DNA of 64,000 nucleotides from Candidatus Solibacter usitatus (lineage in GTDB: Bacteria > Acidobacteriota > Terriglobia > Bryobacterales > Bryobacteraceae). Below the pieces are notes generated by a model. The model had not been told where the DNA came from and ran no database searches. It saw only the letters and a list, made by a program, of their open reading frames with translations. This document shows positions 1 through 64,000 of the stretch, in pieces. The position numbers and the translations under genes are program-made. The stretch covers positions 1 through 64,000 of the forward strand of contig JACRBC010000056.1 of NCBI GenBank assembly GCA_016213245.1, in the 5' to 3' direction. The stretch's first letter is position 1, and each line of letters starts with the position of its first letter.

Positions 1-200
1 CGCCAGTGGCACGGCTGGGTAGCGAACTTCGGTCTGGATAAGCGCTGAATGCATATAAGCGCGAAACCTTCCCCAAGATGAGATCTCCCAAGCGCAAGCT
101 ATGAAGGGCCGTGAAAGACTATCACGTTGATAGGCCGGATGTGTAAGCGTAGCAATACGTTGAGCTTACCGGTACTAATAGCCCGTTCGGCTTGACCATA
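1..200 (+). rRNA. rrl: 23S ribosomal RNA, 3' end (partial)
   Basis: The first 200 bases match the conserved 3' end of bacterial 23S rRNA. Visible blocks include the segment giving GATGAGATCTCCC, the stretch around GTTGATAGGCCGGATGTGTAAG, and the closing helix strand CCGGTACTAATAGC. The gene enters from the left edge, so its 5' part is outside the window. The 3' end is placed near base 200 by comparison with the E. coli end and is uncertain by several bases. The 5S gene follows about 85 bp downstream on the same strand, so this is the tail of an rrn operon. Confidence 0.95.
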
Positions 201-284
201 AAATTTACTCCTTGCACAGAATTGCATTCTGTGGCAACCAAGTGGACGCCCGTCAATATTCAAGAACCTTAAGCTCTTACAAGC

Positions 285-402
285 TTTGGGTGACCATAGC
301 GAGAGGGTCACACCCGTTCCCATCCCGAACACGGTAGTTAAGCCTTTCAGCCCCGATGGTACTGCATCCGCAAGGGTGTGGGAGAGTAGGACGTTGCCCA
401 AT
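285..402 (+). rRNA. rrf: 5S ribosomal RNA
   Basis: The segment contains the 5S hallmark TCCCATCCCGAACACGG followed by GTTAAGCC and GGGAGAGTAGGACG. The terminal TTGGG near the 5' end can pair with CCCAA at the 3' end, closing helix I and giving a length of about 118 nt, which is normal for 5S. It lies directly downstream of the 23S gene in the rrn operon. Ends are estimated from the terminal helix. Confidence 0.95.
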
Positions 403-410
403 TAATCAAG

Positions 411-440
411 AACAGCCCCGGCTCAGTCCGGGGCTGTTTT
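411..440 (+). terminator. Intrinsic terminator of the rrn operon
   Basis: A GC-rich hairpin with arms AACAGCCCCGG and CCGGGGCTGTT and a six-base loop is followed by a T run, eight bases after the 5S gene. Position and structure fit a factor-independent terminator for the rRNA transcript. The minus-strand rsmE gene ends at 444, so the same hairpin may also stop that transcript. Confidence 0.9.
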
Positions 441-443
441 GCG

Positions 444-1169
444 TTACCCCTCTCCTTCGCACTGCGCCCGCGCCATCACTATCGCCATCGCGGCAAGCAC
501 CGCCGTCTCGGCGCGCAGGATCTGCTTGCCCAGCGATACCGGAAGCCACCCGGCATTGCCCGCTTCCAGGCGTTCTTTCTCCTCCCATCCGCCCTCCGGA
601 CCGCACAGTAGCGCCGCTTCGGAGAATCCCGTCGCCACCACCCGCAGGATGGGTCGCGCCTTCCCCTCTTCTTCCAGCCACAGACGAAGCAGGCAATCCA
701 GGCTCAGGGCCGCCTTCAACTGGACCGGCTCATCGAGCGACGGCGGCCGCAGCCGGCGCGACTGCTGGCCCGACTCATACAGAATCCGCCGCCACCGCTC
801 CATCCGCTTCCCCGCGGCCAGGTCCAGCCCTTTTTCGCAGCGAAGCGAGTACACCGGCGTGATTCGCTCTACCCCCAGCTCGGTCGCCTTCTCCAGCATC
901 CACTCGAAATGGTCGAACTTGATCAGGGCAGGGAAGAGGTGGATGCGCGCCGGCGGCGCCGGCGAGTCCAGCGCTTCCAGCAACCGGAACTCAGCCTGGT
1001 CCTTGCCGAAGCCTTCCAGTTCAGCCAGCCAGCGTGTCGAGCCGTCTGAGATCTCGTACCGCTGGCCCTGCTCGCCGCGCAGCACTTTGCGCAGGTGCAG
1101 CGCCGTCTCGCCGCGCAGGAAGGCAACTTCGCCGCGCACCTCCTGAACATAGAACATGCGTCTCGCCAT
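444..1169 (-). CDS. rsmE: 16S rRNA (uracil-1498-N3)-methyltransferase RsmE
   Basis: The 241-residue product is a SPOUT-superfamily methyltransferase that methylates U1498 of 16S rRNA using S-adenosylmethionine. An N-terminal PUA-like RNA-binding part (about residues 1-75) precedes the knotted SPOUT domain. The family signatures GPEGGW (about 190-195) and LGKQILRAETA (about 212-222), which form the SAM-binding knot, are present. Length fits the family. The listed ATG has an AAAAGG directly abutting it. The next methionine four codons in (MFYVQ) is better spaced from a GGATGG and may be the true start. It stands divergent to ruvA across a short region carrying a 13-bp tandem repeat. Confidence 0.93.
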   Translation of the reverse strand: MARRMFYVQEVRGEVAFLRGETALHLRKVLRGEQGQRYEISDGSTRWLAELEGFGKDQAEFRLLEALDSPAPPARIHLFPALIKFDHFEWMLEKATELGVERITPVYSLRCEKGLDLAAGKRMERWRRILYESGQQSRRLRPPSLDEPVQLKAALSLDCLLRLWLEEEGKARPILRVVATGFSEAALLCGPEGGWEEKERLEAGNAGWLPVSLGKQILRAETAVLAAMAIVMARAQCEGEG

Positions 1170-1173
1170 CCTT

Positions 1174-1199
1174 TTCAGAGTACCGGTTCAGAGTACCGG
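1174..1199. repeat. Tandem duplication of a 13-bp unit upstream of rsmE
   Basis: TTCAGAGTACCGG occurs twice in direct tandem in the rsmE-ruvA divergent intergenic region, a few bases upstream of the rsmE start. It could be slippage or a pair of regulator half-sites. Nothing else supports a function. Confidence 0.9.
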
Positions 1200-1247
1200 C
1201 CGACGGTAGCTGCCGCAAACCTGCGCGGCCTGAGAGAATAGGGGGCG

Positions 1248-1850
1248 ATGATTGCGCACCTCCGTGGACTGTTGCTTGATAAGCACCCCAACCAGGCTGT
1301 CGTGGAAGCCTCAGGCGTTGGCTACGACGTCGTGATCTCCGTTGGCACTTTCTCGGCGCTCCCCCAGGCCGGCAGCGAAGTGAAGCTGCGGATCCACACG
1401 CACGTCCGCGAAGACGCCATCCAGCTCTTCGGCTTCCTCACCGCCGAAGAAAAGGCCCTTTTCGAGAAACTCATCGCCGTCAGCGGAATCGGCCCCAAGC
1501 TCGCCATCACTGTCCTCTCGGGCATCTCCGCGCCCGACCTGATTCGCGCCATCAGGGCCGCCGACATACCGATGTTGACCAGAGTGCCCGGCATCGGCAA
1601 GAAGACGGCGGAACGCATTGTGCTCGAACTTCGCGACAAGCTGGACGGACTTGGCACTACCCCCGGCCAGGACCCGAAGGGCCCCGCCTCTCCCGTCTTC
1701 TCTCTCGATGAGAGCGACGTGGTCAGCGCCCTGGTGAATCTCGGTTGCCAGCGGGCAGCCGCCGAGACCGCCGTGAGGAAGGCGGCCGCCGAACTCGACG
1801 CCCAGGGTTTCGAGCCGCTCTTCCGGCGCGCAATGGAACTGCTGCGCTAA
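1248..1850 (+). CDS. ruvA: Holliday junction branch migration protein RuvA
   Basis: The 200-residue product is the junction-recognition subunit of the RuvABC resolvasome and loads RuvB onto four-way DNA. It starts with the typical MIAHLRG of the OB-fold domain. Two helix-hairpin-helix motifs follow (VSGIGPKLA near residue 80 and VPGIGKKTAERI near residue 115), then a flexible linker and the C-terminal domain III that contacts RuvB. Length is normal. A strong GGGGG Shine-Dalgarno tract precedes the ATG. ruvB follows after about 10-18 bp, so the two are co-transcribed. ruvC is not adjacent. Confidence 0.97.
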   Translation: MIAHLRGLLLDKHPNQAVVEASGVGYDVVISVGTFSALPQAGSEVKLRIHTHVREDAIQLFGFLTAEEKALFEKLIAVSGIGPKLAITVLSGISAPDLIRAIRAADIPMLTRVPGIGKKTAERIVLELRDKLDGLGTTPGQDPKGPASPVFSLDESDVVSALVNLGCQRAAAETAVRKAAAELDAQGFEPLFRRAMELLR

Positions 1851-1859
1851 CCTGAGAGC

Positions 1860-2909
1860 TTGCCGGCCATGCCCGATTCCAGCCAATCGCGCCGTATCGT
1901 CTCCCCGTCCGCCTCCCCCGAGGAGTTGCAGTTTGAAGCCAGCCTGCGTCCGACCAGACTCGCCGACTTCACCGGCCAACCCAAGGTGAAAGAGCTTCTG
2001 ACGGTGACCATTGAGGCGGCCAAGAAACGCGGCGAAGCCATGGACCACGTGCTGCTGATCGGCCCTCCAGGGCTCGGCAAGACCACGCTGTCCAACATCA
2101 TCGCCCAGGAACTCGGAGTCCCGTTCGATATCACCAGCGGGCCGATGCTCCAGAAAAAGCTCGACCTCACCGGCATCCTCTCCAACCTGCGCGAGCGGCA
2201 GGTCTTCTTCATCGACGAAATCCACCGCCTCATGGCCGACGTCGAAGAGGTGCTCTACTCGGCGCTGGAGGACTTCCGCGTCGACATCGTCATCGGCCAG
2301 GGCCCCGGCGCGCGCACCCACTCCCTGCCCATCAAGCACTTCACCGGCGTCGGCGCCACGACGCGCCAGGGCCTGCTGAGCGCTCCGCTGCGCGGCCGCT
2401 TCGGACTCATCCTCTATCTCAAGCACTACGACGTCGCCGAGATGCAGACCATCGTTCTGCGCGCGGCGCGGCTGCTCGACACACCCATCGACGTCGACGC
2501 AGCCGGCGAGATCGCCCGCCGCAGCCGCGGCACCCCGCGCGTGGCCAACCGCTTGCTCAGGCGGGTGCGCGACTTCGCCCAGGTGCGGGCCGAAGGTCAT
2601 GTTGATCTTGGCGTCGCACGAAACGCGCTCGACCTCCTCGAGGTCGACCGCTACGGCCTCGACGAGATCGACAAGAAGATCATGCTCACTGTCCTCGAAA
2701 AATACGGCGGCGGCCCCGTGGGCCTGGGTACCATCGCAGCTTCCACCGACGAGGAACCGGACACCATTGAAGAGGTGTACGAACCCTACCTGATGCAGCT
2801 CGGCTTCCTGGACCGCACCCCGCGCGGCCGCATCGCCACCGAACGCGCCTTTGACTACTTCGGCGTCGAGCGCCGTCCCATGGGCTGGGGGCAGAACAAG
2901 CTCTTCTAA
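1860..2909 (+). CDS. ruvB: Holliday junction ATP-dependent helicase RuvB
   Basis: This AAA+ motor drives branch migration on RuvA-bound Holliday junctions. Walker A GPPGLGKTT (about residues 68-76), Walker B FFIDEIH (about 116-122), the sensor segment GATTRQG and the RGRFG arginine-finger region are all visible. The C-terminal winged-helix DNA-binding domain ends in GQNKLF. The track start is a TTG at 1860; an ATG at 1869 (MPDSSQ) is a plausible alternative giving 346 residues. Length fits the family. It is immediately downstream of ruvA and converges on the acylase gene with only 10 bp between the stops. Confidence 0.97.
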   Translation: MPAMPDSSQSRRIVSPSASPEELQFEASLRPTRLADFTGQPKVKELLTVTIEAAKKRGEAMDHVLLIGPPGLGKTTLSNIIAQELGVPFDITSGPMLQKKLDLTGILSNLRERQVFFIDEIHRLMADVEEVLYSALEDFRVDIVIGQGPGARTHSLPIKHFTGVGATTRQGLLSAPLRGRFGLILYLKHYDVAEMQTIVLRAARLLDTPIDVDAAGEIARRSRGTPRVANRLLRRVRDFAQVRAEGHVDLGVARNALDLLEVDRYGLDEIDKKIMLTVLEKYGGGPVGLGTIAASTDEEPDTIEEVYEPYLMQLGFLDRTPRGRIATERAFDYFGVERRPMGWGQNKLF

Positions 2910-2919
2910 GCCGCCTCCC

Positions 2920-5004
2920 TCAGAAGCTCTTCCGGGATTCCAGGTTCGCCTCCACTTGCGCCCGCGTCAGCCATGCCGGACGCAGTCTCTTCTGCGAATA
3001 CAGCGGCAATTGGTCTGTGCGGTGCGGCGAGCCCGGCTGCGACGCGCTTCCGCAAGAAGTCAGCAGCATGGCCTTGACGGGTGTAGAGAACTCCACCGCC
3101 GCCACGAATGAATCGCCCCCCACCGCTTTGCGCTTTCCGTCCGGCAGCGCCTCGTAGCTCGTCACGCGGAACACGCCCAGTTCGCCGGAAGCCCCGTTGG
3201 CCGGCAGGTCCACGCCGTCAATCCGCAGCCGGTGCACCTCTCCCCAGGGAATGTCCAGCGCGCCGTAGCGTTGCTTGACCCCCCTCACGGCGCCGGCCAG
3301 CAGCGGCAACGCCACTTCGACGTTCAGCCCGCGCGGCGTGCCGCGCGGATCGGACTCCGACCACGTCGTTGTGAACAGCTTCGGCAGCGAACCGGCCCGC
3401 GCCGCTGCCTGATAGAACTCGGAGAACAGCACGGCGCCGCGGCTGTTGTTGTCGGCGCAGCGATCCCACACCGCCAGGATGTCGGCAGCCCGGCGAACGT
3501 CTTCGTTCTCGTGCTTGCGCGCCGCCGCCAGCAGTTCGTCCAGTATCCGGTCGGCCAATTCCATCCTCGTGGAGTGCTTGTAGCCGACCATCTCGTCGAA
3601 TGTGATGCTGGCATCCTCGGCCGCCATCCGGGCTGATCTCTGAGGGCGAAAAGCCATCCCCCGCGGCGCCATGTAGGCCGGGAACCGCGCCGCGTCCAGC
3701 GCCGCCGGAAACGTCGTCGTCCACGGCGGATCGTTGGCGTTTTGCAGCCAGCCCGACGGCGGATCCAGCACCTTGGGCAGCTCCTCGTACGGGTGCGTCT
3801 TCGTCCACAGCGTCTCCGACGTATCGCCGGGCACTATGCCCGACCAGTAGCGCCAGCCGCCTTTCGGCCTCACCGGCGTGAGACCGCCGAACAGATGGTA
3901 GATGTGCCCCGCGCTATCTGCATACATGAAGGTGAACATCGGCATCTGCTGCATCTTCACGGCCGCTTCCCACTCGTCGAATGTGCGCGCGCGCGCCATG
4001 CGCCAGTACTGCTCAAACATGTGCGGCTGATCCAGCCCCACCACCCGCAGCGCCAGCGCCTTGCCCTGTTTCACGCCCGCCACCGGGCCGTGTACGCTGG
4101 CCTTCACCACCACTTCCTCCTCCGCCGTGCTGCCGCCTTCCTGCCGCACCTTCAGCTTCTGTCTGTCGATGTCAAAAAGCTTGATGCCGCCGTTCCACGC
4201 GTACCCGTCGCCCCCCGGTGTCAGCGTCAGCTCATATACGTCCGCGCCGTCGTGCGTGTTCACCGTGTGCGTCCAGCCAAGACTCTGGTTGAATCCCACC
4301 GACGGCAGACAGTTGCCGATCAGCGTAGCCCCGTAGAAGTCCATGCCCGGAGCCACCAGTTGCGACTCATACCACAGGTAGAAGTCCGACCACGGCAGGT
4401 GCGGGTTGGCCAGCAGCATCGCCTTGCCTCCGGCGGCGCGCGACGGCGCGATCGTCCAGGCGTTCGACCCCGGCGTCTCCGCCCGCTGAGTCATCCAGCG
4501 CTTCTTCTGTGCCTCCAGCGCAGCGCCGCGGCTCACGAACGAGAAGTGAATCACGCGCAGGATGTGCGCCAGAACGTCCTCGCCGCGCATGGGCAGCGCG
4601 GCCTGGAGTTTTACCGCCAGTCTCTCCGGGTGCTCCTTTGCATATTGGTTCATTCCGCCGGCGAAGGCGTCGAGCATCGACCGGAACTCCGGCTTCTGCT
4701 GGCCGTACCACGCCTGCGCCAGCTTCGGGATGCCGTACGTGCGCACCTCTACGTCCGAGTCGCGGTACGGCTTGCCCCAGTACTCCGCCGCCCTGCCCCG
4801 AGCCCGCCCGTACAACTCCAGCAGCAGGTCGCCGTGGCTCTGCATCTGCGCGTAGCCGAACGCCCGCATCAGCGAGTCTTGGTCGCGTGCATAAATGTGC
4901 GGAACGCCGTAGGTGTCCCATAGAATCTCGGCGCGGGACGATTGTGCCGTGGCCATGCCGGCAGAGAGCAGTGTGCTGATGATGAACCGGGTCATTCTGA
5001 TCAA
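2920..5004 (-). CDS. Penicillin acylase family protein (N-terminal nucleophile hydrolase)
   Basis: The 694-residue protein has an N-terminal signal-like segment and the layout of penicillin/acyl-homoserine-lactone acylases: a short alpha chain, a spacer, and a beta chain beginning at a catalytic serine. WDTYGVPHIYA near residue 30 is the family's opening motif. GSNAW at about 179-183 places the autocatalytic cleavage and nucleophile Ser at about 180. NANDP and EMVGYKHSTRME are beta-chain segments seen in the family. Such enzymes are periplasmic and hydrolyse amide bonds of acylated substrates, including beta-lactams, N-acyl-homoserine lactones or lipopeptides; the substrate cannot be read here. 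The gene stands alone, convergent with ruvB. A start three codons in (MTRF) is possible. Confidence 0.88.
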   Translation of the reverse strand: MIRMTRFIISTLLSAGMATAQSSRAEILWDTYGVPHIYARDQDSLMRAFGYAQMQSHGDLLLELYGRARGRAAEYWGKPYRDSDVEVRTYGIPKLAQAWYGQQKPEFRSMLDAFAGGMNQYAKEHPERLAVKLQAALPMRGEDVLAHILRVIHFSFVSRGAALEAQKKRWMTQRAETPGSNAWTIAPSRAAGGKAMLLANPHLPWSDFYLWYESQLVAPGMDFYGATLIGNCLPSVGFNQSLGWTHTVNTHDGADVYELTLTPGGDGYAWNGGIKLFDIDRQKLKVRQEGGSTAEEEVVVKASVHGPVAGVKQGKALALRVVGLDQPHMFEQYWRMARARTFDEWEAAVKMQQMPMFTFMYADSAGHIYHLFGGLTPVRPKGGWRYWSGIVPGDTSETLWTKTHPYEELPKVLDPPSGWLQNANDPPWTTTFPAALDAARFPAYMAPRGMAFRPQRSARMAAEDASITFDEMVGYKHSTRMELADRILDELLAAARKHENEDVRRAADILAVWDRCADNNSRGAVLFSEFYQAAARAGSLPKLFTTTWSESDPRGTPRGLNVEVALPLLAGAVRGVKQRYGALDIPWGEVHRLRIDGVDLPANGASGELGVFRVTSYEALPDGKRKAVGGDSFVAAVEFSTPVKAMLLTSCGSASQPGSPHRTDQLPLYSQKRLRPAWLTRAQVEANLESRKSF

Positions 5005-5031
5005 CTGGATAAAGCCTCTCGGTACAGGGTA

Positions 5032-7491
5032 TCAGGACGCCGCGGGAACACTGCTCTTCCAGGCTCGCGAAACGCCGTCGCACTCCACCGTGAGCCGCGC
5101 CTCGATCCGCGCCTCCGGCCATTTCGTGCCCGCCAGAGCGGCCGTCGCTTCGACGAACATCAATGCGCCGGTGCAGGTAAAATCGGCGTCCGCGTACAGG
5201 CGAGGCAGGCGCTTGTGAAACGCCCTCACCAGGCTGGTTGTGTAGTTGCTCAGTTGCTTCAGCCCGCCTTTCGGGTCGTGAGCCGACAGCGAGCGCAGTT
5301 GCTGGGCGCAGTTGGCAAGGTGCACGATCTCCTCAATGAAGAAGGCATCACCGGCCAGCAGTGCCGTCAACTGCTTCCGGCGCCGCAGCACCCCGGCCAG
5401 AATGTAGCGCGTGTCCTTGGGCTCGTAGTAGTCGGCCGTTCGTCCCTGACCGCTGGCGCGCAACATCTTCTGCACCTGCCCAAGCACCTCCGGCAGCTTG
5501 CGCGTCGATGAGTTCAACGCTTTCTCCACCGCCGCAGGGTCCATGTGGTCGTAGCAGAATTGGCCTTTCCTGATGCCCGTGTAAGGCAGCGAACACTGGT
5601 ACACCAGCAGCGGCTGCACCACGCTCGGTGAAGAGTACTTGCGAAGGTCGTCCAGGTACAGCGCCGGCAGCCAGCGGCGTGCCGCCGACTGCATCGCCCG
5701 CGAAACCCGGCACATGATGGGAAAAAAGAGGTCGTCACGCGAATGCGGAGAGTGCATCCATGCCTCCGCCAGATAGCCGGGAACAGAGAGTGCCAGGGTG
5801 GCCTTGGACGGACGATCGCTGGTCTGCGGCGCGGGCAGGCCGTATGCCTCCAATACCCGCCGCCAGGCCGGGTACTCACGCCCTGCCTCAAGGCTCCGCG
5901 TGTCGCTGAATGTCAGCGAGAAATTGTCGTTGAACGGTTCGTCGTCCCGCGCTGAAAACGCCGCCGCGAACACCAGCGCGCTCTGCTGCTCATCGCGTGC
6001 CGCAGACAGGCCTCTCGTGTTCGTCGAACTCGCCTCTGCCGAGTACACAAACAGCCGGCCCGACGGATCCGGGATGATCTCGGCGCGCGCGACCGATTCC
6101 AGGCTCTCGCGCCAGGTGCGCCGGTCCATGAACGGCAGGTGGATCTCGATGTGCCGTGCCCGCTGTAAGCGGTGCGTGAGCAGGCCGCGGCGCAGAACCA
6201 GCCCCGAATGCGCCCCTCCGAACAGCGGGTTCAAGTCCCCCGACAGCACGCCGCGGATGAGACGCAGGCCCTCCTCGTCCATCGGAACGCTGAAGTCCGC
6301 CAGCGCCGACTCGCTACTTTCGCGCTCCAAGCCGAGCGCGATCTCGGCCTGGATGCCCGTTGACAGGCTCTGCGCCGCACTGGAGTAAATCCGCCGGCTC
6401 AACTCCATCCACGGTGCGATCCGCGATCGCACACCCTCCGGCGACACGAACTCTCCGGCCGTCTCTTTCAGCCTCTCCATCGCCCACGGCAGCAGCCCGG
6501 CCAGGTTCAGCTCCCCTCCCGCACTCTGCGCAACCATGGCCGGCAGCCCCCTCAAGTTCCCCAGCAACGCCCCTTTCGCGGCCAGCTTCGCCGCGATCCG
6601 TGCCGCTTCCTTCAGCCTTTCGAATGCCGGTTCGTCGAGTCGTTCGCCGGAAAAGACGCCCGCGGCGGCCTCCAGGCAAAGCCCTGCCGGCGTCGACGTA
6701 AAGCGTGGATTCGCGTCGAGCTCCTCCGACAGCCGTGCCCGCAGCGCGTCCACGTCTTTGCAGGACGCCACCCATTCGGCCCACTCGCGAACCTCCTCAA
6801 GCGTCCCCGCCGCGCCCGCCGCCTTCCACAAAACCGCCTCCATGCGCGCGCCCAGTTGCCTCCAGCGAGCCGCAAACTCCGCGAACGCCGCCGGCGCCGC
6901 CCCGCACTCCTCGGCCAGCTTGGACCAGTTCACGCTCCCCGACTCGTTCAGAACACCACGCAGCCACTGAAGTGGATGGATGCCGAGCATCGCATGCAGC
7001 AACTCCTCTGGCCCGTCCGGCGCCGGGACCTCGACCTTTGCCGTGATCCCGGCCTCGGCTGCCGCTTCAATCCGCCGGCGACGGTCGCTGGCCAGCACCA
7101 ACCGCACCCGTGGGACGCCCTCCTGATCGTCACGCATCAGCGCTGCCTGGAAGCTCCCGGTGAGAGCCACCGATACGCTTGCTTCCGTCGACGCCTGCAC
7201 ACGCAAGCCGGTGGCGCCTCGCAGTACGCCGGCTGCCACCTCGCGGATCCAGTGGAAGTCGTAACCGAACGGCGCCGGCGTCGTCAGGCGCAGAGCGCGT
7301 CCGGATGTGGCGGTGATCATCGCTCCAGGCGGCAGGTCGGAAGGTCCCCCGACTTCTTCCAGCGGGCGCAAGTAGTCGCGGGCGTGCAGAGGGAGCGGCA
7401 CGGTGGCGGTGATATCCGCGCCTCCCAGGTGAGCCGTGGCCGTATCGTGCGCCTCGGCGCGCGGCGGCAAGAGTGGGTTCAGTACTCCCAT
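5032..7491 (-). CDS. Hypothetical protein, 819 residues, unrecognised
   Basis: I do not recognise this protein. The chosen ATG (MGVLNPLLPP) has GAGGAG seven bases upstream on the minus strand, so the 26 extra N-terminal residues in the ORF track are probably not translated. No signal peptide or membrane segment is evident. The N-terminal 150 residues look beta-rich, the middle (about 150-420) is rich in Ala/Glu/Leu helices, and the C-terminal third is a mixed fold with conserved-looking aromatic segments such as DDLFFPIMCRVSRAM and YEPKDTRYILAG. Codon use matches its neighbours. It lies downstream of the small orphan and GNAT genes on the same strand after a gap of about 120 bp. Confidence 0.75.
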   Translation of the reverse strand: MGVLNPLLPPRAEAHDTATAHLGGADITATVPLPLHARDYLRPLEEVGGPSDLPPGAMITATSGRALRLTTPAPFGYDFHWIREVAAGVLRGATGLRVQASTEASVSVALTGSFQAALMRDDQEGVPRVRLVLASDRRRRIEAAAEAGITAKVEVPAPDGPEELLHAMLGIHPLQWLRGVLNESGSVNWSKLAEECGAAPAAFAEFAARWRQLGARMEAVLWKAAGAAGTLEEVREWAEWVASCKDVDALRARLSEELDANPRFTSTPAGLCLEAAAGVFSGERLDEPAFERLKEAARIAAKLAAKGALLGNLRGLPAMVAQSAGGELNLAGLLPWAMERLKETAGEFVSPEGVRSRIAPWMELSRRIYSSAAQSLSTGIQAEIALGLERESSESALADFSVPMDEEGLRLIRGVLSGDLNPLFGGAHSGLVLRRGLLTHRLQRARHIEIHLPFMDRRTWRESLESVARAEIIPDPSGRLFVYSAEASSTNTRGLSAARDEQQSALVFAAAFSARDDEPFNDNFSLTFSDTRSLEAGREYPAWRRVLEAYGLPAPQTSDRPSKATLALSVPGYLAEAWMHSPHSRDDLFFPIMCRVSRAMQSAARRWLPALYLDDLRKYSSPSVVQPLLVYQCSLPYTGIRKGQFCYDHMDPAAVEKALNSSTRKLPEVLGQVQKMLRASGQGRTADYYEPKDTRYILAGVLRRRKQLTALLAGDAFFIEEIVHLANCAQQLRSLSAHDPKGGLKQLSNYTTSLVRAFHKRLPRLYADADFTCTGALMFVEATAALAGTKWPEARIEARLTVECDGVSRAWKSSVPAAS

Positions 7492-7614
7492 GGCGGTCTC
7501 CTCGGTTGGGGTTCGGTCCGGTTTGGGCCGGAGAAAGGTAAGCTGCCCCAGCTTACACCACGCCGCCAAGAAATCCGGTCTTGCCCGTTGCCCGCACCGG
7601 GGCCCTCTGATGCT

Positions 7615-7902
7615 CTAAAACGGTGGGATCAAACGACTTTTGTCTGCTTCGAAAAAAATCTCGATTCGCTGTGACCGCCCCGGCCGGCGCACCCTCTTCT
7701 TCAGCCAGTCGTTCATCTCTCCCAGCGAGGCGAACAGCCCGGCGAAGCTCGCGTCGCAGCGCTCCGGGGCCTTACGCCGGCGGCTGAAATCCCGGGGCGT
7801 GAAGATACTGCCGGCCCCTACCACGGCTGTCCCCATCGGGCGGTATTCGTGCGTGCCCTGCGCCCACGCCGTATCGCCCTCCACCCACAACGCGAAGCCC
7901 AT
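7615..7902 (-). CDS. Small hypothetical protein (95 residues) coupled to a GNAT gene
   Basis: Its ATG lies one base after the TGA of the upstream GNAT gene, an arrangement typical of translational coupling, which supports it as a real gene. The product is basic and soluble, with an RRRKAPERCD stretch and WLKKRVRRPGRSQR near the C-terminus. No domain is recognised. It could be an accessory to the acetyltransferase or an unrelated operon partner. It might equally be a diverged small conserved family of this lineage. Confidence 0.6.
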   Translation of the reverse strand: MGFALWVEGDTAWAQGTHEYRPMGTAVVGAGSIFTPRDFSRRRKAPERCDASFAGLFASLGEMNDWLKKRVRRPGRSQRIEIFFEADKSRLIPPF

Positions 7903-7903
7903 C

Positions 7904-8302
7904 TCAAGCCAGTTCGCCCGGCTGGATCGTCCATGCCGAGCCGTGCTGTGTGAAGCCGATGCGCGGGTAGTAGTCCACCGCCTTCGGCGCCGACAGCAGC
8001 ACGATGCGGCAGGGAGCTGCTTCCAGCACCTTCCTCAGTAACTCCTTGCCGATCCCCTGCCTTTGGTGCGACTCACGCACGCACAGGTCCGAGCAGTAGG
8101 TCACATACGCAAAGTCCGTCAGGCAACGTGCCGCGCCCACCAGTATCTCCCCCTCCCACGCCGTCACCATCAGGTTGGCGTGCCGGATCATCTGCTCGAT
8201 CCGCTGCGGCTCGTCCACCGGCCGGCGCTCTCCCAGGGTGGAGGCGCTCAGCAGTTCAATGTATTCGCCGGCCGAGAGCGGCCGGTCCGTGCGGTACTCC
8301 AT
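7904..8302 (-). CDS. GNAT family N-acetyltransferase
   Basis: The 132-residue product has the GNAT fold. The motif A acetyl-CoA pyrophosphate loop RQGIGK (about residues 81-86) sits after a beta strand carrying SDLCVRESH, and a C-terminal YPRIGF segment (motif B region) matches small YitH/PanZ-like acetyltransferases. It transfers an acetyl group from acetyl-CoA to an amine, but the substrate is unknown. Length is normal for a single-domain GNAT. It leads a two-gene unit with the 95-residue orphan. Confidence 0.88.
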   Translation of the reverse strand: MEYRTDRPLSAGEYIELLSASTLGERRPVDEPQRIEQMIRHANLMVTAWEGEILVGAARCLTDFAYVTYCSDLCVRESHQRQGIGKELLRKVLEAAPCRIVLLSAPKAVDYYPRIGFTQHGSAWTIQPGELA

Positions 8303-8333
8303 CTCCGTTCCATTATCCGCGTTTCTGCCGTGT

Positions 8334-10514
8334 TCATTGAGCGCCCGGCAATCGCATGCTCCGGCTCAGCGGCGTCCATCGGGACGATCCGCCAACGTGG
8401 ACTTGATACTCACCGGGCAACAGATCCCACGCGTCCTTCTCCGTGTTGAAAATGGACAGGAACTGCGGATCGAGCTCCAGCCGGACCGTCTTGGTCTCGC
8501 CGGGGCCCAGAGGGACCTTTTCCCAGGCGGCCAGACGCTTGAACCGTTCCCCTGACGCCGCTGGCAGTGACACGTAGACTTGCGCCGTTTCCGCCCCGGC
8601 CCGCTTGCCCGTGTTCGTCACGCGGAAGCTGACCACCGGCCGGCGGCCCGCCGCCGTCTGGAGCCCGGAGTATGAGTACGCAGTGTAGGAGAGCCCGAAA
8701 CCGAAAGCAAACAGCGGTTCCTTCTTCTCGGCGTCAAACCACTTGTAGCCTACCCTCGCTCCCTCCGTGTAGTTGATATCGAACGCCGGAAGCTGCCCCG
8801 CGATGGTGGTGAACTCTCCAACCGTGAATCCGGCCGGTGCGTACATCTTCGGATGCGGCAGGTCGGCCTCGCTGTTCGGGAATGTGACCGGCAGCTTCGC
8901 TGACGGATTCACCTCGCCAAAGAGGATGTTTGCGATGGCCTCGCCTCCGCGAATCCCGGGATACCACGCCGCCAGCACCGCTCCGGCGCCGCCGAGCCAG
9001 GGCATCTTCACCGGGCCTCCGGTCTCCAGCACCACAATCACGCGCCGGTTTGCGGCCGCTACCCGGCGAACCAACTCGTCCTGGTTGTCAGGCAGCGACA
9101 GGCTGGGCACGTCCCGTCCCTCCGCATTGAATTGGTTGACGAACACGATCGCCACCTCGGATGCCGCCGCCAGTTTGGCCGCCGCGTCGAGGTCAACGCC
9201 GGGGTCGAACTCCACGCGCGACTGCGGAGCCTTGGCCCGAATCGCCTTCAGAGGAGAAGACGGGTGCCACACCGCGCGGCCCCCGGGGACGGTATTCCCC
9301 CCGGCCGCGTCCACCTGGTCGGAACCCGCCCCGGACAGCACGCCGACGTCCGCGTGTGATCCGATCACGGCGATCGACTTCACGCCGGATGCGCCGAGCG
9401 GCAGCAACTGATTCGCATTCTTAAGGAGCACCATGCTCTGTTCGGCGATGCGCTGCGCCGTCTCGGCTCCAGTGAACGGATTCACCGGCCGCACACTGAT
9501 CGGGTTGTCCAAAATGCCCAGCGCGATCTCCGTCCGCAGAATCCGGCGGACCATGTCGTCCAGCCGCGCCATCGGCACTTCGCCCTTCAGCACTGCCGCC
9601 TTCAGCGCCCCACCGAAATGCTCCCCCGTGGGCATCTCCTGGTCCATTCCGGCCAGCGCCGCCTTCACCGTGCTGTGGGCCGCGCCCCAGTCCGGCATCA
9701 CCCAACCCTGGTACCCCCAGGCCTTCTTCAGCACATCGGTCAGCAGGTAGCTGCTGTCGCAGGCATACTCGCTGTTGACCTTGTTGTAAGCGCACATCAC
9801 CGTGCCGACACCCGATTCCCTGATGGCCACCTCAAAGGCCAGCAGGTCGCTTTCCCTCATGGCGCGCCTGTCGAGAACCGCGTTGCCCACGCGCCTTCCG
9901 GTCTCCTGGTCGTTGACCGCGTAGCGGTTGATGTTGCCGATCACCCCTTGATCCTGCGTGCCCTTCAGCGCCCGCCCAAGCATCTTTCCGATTAGGATCG
10001 GATCCTCGCCGAAGCACTCAAAGTTCCGCCCGTTGCGCGGCTCCCGGATCAGGTTCGCGGTCCCGCCCAGCGATACATGAAATCCCAGGTCCCGCGTCTC
10101 CTTTCCAATCAACGCTCCGAACTCGTAGGCCACCTTCGGGTCCCAACTCGCCGCGCAGGCCAGCGCCGACGGCAGCGCCGTCGCGTAACGGCCCCGGCCG
10201 CCTGCGTTGGCCACTCCGGAGCGCCCATCCGTCATCTGGATGTCCGGGATTCCCAGCCGCGGTATCCCGGCGACATATCCGGCGCCGCCCAGCGACCGGC
10301 CAGCCGATCCAGCGCCGGCCTCTCCATGCACCATCGTCATCTTTTCATCCAGGCTCATCTGCTCCAGCAGCAACTCCGCTCGCCTGTCGGGCGGTAGTGT
10401 CTTGTCCATCCATGGTCCCTTCGGCGGTTGGGCCAGAGCGGGTAAGAACGCTGCGGCGATCCACAAGCTCGCCAGGAAGTTGAAGGTAGTGCGTCCGTGA
10501 AGTTGTTGTTTCAT
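8334..10514 (-). CDS. Glycoside hydrolase family 3 beta-glucosidase-like protein
   Basis: The secreted GH3 enzyme begins MKQQLHGRTTFNFLASLWIA, a Sec signal peptide ending near ALAQ. The chosen ATG omits eight track residues that precede the signal. The N-terminal (alpha/beta)8 domain carries KMTMVHGEAG, KETRDLGF and the nucleophile segment VMPDWGAAHS at about residue 275. The alpha/beta sandwich domain with VVVLETGGPVKMPW follows, and a C-terminal fibronectin-III-like domain (VTNTGKRAGAETAQVYV) ends the protein. This domain order is that of three-domain GH3 beta-glucosidases/xylosidases acting on oligosaccharides in the periplasm or outside the cell. It is divergent from the isomerase gene across about 100 bp. 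Confidence 0.93.
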   Translation of the reverse strand: MKQQLHGRTTFNFLASLWIAAAFLPALAQPPKGPWMDKTLPPDRRAELLLEQMSLDEKMTMVHGEAGAGSAGRSLGGAGYVAGIPRLGIPDIQMTDGRSGVANAGGRGRYATALPSALACAASWDPKVAYEFGALIGKETRDLGFHVSLGGTANLIREPRNGRNFECFGEDPILIGKMLGRALKGTQDQGVIGNINRYAVNDQETGRRVGNAVLDRRAMRESDLLAFEVAIRESGVGTVMCAYNKVNSEYACDSSYLLTDVLKKAWGYQGWVMPDWGAAHSTVKAALAGMDQEMPTGEHFGGALKAAVLKGEVPMARLDDMVRRILRTEIALGILDNPISVRPVNPFTGAETAQRIAEQSMVLLKNANQLLPLGASGVKSIAVIGSHADVGVLSGAGSDQVDAAGGNTVPGGRAVWHPSSPLKAIRAKAPQSRVEFDPGVDLDAAAKLAAASEVAIVFVNQFNAEGRDVPSLSLPDNQDELVRRVAAANRRVIVVLETGGPVKMPWLGGAGAVLAAWYPGIRGGEAIANILFGEVNPSAKLPVTFPNSEADLPHPKMYAPAGFTVGEFTTIAGQLPAFDINYTEGARVGYKWFDAEKKEPLFAFGFGLSYTAYSYSGLQTAAGRRPVVSFRVTNTGKRAGAETAQVYVSLPAASGERFKRLAAWEKVPLGPGETKTVRLELDPQFLSIFNTEKDAWDLLPGEYQVHVGGSSRWTPLSRSMRLPGAQ

Positions 10515-10613
10515 GCGTGTGCTCACGACTGCCCCCAAGTCTACATCCTCGCCCGCGGCGTCCGGATGCTATACGATAGCTTTGCTGGACCGAATCGTTT
10601 GAGGACCCCACCC

Positions 10614-11462
10614 ATGACACGTAAGGACTTTCTTTTCTCCGCCTCAGCCGCCACTGCCGCGGCTCTCTCAGCCCAGGAAACCGAGCCCAAGGTTCAGCGC
10701 AAGAACCGCCTGAAGCAGGGCGTCTGCGGCGGCGTCTTCGGCCGCGGCATGTCCATGGAGGATCGCGCCCGCCACGCAGCCCGCCTCGGCGCCCACTGCT
10801 TCGACCTCCAGGGCCCCGACAACTGGCCCATCCTCAAGAAGTACGGCCTCGTCCCCACCATGGTCTCAGGCGGCGGCAAACTCACCGACGCCTGCAACGA
10901 CCCCTCCCTCCACGACGCCATCCGCAAGCAGTTCGCCGAGAACATCCCCCGCGCCAAACGCGAAGGCATCCCCAACGTCATCACCTTCTCCGGCAACCGC
11001 CGCGGCAAGTCCGACGCCGAGGGCCTGGACAACTGCTACACAGTCCTCAAGGATGTCGTCAAGATCGCCGAGGACAACGAAGTCACCATCTGCATGGAGC
11101 TGCTCAACTCCAAGGTCGACCACAAGGACTACCAGTGCGACCACACCGCCTGGGGCGTCGAGCTCTGCAAACGCGTCAATTCCCCGCGCTTCAAATTGCT
11201 GTACGACATCTACCACATGCAGATCATGGAGGGTGACATCATCCGCACCATCCGCCAGAACTTCTCCTACATCGGCCACTTCCACACCGCCGGCAACCCC
11301 GGCCGCCACCAGTTCGACGACACCCAGGAGATGAGCTACAAGGCCATCGCCCAGGCCATCGTCGACCTCGGCTATACCGGCTACCTCTGCCACGAGTACA
11401 GCCCCACCACGCCCGATCCCCTCAAGACCCTCGACGAGATGATGCGCATCTGCGACGTTTAG
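10614..11462 (+). CDS. Sugar phosphate isomerase/epimerase-like TIM-barrel protein (hydroxypyruvate isomerase type)
   Basis: The ATG at 10614 starts a Tat-like leader, MTRKDFLFSASAATAAALSA, so the longer track ORF from 10497 is not used. The remaining roughly 260 residues match the AP-endonuclease-2/xylose-isomerase-like TIM barrel. ELLNSKVDH, LLYDIYHMQIMEGD and HFHTAGNPGRHQ carry the Glu, Asp, His and Glu metal-site positions of hydroxypyruvate isomerase (Hyi). The reaction is probably ketose/aldose isomerisation of a small sugar acid, though the exact substrate is inferred. An exported member with a Tat-like leader is common in this lineage's carbohydrate loci. It is followed four bases later by the APC permease and divergent from GH3. 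Confidence 0.85.
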   Translation: MTRKDFLFSASAATAAALSAQETEPKVQRKNRLKQGVCGGVFGRGMSMEDRARHAARLGAHCFDLQGPDNWPILKKYGLVPTMVSGGGKLTDACNDPSLHDAIRKQFAENIPRAKREGIPNVITFSGNRRGKSDAEGLDNCYTVLKDVVKIAEDNEVTICMELLNSKVDHKDYQCDHTAWGVELCKRVNSPRFKLLYDIYHMQIMEGDIIRTIRQNFSYIGHFHTAGNPGRHQFDDTQEMSYKAIAQAIVDLGYTGYLCHEYSPTTPDPLKTLDEMMRICDV

Positions 11463-11465
11463 TCC

Positions 11466-13430
11466 ATGCCGCGCCTCATCCCCGTCCCCAGGCAACTGCC
11501 CCAGCCTTCCCTCCAATACCGGTCGGCCGTGGGCAGGTGGATGGCCGGCGGTGAGGCGCTGGACGACTCCACCCATGAGCAGGTCGAGACTCATCCCTGG
11601 TGGAAGGTCATCTGGCTGACCGGCGTCGATTACTTCTCAACTCTCGGCTATCAGCCCGGCATCGCCCTGCTGGCCGCCGGCGCCGTGGCGCCGCTGGCCA
11701 CCGCCATCCTCGTGGCCGTTACTCTGCTCGGCGCCCTGCCCGTCTACGCCCAGGTCTGCGGCCGCAGCTTTGCCGGGCAGGGCTCCATCGCCATGCTCGA
11801 GAACCTTCTCACCGGCTGGAAGGGAAAAGCTCTCGTCCTCATCCTGCTCGGCTTCGCCGCCACCGATTTCGTCATCACCATGACGCTCTCGGCCGCCGAC
11901 GCCGCCAAGCACGCCATCGAAAACCCCTTCCTTCACCCCCTGCTCGGAGACCACCAGATCCTCATCACCCTCGCCCTGCTCACCGCCCTCGCTCTGGTCT
12001 TCCTCAAGGGCTTCAAGGAAGCCATCGGCATCGCCTCGGCCGCCGCCGTCCCTTACCTTCTGCTCAACGCCGTCGTTCTCGGCCGCGGGGCATGGGAAGT
12101 CTTCACGCACCCCACTCTGCTGGCCGATTGGCGCGCCGCCCTCGCCGTCAAAGGCGACATGGCTACCCTCATGGCCGGGGCGCTGCTCGTCTTTCCCAGA
12201 CTCGCCCTCGGCCTCAGCGGCTTCGAAACCGGCGTCTCCGTCATGCCCCTCATCGACGGCGGCGCCGGCGACAAGGACTACAACCCCCGCCTCGGCGCCC
12301 CGCCCGCGGGCCGCATCCGCAATACCAAACGCCTGCTCATCTCCGCCGCCCTCATCATGAGCGTGATGCTCATCGCCAGCAGCTTCGTCACCACCCTGCT
12401 GGTGCCCGCGCACGAATACCAGCCCGGCGGCAAGGCCAGCGGTCGCGCCATCGCCTACCTCGCCCACTCCTACCTCGGCAGCGCCTTCGGCACCGTCTAC
12501 GACGTCTCCACCATCCTCATCCTGTCGCTCGCCGGCGCCTCCGCCATGGCCGGATTGCTGCACCTCGTTCCCCGCTACCTGCCCCGCTTCGGCATGGCCC
12601 CCCAATGGGCCGCTCTCTCCCGCCCGCTCGTCCTGGTGCTGTTTGGCGTCAACATCGTTGTCACCCTCGTATTCCGCGCCGATGTCGACGCCCAAAGCGG
12701 CGCCTACGCCACCGGCGTCCTGGTCCTCATCCTCTCCGCCGCCTTCGCCGCCACCCTCGCTCTCTGGCGTGAGCGGCGCCGCCCTCTCGCCGCTTACTCC
12801 GCCTTCATCACCCTCATCTTTGCCTATACCCTTGTCGATAACTGCCTCGGACGCCCCGACGGCCTCATCATCGGCGCCATCTTCACCCTGCTGCTCATCA
12901 CCGTCAGCGGTGTCAGCCGCTCCGCCCGCTCCATCGAGTTCCGCGTCACCAAGGCCCACTTCACCGATGTGGACACTGCCCGTCTCGCCGGGGAAGTGAT
13001 CGGCAAGAAGGTCCACCTCGTTCCCATCAGGGGCGGCACGCCCGGGGCCCGCGCCGCCAAGAAAGTGGAGATCACCCGCCACTACTCCGTCTCAGGGCCC
13101 TTCCTCTTCGTCCATGTCCACCTGCTCGACAACCGCAGCGAATTCGCCGCCCCCCTGGAGTTCCAATTGCGGAAGGAGGGCCCCGACTACGTGGCTGAGG
13201 TTCACGGCGCCCTCGCCATCGCCAACACCCTGGCCTACGTCAGCGAGTTGATCGACCCCATCTCCATCTTCATCGGACTCACCCGCCAGAACCTCATGAA
13301 TCAGGCCCTCCGCTACCTCATGCTGGGCGAGGGCGAAACCGGCCTCATGGTCTACACCATCCTGCTCAATTACTGGGAGTCGACCCCCGAGGAGGACGTG
13401 CGCCCCCTCATTTTCCTGATGTCCGACTAG
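11466..13430 (+). CDS. APC superfamily amino acid/cation permease
   Basis: The 654-residue integral membrane protein has about 12 hydrophobic spans between residues 45 and 480 and a soluble C-terminal tail of about 160 residues. The opening segment WWKVIWLTGVDYFSTLGYQPG is typical of APC-type transporters, with the unwound glycine motif of TM1. The substrate is not readable; homologous proteins are annotated as amino acid transporters. The start at 11466 has no clear ribosome site; a methionine at 11538 (MAGGEALDD) has an AGGTGG just upstream and may be the real start. It follows the isomerase closely and its last 23 bases overlap the convergent vapC gene. Confidence 0.85.
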   Translation: MPRLIPVPRQLPQPSLQYRSAVGRWMAGGEALDDSTHEQVETHPWWKVIWLTGVDYFSTLGYQPGIALLAAGAVAPLATAILVAVTLLGALPVYAQVCGRSFAGQGSIAMLENLLTGWKGKALVLILLGFAATDFVITMTLSAADAAKHAIENPFLHPLLGDHQILITLALLTALALVFLKGFKEAIGIASAAAVPYLLLNAVVLGRGAWEVFTHPTLLADWRAALAVKGDMATLMAGALLVFPRLALGLSGFETGVSVMPLIDGGAGDKDYNPRLGAPPAGRIRNTKRLLISAALIMSVMLIASSFVTTLLVPAHEYQPGGKASGRAIAYLAHSYLGSAFGTVYDVSTILILSLAGASAMAGLLHLVPRYLPRFGMAPQWAALSRPLVLVLFGVNIVVTLVFRADVDAQSGAYATGVLVLILSAAFAATLALWRERRRPLAAYSAFITLIFAYTLVDNCLGRPDGLIIGAIFTLLLITVSGVSRSARSIEFRVTKAHFTDVDTARLAGEVIGKKVHLVPIRGGTPGARAAKKVEITRHYSVSGPFLFVHVHLLDNRSEFAAPLEFQLRKEGPDYVAEVHGALAIANTLAYVSELIDPISIFIGLTRQNLMNQALRYLMLGEGETGLMVYTILLNYWESTPEEDVRPLIFLMSD

Positions 13431-13815
13431 GCGGCTCGAACGCCTCCAGCGCCGTGTACCGCGCGATCAGCCCGAAGTCCCTGTCCTTGTGCCACACCGG
13501 GACCCTGTTCCGCATCGCCACCACCGCGATCAGGCAGTCGTTCGACGACCGCACCGTCACGCCCTTCCGCCTCAACATGCGGTACAAACTCGCCGCCTCC
13601 AGATAAACCTCGGCCGGCATCGGATCGCACAAAGAGTGGAATGCCAGCAAGTCCCTCTGAATACGCGGTACCGCCCCCTCGGGCTTTACACCCTGCATCA
13701 CCTCCTGCACAACCGGCGGGCAGTGCGCAAACCGGAACGCCAGTCCCTCCTCCGGCGGCAGCGAAGTGGAGCCCCTCAGAAACTCAATCCACAGCGACGA
13801 ATCCACCAGGATCAT
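13408..13815 (-). CDS. vapC: PIN-domain ribonuclease toxin VapC
   Basis: The 135-residue PIN-domain protein begins with MILVDSSLWIEFLRG, giving the first acidic metal ligand (Asp5). It continues with SSNDCLIAVVAM near residue 90 and KDRDFGLIARY near the end, which supply the remaining acidic residues. VapC toxins cleave specific tRNAs or rRNA sites unless neutralised. It overlaps vapB by 4 bp (ATGA), the standard coupled order. The 3' end overlaps the convergent permease gene by 23 bp, so read-through from either side would produce antisense RNA. Confidence 0.9.
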   Translation of the reverse strand: MILVDSSLWIEFLRGSTSLPPEEGLAFRFAHCPPVVQEVMQGVKPEGAVPRIQRDLLAFHSLCDPMPAEVYLEAASLYRMLRRKGVTVRSSNDCLIAVVAMRNRVPVWHKDRDFGLIARYTALEAFEPPSRTSGK

Positions 13816-14057
13816 GTGCCACTCTTCGCGCTATCCACCCTCTCCCATGCATCGTCGAACTTGTGGTCTTCCCTCATCTCGCCCAGATCACCCTCCCACT
13901 CCACTTTGCCGAACAAACTCACCAGGTCCTTGATGCGCGCCTGCCGCACCGCCTCCTTCAACGCCCGGTTGATCGCCCCCGAATACGTCTTCTCCCCGTA
14001 GAACTGCATTGCTTCCTTCAAGACGTCCGCATCAAGCACAACATTCATACGTCTCAT
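13812..14057 (-). CDS. vapB: Type II antitoxin VapB family protein
   Basis: The 81-residue protein opens with MRRMNVVLDADVLKEAM, a VapB/DUF2191-type DNA-binding strand and helix, followed by TYSGAINRALKEAV. An acidic C-terminal tail of the kind that threads into the VapC active site ends the protein. It precedes and overlaps vapC. Translation could start at the first ATG or at the methionine three codons on. On the minus strand a TTGACA lies about 30 bp upstream, but no good -10 stands at 16-18 bp spacing. A direct repeat GTGTAT-AGT-GTGTAT immediately upstream may be an operator for autorepression. Confidence 0.88.
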   Translation of the reverse strand: MRRMNVVLDADVLKEAMQFYGEKTYSGAINRALKEAVRQARIKDLVSLFGKVEWEGDLGEMREDHKFDDAWERVDSAKSGT

Positions 14058-14097
14058 GTGTATAGTGTGTATCTAAGCCGCCTCATTGTCAATGGCC

Positions 14098-14126
14098 TTG
14101 ACTCCGTTCGGAAAACTGGATATTCT
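14098..14126 (+). promoter_or_regulatory. Sigma-70-type promoter of the rrf2-cysK operon
   Basis: TTGACT (14098-14103) and TATTCT (14121-14126) are separated by exactly 17 bp. The predicted transcription start lies only about 10 bp before the Rrf2 ATG, giving a very short leader. The -10 is embedded in a perfect palindrome, which predicts control by repressor binding. Confidence 0.75.
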
Positions 14127-14138
14127 CTAGTGAGAATA
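14121..14138. promoter_or_regulatory. Perfect inverted repeat operator overlapping the rrf2 -10 box
   Basis: TATTCTC-TAGT-GAGAATA has seven-base arms that match perfectly around a four-base centre and ends five bases before the ATG. Rrf2-family regulators commonly bind dyads over their own promoters, so autoregulation by the downstream gene product is the natural reading. Binding itself is an inference. Confidence 0.75.
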
Positions 14139-14143
14139 GGGAT

Positions 14144-14581
14144 ATGGCAGCTCAAACCTTGATGAATGTGTCCGTCAAGTGCGAGTACGCCCTCCGGGCC
14201 GTCCTCGACCTGACCCTGGCCAACCAGCCTCAGCCCATTCGCATCGCCGACATCGCCGCCCGCCAGAAGATTCCCCAGAAGTTCCTGGAGACCATCCTCG
14301 CCGACCTCAAGAAGAGCGGCTTCCTGGAGTCCAAGCGCGGCGCCGAAGGCGGCTATTTGCTCGCCCGCCCGGCTGAAACCATCACCGTCGGCCAGGTGAT
14401 TCGCAGCATGGAAGGCGGCCGCACCGGCCGCGCCGCGCTCGGGGACGCCGGGCCGTTGCAGGGCTTCTGGACCAAGGTCGATACCGCCGTCGCCGGCGTC
14501 ATCGACCGCATCACCTTCGCCGAACTCGCCCGCGACTGGCGCGAACGGCAGGCACGCTTTGTGCCCAACTGGGACATCTAG
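14144..14581 (+). CDS. Rrf2 family transcriptional regulator (CymR-like context)
   Basis: The 145-residue winged-helix protein contains the Rrf2 signature [17 protein letters not shown], the recognition region [19 protein letters not shown] and the wing [12 protein letters not shown]. The three clustered cysteines that bind [2Fe-2S] in IscR are absent from the expected region after residue 90. It therefore resembles cysteine regulators such as CymR more than IscR. cysK follows by 16 bp in the same operon, reinforcing a cysteine/sulfur role. In Bacillus, CymR acts with CysK; whether that applies here is inference. Translation may start at the ATG at 14162, which aligns with the family N-terminus. 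Confidence 0.9.
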
Positions 14582-14597
14582 CTCGAACGAGGGACTC

Positions 14598-15557
<960 letters not shown>

Positions 15558-15793
15558 GCCGCCAACCCGCTCAGGGGACACACTGCAGCGTCCCCCCAGG
15601 CTTGCGTTCACACGTCCTGTACAATCACGTCAACATAGCTGAAATCTGTATTGGAGAACTGCGGGAGGGTGCGGGCGCCCGGTTGGGTGTTGGGGTGAAG
15701 GCGCCCGCTTCTCGTAACGGGGATTGCATGGTATAGCGTACCCACGCCCCCGAAGGTTACACCCAGGACATTTCCTGCAAAGATATTTTTTGC
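15558..15793. other. Intergenic region with two inverted repeats
   Basis: No gene is supported between cysK and the DUF72 promoter. A weak stem GGGGAC/GTCCCC lies 16 bp after the cysK stop (15574-15595). A stronger one, GCGGGCGCC/GGCGCCCGC, has nine perfect bases per arm and a 20-base loop (15671-15708). Neither is followed by a long T run, so they are at best weak terminators or structured RNA. Short ORFs here have no supporting features. Confidence 0.6.
15671..15708. repeat. Nine-base inverted repeat between cysK and the DUF72 gene
   Basis: The arms GCGGGCGCC and GGCGCCCGC pair perfectly around a 20-base G/T-rich loop. The short TTCTCG after it is a poor terminator tail. Possible roles are a rho-assisted terminator of the cysK operon or a structural RNA element. 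Confidence 0.7.
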
Positions 15794-15822
15794 TTGACCT
15801 TCTTCGCTTTTTGTTCTACTAT
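15794..15822 (+). promoter_or_regulatory. Sigma-70-type promoter of the DUF72 gene
   Basis: TTGACC (15794-15799) and TACTAT (15817-15822) have a 17-bp spacer within an AT-rich island. The expected transcription start is about 30 bp before the DUF72 ATG. Confidence 0.7.
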
Positions 15823-15860
15823 CACATCGAAGCAAACAAAAGGCGAATAAGAGGCATCCC

Positions 15861-16763
15861 ATGGCTGCTCCCAAGCACCTCTCCATCGGTCCCTCCGGCT
15901 GGCATCGCGCCGACTGGATCTCCACCGTTTACCCCAAACCTGCCAGCCGCGGCTGGCATCCACTCGATATCCTCTCCCGCTACCTCGACCTCGCCGAGAT
16001 CGACCAGACCTTCGCCGAGCCCCTGAAGCCCGAGATCGCCCGCCTCTACGTGAAAAAGGTGGACCACAATCCCGCCTTCCTCTTCACCGCCCTCCTCGGG
16101 CGCGCCTTCACCTACGACCGGCTTCTCGACGACTCCGCCGTCACCGCCTGGAAGGCCGGCTTGGAACCCCTGCTGCGCTCGCGGCGCCTCGGCGCCGTCG
16201 TCATGCAGTTCCCCTGGGCCTTCCGATTCACTGAAGAGAACCGCCAGTTTCTCATCAGCCTCCGCCGCGCCTTCCACGAGTTCCCCCTGGCCGCCGAGAT
16301 GCGTCACGAGTCCTGGCTCCGTGACGAGGCCGTCACCACCCTGGTCAACTATCGCATCGGATTCGTCAACGTCGATCAGCCGGACTACTTCCGCGCCATG
16401 CCCCCGACCGCCCTTCTCACCTCCGGCGTCGCGCTGGTGCGTCTCCACGGGCGGCACAATCCGGACGCCTTCCGCGAATTCGACGCGCCGGCCGACCGTC
16501 GCTATCTCTACAACCTCGACGAGTTGCTCGAATGGAAACCCCGCCTGGAGCGGCTGGCCGGATTTGCCGCCCGCACCCTCGTTTCCACAACCAACTCCCA
16601 CCAAGGACGCGCCATGGTCAACGCCCTGCAGTTGCGGGAAATCTGTGGCGCCTCCCCCCTCGAAGCCCCCGCGCCGCTGTTGAGCCTCTACCCCGCCGAA
16701 CTCGCCGCTTTCCGCGCCCGCCGTCCCGTCCAGGCCATGCTCCTGCCCGCGCGTGCCGCATGA
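15861..16763 (+). CDS. DUF72 domain-containing protein
   Basis: The 300-residue protein matches the DUF72 (YecE-like) family, a TIM-barrel fold of unknown activity. The family opening SIGPSGWHRADW, the segment EIDQTFAEPL, AVVMQFPWAFRF, the EMRHESW motif and VRLHGRHN are visible in order. Length is usual for the family. It has its own promoter and an AGAGG ribosome site eight bases before the ATG. The phosphatase gene starts 40 bp downstream on the same strand. No enzymatic function should be claimed. Confidence 0.9.
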   Translation: MAAPKHLSIGPSGWHRADWISTVYPKPASRGWHPLDILSRYLDLAEIDQTFAEPLKPEIARLYVKKVDHNPAFLFTALLGRAFTYDRLLDDSAVTAWKAGLEPLLRSRRLGAVVMQFPWAFRFTEENRQFLISLRRAFHEFPLAAEMRHESWLRDEAVTTLVNYRIGFVNVDQPDYFRAMPPTALLTSGVALVRLHGRHNPDAFREFDAPADRRYLYNLDELLEWKPRLERLAGFAARTLVSTTNSHQGRAMVNALQLREICGASPLEAPAPLLSLYPAELAAFRARRPVQAMLLPARAA

Positions 16764-16803
16764 CGCCATCTGACTTCCGGCTTATGCTGGTTAGATCCAC
16801 ATC

Positions 16804-18408
16804 ATGCCGGAACTCAGGATTCACATTAGAGGCAGCTTCACCAGGGCTCAGCCCCTCGAGTCTCGCCCCGTCACGCTCGGTCGTTCGCCTGAGAACGATC
16901 TCTCGTTTCCCGACGACTCCGTCCTCTCCCGCCGCCATCTCTCCATCGAGCCCGAATCCCGAAGCTGGTATGCCCTCGACCTCGGCAGCAAGAACGGCAC
17001 GCTGCTGAACGGGCTCAAGCTCACCGGCCGCCATATGCTCGAAGAGGGCGACACCCTCACCGCCGGCGCCGTCACCCTCTCCTACACCGAGTTCTCCGGC
17101 GCCCTCGCCGCCCAAACCGTGATCTTCACTCCCGCGCGCGAGGAACCCACCGGCAGCCGCACCAGCGTTCGCATCAATCTCAAGCAGGCCATCGGCGCCG
17201 GCGAGCCGCGCGTCCAGGCCCTCCTCGACGCCGGCCGCGAACTCGCCGGACACCGGCCCCTCGAGGAACTCTTCCCCCGCATCCTCGACCTCGCCCTCGG
17301 CGCTGTCGGCGCCGAACGCGGCGTTCTCATCACCACCGGCAACGGCGGCCTTCAGGTGCGCGCCGCCCGCGGCGAGGGCTTCCGCATCAGCGGCTCCGTG
17401 CGCGATCGCGTGCTCGAAGGGCGCGAATCCCTCCTCGTCGTCGACGTCAGCAAGGATGAGGCCCTCATGGCCAGCCACACCATCGTCTCCGCCGGCGTCC
17501 GCAGCCTCATGGCCGTCCCCCTCCAGACCGAGGACAAAGTCATCGGCCTGCTCTACGTCGACTCCTCCAACTTCCTCAAGTCCTTCACCCAGGACGACCT
17601 CACCCTGGCCACCGTCCTGGCCAACATCGCCGCCATCCGCATTGAACACGCCCGCCTCATCGAGCTCGCCCAAGCCGAGAAGGTCCTCCAACACGACCTC
17701 CGCCAGGCCGCCGAGATCCAGACCGGCTTGCTGCCCAAGGCTTCCCCCGTCATCCCCGGCTATGACATCGCCGCCAAGAGCGTCCCCTGCCGCTCCGTCG
17801 GCGGCGACTACTTCGACTACGTCACGCTCGAAGGCGGCAAACTCGGCGTGCTGCTCGGCGATGTCTCCGGCAAAGGACTGCCCGCCGCCCTCCTCCTTGC
17901 TGGCCTCCAGGCCCGCGTCCACGTCCTGGCCGAGCAGGCCTCCCAGGCCGACGACCTCATGTCGAAGCTGAATCGCCGTATCGCCGAAGCCTGGCCCGGC
18001 AACCGCTTCATGACCATGTGCATCATCGCCCTCGACCCCGTCTCCGGCGAATTCACCTACTGCAACGGCGGACATAACCCGCCATACCTCCTCCGCGCCA
18101 ACGGCGAGGTCGAGACCCTCACCACCGGTGGTCCCGTCATGGGCATCCTCAAGAACGCCCCCTACTCCGCCGAGTCAGGCGTCCTCCACCCCGGCGACGT
18201 CCTTCTGCTCTTCACCGACGGCGCCAGCGAAGCCGAGGACCCGGCCGGCAACGACCTCGGCGAGCCCGGCGTCCTTGCACTCCTCAAGGCCGCCCACGGC
18301 CGCTCCGCCTCCGATATCGTCTCCTACATCTACGACGCCGTCGGCGCCTTCCTCGCCGGTGGCCCCGCCGCCGACGACGTCACCCTCCTCGCCATCCGCC
18401 GCGTCTGA
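16804..18408 (+). CDS. FHA-GAF-SpoIIE (PP2C-type) serine phosphatase
   Basis: The 534-residue soluble signalling protein has three domains. An N-terminal FHA domain (about 1-100) with VTLGRSPENDL, LSRRHLSIE and KNGTLLNG binds phosphothreonine peptides. A GAF sensor domain spans about 140-290. A C-terminal RsbU/SpoIIE phosphatase domain (about 330-534) carries VGGDYFDY, GDVSGKGLPAALL and FTDGASEAED, where the aspartates bind Mn/Mg. Such proteins dephosphorylate anti-sigma-factor antagonists in partner-switching pathways, but no such partner is encoded nearby. The stop overlaps the convergent membrane protein gene by 29 bp. Confidence 0.93.
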   Translation: MPELRIHIRGSFTRAQPLESRPVTLGRSPENDLSFPDDSVLSRRHLSIEPESRSWYALDLGSKNGTLLNGLKLTGRHMLEEGDTLTAGAVTLSYTEFSGALAAQTVIFTPAREEPTGSRTSVRINLKQAIGAGEPRVQALLDAGRELAGHRPLEELFPRILDLALGAVGAERGVLITTGNGGLQVRAARGEGFRISGSVRDRVLEGRESLLVVDVSKDEALMASHTIVSAGVRSLMAVPLQTEDKVIGLLYVDSSNFLKSFTQDDLTLATVLANIAAIRIEHARLIELAQAEKVLQHDLRQAAEIQTGLLPKASPVIPGYDIAAKSVPCRSVGGDYFDYVTLEGGKLGVLLGDVSGKGLPAALLLAGLQARVHVLAEQASQADDLMSKLNRRIAEAWPGNRFMTMCIIALDPVSGEFTYCNGGHNPPYLLRANGEVETLTTGGPVMGILKNAPYSAESGVLHPGDVLLLFTDGASEAEDPAGNDLGEPGVLALLKAAHGRSASDIVSYIYDAVGAFLAGGPAADDVTLLAIRRV

Positions 18409-19780
18409 CCCGCCCACCGCTCACGTCCAGCACCACCGCCTCCCCCGACTCCAACAACACCCGCGCCTTCTCCTCCTTCATCACGTAGAGCGGCGCGATC
18501 CCCGCCGCGTCCCGGATCCCCGTCTCCGCCCCCGGCGCCAGATGCACGTTGTACATCCCATGCACCTCGAACGGCAGGTCGGCGAATCCAGCCACGAACT
18601 GATCCGTGTCCATCCCCGTCAGCAACAGGGTCTTGCCCGGATGCGCCCGCCCATACGCCACCACACCCTGTATCAGGTCCCGCGCCACGTGGCTCCGCTC
18701 CAGGTTCCACGTCATCACTTTCCACGACGCCGGCAAACATACGGCCAGAAAGAAGACCGCCGCCGCCCCGCCCGCCTGCCATCGCTTCGCCGCCACAGCC
18801 CCTCCAATGATCATGGCGATCCCCACCGATGGTCCGGTGAGCAGGTAATCCATGACGTGTTCCGGCAATGGCAGCACCGGAGCCAGTAGCAGCAGGAATG
18901 CGCCCGCCCCCAGCAGCCCCGTCTTTCGCGCCGCCAGCGCCGCGCCTGCCAGCAACACCGCCATCATCGCCGTGCCCGCCGGCAGCAGCCACGCCGGCCA
19001 ATCCCACAGGAAATGCATCAGCCGCTCCGGCCCCAATGCCATCTCGGTGTAGCTCCAAAGCGTCTTCCACACTCGCCCGTCCACTTGAATCGCATAGGGA
19101 CCTGACCGCGGCGCCGGCGCCACAACAAAATGCAGCACCGTGAACGCGCCCGACACCAGGTACAGCGGCAGCACCCGACGCAGTTTGCTCCTGTCATACA
19201 CCAACGTGTAGAGTGTCGCGATGGCCGGGTACATCACCGCCAGTTCCAGCGCCCCCAGCCCCAGAGTGAAGACCGCCGCCTGCGCCGCGTATCTGCCCTC
19301 CATCAGCAGCCACAGCGCCAGCAGCACGAACAACACGTACTGCGCTTGGTTGTAGATGCACGTCCAGCACAGCACCGCCGCCACCGCCGGACTGGCCAGC
19401 CAGCACACTTGCGTCACCAGCGCCGCCGCCGCCGACCCCGTCAGCCGCCGCATGATCGCCCCCAACACGAACAGGCTCCCCGCCATCGTCAGGAACACAA
19501 CCAACCGGAACGGCAGCGGATTCACGCCGAACAGCGCCTTCAGCCCGTAGAAGAACAGGTTCTCGCTCCACGGCCGGATGTTGCCGTGCGCCTTCGGCGC
19601 AAACAGAATCTGCAGAAAGTCCCCAAAGTCCTTGGCCGGGCCCAGGTGCAGCCACCCGAAGTCGTCCTGGTAAAACCAGCAATCCAATCCCCGCCAGTAG
19701 AAGGCGAAGAGGAACGCGCACGCCGCCACCGCCGTCCAATGGCGGCCGAGCCACTCGCGACCCTTTACCCGTGCGCTCAC
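18380..19780 (-). CDS. Multi-pass membrane protein, GT-C glycosyltransferase-like
   Basis: The 466-residue protein has about ten hydrophobic spans between residues 15 and 365 and a soluble C-terminal domain of about 100 residues. In the first external loop CWFYQDDFGWLHLGP carries an acidic DD pair placed as in GT-C glycosyltransferases (GT39/GT83-like) that use polyprenyl-phosphate sugars. The family assignment rests on this layout only. It stands alone, convergent with the phosphatase gene and divergent from the PilZ gene. A role in surface glycan or protein glycosylation is inference. Confidence 0.65.
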   Translation of the reverse strand: MSARVKGREWLGRHWTAVAACAFLFAFYWRGLDCWFYQDDFGWLHLGPAKDFGDFLQILFAPKAHGNIRPWSENLFFYGLKALFGVNPLPFRLVVFLTMAGSLFVLGAIMRRLTGSAAAALVTQVCWLASPAVAAVLCWTCIYNQAQYVLFVLLALWLLMEGRYAAQAAVFTLGLGALELAVMYPAIATLYTLVYDRSKLRRVLPLYLVSGAFTVLHFVVAPAPRSGPYAIQVDGRVWKTLWSYTEMALGPERLMHFLWDWPAWLLPAGTAMMAVLLAGAALAARKTGLLGAGAFLLLLAPVLPLPEHVMDYLLTGPSVGIAMIIGGAVAAKRWQAGGAAAVFFLAVCLPASWKVMTWNLERSHVARDLIQGVVAYGRAHPGKTLLLTGMDTDQFVAGFADLPFEVHGMYNVHLAPGAETGIRDAAGIAPLYVMKEEKARVLLESGEAVVLDVSGGRVRRGGWRGG

Positions 19781-19944
19781 CTCAGCGGAGCGTACCAGCC
19801 CGCCGCACGCCCGCGCAATGGCCGCGGGCAGCCCCTACCCGTTGCCTCGCCGGAACTGTTGCCTCGCCGGAACTTGTTCGCCTTCACATCGGTGGAGTAT
19901 TATCATTTTCAGCGTATCCAATATTAAGGGCGGCCCCACCGCTC

Positions 19945-20739
19945 ATGGCTGACCAGCGAAAACACACTCGCACTCCCACCGCCGGCGATGTAGATGTCCA
20001 ATGGAACGACTCCGCTGGAAACTCCTTCCGCCTCACCGGCGCCTGGAGCGATCTCTCCGAATCAGGCGGCGGCTTTCAGCTCTCCCGCCACATCAAAGTA
20101 GGCGCCCAGGTCCGCATCGATAGCCCCAGCTTCGGCATCTCCGGCCTGGCCATCGTTCGCAATTGCACACCGCAGAAGGGTCTCTTCCGCGTTGGCGTCG
20201 AGTTCCTCGAAGGCCTCGACTGCCCCTACTGTGGAGCCCGCCTGGGCCCCGGCGTCCATCGCTGCCCCCGCTGCCGCAACACCCCGCTCAAGCCCAAGCT
20301 CTGCGCCCTGTGTGGTCTTGCCGGTCACCCTAAAGACGTGAGTTGCTACCTGACCAACGGCTTCCCTCCCGCTGATACCCCTGCCCACATGGGTTGGTCA
20401 GCCCACATCTCCTGCCTCGATGCCCTCCGCATGGCCATTCTTCGCCCCTGCTCCTCTCTCCGCTGTCTCCAGTGCCGCGCCCCCGTGGAATTCTCCTCCC
20501 TTCACGCTCTCACGCCTGGACAACTCCTCCCCTGCCGCCGCTGCTCCGCCTCGCCCGCCACCCTCCAGGCCGCCTGGGGCCCTCGCCCCTTCTCCTGCTC
20601 CATCTGCGATCTCGCCATCTACCAGCAGGTCCACGAAACCTGGCCCGGTTGCGACGAAGCCTCTTGGCGCTCCGGCGACGCCGCCTTCCTCCACGCCGTC
20701 CACCTCCCCTGCGCCCTTCGCCTCGGCTTCAAACATTAG
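19945..20739 (+). CDS. PilZ domain protein fused to a multi-CxxC zinc-ribbon-like region
   Basis: The start at 19945 (MADQRKHTR) fits the PilZ N-terminus, so the longer track ORF is rejected. RKHTR (residues 5-9) and DLSESGG (36-42) match the RxxxR and D/NxSxxG motifs that bind c-di-GMP. The PilZ barrel ends near residue 90 and is followed by six CxxC pairs: CPYC 93-96, CPRC 107-110, CALC 120-123, CLQC 174-177, CRRC 197-200 and CSIC 218-221. The C-terminal 170 residues therefore look like repeated zinc ribbons. A c-di-GMP-responsive protein with a metal-bound output region is the simplest reading; the output is unknown. Confidence 0.82.
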   Translation: MADQRKHTRTPTAGDVDVQWNDSAGNSFRLTGAWSDLSESGGGFQLSRHIKVGAQVRIDSPSFGISGLAIVRNCTPQKGLFRVGVEFLEGLDCPYCGARLGPGVHRCPRCRNTPLKPKLCALCGLAGHPKDVSCYLTNGFPPADTPAHMGWSAHISCLDALRMAILRPCSSLRCLQCRAPVEFSSLHALTPGQLLPCRRCSASPATLQAAWGPRPFSCSICDLAIYQQVHETWPGCDEASWRSGDAAFLHAVHLPCALRLGFKH

Positions 20740-20937
20740 TCTTCTCCAGGAAGAGGCAGGCATGGCACGATCTGGTTGCGAAGACCGGTGTGGTGTGCAA
20801 GGCACCCGAGCGAAACGGCACGGCGGGCAGACACGGCGCTGCCTGAAAGCAGGCGGTCAACCGTACCTGGTTTCTCCGGTTTGGCGGTCAACTCGGGGTC
20901 TGAAGCTTTCCGCACTGGTGCCCAATCGCGCCCGGAT
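20740..20937. other. Gene-free stretch downstream of the PilZ gene
   Basis: I see no supported gene, RNA or repeat here. The short plus-strand ORFs crossing this region have no recognisable domain and read antisense to the HEPN remnant further on. The sequence is less biased toward C-ended codons than the flanking genes, consistent with non-coding or decayed DNA. Confidence 0.5.
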
Positions 20938-21322
20938 TCAATTCAGGCCGAGGACCACTGCGTGCATTCGACTCACGACCTCCACGGCACGCGCTGCCTC
21001 GTCCTGGGCGAGCCAGGGCAGATCGTCGTAGCGCAGCCGCACGGCGAACTCCGTGTATCCCGGAACTTCAGCCCGAAACGGCTCCGGTTCCGGGAAGTGC
21101 ACCCGGGCGGCCTCCATCTGTTCACCAGAAATCGTGCGTGAAGGGATAGTCAATCCTACGGGAGGTCAGCATGGCTTTCAGCGGTTTCTCCACCGCCTGC
21201 CGGATATGGATACAAACGGTCTCGAGTGGTGTGATGTGCTCCAGGCCGATCCGCACCGCGGCCAGGTCGTTGACGGCCTTGCGAGCCAGTTGTCTCGCCG
21301 GATCAGCCGGGCTGTTTTTCAT
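20938..21322 (-). pseudogene. HEPN-domain protein, frameshifted remnant
   Basis: Two overlapping minus-strand reading frames together resemble one HEPN (PF05168-like) protein. The first, from 21322, gives LARKAVNDLAAVRIGLEHI, HIRQAVEKPLKAMLTSR and PFTHDF, which is the helix-rich N-terminal half. The second frame gives GYTEFAVRLRYDDLPWL and ARAVEVVSRMHAVVL, which matches the C-terminal half of the same family. The switch of frame lies between the THDF segment and about 21122. Intact family members are about 125-135 residues and often pair with an MNT nucleotidyltransferase; no MNT gene is recognisable next to it. It is probably a dead toxin-antitoxin half. Confidence 0.65.
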
Positions 21323-21414
21323 GGCGCCCGATGCCGATTCTCACCGCCTGCGTGGCCACCTGCCGCCGCGCGTCGGAGCACCGCTCTTGGCGTAGAGCCC
21401 GGGGATCGGGGGGG

Positions 21415-21492
21415 TGGCGTCCCCAGCGGGATTCGAACCCGCGTTATCGCCGTGAAAGGGCGGTGTCCTAGGCCGGGCTAGACGATGGGGAC
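21415..21492 (-). tRNA. tRNA-Glu (anticodon TTC)
   Basis: On the minus strand the sequence folds as GTCCCCA...TGGGGAC acceptor stem, a D arm, an anticodon loop CTTTCAC with anticodon TTC, and a T arm with GGTTCGAATCC. The 3' CCA is encoded. It closely resembles the E. coli tRNA-Glu. It lies between the HEPN remnant and the cytochrome gene, at the point where the strand's GC skew changes sign. Confidence 0.95.
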
Positions 21493-21562
21493 GCAAGGGA
21501 GGTGGCGGAACACCACCAGCACTCACTATTTTAGCGGGCCGGGCGGGTGTCGGTCAAATGGG

Positions 21563-21883
21563 TTAGATGGTCTTCAGGAAGGCCAGCAGGTCGGTCTTCT
21601 CCTCGGCCGAGAGGACCTCGGCGAAGGCGGGCATATTGCCCTTGCCTTTGTTGATCATGGCGCTGACGGTGGCGTCGGAGACCTTCTGGCCGTTGGCGAG
21701 CTTCCCCTTCTGGTAGAGGCCCTTGAGGGTGGGGCCCATCTTCTTTTCGCCGCTGATCGAGTGGCAGACGGCGCACTGCTCGAAGACCTCCTTGCCCTTG
21801 GCGGCGTCGCCCTTCTGGGCCAGGGCCAGGCTGGAGGCGAGCGTGAGGGACAGGGTGGCGGAAACAGCCATGCGGATCGTCAT
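21563..21883 (-). CDS. Class I c-type cytochrome (small, secreted)
   Basis: Starting at MTIRMAVSATLSLTLASSLA gives a clean Sec signal peptide ending at LAQ, which is preferred over the track start 14 codons upstream. The mature protein of about 83 residues has one haem-binding CAVCH (about residues 37-41) and a likely axial methionine in NMPAF near residue 85. It resembles periplasmic cytochrome c5/c553-type electron carriers. It is divergent from the TIGR04282 gene across about 55 bp, and the complex I operon lies just beyond, but no direct partnership is visible. Confidence 0.9.
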   Translation of the reverse strand: MTIRMAVSATLSLTLASSLALAQKGDAAKGKEVFEQCAVCHSISGEKKMGPTLKGLYQKGKLANGQKVSDATVSAMINKGKGNMPAFAEVLSAEEKTDLLAFLKTI

Positions 21884-21939
21884 CGACTTCGAGTGCTCCT
21901 TGGGATCAGGGTGGGTTGTTCTCATTTTACAATCAGTTG

Positions 21940-22524
21940 GTGCGTCCCGTGGTCATCGTCTTCGCCAAGGCTCCCATCGCCGGGAGGGTGAAGACGCGCC
22001 TGATCCCGCGCTTGGGCGCCAAGGGGGCGGCGGAGTTGCACCGGGCGTTTGTGCGCGAGATGCTGGCGCGGCTGCGAGGGGACTTCGACGTGGAGCTGCA
22101 TACCGACGAAGAGACCGATGCGTGGGGCGAGTTTCCCGTTCCACGCCGCCTGCAGGCGGCGGGGGACCTGGGGCAGAGAATGCACGCCGCGCTGGAGGCC
22201 GCGCTGGAGGAGGGGCGGCCAGCCGCGATGATTGTGGGCTCGGACGCGCCGACCCTGCCGCGGGCGCACGTGGAAGAGTTGCTGGAGAGCGGGGCGGACG
22301 TGGCGCTGGGGCCGGCGGAGGACGGGGGGTACTGGGGGATAGCGGCGCGCCGGGTGGCGGCAGACATGTTTGCGGGAGTGGCGTGGTCGGCGGCCGACAC
22401 GCTCGTGCGAACAGAGGCCGGGTGCGCACGCGCAGGGCTGACGGTGAGGCACGGCAGAACATGGTACGACGTGGACGACCGGGCGTCCCTGGACCGGCTG
22501 ATGGGCGAGTTGAGGGGCGATTGA
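21940..22524 (+). CDS. TIGR04282 / DUF2064 family glycosyltransferase
   Basis: The GTG at 21940 (MRPVVIVFAKAP) is preferred because the family starts with this strand; the track's TTG start adds eight unlikely residues. The GT-A-like nucleotide-binding motif FAKAPIAGRVKTRL, the GDLGQRM segment, IVGSDAPTLP (the DxD-like region) and GPAEDGGYWG identify the family. Members are associated with arsenosugar biosynthesis in some bacteria, but no arsenic genes are near. Length (194) is normal. It is the gene just upstream of the nuoC promoter. Confidence 0.88.
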   Translation: MRPVVIVFAKAPIAGRVKTRLIPRLGAKGAAELHRAFVREMLARLRGDFDVELHTDEETDAWGEFPVPRRLQAAGDLGQRMHAALEAALEEGRPAAMIVGSDAPTLPRAHVEELLESGADVALGPAEDGGYWGIAARRVAADMFAGVAWSAADTLVRTEAGCARAGLTVRHGRTWYDVDDRASLDRLMGELRGD

Positions 22525-22549
22525 GGACCCAGGAGTGAACTTCGGACAT

Positions 22550-22577
22550 TTGACACCGATTTTGGCGGTGTGATAAC
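22550..22577 (+). promoter_or_regulatory. Promoter of complex I cluster 1 (nuoC)
   Basis: A consensus -35 TTGACA (22550-22555) stands 16 bp from GATAAC (22572-22577), which is preceded by TG in the extended -10 position. The expected start is about 20 bp before the nuoC ATG. The spacer holds a palindrome. Confidence 0.7.
22553..22571. promoter_or_regulatory. Inverted repeat between -35 and -10 of the nuoC promoter
   Basis: ACACCG-N7-CGGTGT has six perfect bases in each arm and fills the promoter spacer. Such placement is typical of repressor or MerR-type activator sites. The regulator is unknown. There is no T run, so it is unlikely to be a terminator for the preceding gene. Confidence 0.65.
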
Positions 22578-22603
22578 CCTGAATGTTCTGTTAGGATTCC
22601 ACG

Positions 22604-23284
22604 ATGCCGGATGACCCGAAGCCAGAAGGCACTCCCAGCCCTGAGTCTGCGCCCTCACCCGAGGCGGCGCAGGCGCCCGTGACGCCGCCCGTTGCGGCGC
22701 CCGTTGCGGCGGCGAAGCCTCCCGCAGCAGCAGCCGCCAAGCCGCCCGCGCCGGCGGCTCCGAAGGCTCCGGCGGTGATGGCGTCGACGGCCTGGGAGAG
22801 CGACCTGGCTGAGGCGCTGTCGGCTGAGTTCGGCGGCGATGCGCCGGAGTGCCTGACCTACCTGGGGCAGCCGTTCCTGGTGGCGAAGCCGGAGTCAATC
22901 GTGCCGCTGATCCAGCATTTGCAGGACGCCCACGACTTCGACTACCTGGTGGACATCACGGCGGTGCACTGGCCGGAACGGGCAGAGCCGTTTGACGTGA
23001 TCTACGTCCTGTACAGCTTCAGCCGCAACGAGCGCATCCGCATCAAGATCAGGATCGCCGAGGGCTTCAAGCCGCTGACGGCGACGATGGTACATCCGAG
23101 CGCGGACTGGCTGGAGCGCGAGGTGTACGACATGTTCGGCATCGAATTCGACGAGCATCCGAACATGCGGCGGATCCTGCTGCCGGACGAGTGGGAAACC
23201 TTCCCGCTGCGGAAAGAGAACAGCATCCTCAAGATGGACCAGCGCTGGGTTCAGGAGAACCTGGGGATCGAAAGCGGACAATAG
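22604..23284 (+). CDS. nuoC: NADH-quinone oxidoreductase subunit C (cluster 1)
   Basis: This is the 30-kDa-type peripheral-arm subunit of complex I. The first roughly 65 residues are a low-complexity Pro/Ala/Lys extension not present in the cluster 2 copy. The conserved core follows, with [10 protein letters not shown] and the family signature [20 protein letters not shown], ending in a WETFPLRK segment. Length is 226 versus 162 for the second copy. It is the first gene of an operon with its own palindromic promoter, two bases before nuoD. Confidence 0.95.
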
Positions 23285-23286
23285 CG

Positions 23287-24396
23287 ATGGCGGAGACCTT
23301 TCTCGACTCGACCGAACTGGTGTTGAATATGGGGCCGCAGCACCCCTCCACGCACGGCGTGCTGCGGGTGATCGTGAAACTGGACGGCGAGAAGGTGTTG
23401 GGGACGGAGTGCGTGATCGGTTACCTGCACCGTGGGGTGGAGAAGATCGCCGAGAACCGCACGTACACGATGTTTGCCCCGTACGTGGACCGGATCGACT
23501 ACATTGCGGCCGTCTCCAACGGCCTGGGCTATTGCCTGGCGGTGGAGAAACTGCTGAACGTGGAGGCGCCGGCCAGAGCGCAGGCGATCCGGGTGATCCT
23601 GACGGAGCTGAACCGGATCGGCAGCCACCTGCTGTGGCTGGGCACCCACGCGCTGGACATCGGCGCCATCACGCCGCTGTTCTACTGCATGCGGGAACGC
23701 GAGTACACGCTGGACATCTTCGAGAAGTACTGCGGGGCGCGGCTGACGACGCACGCGTTTCGCATCGGCGGTCTGCAGTATGAGACCTACGAAGGCTTCG
23801 AGAAGGAATGCCTTGCGTTCTGCGACCTGTTCCTGCCGAAGGTGGACGAGTACGAGGAACTGCTCACCGGGAACCGGATCTGGCGGAAGCGGCTGATCGA
23901 CGTCGGGATTCTGAACGAAGCCGACTGCAAGGCGTTCGGGGTGACGGGGCCGATGCTGCGGGCGGCGGGGTGCAAGTGGGACATCCGCAAGGCGCTGCCG
24001 TATTGCGGCTACGAGAAGTACGATTTCGAGATTCCGACGCGGGAGAACGGCGACACCTACGACCGGTACATGGTGCGGATGCAGGAGATGCGGCAGAGCG
24101 CGCGCATCATCCGGCAGGCGGTGGAGGGACTGCCGGCCGGACCGATCACGGCCAAGGTGCCGAAGGTGATCAAGCCGCCGGTGGGCGAGGCATACGTCTC
24201 GATTGAAGCGCCGAAGGGCGAGTTGGGCTACTACATCGTGAGTGACGGCACGACGCAGCCCTACCGCTGCCGGGTGCGGCCGCCGTCGTTTGTGAACTTG
24301 CAGGCGCTGGACAAGATGGCGCGGGGTTCGCTTGTGGCGGACCTGGTGGCGATCATCGGGACCATCGACATCGTGCTGGGGGAGGTGGACCGCTAG
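23287..24396 (+). CDS. nuoD: NADH-quinone oxidoreductase subunit D (cluster 1)
   Basis: This is the 49-kDa subunit that forms part of the quinone site. The start at 23287 ([24 protein letters not shown]) follows nuoC by two bases; the longer track ORF from 23191 is not used. The motifs [37 protein letters not shown] and QEMRQSARI are all present. The protein has 369 residues and ends in [12 protein letters not shown], like its paralogue. A second nuoD lies in cluster 2. Confidence 0.96.
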
Positions 24397-24414
24397 AAAA
24401 GCGGGCCGAGCGAC

Positions 24415-24870
24415 ATGCGGACGATCCTGAGAAAGGTTTTCCTGGTTGATCTGCTGCAGGGGATGTGGGTAACGTTCCGGACGCAGCATCCGAAGAACAT
24501 CGTGACGGAGCAGTATCCGTTCGAGCGGCCAAAGATCGCCGAGCGGTACCGCGGCGCGCCGCGGCTGAACGTCAACCCGGAGAACGGGCAGACGCTGTGC
24601 ATCTCCTGCGACTTGTGCGCGCTGGCCTGCCCGGAGGCGCTGATCGTTGTGGGTTGGGAGCGGAATCCGGAAACCAAGCGCAAGGACCTGATCACGTTCA
24701 CCTTCGACACATCGCGCTGCATGTTCTGCGGGCTGTGCGAGGACGCCTGCCCGGTGGACGCCCTGGAACTGACGCAGGATTTTGAATTGGCGAGTTACTC
24801 GCGGGAAGGAGCGATCTTTGACAGGCAGATCCTGGAAGAAGGCATCCAGCCCAAGAAGTACGTGTTCTGA
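24415..24870 (+). CDS. nuoI: NADH-quinone oxidoreductase subunit I (two 4Fe-4S clusters)
   Basis: The 151-residue ferredoxin-like subunit carries clusters N6a and N6b, the last relay before N2. Two complete motifs are visible: CISCDLCALACP (Cys 62, 65, 68, 72) and CMFCGLCEDACP (Cys 102, 105, 108, 112). Length and order within the operon are normal. It is followed by a 66-bp gap containing two hairpins before nuoJ, the largest gap inside the cluster. Confidence 0.96.
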   Translation: MRTILRKVFLVDLLQGMWVTFRTQHPKNIVTEQYPFERPKIAERYRGAPRLNVNPENGQTLCISCDLCALACPEALIVVGWERNPETKRKDLITFTFDTSRCMFCGLCEDACPVDALELTQDFELASYSREGAIFDRQILEEGIQPKKYVF

Positions 24871-24872
24871 GT

Positions 24873-24926
24873 CCGCTCCTGCCGGTGGCGGGGAGCGGCT
24901 TCAACTGGAGCGGGTGTGCGCACCCG
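24873..24926. repeat. Two consecutive hairpins between nuoI and nuoJ
   Basis: CCGCTCC/GGAGCGG (24873-24898, seven-base arms, 12-base loop) is followed by CGGGTG-TGCG-CACCCG (24911-24926). There is no T run. They could mark an RNA processing site or stabiliser separating the nuoCDI part of the transcript from the membrane-arm part. Confidence 0.65.
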
Positions 24927-24936
24927 GAGCGTGGAC

Positions 24937-25443
<507 letters not shown>

Positions 25444-25445
25444 CG

Positions 25446-25757
25446 ATGCTCCACCCCATCACGACCGAACATTACCTGGTGCTGAGCGCGGCGCTGCTGC
25501 TGATCGGCACGGTGGGCATCCTGATGCGGCGGAACGCGGTGGTCATCCTGATGTCGCTGGAGCTGATCCTGAACGCGGTGAACCTGAACCTGGTGGCGTT
25601 TGGAAAACACCATGGGAACGCGGACGGGCAGATCTTCGCCATCTTCATCATCACGGTGGCGGTTGCGGAAGCCGCGGTGGGCCTCGGCATTCTGATCGCG
25701 TTGTTCAGGAACAAGGAAACGGTGCTGGTCGATGAAATCGACCTGCTGAAGTGGTAG
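25446..25757 (+). CDS. nuoK: NADH-quinone oxidoreductase subunit K
   Basis: The 103-residue subunit starts at 25446, inside a longer track ORF that begins in another gene's shadow. Three transmembrane spans are visible. SLELILNAVNLNLV holds the conserved membrane glutamate of the second span, and FIITVAVAEAAVGLGILIAL the second glutamate in the third span. Both are part of the proton channel. Length is standard. Confidence 0.95.
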   Translation: MLHPITTEHYLVLSAALLLIGTVGILMRRNAVVILMSLELILNAVNLNLVAFGKHHGNADGQIFAIFIITVAVAEAAVGLGILIALFRNKETVLVDEIDLLKW

Positions 25758-25771
25758 GAGACAGCGGCGCG

Positions 25772-27814
25772 ATGAACTTTCTCGACCTCATCTGGCTGAT
25801 CCCGATCATCCCGCTGTGCGGCGCCGCGGTGATGCTGTTCTTCGGCCGGAGCCTCTCCAAGGCCGCCATCAGCATCATCAGCCCGGGAGCGGTGTTGGTC
25901 TCGTTCCTGCTGTCGGCCGGCGCCGTGATCCAGCTTGCCGGGCTCCGCGAGAGGCTGCACCAGGTGGTGCTGTTCCCGTGGCTGCCGCAACTGCGGGCGG
26001 ACATGGGCTACCTGCTGGATCCGCTGTCGAGCGTGATGATCCTGGTGGTGACGGGCATCGGGTTCCTGATCCACGTTTACGCCACCGGCTACATGGCGCA
26101 CGAGCACGGGCCCCGCCACGGCGGCTACTACCGGTTCTTCGGCTAACTGAACCTGTTCGTGTTCTTCATGCTGACGCTGGTGCTGGCCAACAACTACGCG
26201 CTGCTGTTTGTCGGCTGGGAGGGCGTGGGCCTCTGTTCGTACCTGCTGATCGGCTTCTACTTCCAGAAGAAGAGCGCCGGCGACGCCGGCAAGAAGGCGT
26301 TCATCGTCAACCGCATCGGCGACGCGGGGTTCATCCTGGGGATGTTCTTCCTGTTCCAGGTGACGGGCTCGCTGCGATTTACGGAAGTGAATGAGGCGCT
26401 GCGGTCTGCAAGATTCGCTCCCGAGGCTGGAGTGTTCGGCATTCTGAGCCTGACGGCGCTGCTGCTGTTCATCGGCGCGACGGGCAAGTCGGCGCAGATT
26501 CCGTTGCACGTCTGGCTGCCGGACGCCATGGAAGGCCCCACGCCGGTGAGCGCGCTGATCCACGCGGCCACGATGGTGACGGCCGGCGTCTACATGTGCG
26601 CGCGGTCCAACGCGTTGTTCGCGCTGACGCCGGAGACGTCGCACATCGTGGCGGCGGTGGGCGCGGCGACGGCCATCTTCGCCGCGTCGATCGGTCTGGT
26701 GCAGAACGACATTAAGCGCGTGCTGGCGTATTCGACGGTGTCGCAACTCGGCTACATGTTCCTGGCGGTGGGCGTGGGCGCCTACTGGGTGGGTGTGTTC
26801 CACCTGTACACGCACGCCTTCTTCAAGGCGCTGCTCTTCCTCGGCGCGGGATCGGTGATCCACGCCATGAGCGGTGAGCAGGACATGCGGAGGATGGGCG
26901 GGCTGAAGGACAAGATCCCGATCACGTTCGCCACGATGTTCATCGCCTCGCTGGCCATTGCGGGGATACCGGGGCTGGCGGGCTTCTTCTCGAAGGACGA
27001 GATCCTGTGGCAGTCGTGGTCGTCGCCGCTGGGCGGGAAACTGTTGTGGGCGGTGGGCTTCTGTACCGCGGCGATGACGGCGTTCTACATGTGGCGGCTG
27101 ATGTTCATGACGTTCTACGGCGAGGGCCGGATGGACGAACATACCAGGCACCATGTCCACGAATCGCCCAAGTCCATGACCGTGCCGCTGATGGTGCTGG
27201 CGGCGGGCAGCGTGTGCGCCGGCTGGATCGGGATGCCGAAGGTATTTGGCGAGAACGGCTTCATGCAGGCGCTGGAGCACTGGCTGGCGCCGGTGTTTGA
27301 AACGGGCAAGGAGGCGGCGCACGCGGCGGCCGGGCACGGCGCGGCGCAGCACGACACAACGATGGAATGGGTGCTGATGGGCGTGTCGGTCGGAGCGGCG
27401 CTGGCGGGCATCTTCCTGGCGCGGCACATCTACCTGCGCATGAAGGAATCGGAGCGGCCCACCGGCGGCGCGATGCACCCGGTGCTCTACAACAAGTGGT
27501 ACGTGGACGAGCTGTACGACTTTCTGTTCGTCAACGGGTTCTCGCTGGGCGGGGGCACGCTGATGGCGCGGTTCGACCAGAAGGTGGTGGACGGCGGGGT
27601 GAACGGTACGGCGTGGCTGACGCGGCTGGTCTCCAGCATCTCCATCTGGTATGACACGTGGATCGTCGACGGCCTGGTAAACCTGACGGCGTTCAGTGTC
27701 AGGGCGCTCTCCTATCCGGTCCGGTTCCTTCAGACCGGCTTCATCCAGTCCTACGCACTGGTCTTCCTCGCTGGCGTTTTCGCCATCTTCGGTTACTACT
27801 GGTGGGTCCGCTAG
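25772..27814 (+). pseudogene. nuoL: NADH-quinone oxidoreductase subunit L interrupted by one in-frame stop
   Basis: The reading frame begins at 25772 (MNFLDLIWLIPIIPL) and continues to 27814, apart from a single TAA at 26144-26146 (codon 125 of 680). The halves join without a frameshift: RFFG-[stop]-LNLFVFFM, where intact NuoL has a tyrosine (GYLNLF) encoded by TAC or TAT. Everything else is well preserved, including WEGVGLCSYLLIGFYF, KSAQIPLHVWLPDAMEGPTPVSALIHAATMV, the proton-channel lysines, and the C-terminal amphipathic helix region. NuoL is the distal proton-pumping antiporter-like subunit. Either this is a recent nonsense mutation, making cluster 1 assemble without L, or a sequencing error. 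A GTG at 26159 could restart translation but would lose the first 129 codons. Confidence 0.9.
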
Positions 27815-27829
27815 CGGAGGAACACGCAT

Positions 27830-29368
27830 ATGAACGACCACTTGCTCTCAGTCATCCTCTTCACTCCGCTGGCCGGACTGCTGGTGCTGATGTTCATCCC
27901 GGGCAGGCAGAAGACGCTGGTGCGGCTGTGGGCCAATATTTCGGCGGCGGCCGGCCTGCTGGTGTCGATTCCGATGATCGTGCAGTTCAACCGCAACGCC
28001 GAGGGTTACCAGTTCATGGAGCGCGTGGACTGGATTCCATCGCTGGGCGTGCAGTACCTGGTGGGTGTGGACGGCATCAGCGTGCTGATGGTGATGCTGA
28101 CCACCATCATGGGCTTCCTGGCGATCTTCTCGTCGTGGGACTCGGTGAAGGAGCGCGAAAAAGAGTACTACGCCATGTTCCTGCTGCAGCAGACGGGGAT
28201 GATCGGCGTCTTCATCTCGCTGGACTTCCTGCTGTTTTACATCTTCTGGGAGATGGTGCTGGTGCCGATGTACTTCATCATCGGCGTGTGGGGCGGCCCG
28301 CGCAAGCTCTATGCGGCCATCAAGTTCTTCCTGTACACGCTGGCCGGCGGCGTGCTGATGCTGCTGGGCATTCTGGCGCTGTACTTCCAGCACAACGCGC
28401 AGTTCGGACGCTACACGTTTGAGATCGCTGAACTGATGAAGCTGAATCTGCCGCTGGGCCTGCAGCAGTGGGTGTTCTGGTCGTTCTTCCTGGGCTTTGC
28501 CATCAAGGTGCCGATGTTCCCGTTCCACACCTGGCTGCCGGACGCGCATACAGAGGCGCCCACGGCCGGATCGGTGATTCTGGCGGCGGTGCTGCTGAAG
28601 ATGGGCACCTACGGCTTCATCCGCTTCTCGCTGCCGCTGCTGCCGGGCGCCAGCGCCGACAGGACCATCGTCACGGTGCTGGCGGTGCTGTCGATCATCG
28701 GCATTCTGTACGGGGCGCTGGTGAGCCTGATGCAGCAGGACTGGAAGAAGCTGGTGGCCTACTCTTCGGTGAGCCACCTGGGCTTCTGCACACTGGGGAT
28801 CTTCGCTCTGAACCAGGCGGGGATCACCGGCTCGGTGATCCAGCAGATCAACCACGGCATCAGCACCGGCATGCTGTTCCTGGTGGTGGGTGTCATCTAC
28901 GAGCGGAGGCACACGCGCGAGATCAAGGAGTACGGCGGACTGGCGCACGTCATGCCGAACTACGCCATCGTCTTCGCCATCGCCATGCTGTCGAGTGCCG
29001 GGCTGCCGCTGCTGAACGGTTTTGTCGGTGAGTTCACGATCCTGCAGGGCGCCTTTGACGCCAACAAGACATGGGCGGCATTCGCCGTGCTGGGCGTGAT
29101 CTTCGGCGCAGCCTACCTGTTGTGGCTCTACCAGCGCACGATGCTGGGCGAAGTGACGAACGAGAAGAACAAGGGGCTACCGGACCTGAACTGGCGGGAG
29201 TGGGCGGTGTTCGTGCCTCTGATCCTGTGGGCGGTTTCGATCGGCGTCTACCCCAAACCCTACTTCGACATTCTTGAAAAGCCGGTGGCGCAGATCGTTC
29301 GCCGCGTCCACCAGACTCCGAGCGCCGTCGCCGCCGTGCCGGTGAAAGCGGAGGCTGTCACCCGATGA
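27830..29368 (+). CDS. nuoM: NADH-quinone oxidoreductase subunit M
   Basis: The 512-residue antiporter-like membrane subunit has about 14 spans. DGISVLMVMLTTIMGF, FWEMVLVPMYFIIG (the conserved glutamate of TM5), FAIKVPMFPFHTWLPDAHTEAPTAGSV (split in the sequence, key lysine) and YSSVSHLGFC are visible. It starts 15 bp after nuoL and overlaps nuoN by four bases (ATGA), so the two are translationally coupled. No interruption is seen. Confidence 0.95.
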   Translation: MNDHLLSVILFTPLAGLLVLMFIPGRQKTLVRLWANISAAAGLLVSIPMIVQFNRNAEGYQFMERVDWIPSLGVQYLVGVDGISVLMVMLTTIMGFLAIFSSWDSVKEREKEYYAMFLLQQTGMIGVFISLDFLLFYIFWEMVLVPMYFIIGVWGGPRKLYAAIKFFLYTLAGGVLMLLGILALYFQHNAQFGRYTFEIAELMKLNLPLGLQQWVFWSFFLGFAIKVPMFPFHTWLPDAHTEAPTAGSVILAAVLLKMGTYGFIRFSLPLLPGASADRTIVTVLAVLSIIGILYGALVSLMQQDWKKLVAYSSVSHLGFCTLGIFALNQAGITGSVIQQINHGISTGMLFLVVGVIYERRHTREIKEYGGLAHVMPNYAIVFAIAMLSSAGLPLLNGFVGEFTILQGAFDANKTWAAFAVLGVIFGAAYLLWLYQRTMLGEVTNEKNKGLPDLNWREWAVFVPLILWAVSIGVYPKPYFDILEKPVAQIVRRVHQTPSAVAAVPVKAEAVTR

Positions 29369-30834
29369 ACATCTACTACACCTCCACCGACCATTTCGTG
29401 CTGCTGCCCGCCATTCTGCTGGCGCTGTTCGGGTGCGCGACTCTGCTGTTCGATTTCTGGGTTTTTCCCGATCCGCGGCAGCGCCGCTGGCTGCTGCTCT
29501 TCCTGGTGCTGGGGGAGGCCTTCGCCGGGGTGGCGTTCTGGCGCCAGCAGGACTTCCTCAATACGCATGGGGGGGAGTTGGTGGCCTTCAACGGCGTACT
29601 CACGGTGGACCATTACGGACTCTTCTTCCAGTGGATCTTCCTGGCCACGACCGTGATCGTCGGGCTGATCTCGTATAAGTACCTGGAGGTGCGCGAAGAG
29701 CACCACGGCGAGTATTACGGCCTGTTGATGCTGGCCCAATGCGGGATGTTCTTCCTCGCCAGCGGCACGGAACTGGTGACGATCTTCGTCGGCCTGGAAA
29801 CGATGGCCGTCACGTTCTACATTCTGGTGGGCTTTCTGCGCGCGGACAAGCGCAGCAATGAGGCGGCGCTGAAGTACCTGCTGCTGGGCGGACTGTCCTC
29901 GGGTTTCCTGGCCTACGGTTTCTCAGTGCTCTATGGGATTGCGGGCTCCACGAAGCTGCGCGACATCTCGGCGGCGGTGGCGGCGCGCGACGCCTGGGAT
30001 CCGATTCTGCTGCTGGCCATCGCCACGACGGCGGTGGGCCTGCTGTTCAAGATCTCGGCGGCGCCGTTCCACATGTGGGCGCCGGACGCCTACGAGGGCG
30101 CCCCGACGTCGATTACCGCGTTCCTGGCGGTGGGTTCCAAGGCGGCGTCGTTCGCCCTGCTGATGCGGCTGTTCTTCGGACCGCTGAGCCCGGCGCGTGA
30201 GTCGTGGGTTCCGCTGATGATCGCGGCGGCCATCCTGTCGATGATCATCGGCAACTTCGCGGCGGTGACGCAGACCAATACGAAGCGGCTGCTGGCCTAC
30301 AGCGGAATCAACCACGCCGGCTACATCCTGCTGGGGCTCATCGCGGGGAATCCCACCGGCCTCAAGGGCATGCTGGTGTACCTGTTGATCTACACCTTCA
30401 TGACCCTGGGGGCGTTCCTGGTGCTGACGGTTCTGACGCGCAAAGGCCTGGCGGGAGAAGATATCAACGACCTGAACGGCCTGATGCAGCGCGCGCCGGG
30501 ATACGCCATCTGGATGCTGATCTTCCTGGTCTCGCTGGCCGGCATTCCGCCCACGGGCGGCTTCTTTGGCAAGTACTTCATCTTCCTGGCGCTGCTGGAA
30601 ACCGGGCACACCACGCTGGCGATCATCGCGGCGCTGTTCGTGGCCGTGTCGGTCTACTACTACTTCCGCATGATCAAGGCCATCTTCGTCCAAAAGGAGG
30701 AGCAGGAGACGCCGCCGCTGGCCACCAGTCTGGGCGTGCGGCTGGCGCTGGGCGTCACCGGCGTGCTGACGCTGCTGATCGGCGTCTACCCCGAACCGTT
30801 CCTGCGCCTGGCGCAGATGAGCATCTCCCGCTAA
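29365..30834 (+). CDS. nuoN: NADH-quinone oxidoreductase subunit N
   Basis: The 489-residue subunit is the third antiporter-like module of the membrane arm. Conserved features include FVGLETMAVTFYILVGF (the TM5 glutamate), FKISAAPFHMWAPDAYEGAPT and YSGINHAGYILLG, with further lysines in later spans. Length is normal. It is coupled to nuoM and followed nine bases later by nuoH. Confidence 0.95.
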   Translation: MNIYYTSTDHFVLLPAILLALFGCATLLFDFWVFPDPRQRRWLLLFLVLGEAFAGVAFWRQQDFLNTHGGELVAFNGVLTVDHYGLFFQWIFLATTVIVGLISYKYLEVREEHHGEYYGLLMLAQCGMFFLASGTELVTIFVGLETMAVTFYILVGFLRADKRSNEAALKYLLLGGLSSGFLAYGFSVLYGIAGSTKLRDISAAVAARDAWDPILLLAIATTAVGLLFKISAAPFHMWAPDAYEGAPTSITAFLAVGSKAASFALLMRLFFGPLSPARESWVPLMIAAAILSMIIGNFAAVTQTNTKRLLAYSGINHAGYILLGLIAGNPTGLKGMLVYLLIYTFMTLGAFLVLTVLTRKGLAGEDINDLNGLMQRAPGYAIWMLIFLVSLAGIPPTGGFFGKYFIFLALLETGHTTLAIIAALFVAVSVYYYFRMIKAIFVQKEEQETPPLATSLGVRLALGVTGVLTLLIGVYPEPFLRLAQMSISR

Positions 30835-30843
30835 GAGGCACGC

Positions 30844-32028
30844 ATGGCGATGGAAAACATCCTCTCCCAACCCTGGTTCATCCCGCTGGTCACCGGCCTG
30901 CTGATCATCGCCGTGGCCCCTCTGGCCGTCGCCTTCACCGTGCTGCTGGAGCGCAAGGTGCTGGCCGACATGCAGGCCCGCCTGGGCCCGATGCGGGTGG
31001 GGCCGCAGGGGCTTCTGCAGACCATCGCCGACGCGGTGAAGCTGCTGACCAAGGAAGACATCATCCCCACGGACTCCAACCGGTGGCTGTTCCGCACGGC
31101 GCCGGTGATCTCGTTCTTCACGGCCTGCACTTGCCTGACCGTGGTGCCCTTTTCCGACACCATCAAGGTGACCGACGTGAACGTCGGCCTGCTGGTGATC
31201 TCGGCGATGTCGGCCGTGGGCATTCTGGGCATCATCCTGGGCGGCTGGTCGTCCAACTCGCACTACTCGCTGCTGGGCGGCCTGCGCTCGGCGGCGCAAC
31301 TGGTCAGCTATGAAGTGGCGCTGGGGCTCGCGCTGATCTCCGGCGTGATGTGCGCCGGCACGCTGTCGATGAGCGGCATCGTGCACGCGCAGGCCCAGCA
31401 CGGCGTGTGGTTCGCCTTCGACAACTACGGCCTGATGCTGATCCCCACGATGGTCTACCTGGTCAGTTGCGTGGCCGAGACCAACCGCGCGCCGTTCGAC
31501 CTGCCGGAGGCCGAATCCGAGCTGGTGGCGGGGTTTCACACCGAGTTCAGCGGATTCCGCTGGGGCGTCTACATGTTGTCGGAGTACGTGAACATGTTCG
31601 CCGTGGGCAGCGTGCTGGTGACGCTGTTCTGGGGCGGCTGGCTGAGGCCGTTCCCAAGCGTCGGGTGGCTGGCCGTGCCGATGAATTATGGCATGCCGCT
31701 GGTGGTCTTCGGCGGCACGGGCCTGGCTTGCCTGTACCTGTCGCGCCGGCAGCCGATCCGCGGCTATGCCGTGGGTATTGCGGCTCTGGGCGTTGCGTTC
31801 CTCGGCATTGCGGGACTCTTCATGATTCCGGCCGTGAACGTGCCGTCGGCCCCGGTGTTCTGGTGGGCGCTGAAGCTGTTCCTGGTGCTCTACCTGTTCA
31901 TCTGGCTGCGCGGGACGTTCCCACGCTACCGCTACGACCAGCTCATGAATATCGGCTGGAAGGTGATGATCCCCACCGGGCTGGGCGCCATCTTCGTCAA
32001 CGCCGTGGTGGGCATGGCCCGGCGTTAG
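30844..32028 (+). CDS. nuoH: NADH-quinone oxidoreductase subunit H
   Basis: NuoH anchors the peripheral arm and lines the quinone cavity. The 394-residue protein shows ERKVLADMQARLGPMRVGP, the amphipathic cavity helix TIADAVKLLTKEDI, and the long acidic loop AETNRAPFDLPEAESELVAGFHTEFSG. Placing nuoH last in the operon, after nuoN, differs from the common A-to-N order. The stop overlaps the convergent DinB/YfiT-like gene by four bases. Confidence 0.95.
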   Translation: MAMENILSQPWFIPLVTGLLIIAVAPLAVAFTVLLERKVLADMQARLGPMRVGPQGLLQTIADAVKLLTKEDIIPTDSNRWLFRTAPVISFFTACTCLTVVPFSDTIKVTDVNVGLLVISAMSAVGILGIILGGWSSNSHYSLLGGLRSAAQLVSYEVALGLALISGVMCAGTLSMSGIVHAQAQHGVWFAFDNYGLMLIPTMVYLVSCVAETNRAPFDLPEAESELVAGFHTEFSGFRWGVYMLSEYVNMFAVGSVLVTLFWGGWLRPFPSVGWLAVPMNYGMPLVVFGGTGLACLYLSRRQPIRGYAVGIAALGVAFLGIAGLFMIPAVNVPSAPVFWWALKLFLVLYLFIWLRGTFPRYRYDQLMNIGWKVMIPTGLGAIFVNAVVGMARR

Positions 32029-32486
32029 CCGGCGATTCCGGCCTGAACGTGGCCCAGGTGGCGCTCGCCGTGGGCGCAGTAGCTCTCCAGCAGGACGGCG
32101 AGCGTTCTCGGGCCGTCGTCGGGATGAATGCCTTGGCGGCTCCAGGCCTCCTCCGGCAGAGCCCGGAAGAAGGCGGCCCAGCGGGCGTGCAAGCCGCGCA
32201 GGATGGCCAGAGACGGCTCCAGCGGGCCCGTGCAGGAGTCGGGCAACGACGCCCAGGCGTCCTGGTCGTACGGCTTCAACGCCGGGTTCTCCTCGGTGCG
32301 AATCAGCCGGCAGCGGATGAAGGCGTTCATGTGCGAGTCGGCCAGGTGGTGGATCACCTGTCGGGCGCTCCAGCCGCCGGGCTTGTAGGGCCGGGCGAAC
32401 TGGGCTTCGGTGGCTCCCTCGATGGCTGCCTCCAGGCGGGCCGGCAGGCTTTCGATCTTCGAAATGAGTTCTTCTCGCGTGCTCAT
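32025..32486 (-). CDS. DinB/YfiT-like metal-dependent hydrolase or thiol transferase
   Basis: The start at 32486 (MSTREELISKIESLP) fits the family; the 43 extra residues in the track are arginine-rich and overlap the opposite gene's promoter. The four-helix DinB fold is indicated by YKPGGWSARQVIHHLADSH, which has the first metal histidine, and by CAHGERHLGHV with the last two. YfiT from Bacillus is a close match in motif layout and may act as a bacillithiol or related thiol S-transferase. The substrate is unknown. Length is 153 residues. Confidence 0.83.
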   Translation of the reverse strand: MSTREELISKIESLPARLEAAIEGATEAQFARPYKPGGWSARQVIHHLADSHMNAFIRCRLIRTEENPALKPYDQDAWASLPDSCTGPLEPSLAILRGLHARWAAFFRALPEEAWSRQGIHPDDGPRTLAVLLESYCAHGERHLGHVQAGIAG

Positions 32487-32571
32487 GTTGTTACCAGTTT
32501 GCCGCAGGGCGGCCGGCGGCGCGTGACCACGGTCACAGCGGGGAGAAGGGCGGCGGCGGGAGAATAGAGCC

Positions 32572-33645
32572 ATGAGCAGCGTGCCGGCTGAAGTCGAGGC
32601 ACCCATCTCCGGCAATGGCCCGGCGGATAGGCCGTGGCGCCGCCGGGTTGAAGTGGACCGCTCGCAGGTGGCGCGGCGCGCGGTACAGTTCGCCTTCCTC
32701 GCTCTGAACGTGTGGATCGGCGTCCAGTTCTACCACTTCGTGCGGCAGTTCGAAACCGGCAGCGCGGTAGCCGCGATCGCCCGCCCGCCCGGCGTGGAGG
32801 GCTGGCTGCCGATCGCCGGCCTGATGAACACGCGCTACTTTCTGCTGACGGGCGAGGTGCCGGCCATCCATCCGGCGGCGATGTTCCTGCTCCTCGCCTT
32901 CCTGACGGCCTCGATTCTCTTCCGCAAGGCCTTCTGCAGTTGGCTGTGCCCGGTGGGGACGCTTTCGGAGTACCTGTGGAAGCTCGGCCGCGACACGTTC
33001 AAGCGCAACTTCCGTCTGCCCAGGTGGCTGGACATCGGCCTGCGCAGCCTGAAGTACATCCTCTTCGGCCTGTTCGCCTACGCCGTGTTTTCCATGCCGG
33101 CGCAGGCCATCGCCGAGTTCCTCGGCTCGCCCTACGGCGTGGTGGCCGACGTGAAGATGCTGAACTTCTTCCGCTACATGGGAGCTGGCGCGGCCGTCAC
33201 TCTGGGCGTGCTGGTGATCGCCTCGATCTTCGTGCAGAACTTCTGGTGCCGCTACCTGTGTCCCTACGGCGCGCTGATGGGACTGGCCGCGCTGCTGAGC
33301 CCGCTGCGCATCCGGCGCAATGTGGAGACGTGCATCGACTGCGCCAAGTGCGTCAAGGCCTGTCCCTCACGGCTGCCTGTCGACCAACTCGTCCAAGTTC
33401 GCTCGGCCGAATGCCTGGGTTGCCTGGAGTGCGTGGCCGCCTGCCCGGTGGAGGATACGCTCCACATGACGTTCGCGCCGGCGCGCAAGCCGGTGCCTGC
33501 CTGGGTCATGGCCGCGGGCGTGGCGCTGGTCTTCCTGGGCGTCGTCGGATTCGCGCAGGCCAGCGGCCACTGGCACTCGGCGATTCCGGACTGGATGTAC
33601 CGGGAGCTGATTCCGCGGGCACACGAGTACGCGCATCCGCGTTGA
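32572..33645 (+). CDS. Membrane-bound 4Fe-4S polyferredoxin, NapH/NosR-like
   Basis: The 357-residue protein has a long cytoplasmic-like N-terminus, about five membrane spans, and four iron-sulfur or CxxxCP motifs. CSWLCPVG and CRYLCPYG are the paired motifs of the NapH/NosR/YccM family, followed by two ferredoxin motifs, CIDCAKCVKACPS and CLGCLECVAACPV. Such proteins pass quinol electrons to periplasmic or assembly systems. It is not part of the nuo transcript because the DinB gene points the other way in between, but the two lie back to back. The electron acceptor cannot be read from the neighbourhood. Confidence 0.85.
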   Translation: MSSVPAEVEAPISGNGPADRPWRRRVEVDRSQVARRAVQFAFLALNVWIGVQFYHFVRQFETGSAVAAIARPPGVEGWLPIAGLMNTRYFLLTGEVPAIHPAAMFLLLAFLTASILFRKAFCSWLCPVGTLSEYLWKLGRDTFKRNFRLPRWLDIGLRSLKYILFGLFAYAVFSMPAQAIAEFLGSPYGVVADVKMLNFFRYMGAGAAVTLGVLVIASIFVQNFWCRYLCPYGALMGLAALLSPLRIRRNVETCIDCAKCVKACPSRLPVDQLVQVRSAECLGCLECVAACPVEDTLHMTFAPARKPVPAWVMAAGVALVFLGVVGFAQASGHWHSAIPDWMYRELIPRAHEYAHPR

Positions 33646-33654
33646 GCCGGCCAC

Positions 33655-34374
33655 TCAGATCCACCCTGTTTCCAGCGGCGCGCGCTTCTTCTTCATCGCC
33701 TCCAGCGGCTCGTTCATGAATTGGAGCACGGGGGTCATGAGCCGAAAGCGGGCGGTGAGTTCTTTCAGGATGACGGGCGTCAAGGCCAGCGTGGCCGGCA
33801 GTTCCTGCCAGAAGTACATCTGCTTCAACCGGATGGACTCCATGGCCGGGTGCTCGCAGGGAAATCCCTTCGGGGGGCGGCTGAGACGCTCTCCCTGGAT
33901 CTCGCCGGCGCCGGCGCGCAGCTTCTTGTTGCTCAGCAGCCGCGTCCAGCGCTGGTGGTTTTCCATGATGTGGACGCGCAGCAGGCGTAGGTTGTCGGGG
34001 TCGGGCATATAGACGCCGCCGGCGACGCCGACATGCTTGTGCGAGACCTCGAAGTAAAAGCCGGCCGAGGTGTGCTTGCCGAGGTCGCTGCGCCAGAACG
34101 ACGCCCCGGCGTGGGTCTTGTAGGGGGTCTTGTCCTTGCTGAAGCGAGTGTCGCGGTAGATGCGGTAGATGGCCTTCCTCGGCTCGGTGACGAACTCGGG
34201 CGCGTAGGCGGTCATGGCGGCGCCTACGGCGGCGGTGAGCGCCTCCATCGGCTCCTTCACCGAGGAGATGTAGACCGGCTTGTGCTCTTCGAACCAATCG
34301 CGGTTGTTGTGTTTCTCCAGGTCGCGCAGGAACTTCAACGCCTCCTTGGAAAACCCCTCAAAGCTGGCGCCCAT
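33655..34374 (-). CDS. DUF2461 (TIGR02453 family) protein
   Basis: The 239-residue protein matches the DUF2461 family. Its order is FEGFSKEALKFLRDLEKHNNRDWFEEHKP at the N-terminus (split in reading), RDTRFSKDKTPYKTH with the family's RFSKDK motif, and a GGVYMPDPDNL segment. No enzymatic role is established for the family. It is divergent from murB with about 27 bp between the starts and shares no obvious operon. Confidence 0.87.
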   Translation of the reverse strand: MGASFEGFSKEALKFLRDLEKHNNRDWFEEHKPVYISSVKEPMEALTAAVGAAMTAYAPEFVTEPRKAIYRIYRDTRFSKDKTPYKTHAGASFWRSDLGKHTSAGFYFEVSHKHVGVAGGVYMPDPDNLRLLRVHIMENHQRWTRLLSNKKLRAGAGEIQGERLSRPPKGFPCEHPAMESIRLKQMYFWQELPATLALTPVILKELTARFRLMTPVLQFMNEPLEAMKKKRAPLETGWI

Positions 34375-34401
34375 CTCGAACCTCCCCTACAATTGAGAGC
34401 G

Positions 34402-35397
34402 ATGATGTCCATCGACCAGGCCCACGCACGGCTGGCGGCCATCGCGTCTCTTCAGGTTACCCGCAACGAGCCCCTGGCGCGGCACACGCGCTTCGGCATC
34501 GGCGGACCCGCTTCCATTTTCATCGAGACGGCGGATGAGGCGGCGTTCGTCGGGGCGGCTCGGGCGGCCCGCGAATCCGGCCTGCCCTGGATGGTGATCG
34601 GGATGGGGACGAACCTCGTCGTGGCCGACGCCGGCTATCGCGGCATCGCGCTCAGGTACAGCGGCGCCGCCATGAAAGCCGGCGGGTTGATGGTGCGGGT
34701 GCAGGCGGGGGCGGCTCTGCAGGACCTGGTGGACTTCACCGTCGGAGAAGGACTCCAGGGACTGGAGTCGATGACCGGGATTCCCGGCAATGTTGGCGCC
34801 GCGGTCTATGGCAATGCCGGCGCTTATGGGACGTCGATTTCGGACGTCGCGGCGCGGGTGCGCTACTTCGACGGCGACTCCATCCGCGAGACGGACAGCG
34901 CCGGCTGCGGCTTTCGCTACCGGGATAGCATCTTCAAGCGGAACCGTCTGGAAGGGCACGCGTGGCTGATCCTGTCGGCTGAGTTTCAGTTCCAGGCGGG
35001 CGAGGCCGAAGCCCTGCGGACCAAGGCCGCCGGCATCCTGGAAACGCGCAACCGCAAGTATCCGCCCGAAATGAAGTGCGCCGGCAGCATCTTCAAGAAC
35101 CTGCTGCTGGCCTCGGTGCCGGAATCGGCCCGCGCGGACCTGAGCACGAGCATGGTGAAAGGGGGCAAAGTCCCCACCGCGTGGTTCCTGGAGCAGGTGG
35201 GCGCCAAGGGCCTGGCCAATGGCGGCATCCGCGTGACCGATGATCACGCCAACACGCTCTACAATGCCGGGGGCGGCACCGCGGCGCAACTGCGCGAGCT
35301 GATCGGCGAACTGAAGCGCCGCGTGAGAGTGCGCTACGGCCTGATCCTGGAAGAAGAGATTCAATACGCCGGTTTTGAAGGAGAGCCTCGCCCGTGA
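34402..35397 (+). CDS. murB: UDP-N-acetylenolpyruvoylglucosamine reductase
   Basis: MurB reduces UDP-GlcNAc-enolpyruvate to UDP-MurNAc with NADPH and FAD, an early cytoplasmic step in peptidoglycan synthesis. The FAD-binding segments RHTRFGIGGPA and GMGTNLVVADAGYRG are present. GIPGNVGAAVYGNAGAYG and the catalytic-serine region FRYRDSIFK follow, with NGGIRVTDDHANTLYN near the C-terminus. The start is one of two adjacent ATGs at 34402/34405. The 331-residue length fits. It overlaps the next gene by four bases and is not near other mur genes. Confidence 0.95.
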   Translation: MMSIDQAHARLAAIASLQVTRNEPLARHTRFGIGGPASIFIETADEAAFVGAARAARESGLPWMVIGMGTNLVVADAGYRGIALRYSGAAMKAGGLMVRVQAGAALQDLVDFTVGEGLQGLESMTGIPGNVGAAVYGNAGAYGTSISDVAARVRYFDGDSIRETDSAGCGFRYRDSIFKRNRLEGHAWLILSAEFQFQAGEAEALRTKAAGILETRNRKYPPEMKCAGSIFKNLLLASVPESARADLSTSMVKGGKVPTAWFLEQVGAKGLANGGIRVTDDHANTLYNAGGGTAAQLRELIGELKRRVRVRYGLILEEEIQYAGFEGEPRP

Positions 35398-36407
35398 AAC
35401 TCCTATTCGCGCTATGTCTTGCCGCCGCGGTTTTGGCGCAGTCCCCGCGCAAGCAGGGCAACCCCCTGGACGCGCTGCCGAAGAACATCGAGGTGCTCAC
35501 GCACTTCGGCGAGCGGGCGGACTTCTCGCCCGGCAATACCGAAGTCGCCTTCATGGCCAAGAGCTTCGGCGACGCCTTCGCGATCAACCTGAAGACGCGC
35601 GCCATCCGCTGCCTCACATGCTCCGTTCCGGGCGCGGCGTTCCTGCGCGTCATGCACCTCTCCACGGGCGACTACCTCCTGATCGGCCCGGAAAAGTTCA
35701 ACGACATCCGCACCAGCCGCGGGCGCGACAACGAGCTGTGGTTCCTCTCGAAGAAATCCGGATCGAAGCCCGTCAAGCTCGGGCAGAAAATGAGCGAGGG
35801 CGCGGCGATCTCGAAAGAATCGATGCTGATCTCGTTTTCCGAGACCAGCGGCCAGAACCCGGAGCTGCCCCGCGGCGCGTCCAACCTGATGGTGGTCGAA
35901 GTGGACCTTTCCGGCGCGGAGCCTGCGCTCAGGAACAGGCACGTCGTCCTTTCCAGCCCGGACAACTCCTGCACGCTGGAGGCCCAGGACTTCTTCGACA
36001 ACGACCGCCGGATGACCTACACCTGCTACGAGCCCAAGGGCCTGGCTTCGGTGTGGACGATCGACTTGCAGACAAAGCAGACGGTGAACCAGACGAAGAG
36101 CATCGGCAGCTACAACGAGGTGGAAGGGATCTTCCCAGACGGCTTGTACACGTGTGTGGAGTCCGATCAGCAGGGCGTGCGCATGGGCGCGACGAAGCTC
36201 TTCCGCGACATCGATATCTGGAAGTTGAGGCTGGACGGCACCGGCAAGAGCTTCGTGCGCCTCACTTATTTCAACGACTATGAGGGCGGCAAGGCCTCCA
36301 ATCCGGTGGTTTCGACGGACGGCCGCTTGATGGCCTTCCAGTTCGCCCGCAGCGGTGACGAGGCCGGGGTCGGCTACGGCATCCTGCTCTACCACTTCAA
36401 GAAGTAG
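35394..36407 (+). CDS. Secreted beta-propeller (WD40/PD40-like) protein
   Basis: The GTG start overlaps the murB stop (GTGA), implying translational coupling. A signal peptide (MKLLFALCLAAAVLAQ) is followed by about 320 residues in which short blocks recur, such as SPGNTEVAFMAKSF, DIDIWKLRLDGTGK and VVSTDGRLMAFQFARSGD. These resemble TolB/PD40 blades. It has no catalytic motif. A periplasmic or lipoprotein-like scaffold or sensor is likely; linkage to murB may be only positional. Confidence 0.7.
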   Translation: MKLLFALCLAAAVLAQSPRKQGNPLDALPKNIEVLTHFGERADFSPGNTEVAFMAKSFGDAFAINLKTRAIRCLTCSVPGAAFLRVMHLSTGDYLLIGPEKFNDIRTSRGRDNELWFLSKKSGSKPVKLGQKMSEGAAISKESMLISFSETSGQNPELPRGASNLMVVEVDLSGAEPALRNRHVVLSSPDNSCTLEAQDFFDNDRRMTYTCYEPKGLASVWTIDLQTKQTVNQTKSIGSYNEVEGIFPDGLYTCVESDQQGVRMGATKLFRDIDIWKLRLDGTGKSFVRLTYFNDYEGGKASNPVVSTDGRLMAFQFARSGDEAGVGYGILLYHFKK

Positions 36408-36410
36408 ACC

Positions 36411-36926
36411 ATGCCGGCGCCTGTCATCTCCGGCCGCAGGCTCGCGCTGCTGATGCTCGGCGTCACTGTTGCTGTCGTGGCGATATTCGCCGGTCTCTCG
36501 CTGTTTCATCTCGACAGAATCCGGACCTCGGTGGCGGTGCGCCGGTCGGAGAAGCCCGTTCTGAAGTTGCCATCCGGGGAGATGGTGATCGTGCCGGCGG
36601 GCGAGTTCCAGGTGCCGCCCGGCCAGGCCGCTCCACCTCTGGCGCCGTTCTACATCGATAAATCGCCTGTGACTCAGCCGGCCTATGCCGCGTTTCTGCG
36701 CGAGAACGGCCGCGCCGTGCAGCCGGTGTCGGCGGCGTCTTCCGAAGACGCGCGGGCATTCTGCGAGTGGACGGGCAAACGGCTGCCGACGCCTGAGGAA
36801 CTGGCCAAGGCGGCGCGTGGCGCCAGCACGGACGACGACGTCAGCATCTACGGCGCATTGCGGCTGGCGGCGGGTACAGGCTTCCGCTGCGCCAAAGCCG
36901 AGCGTGAGGTTCAGAAGGGCAAGTAG
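36411..36926 (+). CDS. Short membrane-anchored formylglycine-generating-enzyme-like (SUMF1) protein
   Basis: One transmembrane span (about residues 10-30) precedes a compact domain with the SUMF/FGE-sulfatase hallmarks VIVPAGEF, FYIDKSPVTQPAYAAFL, FCEWTGKRLPTPEELAKAARG and a GFRCAK end. The total is only 171 residues, against about 250-300 for typical family members. The region between EELAKAARG and the GFRC end is missing, as are the usual catalytic cysteine surroundings. It is probably a non-catalytic structural or binding variant. It begins three bases after the propeller gene, in the same unit. Confidence 0.68.
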   Translation: MPAPVISGRRLALLMLGVTVAVVAIFAGLSLFHLDRIRTSVAVRRSEKPVLKLPSGEMVIVPAGEFQVPPGQAAPPLAPFYIDKSPVTQPAYAAFLRENGRAVQPVSAASSEDARAFCEWTGKRLPTPEELAKAARGASTDDDVSIYGALRLAAGTGFRCAKAEREVQKGK

Positions 36927-36952
36927 GAGCGCTTCGGCGGCGTCGCTGAGGC

Positions 36953-38035
36953 TCAGATGGCGACGACTCTGCCGCTGACCGCCGCCTCGTGCGCGGCCAG
37001 CGTGATCTCGCAGAGCTTGAAGATTTCGTCGTGGGGCAGGGAAGTCGGCTTGCCAAGGTAGACGTAATCCAGAAACTCGGCGAAGATGGAGCGCCCGGCC
37101 GGCAGTTTCTCGACGACGACCGGTTTCTTTGCCGAGGCGACCAGCGTGACGCCGGTGGCGGCCATGTACTCGGCCACGCCGCGCGTGCCTGCCAGGCGCA
37201 GACGGTCGTCGTTGTGCGTCGGAGCCGCCGCCGGCCGGCAGTAGTCCATGTGCAGGCAGGCCGTGCCGCCGTTGTCGAGGCGGAAACTGGTGGAGGTGGT
37301 GGTCTCCATGTCGCCGGCGCGCAGGTCTCCGGCGATGCCCATGAAGGAACTGGCGGCCTTCATCTCGCGCCCGCTGGTCCAGCGCATCAGGTCGAACATG
37401 TGGATGCCGATCCAGAGAATCGTGCTGCCGTAGGTGGCCCGGTTGCGCATCCATTCCGCGCGCTCGCCCAGCTTGTAGGACTTCTGCGACGAAATCTGGA
37501 TCACCTCGCCGATTTCGCCGGCTGCAACAATCTCCTTCAACGCCAGGAACTGCGGGTCGAATCGCATCGGGAGCAGCATGCCCAGCTTGATGCCACTCGA
37601 CGCCACCGCCTTCCTGATTTTCTCCAGGTCCGTGCGCGTGATGGAGAGCGGCTTTTCGGCGATCACCGGCAGCTTCCGCCGGGCGCACTCCAGTATCGCC
37701 GCGGCGCGCTCGCCGTCGTTGTTGCACACGGCCACAAGGTCCGGTTTCAACTCGTCGAGCATCTTGACCGGATCGGTGTAGGTCTTGGCCTTGCCGCGTC
37801 CATAGGACTGCGCCTTTTTCTGGTTGGCATCCTGCACGCCGGCGATCTCCACGTCGGGGTAGAGTTCGAGCGGTTTGGTGATTTCGCCGGCGTGCCCATC
37901 CAAACCCCAAACCGCGACGCGCACCTTCTGCGGGAGCCTGACCGGCTCCGCGGCGGCTACCGAGGTGCCCGCCGCGGCGAGTAGGGCGCGCCGGCTGAGA
38001 GGGTGAGATGCATGGCTGGTTGGCATACCAGACAT
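36953..38035 (-). CDS. Gfo/Idh/MocA family oxidoreductase with Tat leader
   Basis: The N-terminus MPTSHASHPLSRRALLAAAGTSVAA carries a twin-arginine motif (SRRALL), so the enzyme is probably exported folded. A Rossmann domain follows (VRVAVWGLDGHAG), then the EKP motif (VIAEKPLS), and a C-terminal substrate domain with the CNNDGERAA and HMFDLMRW segments seen in sugar dehydrogenases. The substrate is unknown. Length is 360 residues. It is convergent with the SUMF-like gene and divergent from the Ig-domain gene. Confidence 0.87.
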   Translation of the reverse strand: MSGMPTSHASHPLSRRALLAAAGTSVAAAEPVRLPQKVRVAVWGLDGHAGEITKPLELYPDVEIAGVQDANQKKAQSYGRGKAKTYTDPVKMLDELKPDLVAVCNNDGERAAAILECARRKLPVIAEKPLSITRTDLEKIRKAVASSGIKLGMLLPMRFDPQFLALKEIVAAGEIGEVIQISSQKSYKLGERAEWMRNRATYGSTILWIGIHMFDLMRWTSGREMKAASSFMGIAGDLRAGDMETTTSTSFRLDNGGTACLHMDYCRPAAAPTHNDDRLRLAGTRGVAEYMAATGVTLVASAKKPVVVEKLPAGRSIFAEFLDYVYLGKPTSLPHDEIFKLCEITLAAHEAAVSGRVVAI

Positions 38036-38150
38036 TCTGGCAGGTCCGGATGCCGCTGTTACGCCAGCGGCGAAGGACCTCCACGACTCCGCCGCATTCG
38101 GTATACTGGGCCTACTTTCGATGAAAAACGTCTAATCCACGGGGCATCGC

Positions 38151-38750
38151 ATGATGACACGAGCGTTTTCGCCGATCCGACCGGTTCTGGCTGTTCTCCT
38201 CTCACTGCTGGTGGCCGTGCCGGCTGGTGCGCAGCAGCAGGCCGCACCCAAGTCGCTGACCATCGTCATCATCGAGGGTGACGGGGCTATCAACAACGTC
38301 CGGCAGCGCGTGGCCAGGGAACCAATCGTCCAGGTTGAGGATGAGAACCGCAAGCCCGTCGCCGGCGCGCTGGTCACATTTGCCTTGCCCGGCAACGGAC
38401 CAGGCGCTACATTCGCCAACGGAGCAAACACGTTCACGGCGGTGACCGGCCCCGATGGCCGCGCCTCGGCTTCGGGGTTGAAAGCAAACAGTCTCAAGGG
38501 CGAGTTTCAGATGCGTGTGACCGCGTCGTTGACGGGCTCGTTGACTGCCACCAAGACCATCCGGATGGTGAATGCCGGAGCGGTAGCCGGTCTGAGCACC
38601 ACGGCCATCTGGGCGATAGTTCTCCTGGCCGGTGCGGGCGCGGCGGCGGGCATCGCCTTGGGGATGAACTCGTCCAGCGGCCCGCAGCAGCCTGGCCGTC
38701 CGCCCGTGACCATCACGCCGGGCGCGCCGGTCGTCACCCCGCCGCGCTAG
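38151..38750 (+). CDS. Secreted Ig-like (Big) domain protein with C-terminal membrane span
   Basis: A signal peptide ending near AGAQQQ is followed by a single bacterial Ig-like domain of about 90 residues. PIVQVEDENRKPVAGALVTF and FTAVTGPDGRASASGL are typical of the Big-1 fold (Ca-independent surface immunoglobulin-like). A hydrophobic segment IWAIVLLAGAGAAAGIALG near residue 165 precedes a short proline-rich tail. It therefore looks like a membrane-tethered surface protein. It is probably transcribed with the large Ig-repeat gene 25 bp downstream. A possible -10 (TATACT) lies about 45 bp before the ATG without a clear -35. Confidence 0.75.
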   Translation: MMTRAFSPIRPVLAVLLSLLVAVPAGAQQQAAPKSLTIVIIEGDGAINNVRQRVAREPIVQVEDENRKPVAGALVTFALPGNGPGATFANGANTFTAVTGPDGRASASGLKANSLKGEFQMRVTASLTGSLTATKTIRMVNAGAVAGLSTTAIWAIVLLAGAGAAAGIALGMNSSSGPQQPGRPPVTITPGAPVVTPPR

Positions 38751-38775
38751 GTCACGAGAAGGAGGACCCACGACC

Positions 38776-41700
38776 ATGAATCGCACTTCCCGGCTTTCAT
38801 CGTTCACGGCGGCACTCCTCGTTCTGGCCGCGGCGCCAGTTGTGGCCCAATCCCTCAGCCCCGGCGCGGGCGCGTTGCCCTCCGTCGTGCTAGGAGAGAC
38901 ATACTTGCAGACGATCGTCATCTCCGGCCAGAATTGCGCACCTTTCACCTGGACCGTGACAGGGACTGTCCCGCCCGGCCTGTCGGTCTCCACCTCCATG
39001 GGCCTTCCGGAGGCTACAATCAGCGGCCGCCCGAGCACGGCGGGGACGTACAGCTTCACGCTGAAGGTCACCATGGATCCCGGTTGCGGATTCTCAGACC
39101 CACCGCCTGCCACATACTCCATCCAGGTGCTCCCATTCCTCGTTCTGCCGCCGACTCTCCCCGGCGGCGTAGTGGGAACCGCTTACACCGATTTCGTTTT
39201 CACCAACGCCGACTCGTGCTTCACCTACAGCCTGGGCAGCGGCGCACTGCCCCCGGGCCTCTCGCTCGTGGTCGATTCCATTACCGGTACACCAACGTCG
39301 GCGGGAGCATACACATTTACCATCAACGCCAACGAAGGTGCGTGCGAAGCCTCATTCTTTCCTGCGCGCTCGGCCTCGCGAGCCTATACTCTCAACATAT
39401 TTGGCATCACGACGTCCAGCCTCCCCAACGGATACTATGGAGTCCCCTACACGGCGCCCAATCTCGCTTCTTTCGGAGCCATCGGCGGCGCAACCTACGC
39501 CGTCGTCTCCGGGGCTCCCCCAGGTTTGACGCTCTCCGCCGCGGGGGTATTCGGCGGCACCCCGACGGCATTAGGCACGTTCACCACCACATATCGTGTG
39601 ACCGACGCGCAGAACCGCACGGCCACGCGCGTATTGCCCCTGCTGGTCAAGGACGCCGCGGACTTTACTGCCGCGTTGCCCGACGCGGTCATCAACCAGG
39701 CGTATTCCGGGACGCTCACCTCCACCGGTTTTCTCAGCACGCCCACCTGGTCGTTGACCAGCGGCAGCTTGCCCCCGGGACTCGAACTGAATACCGCGAC
39801 GGGCAAGATCGCTGGTATCCCCACGGCGATAGGCGCTTTTGCATTCAGCATCAAGGCGACGGCGGGAGTACAGAGCGCCGGTCCCAAGAGTCTGCAGATC
39901 ACCGTCGGTTACCCGCCGGTCGACTTCACCCCGGACACCCTGCCCTCCGGCGTTGTGAATTCCGCCTACAGCCAGGCTTTCAGCCCGGCAGGCGGCGACG
40001 GCACGTATGTGTTCACCCTGAGATCGGGCGCTCTACCGGCCGGCATCACGCTCACCGCCGGAGGTGTCGTTGCGGGCACGCCTGCACAACCGGGGCTCTT
40101 CAAGTTCGTGGTCCGTCTCACCTCGGCGAACCTGTTGATTGAGCGACTGATCACCCTGTTCGTCGATTCAATGCCGCTCGAACTCACACCGGCCAGCCTC
40201 GCGGACGCCTACCTGACCGAGAACTACGGGCAGAAACTGCTGGCCGTCGGCGGCACCCCGCCGTACAGCTTCAACGTGACCGGTGGCGCTCTGCCGCCTG
40301 GACTCGCGTTGGATCCCGCAGGCGCCATTGCCGGCGTCCCCGGGACGGCCGGTTCCTACGCGTTCACCATCCAGGTCTCCGACTCGGGCAAGAAGCAACT
40401 CTCCCGCGCCTACACGATCAACGTGCGCACGCTGGTGGGCGTTACTACCAAGAGCCTGCCTGACGGCACGCAGGGTGAGTCCTACAGTGCCCAGTTGGAT
40501 GCGCAGGGTGGTCTCGCCCCGTATTTGTATGAAGTGGCCGAAGGCGCACTGCCGCCCGGGCTGACTCTTGCCCGAACGGGCCAGATCACGGGCACTCCAA
40601 CGCGCCCCGGGTACTTCAGCTTTATCGTCCGTGCCATAGATAACAACCAGCGCACGGCTGTCGCATCGCTTGCCATCCGCGTGTTTTCGACCTTGAGCCT
40701 GGCGCCGGACACGCTCCCTGCGGGCCTCCCCTTCCGCGACTACAACGCCGTACTGACGGCCTCGGGGGGACTGATCCCCTACACCTGGCAGATCATCGGC
40801 GCCTTGCCGGACGGCGTCCTGTTTAACTCAGGCGTGTTTCGTGGCGCCCCCACCACCTCCGGGACGTTCACGTTCGGCGTACAGGTCACCGACGCGCGCA
40901 AGCGCACCGTCACCAGGAGCTACACCGTCGTGATCGGCAGCGGGCCCACGATCGGGATACAGGGCGCACCACCCACCGGTCAGGTCGGCGTCCCCTATGT
41001 GGCCCAGTTTGCCGCTCAGGGCGGCAGAGCGCCGTTCCGGTGGTCCTACACAGGGACCATCCCGCCCGGCACAGGCGTGAGTCCCTCCAGCGGGCTGATC
41101 AGCGGAACTCCCAATGCCCCAGGCCGCTTCGATTTCACCTTGCGCGTGGAGGATGCCCAGGGTCTGGTGGCGTCGACGCCCTTCAGCATCAACATTACCG
41201 TTGGCGGCATTCCCCAGGTCAGCTTCACGAACCTAGGCTCATCGTCGCCGCCCGGCGGCCAACTCAGTTTCGGCTTGGCCATCGCCCGGCCCTATCAGTT
41301 GGACATCCAGGGCGTGGTCACGCTGGCATTCAAGCCAGACTCCGGTTTCGACGATCCGGCGGTGCAGTTCGCCAGCGGCGGGCGGTCGATGACCTTCAAT
41401 TTCGCCGCCGGTTCCACGGCGGCGGGCTTCGGCGTGCCGCAGGTCGCCTTGCAAACCGGCACTGTCGCCGGACTCATCACGCTGACGGTCTCGTTGAACG
41501 TGGACGGCGCCGATGTCACGCCTTCGCCCGCGCCAGTGCAGACCATCCGCATCGACGGAGCCGCTCCCGTCATCACGCGTTTGGATCTGAACAAGACGTC
41601 GGCTGGGTTCGAACTGGTCGTCTATGGCTTCGCCACGTCGAGACAGGTGGCGCAAGCGCTGGTGAAACTGGCGCCCGCGGCGGGAGTGATCCTGCCGGCA

Positions 41701-41889
41701 ACGGACTTCCCCATCGCGGTCTCTCAGGTCTTTACCGCCTGGTACGGCGATCCGGCTTCGGCGCCGTTCGGCAGCCAGTTCCGCCTGGTGCTGCCCTTCG
41801 CGGTCAGCGATCCGGCGGCCATCGCCTCGGCCACAGTGACGCTGTCGAATGCGCAAGGCTCGTCGGGCCCGGCGACAGCCAATTTCTGA
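38776..41889 (+). CDS. Large secreted protein with nine putative-Ig (He_PIG-like) repeats
   Basis: After a signal peptide, nine copies of an approximately 80-residue module follow. Each contains a GALPPGL-type turn and a GTPTxxGxFxF-type strand (GTPTSAGAYTF, GIPTAIGAFAF, GTPTRPGYFSF). The last about 230 residues form a different C-terminal domain beginning PQVSFTNLGSSSPPGG. The protein is 1037 residues and has no catalytic motif. Such proteins are extracellular adhesins or scaffolds, often outer-membrane attached. A strong GGAGG ribosome site lies 11 bp before the start. Adjacent repeats differ in sequence, so they are ancient duplications rather than recent copies. Confidence 0.85.
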   Translation: MNRTSRLSSFTAALLVLAAAPVVAQSLSPGAGALPSVVLGETYLQTIVISGQNCAPFTWTVTGTVPPGLSVSTSMGLPEATISGRPSTAGTYSFTLKVTMDPGCGFSDPPPATYSIQVLPFLVLPPTLPGGVVGTAYTDFVFTNADSCFTYSLGSGALPPGLSLVVDSITGTPTSAGAYTFTINANEGACEASFFPARSASRAYTLNIFGITTSSLPNGYYGVPYTAPNLASFGAIGGATYAVVSGAPPGLTLSAAGVFGGTPTALGTFTTTYRVTDAQNRTATRVLPLLVKDAADFTAALPDAVINQAYSGTLTSTGFLSTPTWSLTSGSLPPGLELNTATGKIAGIPTAIGAFAFSIKATAGVQSAGPKSLQITVGYPPVDFTPDTLPSGVVNSAYSQAFSPAGGDGTYVFTLRSGALPAGITLTAGGVVAGTPAQPGLFKFVVRLTSANLLIERLITLFVDSMPLELTPASLADAYLTENYGQKLLAVGGTPPYSFNVTGGALPPGLALDPAGAIAGVPGTAGSYAFTIQVSDSGKKQLSRAYTINVRTLVGVTTKSLPDGTQGESYSAQLDAQGGLAPYLYEVAEGALPPGLTLARTGQITGTPTRPGYFSFIVRAIDNNQRTAVASLAIRVFSTLSLAPDTLPAGLPFRDYNAVLTASGGLIPYTWQIIGALPDGVLFNSGVFRGAPTTSGTFTFGVQVTDARKRTVTRSYTVVIGSGPTIGIQGAPPTGQVGVPYVAQFAAQGGRAPFRWSYTGTIPPGTGVSPSSGLISGTPNAPGRFDFTLRVEDAQGLVASTPFSINITVGGIPQVSFTNLGSSSPPGGQLSFGLAIARPYQLDIQGVVTLAFKPDSGFDDPAVQFASGGRSMTFNFAAGSTAAGFGVPQVALQTGTVAGLITLTVSLNVDGADVTPSPAPVQTIRIDGAAPVITRLDLNKTSAGFELVVYGFATSRQVAQALVKLAPAAGVILPATDFPIAVSQVFTAWYGDPASAPFGSQFRLVLPFAVSDPAAIASATVTLSNAQGSSGPATANF

Positions 41890-41904
41890 CCCCATTCGCG
41901 TGCT

Positions 41905-42438
41905 CTACCTCGGCTCGTAGAAGCTCAGCGAGTTGTCGCCCTGGCTCAGAATCCGCACCCGCTTGAGGGCGCCGTACTGCTCCAGCAGGTGGTGGGTGAA
42001 CTTCGAGGCGTGCTGTACGATAACGAGCGGGCGGGGGGATTCTCCCAGCGCCTCCAGGCACAGGCCGTATTCGCGCTCGCGCGGGTAAGGCGGGTCGAGA
42101 AACACGATGTCGGCGGGGAAACGTGAGATTCCCGGTGCGGCGTCGCCCGGGTGCACCTCGCACCGCGCGGCGATCTCGAGTGTCGCGATGTTCTCCTGAA
42201 GCGCCCGCAGCGCCGGCCGGCTCTTCTCCAGGAAGATGGCCCGTTTCGCGCCGCGGCTCAACGCCTCGATTCCGACGCTGCCACCGCCCGCGTAGGCGTC
42301 CAGGAAGACGCAGTCCGCAATCCGCGCCGACAGGATGTTGAACAGCGCCTCGCGCAACCGGTCGGGCGTCGGCCTGACACTGTCTCCGGCGGGCGCCTTC
42401 AGCCGCCGGCTTCGAAACTCTCCACCTATGACTCTCAT
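41905..42438 (-). CDS. rsmD: 16S rRNA (guanine-966-N2)-methyltransferase RsmD
   Basis: The 177-residue methyltransferase modifies G966 of 16S rRNA. MRVIGGEFRSRRL and RPTPDRLREALFNIL are the family N-terminus. DAYAGGGSVGIEALSRG (about 47-63) binds SAM, and LDPPY (114-118) is the N6/N2 methyltransferase catalytic motif. It starts 22 bp after recG on the same strand, forming a two-gene unit. Confidence 0.95.
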   Translation of the reverse strand: MRVIGGEFRSRRLKAPAGDSVRPTPDRLREALFNILSARIADCVFLDAYAGGGSVGIEALSRGAKRAIFLEKSRPALRALQENIATLEIAARCEVHPGDAAPGISRFPADIVFLDPPYPREREYGLCLEALGESPRPLVIVQHASKFTHHLLEQYGALKRVRILSQGDNSLSFYEPR

Positions 42439-42460
42439 GAACCGGTCTGATGCTCCTTTG

Positions 42461-44557
42461 TCATCCGATCAGGGCCAACCCGTACCGGCGCTGCCAGTGT
42501 TCGCGTACGTAGCGAATCGCCGCGGCCAGCTCCTCCGGCGAAGGCGGATTCTCCACAAACGCCTGGGCCTCGCTGCGCGCAATCTCCAGGATCTCCCGAT
42601 CGCGGATCAGATTGCCAATCCGGAAGGCCGGCAGGCCACTCTGCCTGGTACCCAGAAACTCGCCCGGTCCCCGTAGGCGCAGGTCCATCTCCGCGATGTA
42701 AAAACCGTCGGTGGAGTCCACCAGCGTCCGGATCCGTTCCTTGCCGGTATCCCCAAGCTTATCGGTCACCAGCACGCAGTAACTCTGCGCCGCGCCCCTG
42801 CCGACGCGTCCCCGCAACTGGTGGATCTGCGCCAGCCCGAATCTCTCGGCGTTCTCAATGACCATCACGCTGGCATTCGGCACGTCCACGCCGACCTCGA
42901 TGACTGTCGTCGATACCAGCACCTGCACCTTGCCCTGCTTGAAGGCGTCCATCACGGCTTCCTTTTCCTGCGCCTTCAACTTGCCGTGCAGCAGCCCCAC
43001 TTTGAGCTGCGGAAAGACGGTCTTCGATAACTCTTCATGGGCCGCCTGGGCCGCTTTGACCGCCAGCGACTCGTTCTCCTCGATCACCGGATAGACAATG
43101 TAGGCCTGCCTGCCGGCGCGCACCTGCTGCAGGATGAAGCTGTATACGCGCTCCAGTTCCGCCGTGGTTCGGTGCACGGTCTCGATCGGCTTCCTCCCCG
43201 GAGGCAGCTCGTCGATGACGCTCACATCGAGGTCGCCGTAGACCGTGAGGGCCAGAGTGCGCGGGATGGGCGTGGCGGTCATCACCAGGACGTCCGGCAT
43301 CACTCCCTTCTGCTGCAGCGCCTTCCTCTGCAATACGCCAAAGCGGTGCTGCTCGTCGATGATGGCCAGCCCCAGTTTGTGAAACTCGACGTCTTCTTCC
43401 AGCAGGGCATGAGTGCCCACGGCGATCCTGCCGAATCCCCCGGCCAGCGCCCTCTTGGCCACCTCCTTTTCCTTCTTCGACATCGACCCGGTCAGCGGCA
43501 CGATCTGGTAGCCCAGGGGAGCGAAGATCTGCTTCAGGCTGAGATAGTGCTGCATGGCCAGGATCTCGGTCGGGGCCAGCAAGGCCGCCTGGTACCCGTT
43601 TTCCACAGCGATAACCGCAGCCTGCGCCGCCACGATCGTCTTGCCGCTGCCGACATCTCCCTGCAGGAGGCGCGACATGGGCTGCGGCGAGGCCATGTCC
43701 CGGGCAATCTCGCCGAGTACCCGCTTCTGGGCCGCCGTCGGCTTGAAGGGCAGCATCTTCTTAATCTGTTCGCGGACCCGGTCGCCCAACTCAAAGCTGA
43801 TGCCGTTCTCTGCGCGCGCTTGGCCGCGCTTCAAGGCCATGCCGGTTTCAAGCCAGAAGAACTCCTCCAGGATCATGCGGTACTGTGCCGGGGAACGGAA
43901 CGCGTTCAACACCCGAACGTCTGTCTGGGGCGAGGGGAAATGAAGTTCCTTCAACGCCTGAGCCAGGGATGGGAGCCGCAGCCGGTCGCACATGCCGCGT
44001 GGCAGAGCGTCCTGAATCGGCGGCAGGTGGTCCACGAGACGCTTCAGGATGCTGCGCAAGACCCGCGCGGAGACCTTGCCAGCGGCCTCGTAGACAGGCA
44101 CAATCCGGCCCGTGTGGAGACCCGGTTCGTCGTCTTCCTCATCGCGCAGGACCTCGAACTCGGGGTGAAGCATGGCGAGCTCGCCCTGGTAGGTGTCGAA
44201 ATCGACCTTGCCGAAGAGGGCAACCCGCGTGCCGGGCGTCAGTACTGTCTTTAAGTACTCTGCGTGGAACCACTTAGCCGTCAGGCGTCCACCCTCCCCG
44301 TCCTCAAACACCACCTCCGCCATCCCCAGATCCCGGCGCCGGAAGCGGGGCGAGTGCAGAGCTTTCACCTCGGCCAAAACGGTTGCCATTTCGCCCGGGG
44401 CCAGACGGCTCATGGGCTTGACGTTGGAGCGGTCCTCATAGCGGAACGGGGCGTAGTTGAGCAGGTCACCGGCCGTGGCAAGCCCTTTGGCTTCCAGATC
44501 TTCGGCGCGGCGAGGGCCGACGCCCTTGACGTACATGATTGGGGTAGACTGATCCAC
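42461..44557 (-). CDS. recG: ATP-dependent DNA helicase RecG
   Basis: RecG remodels stalled replication forks and recombination intermediates. The GTG at 44557 (VDQSTPIMYVKGVGPRR) matches the family N-terminus; the track ORF from 45028 adds about 157 residues that overlap the efflux operon and is rejected. A second GTG two codons earlier and an ATG seven codons later are alternatives. An OB-fold wedge domain precedes helicase motifs I (GDVGSGKT), Ia (APTEIL), II (DEQHRFG), III (MTATPIPRT), and V/VI (VLVSTTVIEVGVDVP, QLRGRVGRG). It has 698 residues and is followed by rsmD. Confidence 0.95.
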   Translation of the reverse strand: MDQSTPIMYVKGVGPRRAEDLEAKGLATAGDLLNYAPFRYEDRSNVKPMSRLAPGEMATVLAEVKALHSPRFRRRDLGMAEVVFEDGEGGRLTAKWFHAEYLKTVLTPGTRVALFGKVDFDTYQGELAMLHPEFEVLRDEEDDEPGLHTGRIVPVYEAAGKVSARVLRSILKRLVDHLPPIQDALPRGMCDRLRLPSLAQALKELHFPSPQTDVRVLNAFRSPAQYRMILEEFFWLETGMALKRGQARAENGISFELGDRVREQIKKMLPFKPTAAQKRVLGEIARDMASPQPMSRLLQGDVGSGKTIVAAQAAVIAVENGYQAALLAPTEILAMQHYLSLKQIFAPLGYQIVPLTGSMSKKEKEVAKRALAGGFGRIAVGTHALLEEDVEFHKLGLAIIDEQHRFGVLQRKALQQKGVMPDVLVMTATPIPRTLALTVYGDLDVSVIDELPPGRKPIETVHRTTAELERVYSFILQQVRAGRQAYIVYPVIEENESLAVKAAQAAHEELSKTVFPQLKVGLLHGKLKAQEKEAVMDAFKQGKVQVLVSTTVIEVGVDVPNASVMVIENAERFGLAQIHQLRGRVGRGAAQSYCVLVTDKLGDTGKERIRTLVDSTDGFYIAEMDLRLRGPGEFLGTRQSGLPAFRIGNLIRDREILEIARSEAQAFVENPPSPEELAAAIRYVREHWQRRYGLALIG

Positions 44558-44681
44558 AGGCACGACAAGTCCGCTGAACACCCAGTGTACGAAATCCGGG
44601 ACGGCGGGTATCTTTCCCTCCGGCTGGCATAACCTTTTAGGGGGGGCCGCCGTCATTACTGACTGGAAAGGCCTGTCATCC

Positions 44682-44701
44682 GGGCTGGGGTAAACCAGCC
44701 C
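44682..44701. promoter_or_regulatory. Inverted repeat upstream of the efflux operon
   Basis: GGGCTGG-GGTAAA-CCAGCCC has seven perfect bases per arm, 24 bp before the first adaptor ATG. It may be a repressor operator or a leader hairpin. I could not find a convincing -35/-10 pair to place it relative to a promoter. Confidence 0.6.
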
Positions 44702-44725
44702 CGTTGGACGACTGAACTTGACCAT

Positions 44726-46627
44726 ATGCAGCCGCAGATGAACCCATCCCCGCTTCCGGGCCCGCAGGGAGTACCGGGTCAGGCGCCGCCGGCGCCGGCA
44801 CGGCGCCGTCCCCATTCCCGCGCCGGCCTGCTCCTCGTGTTGGTCGCAATCGCCGCCACCGGCGGCTGGTTTGCCTGGCGAAAGCTCTCGCCGGCGGCCA
44901 AGACCGGCGGTCCGGCGGGCAGCGCCGCCATCCGGACGGCCGTGGTGGCGACCGGAGGGCTGAAGAAGACACTTCGCCTGACTGGCGCGACCACCGCCGA
45001 CAAGTTCGCCTCGCTGACGGCGCCACAACTGCGCGGCTCCCGTGGAGGAGCAGGCATGACGGTGGTGGTGGCCAGCGGCGGTGGTGGTGGGCGCGGCGGC
45101 GGCATGTCGGTCACCACGGTGAGCAGCATGGGCAGCGGTGGTGGTGGCGGCGGCCGTGATAGTGGCAGTGGCGGTGGTGGACGGGATGGAGGCAGTGGCG
45201 GTTCATCTTCCTCGGGGACCTCATCCACGGCGTCAGGTTCTCCCGGTAGCTCCACGTCGGCTTCGGCGGGCACGGGCACGACCGGCTCCGGCGCGGGCGG
45301 TTCAGCGGCGGGCGGGACGGGCATGTCCAGCTTCCGCGGCGCCTCCAATCGCTTCGGTAACAGCACCGCCTCGACCAAGACTCAATCCTCCACCGTCTCT
45401 CGTTCTTCCAGCGCAACCAGCCGGTCGGGCGGCGGCGGCGGCGGGGACCGCGGCGAAGGCGGCATGAGCGGTGGCGCCAGCGATTTTATGCAGGTCCTTC
45501 AAAAGGTAGCCAAGCCCGGCTCGCTGGTGAAGAAGGGCGATACCGTCGCCGAGTTCGACCGGCAGTTCCAGCAGCTTCGCCTGGAGGATTATCGCGCCAC
45601 AGTGCAGCAGTCGGAACGCTCGATGAAGGCCATTGATGCGGATCTGGACGTGCAGCGCAAGTCCAACGAATTGGGCATCCAGCAGGCCAAGGCCGCCGTC
45701 GAAAAGGCCAGGCTGGACATCAAGACGACGCCCGTTCGCTCGGTGATCCAGGCCGAGCAGCTCAAACTGGCGCTGGAAGAGGCCGAGGCCAAACTGAAAC
45801 AACTGCAGACGCAGTTGCCGTTTCAGGAGACCAGCCTGAGGAGCCAGCGAAGGGACTCCGAGATTTCGGTGGACCAGTCGAAAGTGGAGTTGAAGCGCGC
45901 CGAGCGCAACGTGGACCTGCTGGCCATGACCGCGTCGATGGACGGCATGCTGGTGATGGAGAACATGAGGCGCGGCAACGAGTTTTCGCAGATCCAGCAG
46001 GGCGACCAGTTGATGCCCGGGCAGCTCTTTGCGCGCATCGTCGATCCGAGTTCCATGATGGTCTCGGCCACCGTGAATCAGACCGACGTCGAGTTCATCC
46101 GCGTGGGCGCCAAAGCCATGCTGCAGTTCGACGCTTACCCCGGGCTGGAACTGCCCGCGCACGTCGTCTCCATGGGCGCCATCACCAATCCTGGCGGCCA
46201 GCGCGCGGCGTTCGTGAAAGAGATTCCGGTCTATCTGAAAATCGACAAGATGGATCCGCGAGTCATCCCCGACCTCAGCGTGAGCGTGGACGTGCTCATC
46301 CAGTCCGGCGGGGACTTCCTTCTGGCTCCGCTGGAATCCGTGTTTCGCGACTCGCCTGCTTCAAAACCGTACGTCTTCGTCAGAACCGCCGCCGGCTTCC
46401 AGAAGAGGGAGATCGAACTCGGCTTGCGCAACCACATCGCCGCCGCCGTCACTTCAGGCCTCAAAGTGGGCGAAGTGATCGCGCTGGAGCAGCCCATCGC
46501 GCCGGACGCCGGCGCGCAATCCGCGGCGGCCGCCGCGGTGGCGTCGGAAGCCACGGCGAAAGTCGTGGCGGTGCTGGACGCCGCCCCACCCCGCCGTCAG
46601 GCCATCGGAGCAATTCATGTCGTCTAA
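44726..46627 (+). CDS. HlyD-type periplasmic adaptor with long Gly/Ser-rich insertion (efflux adaptor 1)
   Basis: A proline-rich cytoplasmic N-terminus and one membrane span (about residues 33-50) precede the adaptor domain. The expected first half of the lipoyl/barrel-sandwich strand is followed by a low-complexity block of Gly, Ser, Thr and Arg, about residues 100-250. The fold then resumes with KPGSLVKKGDTVAEFD, two coiled-coil stretches (residues 280-390), the matching hairpin MDGMLVMENMRRG, a beta-barrel and a membrane-proximal domain. Such adaptors join an inner-membrane transporter to TolC. Start choice: ATG at 44726 or 44738. It overlaps adaptor 2 by 11 bp. Confidence 0.85.
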   Translation: MQPQMNPSPLPGPQGVPGQAPPAPARRRPHSRAGLLLVLVAIAATGGWFAWRKLSPAAKTGGPAGSAAIRTAVVATGGLKKTLRLTGATTADKFASLTAPQLRGSRGGAGMTVVVASGGGGGRGGGMSVTTVSSMGSGGGGGGRDSGSGGGGRDGGSGGSSSSGTSSTASGSPGSSTSASAGTGTTGSGAGGSAAGGTGMSSFRGASNRFGNSTASTKTQSSTVSRSSSATSRSGGGGGGDRGEGGMSGGASDFMQVLQKVAKPGSLVKKGDTVAEFDRQFQQLRLEDYRATVQQSERSMKAIDADLDVQRKSNELGIQQAKAAVEKARLDIKTTPVRSVIQAEQLKLALEEAEAKLKQLQTQLPFQETSLRSQRRDSEISVDQSKVELKRAERNVDLLAMTASMDGMLVMENMRRGNEFSQIQQGDQLMPGQLFARIVDPSSMMVSATVNQTDVEFIRVGAKAMLQFDAYPGLELPAHVVSMGAITNPGGQRAAFVKEIPVYLKIDKMDPRVIPDLSVSVDVLIQSGGDFLLAPLESVFRDSPASKPYVFVRTAAGFQKREIELGLRNHIAAAVTSGLKVGEVIALEQPIAPDAGAQSAAAAAVASEATAKVVAVLDAAPPRRQAIGAIHVV

Positions 46628-47921
46628 AGACCTCAAGCCCAGCAAAAAGCTCGGGCAAACCAACGGCAGAGGCCGCATCGCTGTTTGGGTCATCGCCTTT
46701 TTCGCGTTGGCCGGCGGCAGCTTCGCGGCCTACCGCTACACCGCCGCCAAGCCCGTGGAGGTTTCCACTGTCGGCGTGCGCAAGGGCGAATTCACCATCA
46801 CCGTGCGCGCCCGCGGCGAAATCCGCTCCACCCGCTCGGTCGTGCTGACCGCGCCGCAGGTGCCCAATCCGCGCATCACCAAGCTGGCTGAATCCGGTAA
46901 GCCGATCAAGGCCGGCGAAGTGGTGATCGATTTCGACACCGCCCAGTATGAGAACTACTATCTGAACTACGTCACCAGTACGCGCACGGTGGAGAGCGAA
47001 ATCGTTCAGACCAAGGCCAGCCACAAGATTACCGACGAGCAGGACGCGATGAACCTGATGACTGGCCAGTACGATGTGCAACGCGCCGAACTGGAGGCCT
47101 CCAAGGCCGAGATCCTGTCCGAGATTGAAGGCGCCAAGAACCGCATCGATGTGGGCATCAGCAAGGGCGCGTTGGGTCAGACGCAGGCCACGGTCAAGGC
47201 GCATGACGTCACCCAGCAGGCGGATCTCGACCGGCTCGACACGCGCAAGAACAAGACTCTGCGCGACATGGACCGGGTGAAGAGCTATTTGTCGCAGATG
47301 ACCATTCGCGCGCCAAGCGACGGCATTGTGAACATCCTGCCGAACTTCCGCTCGCAGGGCAGTTGGGGACAGACGCCGCCGCCCTTCAAAGAGGGGGACA
47401 ACGCCTGGACTGGCGCCGCCATCGCCGAGATCCCCGACCTCTCCGAAATGCGCCTGGAACTGAAACTGGAAGAGGTGGATCGCGGCAAGATCCAGCTTGG
47501 CCAGAGCGTCAAGGTGAAGATCGACGCCATCCAGGATATGGAATTCGATGCCACTCTGGACTGGATCAGCCCGATCGCGGCCCTGGTCTTCCGGGGCGGC
47601 GGAAGCGCCAACGAAAAGACCTTCCCCGCGCGCGCCACACTCAAGTCGGTGGACCCGCGTCTGCGCCCCGGCATGAGCGCCACCGGCATCGTGCTGATCG
47701 AAAGCCAGCCCCACTCCCTGCTGATTCCCAACAAGGCCAGCTTCCTGCAGGGCGGCAAGCCGCACGTGTGGGTGCAAAAGGGCCAGGGCTTCGAGTCCCG
47801 CCCGATCGAGGTCGGCAAACGGAACGAGGCCGACATCATCGTGCTGAAGGGCCTCAAGGAAAATGAGCGCATCGCGCTGGAGAATCCGGTCGAGGCGGCC
47901 AAGCGCGCCAAGAAATTATAG
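46617..47921 (+). CDS. HlyD-type periplasmic adaptor (efflux adaptor 2)
   Basis: The 434-residue adaptor has a membrane span at about residues 20-40, a barrel-sandwich segment (TITVRARGEIRSTRSVVLTAP), a coiled-coil hairpin at about 105-215, the return strand MTIRAPSDGIVNILPN, and C-terminal beta-barrel/MP domains ending with LIPNKASFLQGGKPHVWV. Unlike adaptors 1 and 3, it has no large low-complexity insertion. The gene overlaps adaptor 1 by 11 bp and precedes adaptor 3 by 53 bp, indicating one transcript. Confidence 0.88.
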   Translation: MSSKDLKPSKKLGQTNGRGRIAVWVIAFFALAGGSFAAYRYTAAKPVEVSTVGVRKGEFTITVRARGEIRSTRSVVLTAPQVPNPRITKLAESGKPIKAGEVVIDFDTAQYENYYLNYVTSTRTVESEIVQTKASHKITDEQDAMNLMTGQYDVQRAELEASKAEILSEIEGAKNRIDVGISKGALGQTQATVKAHDVTQQADLDRLDTRKNKTLRDMDRVKSYLSQMTIRAPSDGIVNILPNFRSQGSWGQTPPPFKEGDNAWTGAAIAEIPDLSEMRLELKLEEVDRGKIQLGQSVKVKIDAIQDMEFDATLDWISPIAALVFRGGGSANEKTFPARATLKSVDPRLRPGMSATGIVLIESQPHSLLIPNKASFLQGGKPHVWVQKGQGFESRPIEVGKRNEADIIVLKGLKENERIALENPVEAAKRAKKL

Positions 47922-47974
47922 ACACCCCCGGTCGGGCGCCCTTTCCCGGCCGGAGTGGCAATGAGAGCCAATCA

Positions 47975-49990
47975 ATGAAGAAAGTCGTATTTCGTCTGAT
48001 CCTGCTCGCCGTAGTGGTGGGCGCCGGTTATGGGGTGTACAGGTTCTTCCAGGGCCTGCCGGGCCGCCAGCAGGTGACCCCCACCACGCGGGTCCGCCGC
48101 GGCGACGTCGTCGTGCGCAGTTTCACCCGCGGCGAGTTGCGCGCGGTCAGAACCGCCACGCTGGCCGCGCCGAATCTCTTCGGAACGGTTCAGGTCACCC
48201 GTCTCGCTCCGTTGGGCGCCTTTGCGCGCGAGAAAAATCTGATCGTGGAATTCGACGACTCCGAAGTCATCTCCCGGCTCGAATCCAGCCAGCTTGGACT
48301 GGAGCAGGTCGACGAACAGATCAAGAAAGCCCAGGCCGATCTGGCCATTCGAAACAACCAGGACCAGGTGGACCTGCTCAAGGCGCGCTACTCGGTCCGC
48401 CGCGCCGAGCTCGAGGTGAAGAAAAACGAGCTCATGCCGGTGATCGACCAGAAGAAGAACCTGCTCAACCTTGAGGAATCCCGCCGCCGTCTCCAACAGT
48501 TGGAAAGCGACATCAAGTCCAAACAGGACCAGGCCCTGGCCGAGTTGAACGTGCTGCGCGAGCGGCGCAACCGCAACGTACTGGACATCAACCGCGACAG
48601 GCAGCGCCTGGCGCAGGTGAAGCTGCTCTCGCCCATCAGTGGATTGGTTGCCATCAAACAGAACCGCAGCGGCTTCGGCATGATGGGCGCCCAGATGCCC
48701 GATATCCGCGAGGGCGACCAGGTGCAACCGGGCATGCCGGTGGCCGACGTGCTGGACCTGTCGGAACTCGAAGTGATCGCGCGAGTCGGCGAAATCGACC
48801 GCGCCAACCTGCGCGAGGGACAGGACGTGCTGCTGCGGCTGGACGCGCTGGCCGACAAAGTGTTCAACGGCAAGATCAAGAGCATGAGCGGTACGGCCAG
48901 CGCCAATGTGTTCAGCTCGGACCCCGGCAAGAAGTTCGACGTCGTCTTCTCCATCGACATGCACCAGTTGCTCGCCGCCTTGGGCGCGAAGCCCGATCAG
49001 GTAGCGCGCATCATGGCGCAAGCCGAGGAGAATCGCAAAAAGCCCATCACGGTGACGACAGCCTCGATGTTCGCCGGCGGACTGCCCAGCATGGCCGCGA
49101 TGAATGGCGGCGCCCCCGGCGGAATGAACGCCGGCGGCCCGCAGATGATGATCATGCAGGGCGGCCCCGGCGGAATGCCTGGCGGCGCGCCCGGCGCTCA
49201 AGGCGGCGCTCAGGCCGGCGGTGGCGGCGCCGAACGGCGCACCCAGTTCATGATGGGCGGCGGCGCCAACCCCAGCATGACGCCCGAGCAGCAGAAGAAG
49301 ATGGCCGAGATCTTCCAGAAGGCGACTGCCGGCAAGAACATGATGGAGATGTCGCAGGAGGACCGCCAGGCGGTCTTCGCCAAGATTCGCGAGGAAGCCA
49401 AGAAGGCCGGAATCGAGATGCCGCAGCGCGGCGGCAACCGGGGCGGCGAGGGCGGGACTCGCGCCGCGGAGGGCGGTACGCGCCCGGCCGAGTCCGCGGG
49501 GGCGGGCGGCCAGGGGCGCTCAGCCGGAGAGGGCCGCACGATGGCCTTCGGGCTTCAAGGTCCCGGCGGCATGGGCGGCGGCAGTGTGCAGTTCAGCCCC
49601 AAGGACCTTGAAAGCGCCACCCTGCCCCCGCCTCCCGAGGAGGGCGACAACATGGAGGTGCTGCTGCGGCCCGGGCTCCTCGCCGATGTCGAGATCATCG
49701 TCGAAAAGGTCCCCAACGCCGTCTTTGCGCCCAACCAGAGCATCTTCGAGAAAGATGGCAAGCCGGTCGTCTACGTGAAGAAGGGAGTTGTCTTCGAGGC
49801 GCGGCAGGTCAAACTGGGCAAGCGTTCGGAGTCGGTCTCGGTCATCGAAGCGGGCTTGAACGCGGGTGATGCCATCGCCCTCCAGGACCCAACCGCCAAG
49901 CCCGGCGACAGGAAGAGATCGGAAGAGAAGAAATCCTCCGGCGGAGCCGCCGGCGCCCTGCCGGTGGGCGGCTCCAAGGGGGGCCAGTAA
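47975..49990 (+). CDS. HlyD-type periplasmic adaptor with Met/Gly-rich and Spy-like insertion (efflux adaptor 3)
   Basis: The 671-residue protein has a membrane span at about 5-25, a barrel-sandwich segment, a coiled coil at about 105-215, LLSPISGLVAIKQNRSG, and a beta-barrel to about residue 345. A roughly 200-residue insertion then interrupts the barrel. The first part is Met/Gly/Pro-rich (GGPQMMIMQGGPGGMPGG). The second is a short helical region with MTPEQQKKMAEIFQKA and MEMSQEDRQAVFAKIREEA, resembling Spy/CpxP LTxxQ helices. A third part is Gly/Arg/Glu-rich. The barrel resumes near residue 545 with MEVLLRPGLLADVEI. Metal or unfolded-protein binding is a guess. Permease and TolC follow. 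Confidence 0.85.
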   Translation: MKKVVFRLILLAVVVGAGYGVYRFFQGLPGRQQVTPTTRVRRGDVVVRSFTRGELRAVRTATLAAPNLFGTVQVTRLAPLGAFAREKNLIVEFDDSEVISRLESSQLGLEQVDEQIKKAQADLAIRNNQDQVDLLKARYSVRRAELEVKKNELMPVIDQKKNLLNLEESRRRLQQLESDIKSKQDQALAELNVLRERRNRNVLDINRDRQRLAQVKLLSPISGLVAIKQNRSGFGMMGAQMPDIREGDQVQPGMPVADVLDLSELEVIARVGEIDRANLREGQDVLLRLDALADKVFNGKIKSMSGTASANVFSSDPGKKFDVVFSIDMHQLLAALGAKPDQVARIMAQAEENRKKPITVTTASMFAGGLPSMAAMNGGAPGGMNAGGPQMMIMQGGPGGMPGGAPGAQGGAQAGGGGAERRTQFMMGGGANPSMTPEQQKKMAEIFQKATAGKNMMEMSQEDRQAVFAKIREEAKKAGIEMPQRGGNRGGEGGTRAAEGGTRPAESAGAGGQGRSAGEGRTMAFGLQGPGGMGGGSVQFSPKDLESATLPPPPEEGDNMEVLLRPGLLADVEIIVEKVPNAVFAPNQSIFEKDGKPVVYVKKGVVFEARQVKLGKRSESVSVIEAGLNAGDAIALQDPTAKPGDRKRSEEKKSSGGAAGALPVGGSKGGQ

Positions 49991-49993
49991 GTC

Positions 49994-51253
49994 ATGTCCG
50001 CCATCCTCCAGGCATACATTCCTGAGATCTACATGGGGCTTTCGAGCCTCCTGGTGCACAAGCTCCGCACCATGCTGACCATGCTGGGCATGATCTTCGG
50101 CGTCGGGGCCGTGGTGGCCATGCTCGCCATCACCGCCGGCGTCGAAAAGGAGATGCTCTCCTACATCGACCTGCTCGGCGTCAACAACATCATCATCGAG
50201 GCCAAGGAAGCCGTGGACCGCAACGAACTGACGGCACGCCGCGCTATCAGCCCCGGCATGAGCTTCCGCGACTACCGGGCCATCATGGAGAACACGCAGG
50301 GCATCGAGAAGGCGACGCCGCGCAAGCGGTTCAAGCCCCTCAAGGTCCTGCCCAAGACCTCGGCCGAGCCACCCATGCTCATTGGCGTCGAGCCCAGCTA
50401 CAGGGACATCCAGAGCCTCAAGCTCGTCGAAGGGCGCTTCTTCAACGACGAAGAGAACAGCACAGCCGCCCCGGTCTGCGTGCTCGGCGAGTCTTCCAAG
50501 GTGAACCTGCTCGGCTATGAACCAGCGGTCGGCAAGTACGTCAAGATCAACGACACCTGGCTGCAGGTCATCGGCGTCATGGCCCAGCAGGCGGGCGGCG
50601 ATACCGACGTCGAAGGCGTCGAGATCCTCTCGCGCAACAACTTGGTGGTCAGCCCGCTGCGTACCGTGATGTTCCGCTTTGAGGACAACAACAGCTATCT
50701 GAAAGATGAAATCGACGGCATCTACATCCGCGTGAAACCAGGCACCGATTCGGTCGACACGGCCGCCGTCATCAACGCCATCCTGGCCGCCGTCCACAAG
50801 GACGCCGGCGACTATACGGTCACCGTTCCCGCCGGCTTGCTGGAACAGAAGAAACGCACCAGCGATATCTTCAAAATCGTCATGATCTGCATCGCCGGCA
50901 TCAGCCTTCTGGTGGGCGGCATCGGCATCATGAACATCATGCTGGCCACGGTGCTCGAACGCACCCGCGAAATCGGCATCCGCCGCGCCATCGGCGCCAG
51001 GCAGTCCGATATCGTTCGCCAGTTCCTCACCGAGGCCGTGATGATCTCCATCATCGGCGGCTTCCTGGGTATTCTCTTCGGCGTGACGCTCGCCCAGGTC
51101 ATCGCCGCCGCCGCTGGCTGGTCCACGGTGGTCACCTTCACTTCCATCGCCGTGGCGTTCGGCGTCTCGGTCGGCATCGGGTTGCTGTTCGGCATCTACC
51201 CGGCCGTACAGGCAGCCAAACTCGACCCGATCGAGGCCATTCGTTATGAGTAG
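49994..51253 (+). CDS. MacB-like ABC transporter permease (FtsX family), no ATPase domain
   Basis: The 419-residue permease has an N-terminal span, a large periplasmic MacB_PCD domain (about 55-290), and three C-terminal spans of the FtsX domain. The end contains the IMLATVLERTREIGIRRAIGA motif that contacts the ATPase, and a terminal PAVQAAKLDPIEAIRYE. In MacB the ATPase is fused; in MacB-like split systems it is a neighbouring gene. Here none is visible within the operon, so the ATPase must be encoded elsewhere. The stop overlaps the next ATG by eight bases. Confidence 0.9.
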   Translation: MSAILQAYIPEIYMGLSSLLVHKLRTMLTMLGMIFGVGAVVAMLAITAGVEKEMLSYIDLLGVNNIIIEAKEAVDRNELTARRAISPGMSFRDYRAIMENTQGIEKATPRKRFKPLKVLPKTSAEPPMLIGVEPSYRDIQSLKLVEGRFFNDEENSTAAPVCVLGESSKVNLLGYEPAVGKYVKINDTWLQVIGVMAQQAGGDTDVEGVEILSRNNLVVSPLRTVMFRFEDNNSYLKDEIDGIYIRVKPGTDSVDTAAVINAILAAVHKDAGDYTVTVPAGLLEQKKRTSDIFKIVMICIAGISLLVGGIGIMNIMLATVLERTREIGIRRAIGARQSDIVRQFLTEAVMISIIGGFLGILFGVTLAQVIAAAAGWSTVVTFTSIAVAFGVSVGIGLLFGIYPAVQAAKLDPIEAIRYE

Positions 51254-52994
51254 TTCCCAGCCTTACATCCAGGTTCAATCCATGCGTCTTCTCGCCATTC
51301 TGCTCAGCACCGCTCTGATTGTGCCCGCGCAACAGCAACCGGGCGTCCCCGCCGCTCCTTCGCCGGCGCAGCCCGCCGCCAGCTCCGGCGCCGTCACCAA
51401 GATGGATCTCTCCATCCCGGACGGCTCGGCCCCCTGGGCCGGCACCGGCGCCTGGATGCGGCGCGTCTTCAAGGCCGCCGACACCCGCGTCACCGTCGAA
51501 GGCCCGGTCCGGTTGAAGGACTACGTCATCGACGGCAAGCTGACGCTGTCGCTCAAGAACTACCTTGATCTCATCGTCGCCAACAACACCGACATCGCCG
51601 TGCAGCGGCTGTCCATCGAAGTGCCCAAGAACGCCATCCAACGCGCCTTCGCCGTCTTCGATCCCACCCTGATCACCACCTTCAACGCCAACCGCGCCGT
51701 CACGCCCGCCACCAACGCGCTGCAGGGCGCCACCGTCGTCAGCAACCTGAACCAGCCCTTCACGCTACGCTACCAGCAGACCTTGCCCACCTCGACGCAG
51801 GTCTTCAGCCAGGCGAACTGGACCAAGCTCTCCACCAACGACACATTCGCCCTGTTCAACCCCTCCTACACCAACACCTGGCAGATGGGCTTCACCCAGC
51901 CGCTGTTGCGCGGCCGCGGCGCCTACGTCACCAAACTGCCCATCACCATCGCGCGCGCCACGCGCCAGCAACAGGGCTTCACCATCGAAGACCAGATTCT
52001 GCGCCTGCTGGTCACCGCCGAGAACGCCTATTGGGACGTGATCAGCTCCCGCGAAAACCTCAAGGTAAACAACGAGGCCCTGAAGCTCGCCGTCGCCGCG
52101 CTGGAGCGCACCAACCGCGAAATAGAACTCGGCGCCACCAGCGAGCTCGAGCGCTTCCAGCCGGAACAGAACGCCGCCACGGCGCGCATCAACGTGAGCC
52201 GCACGCAGTTCCAGTTGCAGCAGTTCGAGGACGCCCTCCGCCGCCAGATCGGCGCCGACCTCGACCCCGAGGTCCGCAACCTTCCCGTCGTCCTCACCGA
52301 AGACGTCACCAAGACGCCCGACCAGGCCGCCTACGACAAGGCGCGCCTGCTCGAGACCGCCCTGGCCAACCGCCCGGACCTGAAGGTTCAGAAAACCGCG
52401 CTGGATGTCAACGATCTGCAGATCAAGAGCGCGCTGAACGGTCTGCAGCCGATCTTCAACCTGACGGGCAGTTATCAGTCCTACGGCCGGGGCGGTCCGG
52501 GTTATGTCCGGACGACAACACCGCCGACTTTCGTTCCCGGCGGCCCCGGCGATGCCTGGGACATGATGTTCGGTTTCAACTACAACACCTTCGCCTTCGG
52601 CCTCACGCTGAACCTGCCCCTGCGCGACAGCACGGGCACGGCCAACCTGGCCGACGCCGCCGTGAATAAGCGCCTCACCGCCTTGCGCGAACGAGCTCTC
52701 CAGCAGCAGATCCGCCAGGAAGTGCTCAACGCCATCACCAACGTGGAGAGCAGCCGCGAAGCGGTCAAACTCGCCCAGATCGCCGTCGACTACGCTCGCA
52801 AGAGGGCCGATGCCGATCAGAAGCGATATGACCTCGGCGTGATCAACATCTTCTTCCTGCTCTCTTCGCAGAACGACCTGACCACCGCCGAGTCCAACCT
52901 CGTGAATCAGAACGTCCTCTACAAGCGGAACGTCCTCACCATGCAGCAGCGCCTCGGAACGCTGCTCCAGGATCGCGGCCTCGTGATTCAGTAA
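51246..52994 (+). CDS. TolC family outer-membrane efflux protein
   Basis: The gene's ATG at 51246 overlaps the permease stop and has GAGG upstream, but the methionine at 51282 (MRLLAILLSTALIVPAQ) begins a cleaner signal peptide. About 545 mature residues include two repeats of the OEP fold. They carry the helical hairpins around ENAYWDVISSRENLKVNNEALKLA and ESSREAVKLAQIAVDYARKRADADQKRYDLG, typical of the periplasmic alpha-barrel. It forms the outer-membrane channel of the tripartite efflux pump. It ends the operon, followed by a hairpin at the mutL start. Confidence 0.92.
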   Translation: MSSSQPYIQVQSMRLLAILLSTALIVPAQQQPGVPAAPSPAQPAASSGAVTKMDLSIPDGSAPWAGTGAWMRRVFKAADTRVTVEGPVRLKDYVIDGKLTLSLKNYLDLIVANNTDIAVQRLSIEVPKNAIQRAFAVFDPTLITTFNANRAVTPATNALQGATVVSNLNQPFTLRYQQTLPTSTQVFSQANWTKLSTNDTFALFNPSYTNTWQMGFTQPLLRGRGAYVTKLPITIARATRQQQGFTIEDQILRLLVTAENAYWDVISSRENLKVNNEALKLAVAALERTNREIELGATSELERFQPEQNAATARINVSRTQFQLQQFEDALRRQIGADLDPEVRNLPVVLTEDVTKTPDQAAYDKARLLETALANRPDLKVQKTALDVNDLQIKSALNGLQPIFNLTGSYQSYGRGGPGYVRTTTPPTFVPGGPGDAWDMMFGFNYNTFAFGLTLNLPLRDSTGTANLADAAVNKRLTALRERALQQQIRQEVLNAITNVESSREAVKLAQIAVDYARKRADADQKRYDLGVINIFFLLSSQNDLTTAESNLVNQNVLYKRNVLTMQQRLGTLLQDRGLVIQ

Positions 52995-53010
52995 CCGGCA
53001 ACCGCCTATC

Positions 53011-53068
53011 ATGAAAGGAGGGCGGGGCGTTAGGGAGTACCCCGGCGGGCGCGCCCTCTCTTTTTCAT
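53011..53068. terminator. Long imperfect palindrome overlapping the mutL start, likely terminator of the efflux operon
   Basis: ATGAAAGGAGGGCG on the left pairs with CGCCCTC-TCT-TTTTCAT on the right. A perfect seven-base core (GAGGGCG/CGCCCTC, 53018-53024 with 53052-53058) is flanked by an outer AUGAAA/UUUCAU helix. A T5 run follows the core on the 3' side. This is a good intrinsic-terminator shape for the TolC transcript. The outer arm includes the mutL ATG at 53067, so the fold could also occlude it. Confidence 0.6.
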
Positions 53069-54974
53069 GGGCCGTATTCGCATCCTCTCCGATACCGTCG
53101 CCAACAAGATCGCCGCCGGCGAGGTCGTGGAGCGTCCGGCCTCGGTGGTCAAGGAACTGCTCGAGAACTCCCTCGATGCCGGCGCCACCGATATCGCCGT
53201 GGAGACCGACGGCGGCGGGCGGAGGCTGATCCGCGTCGCCGACAACGGCTGTGGCATGATGCGCGATGATGCCATGCTCGCCTTCGAGCGCCACGCCACC
53301 TCCAAGCTCTCCAGCGTCGATCAGCTTGAGGCTATCGCCACCCTCGGCTTCCGCGGCGAAGCGCTGCCCTCCATCGCCTCCGTCTCACGCCTCCAACTGG
53401 AGACCCGCAGCGCCGCCGAGCCTACCGGCGCCCGCGTCGCCATCGCCGGCGGCAAGCTCCTGGCCTGCGAGGAGATCCCCTTTGCGCCCGGCACCACCAT
53501 CAGCGTCAGCGACCTGTTCTACAACGTCCCGGCCAGAAAGAAGTTCCTCCGCAGCGAACAGACCGAGCTCGCCCACATCGCTTCCCTGGTCACGCACTAT
53601 TCGCTCGCGCATCCGCAGAAGTCTTTCGAGCTGACTCACTCCAGCAAAGAGCTGTTGCGCGTCACGCCGGTCACCACCGACCGTGACCGCGTCTTTCAGG
53701 TCTTCGGCGCGGGGGTTCTCGAGGACCTTGTCGAAATCGGCATGAGATCGGTGCAGGACGGCCGCTTCCGCCTCTCCGGATTCGTCTCCCGGCCGCAGGT
53801 GCAGAAGTCCAACCGCAACTCCATCTTCCTGTTCGTCAACCGCCGCCTCATCCGCGACCGCCTGCTGCTCCATGCCATTTCCGCCGCCTATCACAACCTG
53901 ATCCCGCCGGCCTGCTATCCCTTCGCGCTGCTCTTCATCGATTGCGCTCCGGCCGAAGTGGACGTCAACGTGCACCCGTCCAAGACCGAGGTGCGATTCC
54001 GCAACGGCAGCTTTGTCCATGATTTCGTCCGCGACGCGATCCGCGACACGATCATCGAGCAGCGCCCCGTCCCCAGCGCGCCGCCTCCCGGCAACCCTCT
54101 GGCGCAAGCCGGCGCCCACCTGCCCTACTCCGAATTCACGCAGGCCATCGAGAACTTCCGCTTCGACGAGGCGCGTCCCGTCAGCGCCATGCCGCCGGAA
54201 GACGGCGCGCCGCTCCCCGAATACACGCTGCGGCCCGCGCAGCCGCCGCCGGCACGGTTTGACTTCGGCGCCGCTCCGCCCCTCGCGCTCGACGCGCGGC
54301 CGCCCGCGGCTGAACCGTTACGCCTGAAGATCCCCGACACGCACGGTGGCTTCCCCGAAGGCGTCGACCTGAACGCCCCTCAGGGCATGGTCTCGCTGGA
54401 CGACCTGCGCGTCCTGGGCCAGATCCACGACAGCTTCATCATCGCCGCCGGCCGCGACGGCCTGTGGATCATCGACCAGCACGTAGCCCACGAGCGAATC
54501 CTGTTTGAAAAGGTGCTGGCCCAGCAGGCCGCCGGGCGTGTCGAGCAGCAACGGCTGCTCATGCCGATGGTGTTGCCGCTCACGCCGGCACAGCAGGTGG
54601 AATACGACCGCATCGCCGATGAACTGGAAAGGGCGGGCTTCGAGACGGAGCCTTTCGGCAACCGGACCATCGCCATCAAGGCCGCGCCCTGCGATGTCGC
54701 TCCCGGCGATTTGGAAAGAGCTATCTACGAGATTCTGGAGATCGCCGAAGGTGAGTTTCGCAAGTCGCAGGTGGAGGACTTCCGCCGCGGCATCGCCGCC
54801 TCACTCGCCTGCCGCGCGGCCATCAAGATCAACACCCGCCTGGATCAGGCCAAGATGGATTACCTGCTGCGCGAGCTCTCGCGCACGCGCTGCCCCATGA
54901 GCTGCCCGCACGGCCGGCCCGTGGCGCTGCGTTACACCACGCGCGAAATTCTGCGCAGCTTCCACCGCATCTGA
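53067..54974 (+). CDS. mutL: DNA mismatch repair protein MutL
   Basis: The 635-residue protein has the GHKL ATPase N-terminus: MGRIRILSDTVANKIAAGEVVERP, ELLENSLDAGAT, DNGCGM and GFRGEALPSIASV. The C-terminal dimerisation domain has DQHVAHERILFEK, matching the endonuclease motif DQHA(X)2E(X)4E with Val for Ala. It also has ACRAAIK and CPHGRP, which bind the catalytic metals in nicking MutL proteins. This predicts an endonuclease-competent MutL, as in bacteria without MutH. The linker (about 330-430) is Pro/Ala-rich. The ATG lacks a Shine-Dalgarno sequence and sits within a hairpin arm. It converges on guaA. Confidence 0.95.
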   Translation: MGRIRILSDTVANKIAAGEVVERPASVVKELLENSLDAGATDIAVETDGGGRRLIRVADNGCGMMRDDAMLAFERHATSKLSSVDQLEAIATLGFRGEALPSIASVSRLQLETRSAAEPTGARVAIAGGKLLACEEIPFAPGTTISVSDLFYNVPARKKFLRSEQTELAHIASLVTHYSLAHPQKSFELTHSSKELLRVTPVTTDRDRVFQVFGAGVLEDLVEIGMRSVQDGRFRLSGFVSRPQVQKSNRNSIFLFVNRRLIRDRLLLHAISAAYHNLIPPACYPFALLFIDCAPAEVDVNVHPSKTEVRFRNGSFVHDFVRDAIRDTIIEQRPVPSAPPPGNPLAQAGAHLPYSEFTQAIENFRFDEARPVSAMPPEDGAPLPEYTLRPAQPPPARFDFGAAPPLALDARPPAAEPLRLKIPDTHGGFPEGVDLNAPQGMVSLDDLRVLGQIHDSFIIAAGRDGLWIIDQHVAHERILFEKVLAQQAAGRVEQQRLLMPMVLPLTPAQQVEYDRIADELERAGFETEPFGNRTIAIKAAPCDVAPGDLERAIYEILEIAEGEFRKSQVEDFRRGIAASLACRAAIKINTRLDQAKMDYLLRELSRTRCPMSCPHGRPVALRYTTREILRSFHRI

Positions 54975-54983
54975 GCGGCGCGG

Positions 54984-56768
54984 CTATTCCCATTCGATGG
55001 TGCCCGGCGGCTTGTGCGTCAGGTCGTAGAGCACCGCGCAGATGCCCTCCAGCGCCAGCAGACCGCGCGTCATCTCTTCGAGCAGCGCCCCCGGCATCAC
55101 CACCGATTGCGCCGTCATCCCGTCCACCGAATCGACGGGCCGCAGCACGATGGAGTCCGGCCGCTCCGCCGTGCCCAACGGCACGATGATCACCGGGAAC
55201 TGCCAGACGCTGTTCTCGAATCCCGACTCGCGGCACAGCCGGCGAACCAGCGAATCCGCCGCGCGCAACCGGTCCAGCCGCTCTGCCGTGATGAACGCCG
55301 CGGAGGTTCGCAGCTCCGTCACCGCCACGTGTGCGCCCGCCAGCGAGACCACCCGGTTGATCGCCGCATTGCGGTTGATGGCCCCCGTCGCTCGCAGGTG
55401 AATCCCCTCATCGGTCGGCGGCTCTTCCAGCAGCAGCACCGGGCGGTAGCTGCGGGAGTCTCCCTGCACACCCACCGAATGCAGCGGCGCCAGCCAGCCG
55501 TCGTCCAGCTTCCGCACCGGCTGGGCGCCGTCCTCGCACAGACACCGGATCGCCAGGCCGGGACCGGGGAACGGGTGCCGCGACAGCAGATCCTCCGGCA
55601 GCGCGAGTTCGCGCCCCACCTCGCGAACCTCATCCTTGTACAGCAGGTGCAGCGGTTCCACCAGGCGGTTTTCGGCGATCAGCTTCTGGATGCCCGACAC
55701 CCGGTTGTGGTGCGTCTTGATCAGGTCCGCCTTCGCCGTGCCGCCGCTTTCAATCGTGTCCGGATAGATGGTCCCTTGGCCCAGTATCCAGTTGCCCTCC
55801 AGGAAGTGGCCCGACGCCAGGATCTGTTCCTGTACCTCGACGAACATCTCGCCGATGATGTGGCGCTTCTTCTCCGGATCGCGAACGCCGGCCAGGGCGC
55901 TCAGGAACCGCCCCTCGGCGTGTTCCACTTCGAAGATGCCGCGCCCCAGGGATTCGAAAACACCCTTGACGAAGTCCGTCTCGCCGTCGCGCATCAGGCC
56001 TGTGTCGACGTAGGTCGCCCGGACCCGCTCTTCCCCCAGGGCCCTCAGGCACAGTGTGAACGCCACCGTGGAGTCCACGCCGCCGGAGACGAAGAAGAAG
56101 ACATTGCGGTCGCCCACCACGCGGCGGATCTCGTCTTCAATGCGCAGTGCCTGTTCGCGCGGGCGCCAATCCCGCTCGCAGCCGGCGATGTCGAAGAGGA
56201 AGTTGGAGAGCACCTGTCGGCCGCGCTCCGTGTGCACCACCTCGGGGTGGAACTGAACGCCGTAGAGCCTTCTCGCCGCGTGGCCCATGGAGGCGATCGC
56301 GCAGGTCTCGGTGGTGCCCAGCACCTCAAAGCCCTCCGGAACGTTCGTCACCGTGTCGCGGTGGCTCATCCAGATCTTCTGCCTGCCCTCCGCCCCCTGG
56401 AACAGCGGACAGCCCACGCCGGTCTCCAGGTACGCCATCCCGTATTCGCCCTTCTCGCCCCTTTGCACCTGCCCGCCCAGGTGATAGGCCATCAACTGCT
56501 GGCCGTAGCAGATCCCCAGCACCGCGCAGGGCAGGTTGAAGATCGCCGGATCCACCTGCGGCGAACCCGCTTCATAAACGCTGGCCGGGCCGCCCGAAAT
56601 GACAATCGCCTTCAATCCGGCCAGATCGCCTGCCGGCGTCTCAGAGGGGCGGATTTCGGAGTACACGCCGAGTTCACGGATCTTTCTCGTGATCAGATGG
56701 CAGTACTGCCCGCCGGTATCGAGAACGACAACCTGTGGCCTTGGATCGGTCGGAGCAGCCTGGTTCAA
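54984..56768 (-). CDS. guaA: GMP synthase (glutamine-hydrolysing), long form
   Basis: GuaA converts XMP to GMP using glutamine and ATP. The class I amidotransferase domain has LGICYGQQL (nucleophile Cys) and GVQFHPEVVH. The ATP pyrophosphatase domain has the P-loop FVSGGVDSTVAF. The C-terminal dimerisation domain ends with the conserved HKPPGTIEWE. At 594 residues it is about 75-80 longer than typical. The excess lies between PGLAIRCL and ITAERLDRL (about 395-470) in the dimerisation domain. The gene overlaps the protease gene upstream by four bases, indicating coupling. Confidence 0.95.
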   Translation of the reverse strand: MNQAAPTDPRPQVVVLDTGGQYCHLITRKIRELGVYSEIRPSETPAGDLAGLKAIVISGGPASVYEAGSPQVDPAIFNLPCAVLGICYGQQLMAYHLGGQVQRGEKGEYGMAYLETGVGCPLFQGAEGRQKIWMSHRDTVTNVPEGFEVLGTTETCAIASMGHAARRLYGVQFHPEVVHTERGRQVLSNFLFDIAGCERDWRPREQALRIEDEIRRVVGDRNVFFFVSGGVDSTVAFTLCLRALGEERVRATYVDTGLMRDGETDFVKGVFESLGRGIFEVEHAEGRFLSALAGVRDPEKKRHIIGEMFVEVQEQILASGHFLEGNWILGQGTIYPDTIESGGTAKADLIKTHHNRVSGIQKLIAENRLVEPLHLLYKDEVREVGRELALPEDLLSRHPFPGPGLAIRCLCEDGAQPVRKLDDGWLAPLHSVGVQGDSRSYRPVLLLEEPPTDEGIHLRATGAINRNAAINRVVSLAGAHVAVTELRTSAAFITAERLDRLRAADSLVRRLCRESGFENSVWQFPVIIVPLGTAERPDSIVLRPVDSVDGMTAQSVVMPGALLEEMTRGLLALEGICAVLYDLTHKPPGTIEWE

Positions 56769-58381
56769 TCGCGGTAGGACCTCTTGTCCAATTGAACCAT
56801 CTGCTTCTTCTGGCTGTCGAGCAGGTTCTTCGCCTTCGGCATCAGTTCCATCGCCTTCAGCACCATGGGGTCCGTCTCAATGGCGTAGCGCTGCGACTCG
56901 TCCAGGGAGGACGCAGTGATGAGCGCTTCGATCTTGATCTGCTGTTTCACCCACTCCTGGTTCTCGGCGAACTCGGCTTCGGTGAATGTCGCATTGTTCT
57001 TCAGTAGGTATTGGTGGAAGTCGTTCATCACCGCGTTATCGGGCATCCAATCCTTAGCCAGCTTGGTGTCGTGCGTGGAAAAAAACTTCGGCAGGTAGTC
57101 GCGGAAAGCGAATCGGCGCAGTAGCTCGATCTGGAACCGGTTGTACTTCAAGTCGAACTTCTCGTCCGGCTGAATCCCGTTGCCTCCGTAGACCGCGCGG
57201 CCCGAGTCGGTCATCTTGACGTCGGTCGAGTCCCGCTGAGCTCCCTCCTTCCGGTTGAAGTAGTACTCGTAGAAGGAGCCGCTCCCGTAGTCGCGCTGGA
57301 TCAACCGCCCCGACGGGGTGTAGTACTTGGCCGTGGTCAGCGCCAGGCCCGTGTTTTCCGAAAGCGGGAATACGGTCTGCACCAGGCCCTTGCCAAAGGT
57401 GTTATCGCCGAACACCAAAGCGCGGTCGTGATCCTGTAGCGCGCCGGCCACAATCTCGGCCGCCGACGCCGAGTAGCGGTTCACCAGCACCACAATCGCG
57501 TAGTCCCGCGTGGCGGCGCCGTTTGATGCCAGGTACGGCTTCTCAGGCGAAGTGCGGCCCCGGTGGCTGACCACCGTCTGGCCCTTCTTCAGAAACCGGC
57601 CTGCCACTGCGACACCCTCGTTCAATAGGCCCCCGGGGTTGTTCCGCAGGTCCAGCACCAGCCCCTTGATGTTCGACTCACCCAGCTTCTTGATGGCCTC
57701 TTCCAGTTCCCGCGAGGTGTTCTCGTTGAAGCTCTCGATGTCCACGTAGGCGATGCCCGGTTTCAGCCAGATGGCATTCTGTACGCTGAACCGCGGGATC
57801 TCGCCTCGAACCAGGTTGAAGACCAGGGGGTCCTTCACGCCTTCCCGTGCGATCACCACTTGAACCGGCGTGCCCTTGGGCCCCTTCAACAGGTCGGCCA
57901 CCTCGGCCGTGGTCAGCCCGTCGGTGCGCTTGTCGTTCACCTCCAGAATCACGTCGCCCGGCCGGATGCCGGCCTTGTAGGAGGGCGTTCCGCTAAATGG
58001 CGCCACCACCACAATGCGGTTGTCCTTCGGCTGAATCGTCATGCCGACGCCGTAGTAGGAGCCGCGCTGGTCTTCCCGTAGCTGCTGGAAATCGCGCGGG
58101 TCAAAAAAGCTTGAGTGCGGGTCCAACGTCCGCAGCATCCCCGGAACCGCGCCCTTGAAGATCGCCTTGTCCGCATTCACCTTCTCGGCGGCGTTCTCCT
58201 CCACCAACCGGTAGATGGAGGTGAAGGTCTTCAAGCCGGAGACCAGGTCGTCGTCGGCGCCTGCCGCTGCCGTCGCCGGACCGGCAGCCCTCGCCGCCGA
58301 ACCCGGGCCGAAGTTGCCCGCCAATAAGGCGCAAAGGCCGACCAACAGCAAAGAAAAGACGAAAGCGCGGAATTGGCGCAT
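56765..58381 (-). CDS. C-terminal processing peptidase (S41 family, CtpA/Prc-like)
   Basis: The start at MRQFRAFVFSLLLVGLCAL gives a signal peptide or anchor; the track start nine codons earlier is less likely. A PDZ domain (about residues 105-190, DVILEVNDKRTDGL) is followed by the tail-specific peptidase domain. RYSASAAEIVAGAL holds the catalytic serine and DNTFGKGLVQTVFPL the lysine; the dyad activates substrate cleavage in the periplasm. The C-terminal extension of about 150 residues is helical. It lies upstream of and overlaps guaA by four bases. Confidence 0.92.
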   Translation of the reverse strand: MRQFRAFVFSLLLVGLCALLAGNFGPGSAARAAGPATAAAGADDDLVSGLKTFTSIYRLVEENAAEKVNADKAIFKGAVPGMLRTLDPHSSFFDPRDFQQLREDQRGSYYGVGMTIQPKDNRIVVVAPFSGTPSYKAGIRPGDVILEVNDKRTDGLTTAEVADLLKGPKGTPVQVVIAREGVKDPLVFNLVRGEIPRFSVQNAIWLKPGIAYVDIESFNENTSRELEEAIKKLGESNIKGLVLDLRNNPGGLLNEGVAVAGRFLKKGQTVVSHRGRTSPEKPYLASNGAATRDYAIVVLVNRYSASAAEIVAGALQDHDRALVFGDNTFGKGLVQTVFPLSENTGLALTTAKYYTPSGRLIQRDYGSGSFYEYYFNRKEGAQRDSTDVKMTDSGRAVYGGNGIQPDEKFDLKYNRFQIELLRRFAFRDYLPKFFSTHDTKLAKDWMPDNAVMNDFHQYLLKNNATFTEAEFAENQEWVKQQIKIEALITASSLDESQRYAIETDPMVLKAMELMPKAKNLLDSQKKQMVQLDKRSYRD

Positions 58382-58496
58382 GAACGGGCCTCCCCAGACC
58401 TGCCTCAAGTATATATCAACGCCTCTCAGCCATGAGACGGCGCGAGGCCCCGCCAGGTTTGAGAATTGTGAAGCGTCAACGCCGGCGCCCGGCCCG

Positions 58497-58997
58497 TCAG
58501 ACCGCCTTGGCCTTGCGAACCGCCGCCGCCGTCTCTGACCGCGGGGGCTTGCGCGGCGTCACGGTCAGCCGCCGCACCTGGTCGGTCACGCAGACCAGGA
58601 ACATCGGCTGCTTGGCGCCTTTGAGGATGTCGATAATCCGTTCGTGATCGGCCTCGAGGTAGATCGACTTGCCGTCCGTCAGCAGGTGGAGATCGCTCTC
58701 AACGTTCATGATGTCGGCCAGCCGCTTGCCCATCTCCCGCTGCAGGAATCGCAGCGTCCTACGGATCTTCTGCAGGCTGAAGCCCTTGCGGCGCAGTTCG
58801 GCGATCACGCTCACCTCCACCACCTCCGCGGTGAAGTACAGCCGCTTGTGCCCCTGGTGGCGCGGCGATACCACGCGCTGCTCGTCCCACCATTGCAGTT
58901 GCCGCAGGCTCACATCCGCCAGCCGGGCGACGTCTGCGCTGGAAAACGTCCGCTCGCCGTTCTCAGGTCCAGCCGGTCGTGGTTTTGTTTTGAACAT
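58497..58997 (-). CDS. MerR family transcriptional regulator
   Basis: The ATG at 58997 (MFKTKPRPAGPENGER) is preferred over the GTG eight codons upstream. A MerR-type winged helix follows, with FSSADVARLADVSLRQLQWWDE, then QGHKRLYFTAEVVEVSVIAELRRKGFSLQKIRRTLRFL and a coiled-coil stretch. The C-terminal 90 residues have a small alpha/beta effector domain of no recognised ligand and no metal-binding cysteines. It has its own promoter (TTGACT-16-TAGACT on the minus strand). Nothing adjacent reveals the target. Confidence 0.88.
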   Translation of the reverse strand: MFKTKPRPAGPENGERTFSSADVARLADVSLRQLQWWDEQRVVSPRHQGHKRLYFTAEVVEVSVIAELRRKGFSLQKIRRTLRFLQREMGKRLADIMNVESDLHLLTDGKSIYLEADHERIIDILKGAKQPMFLVCVTDQVRRLTVTPRKPPRSETAAAVRKAKAV

Positions 58998-59034
58998 CTC
59001 CCACTCTTTCTGTTTGGGCACAAACTCAAGTACG

Positions 59035-59062
59035 AGTCTATCCGAGGGCCGGGGGAAGTCAA
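59035..59062 (-). promoter_or_regulatory. Promoter of the MerR regulator gene
   Basis: On the minus strand TTGACT (59062-59057) is separated by 16 bp from TAGACT (59040-59035). The transcript would start about 30 bases before the ATG at 58997. The 16-bp spacer is the normal sigma-70 type rather than the 19-20 bp spacer of many MerR-controlled promoters. Confidence 0.6.
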
Positions 59063-59125
59063 TTCACAAGATCTTGGGGCTCAGCGAACAGAAACCCAAT
59101 GGAATGGGGTGCGAAATCAGATCCG

Positions 59126-59353
59126 CTATCCGCCGCCGACGAACGTCACGATCTCCACAGTCGCTCCATCCCGCACCTCCGTCGACTCCCACGAGTCCTT
59201 GCGGACAATCTCGCGGTTCAGTTCCACGGCCACCCTCGCCGGGTCGAGCCCCGCCTGAACAAGCAGTTCTCTGACGTTCAGCCCCGGCGGGACCCCCAGG
59301 GTCTCCCCGTTGATGCGAATGGAGATATGTGGATCGGCCGGTTGGTTTGACAC
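59126..59353 (-). CDS. Sulfur carrier protein ThiS-like (MoaD/ThiS family)
   Basis: The GTG at 59353 gives a 75-residue beta-grasp protein that begins near ISIRINGETLGVP and ends VTFVGGG. The C-terminal Gly-Gly is the thiocarboxylation site of ThiS and related carriers. The longer ATG frame at 59425 would extend upstream of the -10 box and is unlikely. The thiazole partners (thiG, thiF) are not adjacent, so a role in another sulfur transfer pathway is possible. A TATAAT on the minus strand stands about 16 bp before the GTG and overlaps the nuoA promoter. Confidence 0.82.
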   Translation of the reverse strand: MSNQPADPHISIRINGETLGVPPGLNVRELLVQAGLDPARVAVELNREIVRKDSWESTEVRDGATVEIVTFVGGG

Positions 59354-59376
59354 GCTCTTCTGAGCCTCATTATAGT
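59347..59376 (+). promoter_or_regulatory. Promoter of complex I cluster 2 (nuoA), overlapping the divergent thiS promoter
   Basis: A perfect -35 TTGACA (59347-59352) is followed 18 bp later by TATAGT (59371-59376). On the opposite strand a perfect TATAAT occupies 59374-59369 and can serve thiS, though its -35 is weak. The two -10 elements therefore overlap, and the nuoA -35 overlaps the thiS start codon. Polymerase binding for one gene should exclude the other. Confidence 0.65.
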
Positions 59377-59412
59377 GAAGAGTTCGAGCCTCGGCTGACC
59401 GGTCGCGTACAC

Positions 59413-59808
59413 ATGCCCACAACATCCATCGAAATCTACTTCCCCGTCCTGGTGCAGGCGTTGCTGGGCCTGGGGCTGGCGGCCCTGCTGGTCTCGCTCG
59501 GCTTCCTTCTGGGGAAACGAGTCAAGAATCGGGTCAAGGAGATGCCCTACGAGTGCGGCATCACCCCGGTGGGCAGCGCCAAGGATCGGCTCAGCGTCAA
59601 GTTCTACCTCGTCGCCATGCTCTTCATCCTGTTCGACATCGAAGCGATCTTCCTCTATCCCTGGGCCGTGGTCTATCGAGAGTTGAAGCTGTTCGCCTTC
59701 TTCGAGATGCTCCTCTTCATCGCCCTGGTCCTGGCGGGCTTTTTCTACATCTGGAAGAAGGGCGTGCTGAACTGGGCTGAAGAGAACGACGAGGAAAGTG
59801 CGGGCTAG
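59413..59808 (+). CDS. nuoA: NADH-quinone oxidoreductase subunit A
   Basis: The 131-residue subunit starts at 59413 (MPTTSIEIYFPVLVQ). Three membrane spans are visible. The loop between the first two carries the conserved YECGITPVGSAKDR, ending in LFDIEAIFLYPWAV, which contributes the quinone-cavity acidic residues. It leads cluster 2 and is followed directly by nuoC at 11 bp, where nuoB usually stands. Confidence 0.95.
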   Translation: MPTTSIEIYFPVLVQALLGLGLAALLVSLGFLLGKRVKNRVKEMPYECGITPVGSAKDRLSVKFYLVAMLFILFDIEAIFLYPWAVVYRELKLFAFFEMLLFIALVLAGFFYIWKKGVLNWAEENDEESAG

Positions 59809-59819
59809 GGGGCCCATCC

Positions 59820-60308
59820 ATGCTGCCCGACAATCTGAAAGAGATGACCGTGCCCGCCGCCCTGGAACTATGGGACGCCGGGGCGTTGACCGGAGGCGGC
59901 CGCGACTTTGGCGAGACGCTCTTGTGGGTTCGCCGGGATAGGATCGCGGACGTCTGCCGCCATCTGAAGGAGAAGTTCCAATTCGTACGGCTGAGCGGTT
60001 TGACCTGCATCGACAGGCACCCGGCCGAGCCGCGCTTCGAGGTTCTCTACCTGCTCCACTCCATCGAACGAAATGAACGGCTCAAGCTGAAGGTCGCGCT
60101 CACAGGCGCGCAGCCCGAAGTCGACAGCGTCACCCCGGTCTGGGCGGGCGCCAACTGGTACGAACGGGAGGCGTTCGATCTCTTCGGCGTGCGCTTTCTG
60201 GGCCACCCGGATCTGAAGCGCATCATGATGCCCGCCGATTGGGAAGGCCACCCGCTGCGCAAGGATTTTCCGATCCACGGCCACAAGTACAGCTATCAGA
60301 ACGGCTAG
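59820..60308 (+). CDS. nuoC: NADH-quinone oxidoreductase subunit C (cluster 2)
   Basis: The 162-residue subunit has the core family signature EREAFDLFGVRFLGHPDLKR and a preceding EVLYLLHSI strand. It lacks the 65-residue Pro/Ala extension of the cluster 1 copy. The two NuoC proteins are clearly diverged, so the duplication is old or one came by transfer. It starts 11 bp after nuoA and ends 31 bp before nuoD. Confidence 0.94.
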   Translation: MLPDNLKEMTVPAALELWDAGALTGGGRDFGETLLWVRRDRIADVCRHLKEKFQFVRLSGLTCIDRHPAEPRFEVLYLLHSIERNERLKLKVALTGAQPEVDSVTPVWAGANWYEREAFDLFGVRFLGHPDLKRIMMPADWEGHPLRKDFPIHGHKYSYQNG

Positions 60309-60339
60309 GAACACCGGGAGCCGCGAGCAAAAGGCAGTC

Positions 60340-61575
60340 ATGAGCCAGATAGAAGCAAACGCAACCTCCGCGGCCGCTGAGCCCGCCCAGGACGGCAAAC
60401 TCCCGGGCGGCCGCCGCCGCATGGCCCTCAACATGGGCCCGCAGCACCCCTCGACCCACGGCGTGTTGCGCATCATGCTGGAACTCGACGGAGAGATCGT
60501 CACCAGCGCCGAGCCGGACATCGGCTTCCTTCATACCGGCATTGAAAAGCAGGCTGAAACGCTGAACTGGCAGCAGGTGGTCACGCTCACCGACCGCATG
60601 GACTATCTCAGCAACCTGGCCAACAACCTGGCCTACGTCCTGCCCGTGGAGAAGCTCCTCGGCGTCGAGGTTCCGCCCAAGGCGCAGTGGCTGCGCGTGA
60701 TGCTCACCGAACTGTCGCGCATCAACAGCCACGCCGTTTGGCTGGGCACCCACGCCATGGACCTCGGCGCCATGACGGTGTACTTTTACTGCTTCCGCGA
60801 GCGGGAGGACATCCTGCGGATCTGTGAGATGTTCAGCGGCCAGCGCATGATGACCAGCTACATCCGCATCGGCGGAGTCGCCCTGGAGCCCCCGCGCGGC
60901 TGGGAAAAGACCGTGAGGGAATTCCTCAATGGTCTGTCCGCCAAGATCGACGAGTACGAGAACCTGCTCAACTCCAATCCGATCTTCCTGCAACGTGCCA
61001 GGGGCGTGGGCCGGCTCAGCCTCGAACGCCTGCTCGATCTCGGTGTCACCGGGCCCATGATCCGGGCCGCCGGCCTGAATTGGGATATCCGCAAGTCGGA
61101 GCCCTATTCGAGCTACGACAAGTTCGATTTCGACATTCCCGTCTACTCCGAAGGCGACGTCTTCGCCCGCTTCCGCGTTCGTCTCGAAGAGATGCGCCAG
61201 AGCGCCCGCATCGTGGAACAGGCGCTGAACGGCATGCCGGAGGGCCCCTGGAAGGCCGACGCCCCCCAGGTGGTCCTGCCCGACCGCGAGAAAATGAAGA
61301 CGCAGATGGAGGCGTTGATCTATCACTTCAAGATCGTCACCGAGGGCTTCCGTGTCCCCGCCGGTGAGGCCTACGTGCCCGTGGAGTCGCCCCGCGGCGA
61401 GATCGGATTCTACGTCGTGAGCGACGGCACCTCGAAGCCCTACCGTGTCTTCATGCGCACACCGAGCTACGGCAACCTGCAGTGCTTACCCGCCCTGTTC
61501 GAGGGCAAACTCATCGCCGACAGTGTCGCTGCCCTCGGCAGCATGGATTTTGTGCTCGGTGACATCGACAGGTAG
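60340..61575 (+). CDS. nuoD: NADH-quinone oxidoreductase subunit D (cluster 2)
   Basis: The 411-residue subunit contains [53 protein letters not shown] and [13 protein letters not shown]. It ends in DFVLGDIDR. Against the cluster 1 NuoD it has an N-terminal extension of about 30 residues and some extra loop length, so they are not recent copies. It belongs to the A-C-D-E-F-G operon. Confidence 0.96.
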   Translation: MSQIEANATSAAAEPAQDGKLPGGRRRMALNMGPQHPSTHGVLRIMLELDGEIVTSAEPDIGFLHTGIEKQAETLNWQQVVTLTDRMDYLSNLANNLAYVLPVEKLLGVEVPPKAQWLRVMLTELSRINSHAVWLGTHAMDLGAMTVYFYCFREREDILRICEMFSGQRMMTSYIRIGGVALEPPRGWEKTVREFLNGLSAKIDEYENLLNSNPIFLQRARGVGRLSLERLLDLGVTGPMIRAAGLNWDIRKSEPYSSYDKFDFDIPVYSEGDVFARFRVRLEEMRQSARIVEQALNGMPEGPWKADAPQVVLPDREKMKTQMEALIYHFKIVTEGFRVPAGEAYVPVESPRGEIGFYVVSDGTSKPYRVFMRTPSYGNLQCLPALFEGKLIADSVAALGSMDFVLGDIDR

Positions 61576-61605
61576 AATGCGCGCCGGACTGGAAATGAAA
61601 CTGCC

Positions 61606-62088
61606 ATGACCTTCTCACCCGAACTCGAGGCGAAGTTCGAAAAAATGATCGCCAACTACCCGCCCGGGCGGCAGAAGGGCGCGCTGATCCCCATGCTGCT
61701 GTTCGCCCAGGACGAGATCGGCTCCGTCACCCCCGAGCTCGTTCAGGAAGTCGCCGCGCGCCTCAAGGTGAAGCCCGTCGAGGTGGAGGAGGTGCTGGGC
61801 TACTACACCATGCTCACCCGCGAGCCGCGCGGCAGACACCACATCCAGATCTGCACCAACATCAGTTGCATGTTGACCGGCGGCGAGGAACTCTTCGCTC
61901 ACGCTTCCAGAAAGCTCGGCATCGGCCACCGGCAGAAAACCGCCGACGGCCAGTTCTCGCTCGAAGAGGTCGAGTGCCTCGGCGCCTGCTCCTGGGCCCC
62001 CGCGCTGCTGGTGAACTATGACTTTCACTTCAACATCACCCCCGGGAAGCTGGACCGCCTGATCGACAGCCTGAGGAAGATGCAGTGA
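61606..62088 (+). CDS. nuoE: NADH-quinone oxidoreductase subunit E
   Basis: The 160-residue 24-kDa-type subunit holds the [2Fe-2S] cluster N1a. Cysteines are in CTNISCMLTGG and in VECLGACSWAPALLVN, matching the C-x4-C ... C-x3-C pattern. The preceding helical part fits the thioredoxin-like family. It is followed by nuoF 22 bp later, together forming the NADH-oxidising module with nuoG. Confidence 0.95.
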   Translation: MTFSPELEAKFEKMIANYPPGRQKGALIPMLLFAQDEIGSVTPELVQEVAARLKVKPVEVEEVLGYYTMLTREPRGRHHIQICTNISCMLTGGEELFAHASRKLGIGHRQKTADGQFSLEEVECLGACSWAPALLVNYDFHFNITPGKLDRLIDSLRKMQ

Positions 62089-62110
62089 CGGTCACCCATA
62101 GGAAACGCGA

Positions 62111-63433
62111 ATGCTTCTGAACGAGCCCCACCCGCTGGAAGTCAGAGTTCTCACGCGGCGCTACGTCTATCCCCAGTCCGAGCCCATCGGCCTGGATCAG
62201 TACGTTGAGCAGGAAGGTTATGACGGGCTGCGCAAGGCTTTGGCCATGCAGCCCGAGGCGATCATCGACGAGGTGAAGAGGTCCTCGCTGCGCGGTCGCG
62301 GCGGCGCCGGATTCCCCACCGGCATGAAGTGGAGCTTTGTGGACCGCAAGTCGCCCAAGCCCAAGTACATCGTCGTCAACGCCGACGAAGGCGAGCCCGG
62401 CACCTGCAAGGACCGCGTCATCATGGAGAACGAGCCCCACCGGCTCATCGAGGGCTGCCTCATCGCTGGCCGCGCCATCGGCTCCAATCGCGGCTGGATC
62501 TACATCCGCGGCGAGTACCGGCAGTATATCGACTGCATGGATCGCGCCATCAAAGACGCCTACGCTCGCGGCTATCTCGGCGAGAATGTCCTCGGCTCGG
62601 GCTGGTCGTTCCACCTCTCGACACACTCCGGCGCCGGTTCCTACGAGTGCGGCGAGGAGACCGCGCTCCTCGAGTCGCTGGAAGGCAAGCGCGGCAATCC
62701 GCGCCTCAAACCACCCTTCCCCGCCGTCTCCGGCGCCTTCCAGTGCCCCACCGTCGTCAATAACGTCGAGACCTACGCCGCCGTCCCCGACATCATCCTG
62801 AAGGGGGGTGAATGGTATGCCGCCCTCGGTACGCCCCGCAACGGCGGCACGCGCCTGGTCTGCCTCTCCGGCCACCTCAACCGGCCCGGCGTCTACGAAG
62901 TCCCGCTCGGCATGAACCTGCTGACGCTGGTCAACGAGATCGGCGGCGGTGTCTGGAAGGGCCGCAAGCTCAAGGCGATCATCCCGGGTGGAAGCTCCAG
63001 CCCCGTCTTGCGCGCCGAAGAGTGCGATATCCCGGCCGACTACGACAGCTTCGCCAAGGCAGGCACCATGCTCGGCTCCGGCGCCACCGTCGTTCTCGAC
63101 GAAACGGCCGACATGGTAAAGGTCCTCTCACGCCTCATGAAGTTCTACGCCCACGAAAGCTGCGGCTGGTGCATCCCCTGCCGCGAAGGCACCGCCTGGC
63201 TCAGGACGATCATGGCGCGGCTCGACGCCGGCGTCGGAACCAGGAACGATATCGACATGGTGGACCAGTTGGCTCAGGGCATGCTCGGGCGCACCTTCTG
63301 CCCGCTCGGCGACGCCGCCGCCATGCCCGCCACCGCCATCGTGCGCAAGTTCCGGGACGAGTTCGAGGCCAAAATCGCCTCCTCCCAGGTGTTCATGCCC
63401 GCGCCGCATACTCAGCCCCTGGTGGTCCTGTAG
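62111..63433 (+). CDS. nuoF: NADH-quinone oxidoreductase subunit F
   Basis: The 440-residue 51-kDa subunit binds FMN and NADH and cluster N3. The signatures are GRGGAGFPTGMKWSF and NADEGEPGTCKDR (FMN/NADH), and ESCGWCIPCREGTAWL with a later cysteine in TFCPLGDAAAMP for the 4Fe-4S cluster. Length and position between nuoE and nuoG are normal. Confidence 0.96.
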   Translation: MLLNEPHPLEVRVLTRRYVYPQSEPIGLDQYVEQEGYDGLRKALAMQPEAIIDEVKRSSLRGRGGAGFPTGMKWSFVDRKSPKPKYIVVNADEGEPGTCKDRVIMENEPHRLIEGCLIAGRAIGSNRGWIYIRGEYRQYIDCMDRAIKDAYARGYLGENVLGSGWSFHLSTHSGAGSYECGEETALLESLEGKRGNPRLKPPFPAVSGAFQCPTVVNNVETYAAVPDIILKGGEWYAALGTPRNGGTRLVCLSGHLNRPGVYEVPLGMNLLTLVNEIGGGVWKGRKLKAIIPGGSSSPVLRAEECDIPADYDSFAKAGTMLGSGATVVLDETADMVKVLSRLMKFYAHESCGWCIPCREGTAWLRTIMARLDAGVGTRNDIDMVDQLAQGMLGRTFCPLGDAAAMPATAIVRKFRDEFEAKIASSQVFMPAPHTQPLVVL

Positions 63434-63441
63434 GAGAAATC

Positions 63442-64000
63442 ATGGCGGATCCCATCACGCTGACAATCGACGGACGGCAGATCAAGACACCCGCCGGTAC
63501 GCTCGTCATCGAAGCGGCCAGGTCGGTTGGCATCGAGATTCCCGCCTTCTGCTACTACGAAGGCTTCTCCCTGCAGGCCGCCTGCCGCATGTGCCTCGTC
63601 GAAGTCGAGAAGATGCCCAAGCTCCAGCCCGGCTGCACGCTGCCGGCCGCCGCAGGCATGGTGGTTTACACCAACTCGCCCAAGGTCGTCGAGGCCCGCA
63701 AGGGAACGCTCGAGTATCTCCTCTCCAACCATCCTCTCGACTGCCCTGTCTGCGACAAGGGCGGCGAATGCGAGTTGCAGGATATGGTGTTCCGCTACGG
63801 CGCCGGCCAGAGCCGCTTCGTCGACATCAAGCACCATGTCGATGAGCGCCAGTGGAGCCCCGCCGTCTACTACGACGCCTCGCGCTGCATCCTCTGCTAT
63901 CGCTGTATCCGCGTCTGCGACGAAGGACTGGGCGTCGGCGCCCTCGGGCTCACCAACCGCGGCGTCGCCGCCGAGATCACCCCCAGCCACGGCGACCACC
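63442..64000 (+). CDS. nuoG: NADH-quinone oxidoreductase subunit G, N-terminal part (cut by window end)
   Basis: The reading frame begins at 63442 (MADPITLTIDGRQIKTP) and runs off the right edge after 186 codons. It shows the [2Fe-2S] N1b cysteines (FCYYEGFSLQAACRMCLVEV), the His-ligated N5 motif region HPLDCPVCDKGGECELQDM, and the start of N4 (CILCYRCIRVCDE). The molybdopterin-like domain would follow outside the window. It is nine bases downstream of nuoF. Confidence 0.94.
   Translation, partial: MADPITLTIDGRQIKTPAGTLVIEAARSVGIEIPAFCYYEGFSLQAACRMCLVEVEKMPKLQPGCTLPAAAGMVVYTNSPKVVEARKGTLEYLLSNHPLDCPVCDKGGECELQDMVFRYGAGQSRFVDIKHHVDERQWSPAVYYDASRCILCYRCIRVCDEGLGVGALGLTNRGVAAEITPSHGDH

Follow-up and report, generated by a model that had tools for sequence, protein, structure and literature searches.

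We identified a single in-frame TAA codon in an otherwise normal nuoL gene of Candidatus Solibacter usitatus, within the 64,000-nucleotide stretch of DNA analysed here (the window). On balance, we consider it probable that this codon is a consensus error or a minority-strain allele in a metagenome assembly, and not the majority base. The draft comprises 3.83 Mb in 153 contigs and is fragmented and 78.6% complete, figures from which we infer that it is a metagenome assembly. The window represents most of contig 15 (C15; 65,373 bases).

Position of the stop within nuoL

The TAA is located at 26144-26146 on the forward strand and corresponds to codon 125 of nuoL (window 26135-26158, TTC TTC GGC TAA CTG AAC CTG TTC). 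The nuoL frame, defined by its reading frame and by homology (25772..27814, forward strand), runs from an ATG at 25772 to a TAG at 27814 and comprises 680 codons, with codon 125 as its one internal stop. In the list of open reading frames, one frame ends with this stop at 26146, and the next continues in phase to 27814. According to Pfam, the 124 codons that precede the stop (25772..26143, forward strand) encode a Proton_antipo_N domain (PF00662, E 6e-18), and the 555 codons that follow it (26147..27811, forward strand) encode a Proton_antipo_M domain (PF00361, E 2e-87). Both domains lie in one frame, on either side of the stop, and the gene sits in a nuo operon with nuoK on one side and nuoM on the other. 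It shares with known NuoL, the distal antiporter-like subunit of complex I, its full domain content and its place in the nuoK-L-M-N order, and it is 87-96% identical in amino acids to its same-genus orthologues. It differs from them by the internal TAA, owing to which the frame is not open throughout.

Codon 125 in related genomes and constraint on nuoL

The residue at codon 125 is Tyr, sometimes Phe, in nearly all of the approximately 90 homologues compared, and rarely Trp or Asn. Candidatus Sulfopaludibacter and Bryobacterales MAGs are among the named relatives that a protein search retrieved, which points to an acidobacterium, and the cluster-1 nuoL is intact in related genomes. The codon is readable in seven same-genus genomes, each of which has TAC. 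No genome of the same species was found; the nearest, G002, shows about 85-93% DNA identity across the window, and its NuoL, 95.7% identical in amino acids, also has TAC at codon 125. The G002 protein aligns to the window over 692 residues without a gap, and the alignment crosses a single internal stop. The Tyr and TAC of the relatives together with this gapless alignment indicate a single C-to-A change and not a pair of frameshifts, and a compensated frameshift in place of a true stop is thereby ruled out. An earlier note, made from the DNA letters, had described a TAA at codon 125 with the same phase before and after it, at a position where Tyr is expected and one base change suffices; each of these points is borne out.

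Compared with G002, the 555 post-stop codons have a dS of 0.42 and a dN of 0.017, a ratio of 0.039. Ratios for the other cluster-1 genes measured are 0.03-0.10, with nuoC higher at 0.20. The post-stop part is thus under constraint similar to that on the neighbouring genes, and the stop is either recent or not real. When private changes in NuoL were polarised against four other same-genus genomes, seven amino-acid changes besides the stop were private to the window and five to G002. Without constraint, the 555 codons should have gathered about 265 changes on the window branch after it diverged from G002, versus the seven observed. These seven exclude an excess of more than about eight, which by our own estimate would confine any loss of function to roughly the last 3% of the branch. 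An old pseudogene is ruled out by the constraint on the post-stop sequence: neither the relaxed selection nor the additional damage of an established pseudogene follows the stop.

It is quite possible, though we put it below even chances, that the TAA is a real and very recent nonsense mutation. The product would then be a 124-residue NuoL fragment without Proton_antipo_M, and the cluster-1 complex I would not be completed. The lack of decay is consistent with a loss that recent, and the gene shares with recent nonsense pseudogenes a single nonsense change and the presence of another copy in the genome (see below). As the gene carries no further damage or raised amino-acid change, such a pseudogene would need to be very young. 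A single substitution with no other damage and no relaxed selection is also what nuoL shares with consensus errors and minority alleles in drafts.

Two complex I clusters and a second nuoL

The first complex I cluster, delimited from reading frames and homology, spans 22604..32028 on the forward strand and contains nuoC, D, I, J, K, L, M, N and H, without nuoA, B, E, F or G. Every gene in it besides nuoL is open. A second cluster begins with nuoA, C, D, E and F at 59329..63433 on the forward strand, close to the contig end at 65373; these five genes are all open in the window, with no nuoB between A and C. Both clusters are found within about 40 kb. Two further observations concern cluster 1. 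The dS of nuoC (22604-23284) against G002 is 0.10, far below that of the other nuo genes (0.26-0.54), and perhaps has its source in recombination. In the nuoM of G002 (L118, on G002 contig C379), about 29 codons are absent opposite window positions 28271-28355, without a frameshift, which reflects either a deletion or a collapse in the G002 assembly.

The second nuoL that the earlier note had suggested looking for outside the window exists. An intact nuoL (C66:428, 57% identity) stands at the start of contig C66, ahead of nuoM and nuoN. Four genomes (G001, G003, G005 and G006) carry both nuoL genes on a single contig, separated by about 46-51 kb. Judging from this spacing and from the gene order in the relatives, C66 probably continues the contig of the window, and with it cluster 2. 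More complex I-related genes are present elsewhere in the assembly, namely a separate nuoA where contig C64 ends and three matches to the nuoB family (contigs C21, C132 and C144).

These genes bear on both accounts of the stop. If the nonsense mutation were real, respiration would proceed through the second complex I and other dehydrogenases, and the open nuoL on C66 and the open A, C, D, E and F genes of cluster 2 favour this possibility. The second complex I could make a real loss of nuoL tolerable, at least temporarily, and to that extent counts against an error. However, relatives that also have two clusters keep their cluster-1 nuoL intact and under strong constraint, so that a second copy is normally no licence for loss. 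The remainder of the cluster-1 operon is likewise intact, and a fresh, probably harmful allele is improbable as the majority base in a natural population.

Background of in-frame stops and origin of the TAA

A scan for same-frame stops flanked by coding signal covered 47% of the assembly (1.79 Mb, with 464,818 coding codons) and recovered 67% of simulated stops. The matches were sorted by eye, and nearly all were neighbouring genes that start just past a stop, or short noncoding tails. The nuoL TAA had the highest coding score immediately past the stop of all same-frame stop junctions listed for the 1.79 Mb. Convincing interruptions were limited to nuoL and one transposase. The latter is an in-frame TAG in a DDE_3-type (IS630-like) transposase (L240:4282-4284, reverse strand), in the motif LPP*SLDLNPIEK, at a position that we take to be Tyr in the IS630 family.

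Random coding substitutions create stops in 2.9% of cases. With this yield, one or two stops in 464,818 codons imply a rate of wrong bases per site no higher than about 4-7e-5. Such a rate fits ordinary draft errors and a few recent mutations equally well. No published base-error rate for metagenome assemblies was found in the literature, and a study of complex I distribution (PMC12361115) is silent on this point. A generally low quality of the draft is unsupported, given one other clear interruption in the 1.79 Mb. That the draft is not error-ridden counts against an error at codon 125, and the few interruptions detected also fit a low rate of real pseudogenes.

We also considered whether UAA might specify an amino acid here, or translation restart just downstream, to give a functional NuoL; we regard this as very unlikely. 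The sequence is fully conserved on either side of the stop, and start codons are available nearby (GTG at 26159, ATG at 26168). However, TAA terminates 149 predicted genes in the 1.79 Mb (TAG 318, TGA 508) and is thus not reassigned, the sense codon found in relatives argues against a conserved recoding site, and a NuoL made from a restart would be without its N-terminal domain. No Shine-Dalgarno-like motif was found upstream of the ATG at 26168, and a tRNA search over 47% of the assembly revealed no UUA anticodon, which would read UAA. With TAA an ordinary terminator and no such tRNA seen in the part scanned, recoding is unsupported, and codon reassignment and a suppressor tRNA were rejected. 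Least probable of all is a real stop with useful levels of readthrough, perhaps from near-cognate Tyr decoding of UAA-C, such that a respiratory subunit is made through it. Neither readthrough nor restart is required to account for anything.

A wrong or minority base is slightly favoured over a real and recent nonsense allele, since relatives with a second cluster also keep their cluster-1 nuoL intact. In this otherwise normal and constrained gene, the one C-to-A substitution would have originated as a sequencing or assembly error, or through the choice of a minority strain's allele by the assembler. We infer that most cells do not carry the TAA, and full-length NuoL would then be made in most of them.

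The earlier note was right to offer an error, or a loss with redundancy, as the alternatives. The biological importance that it implied is not sustained: no decay, relaxed selection or recoding was seen, and the background of stops in the draft is that of ordinary base errors or rare recent mutations. Under either reading, the lone nuoL stop is an ordinary object. Automated gene calling would yield two genes in place of nuoL, and the cluster-1 complex I might be listed as broken; beyond annotation, the importance of the stop is small. A real stop would mean that this lineage has recently lost one of its two complex I clusters, which is nothing unusual and would leave it with another complex I.
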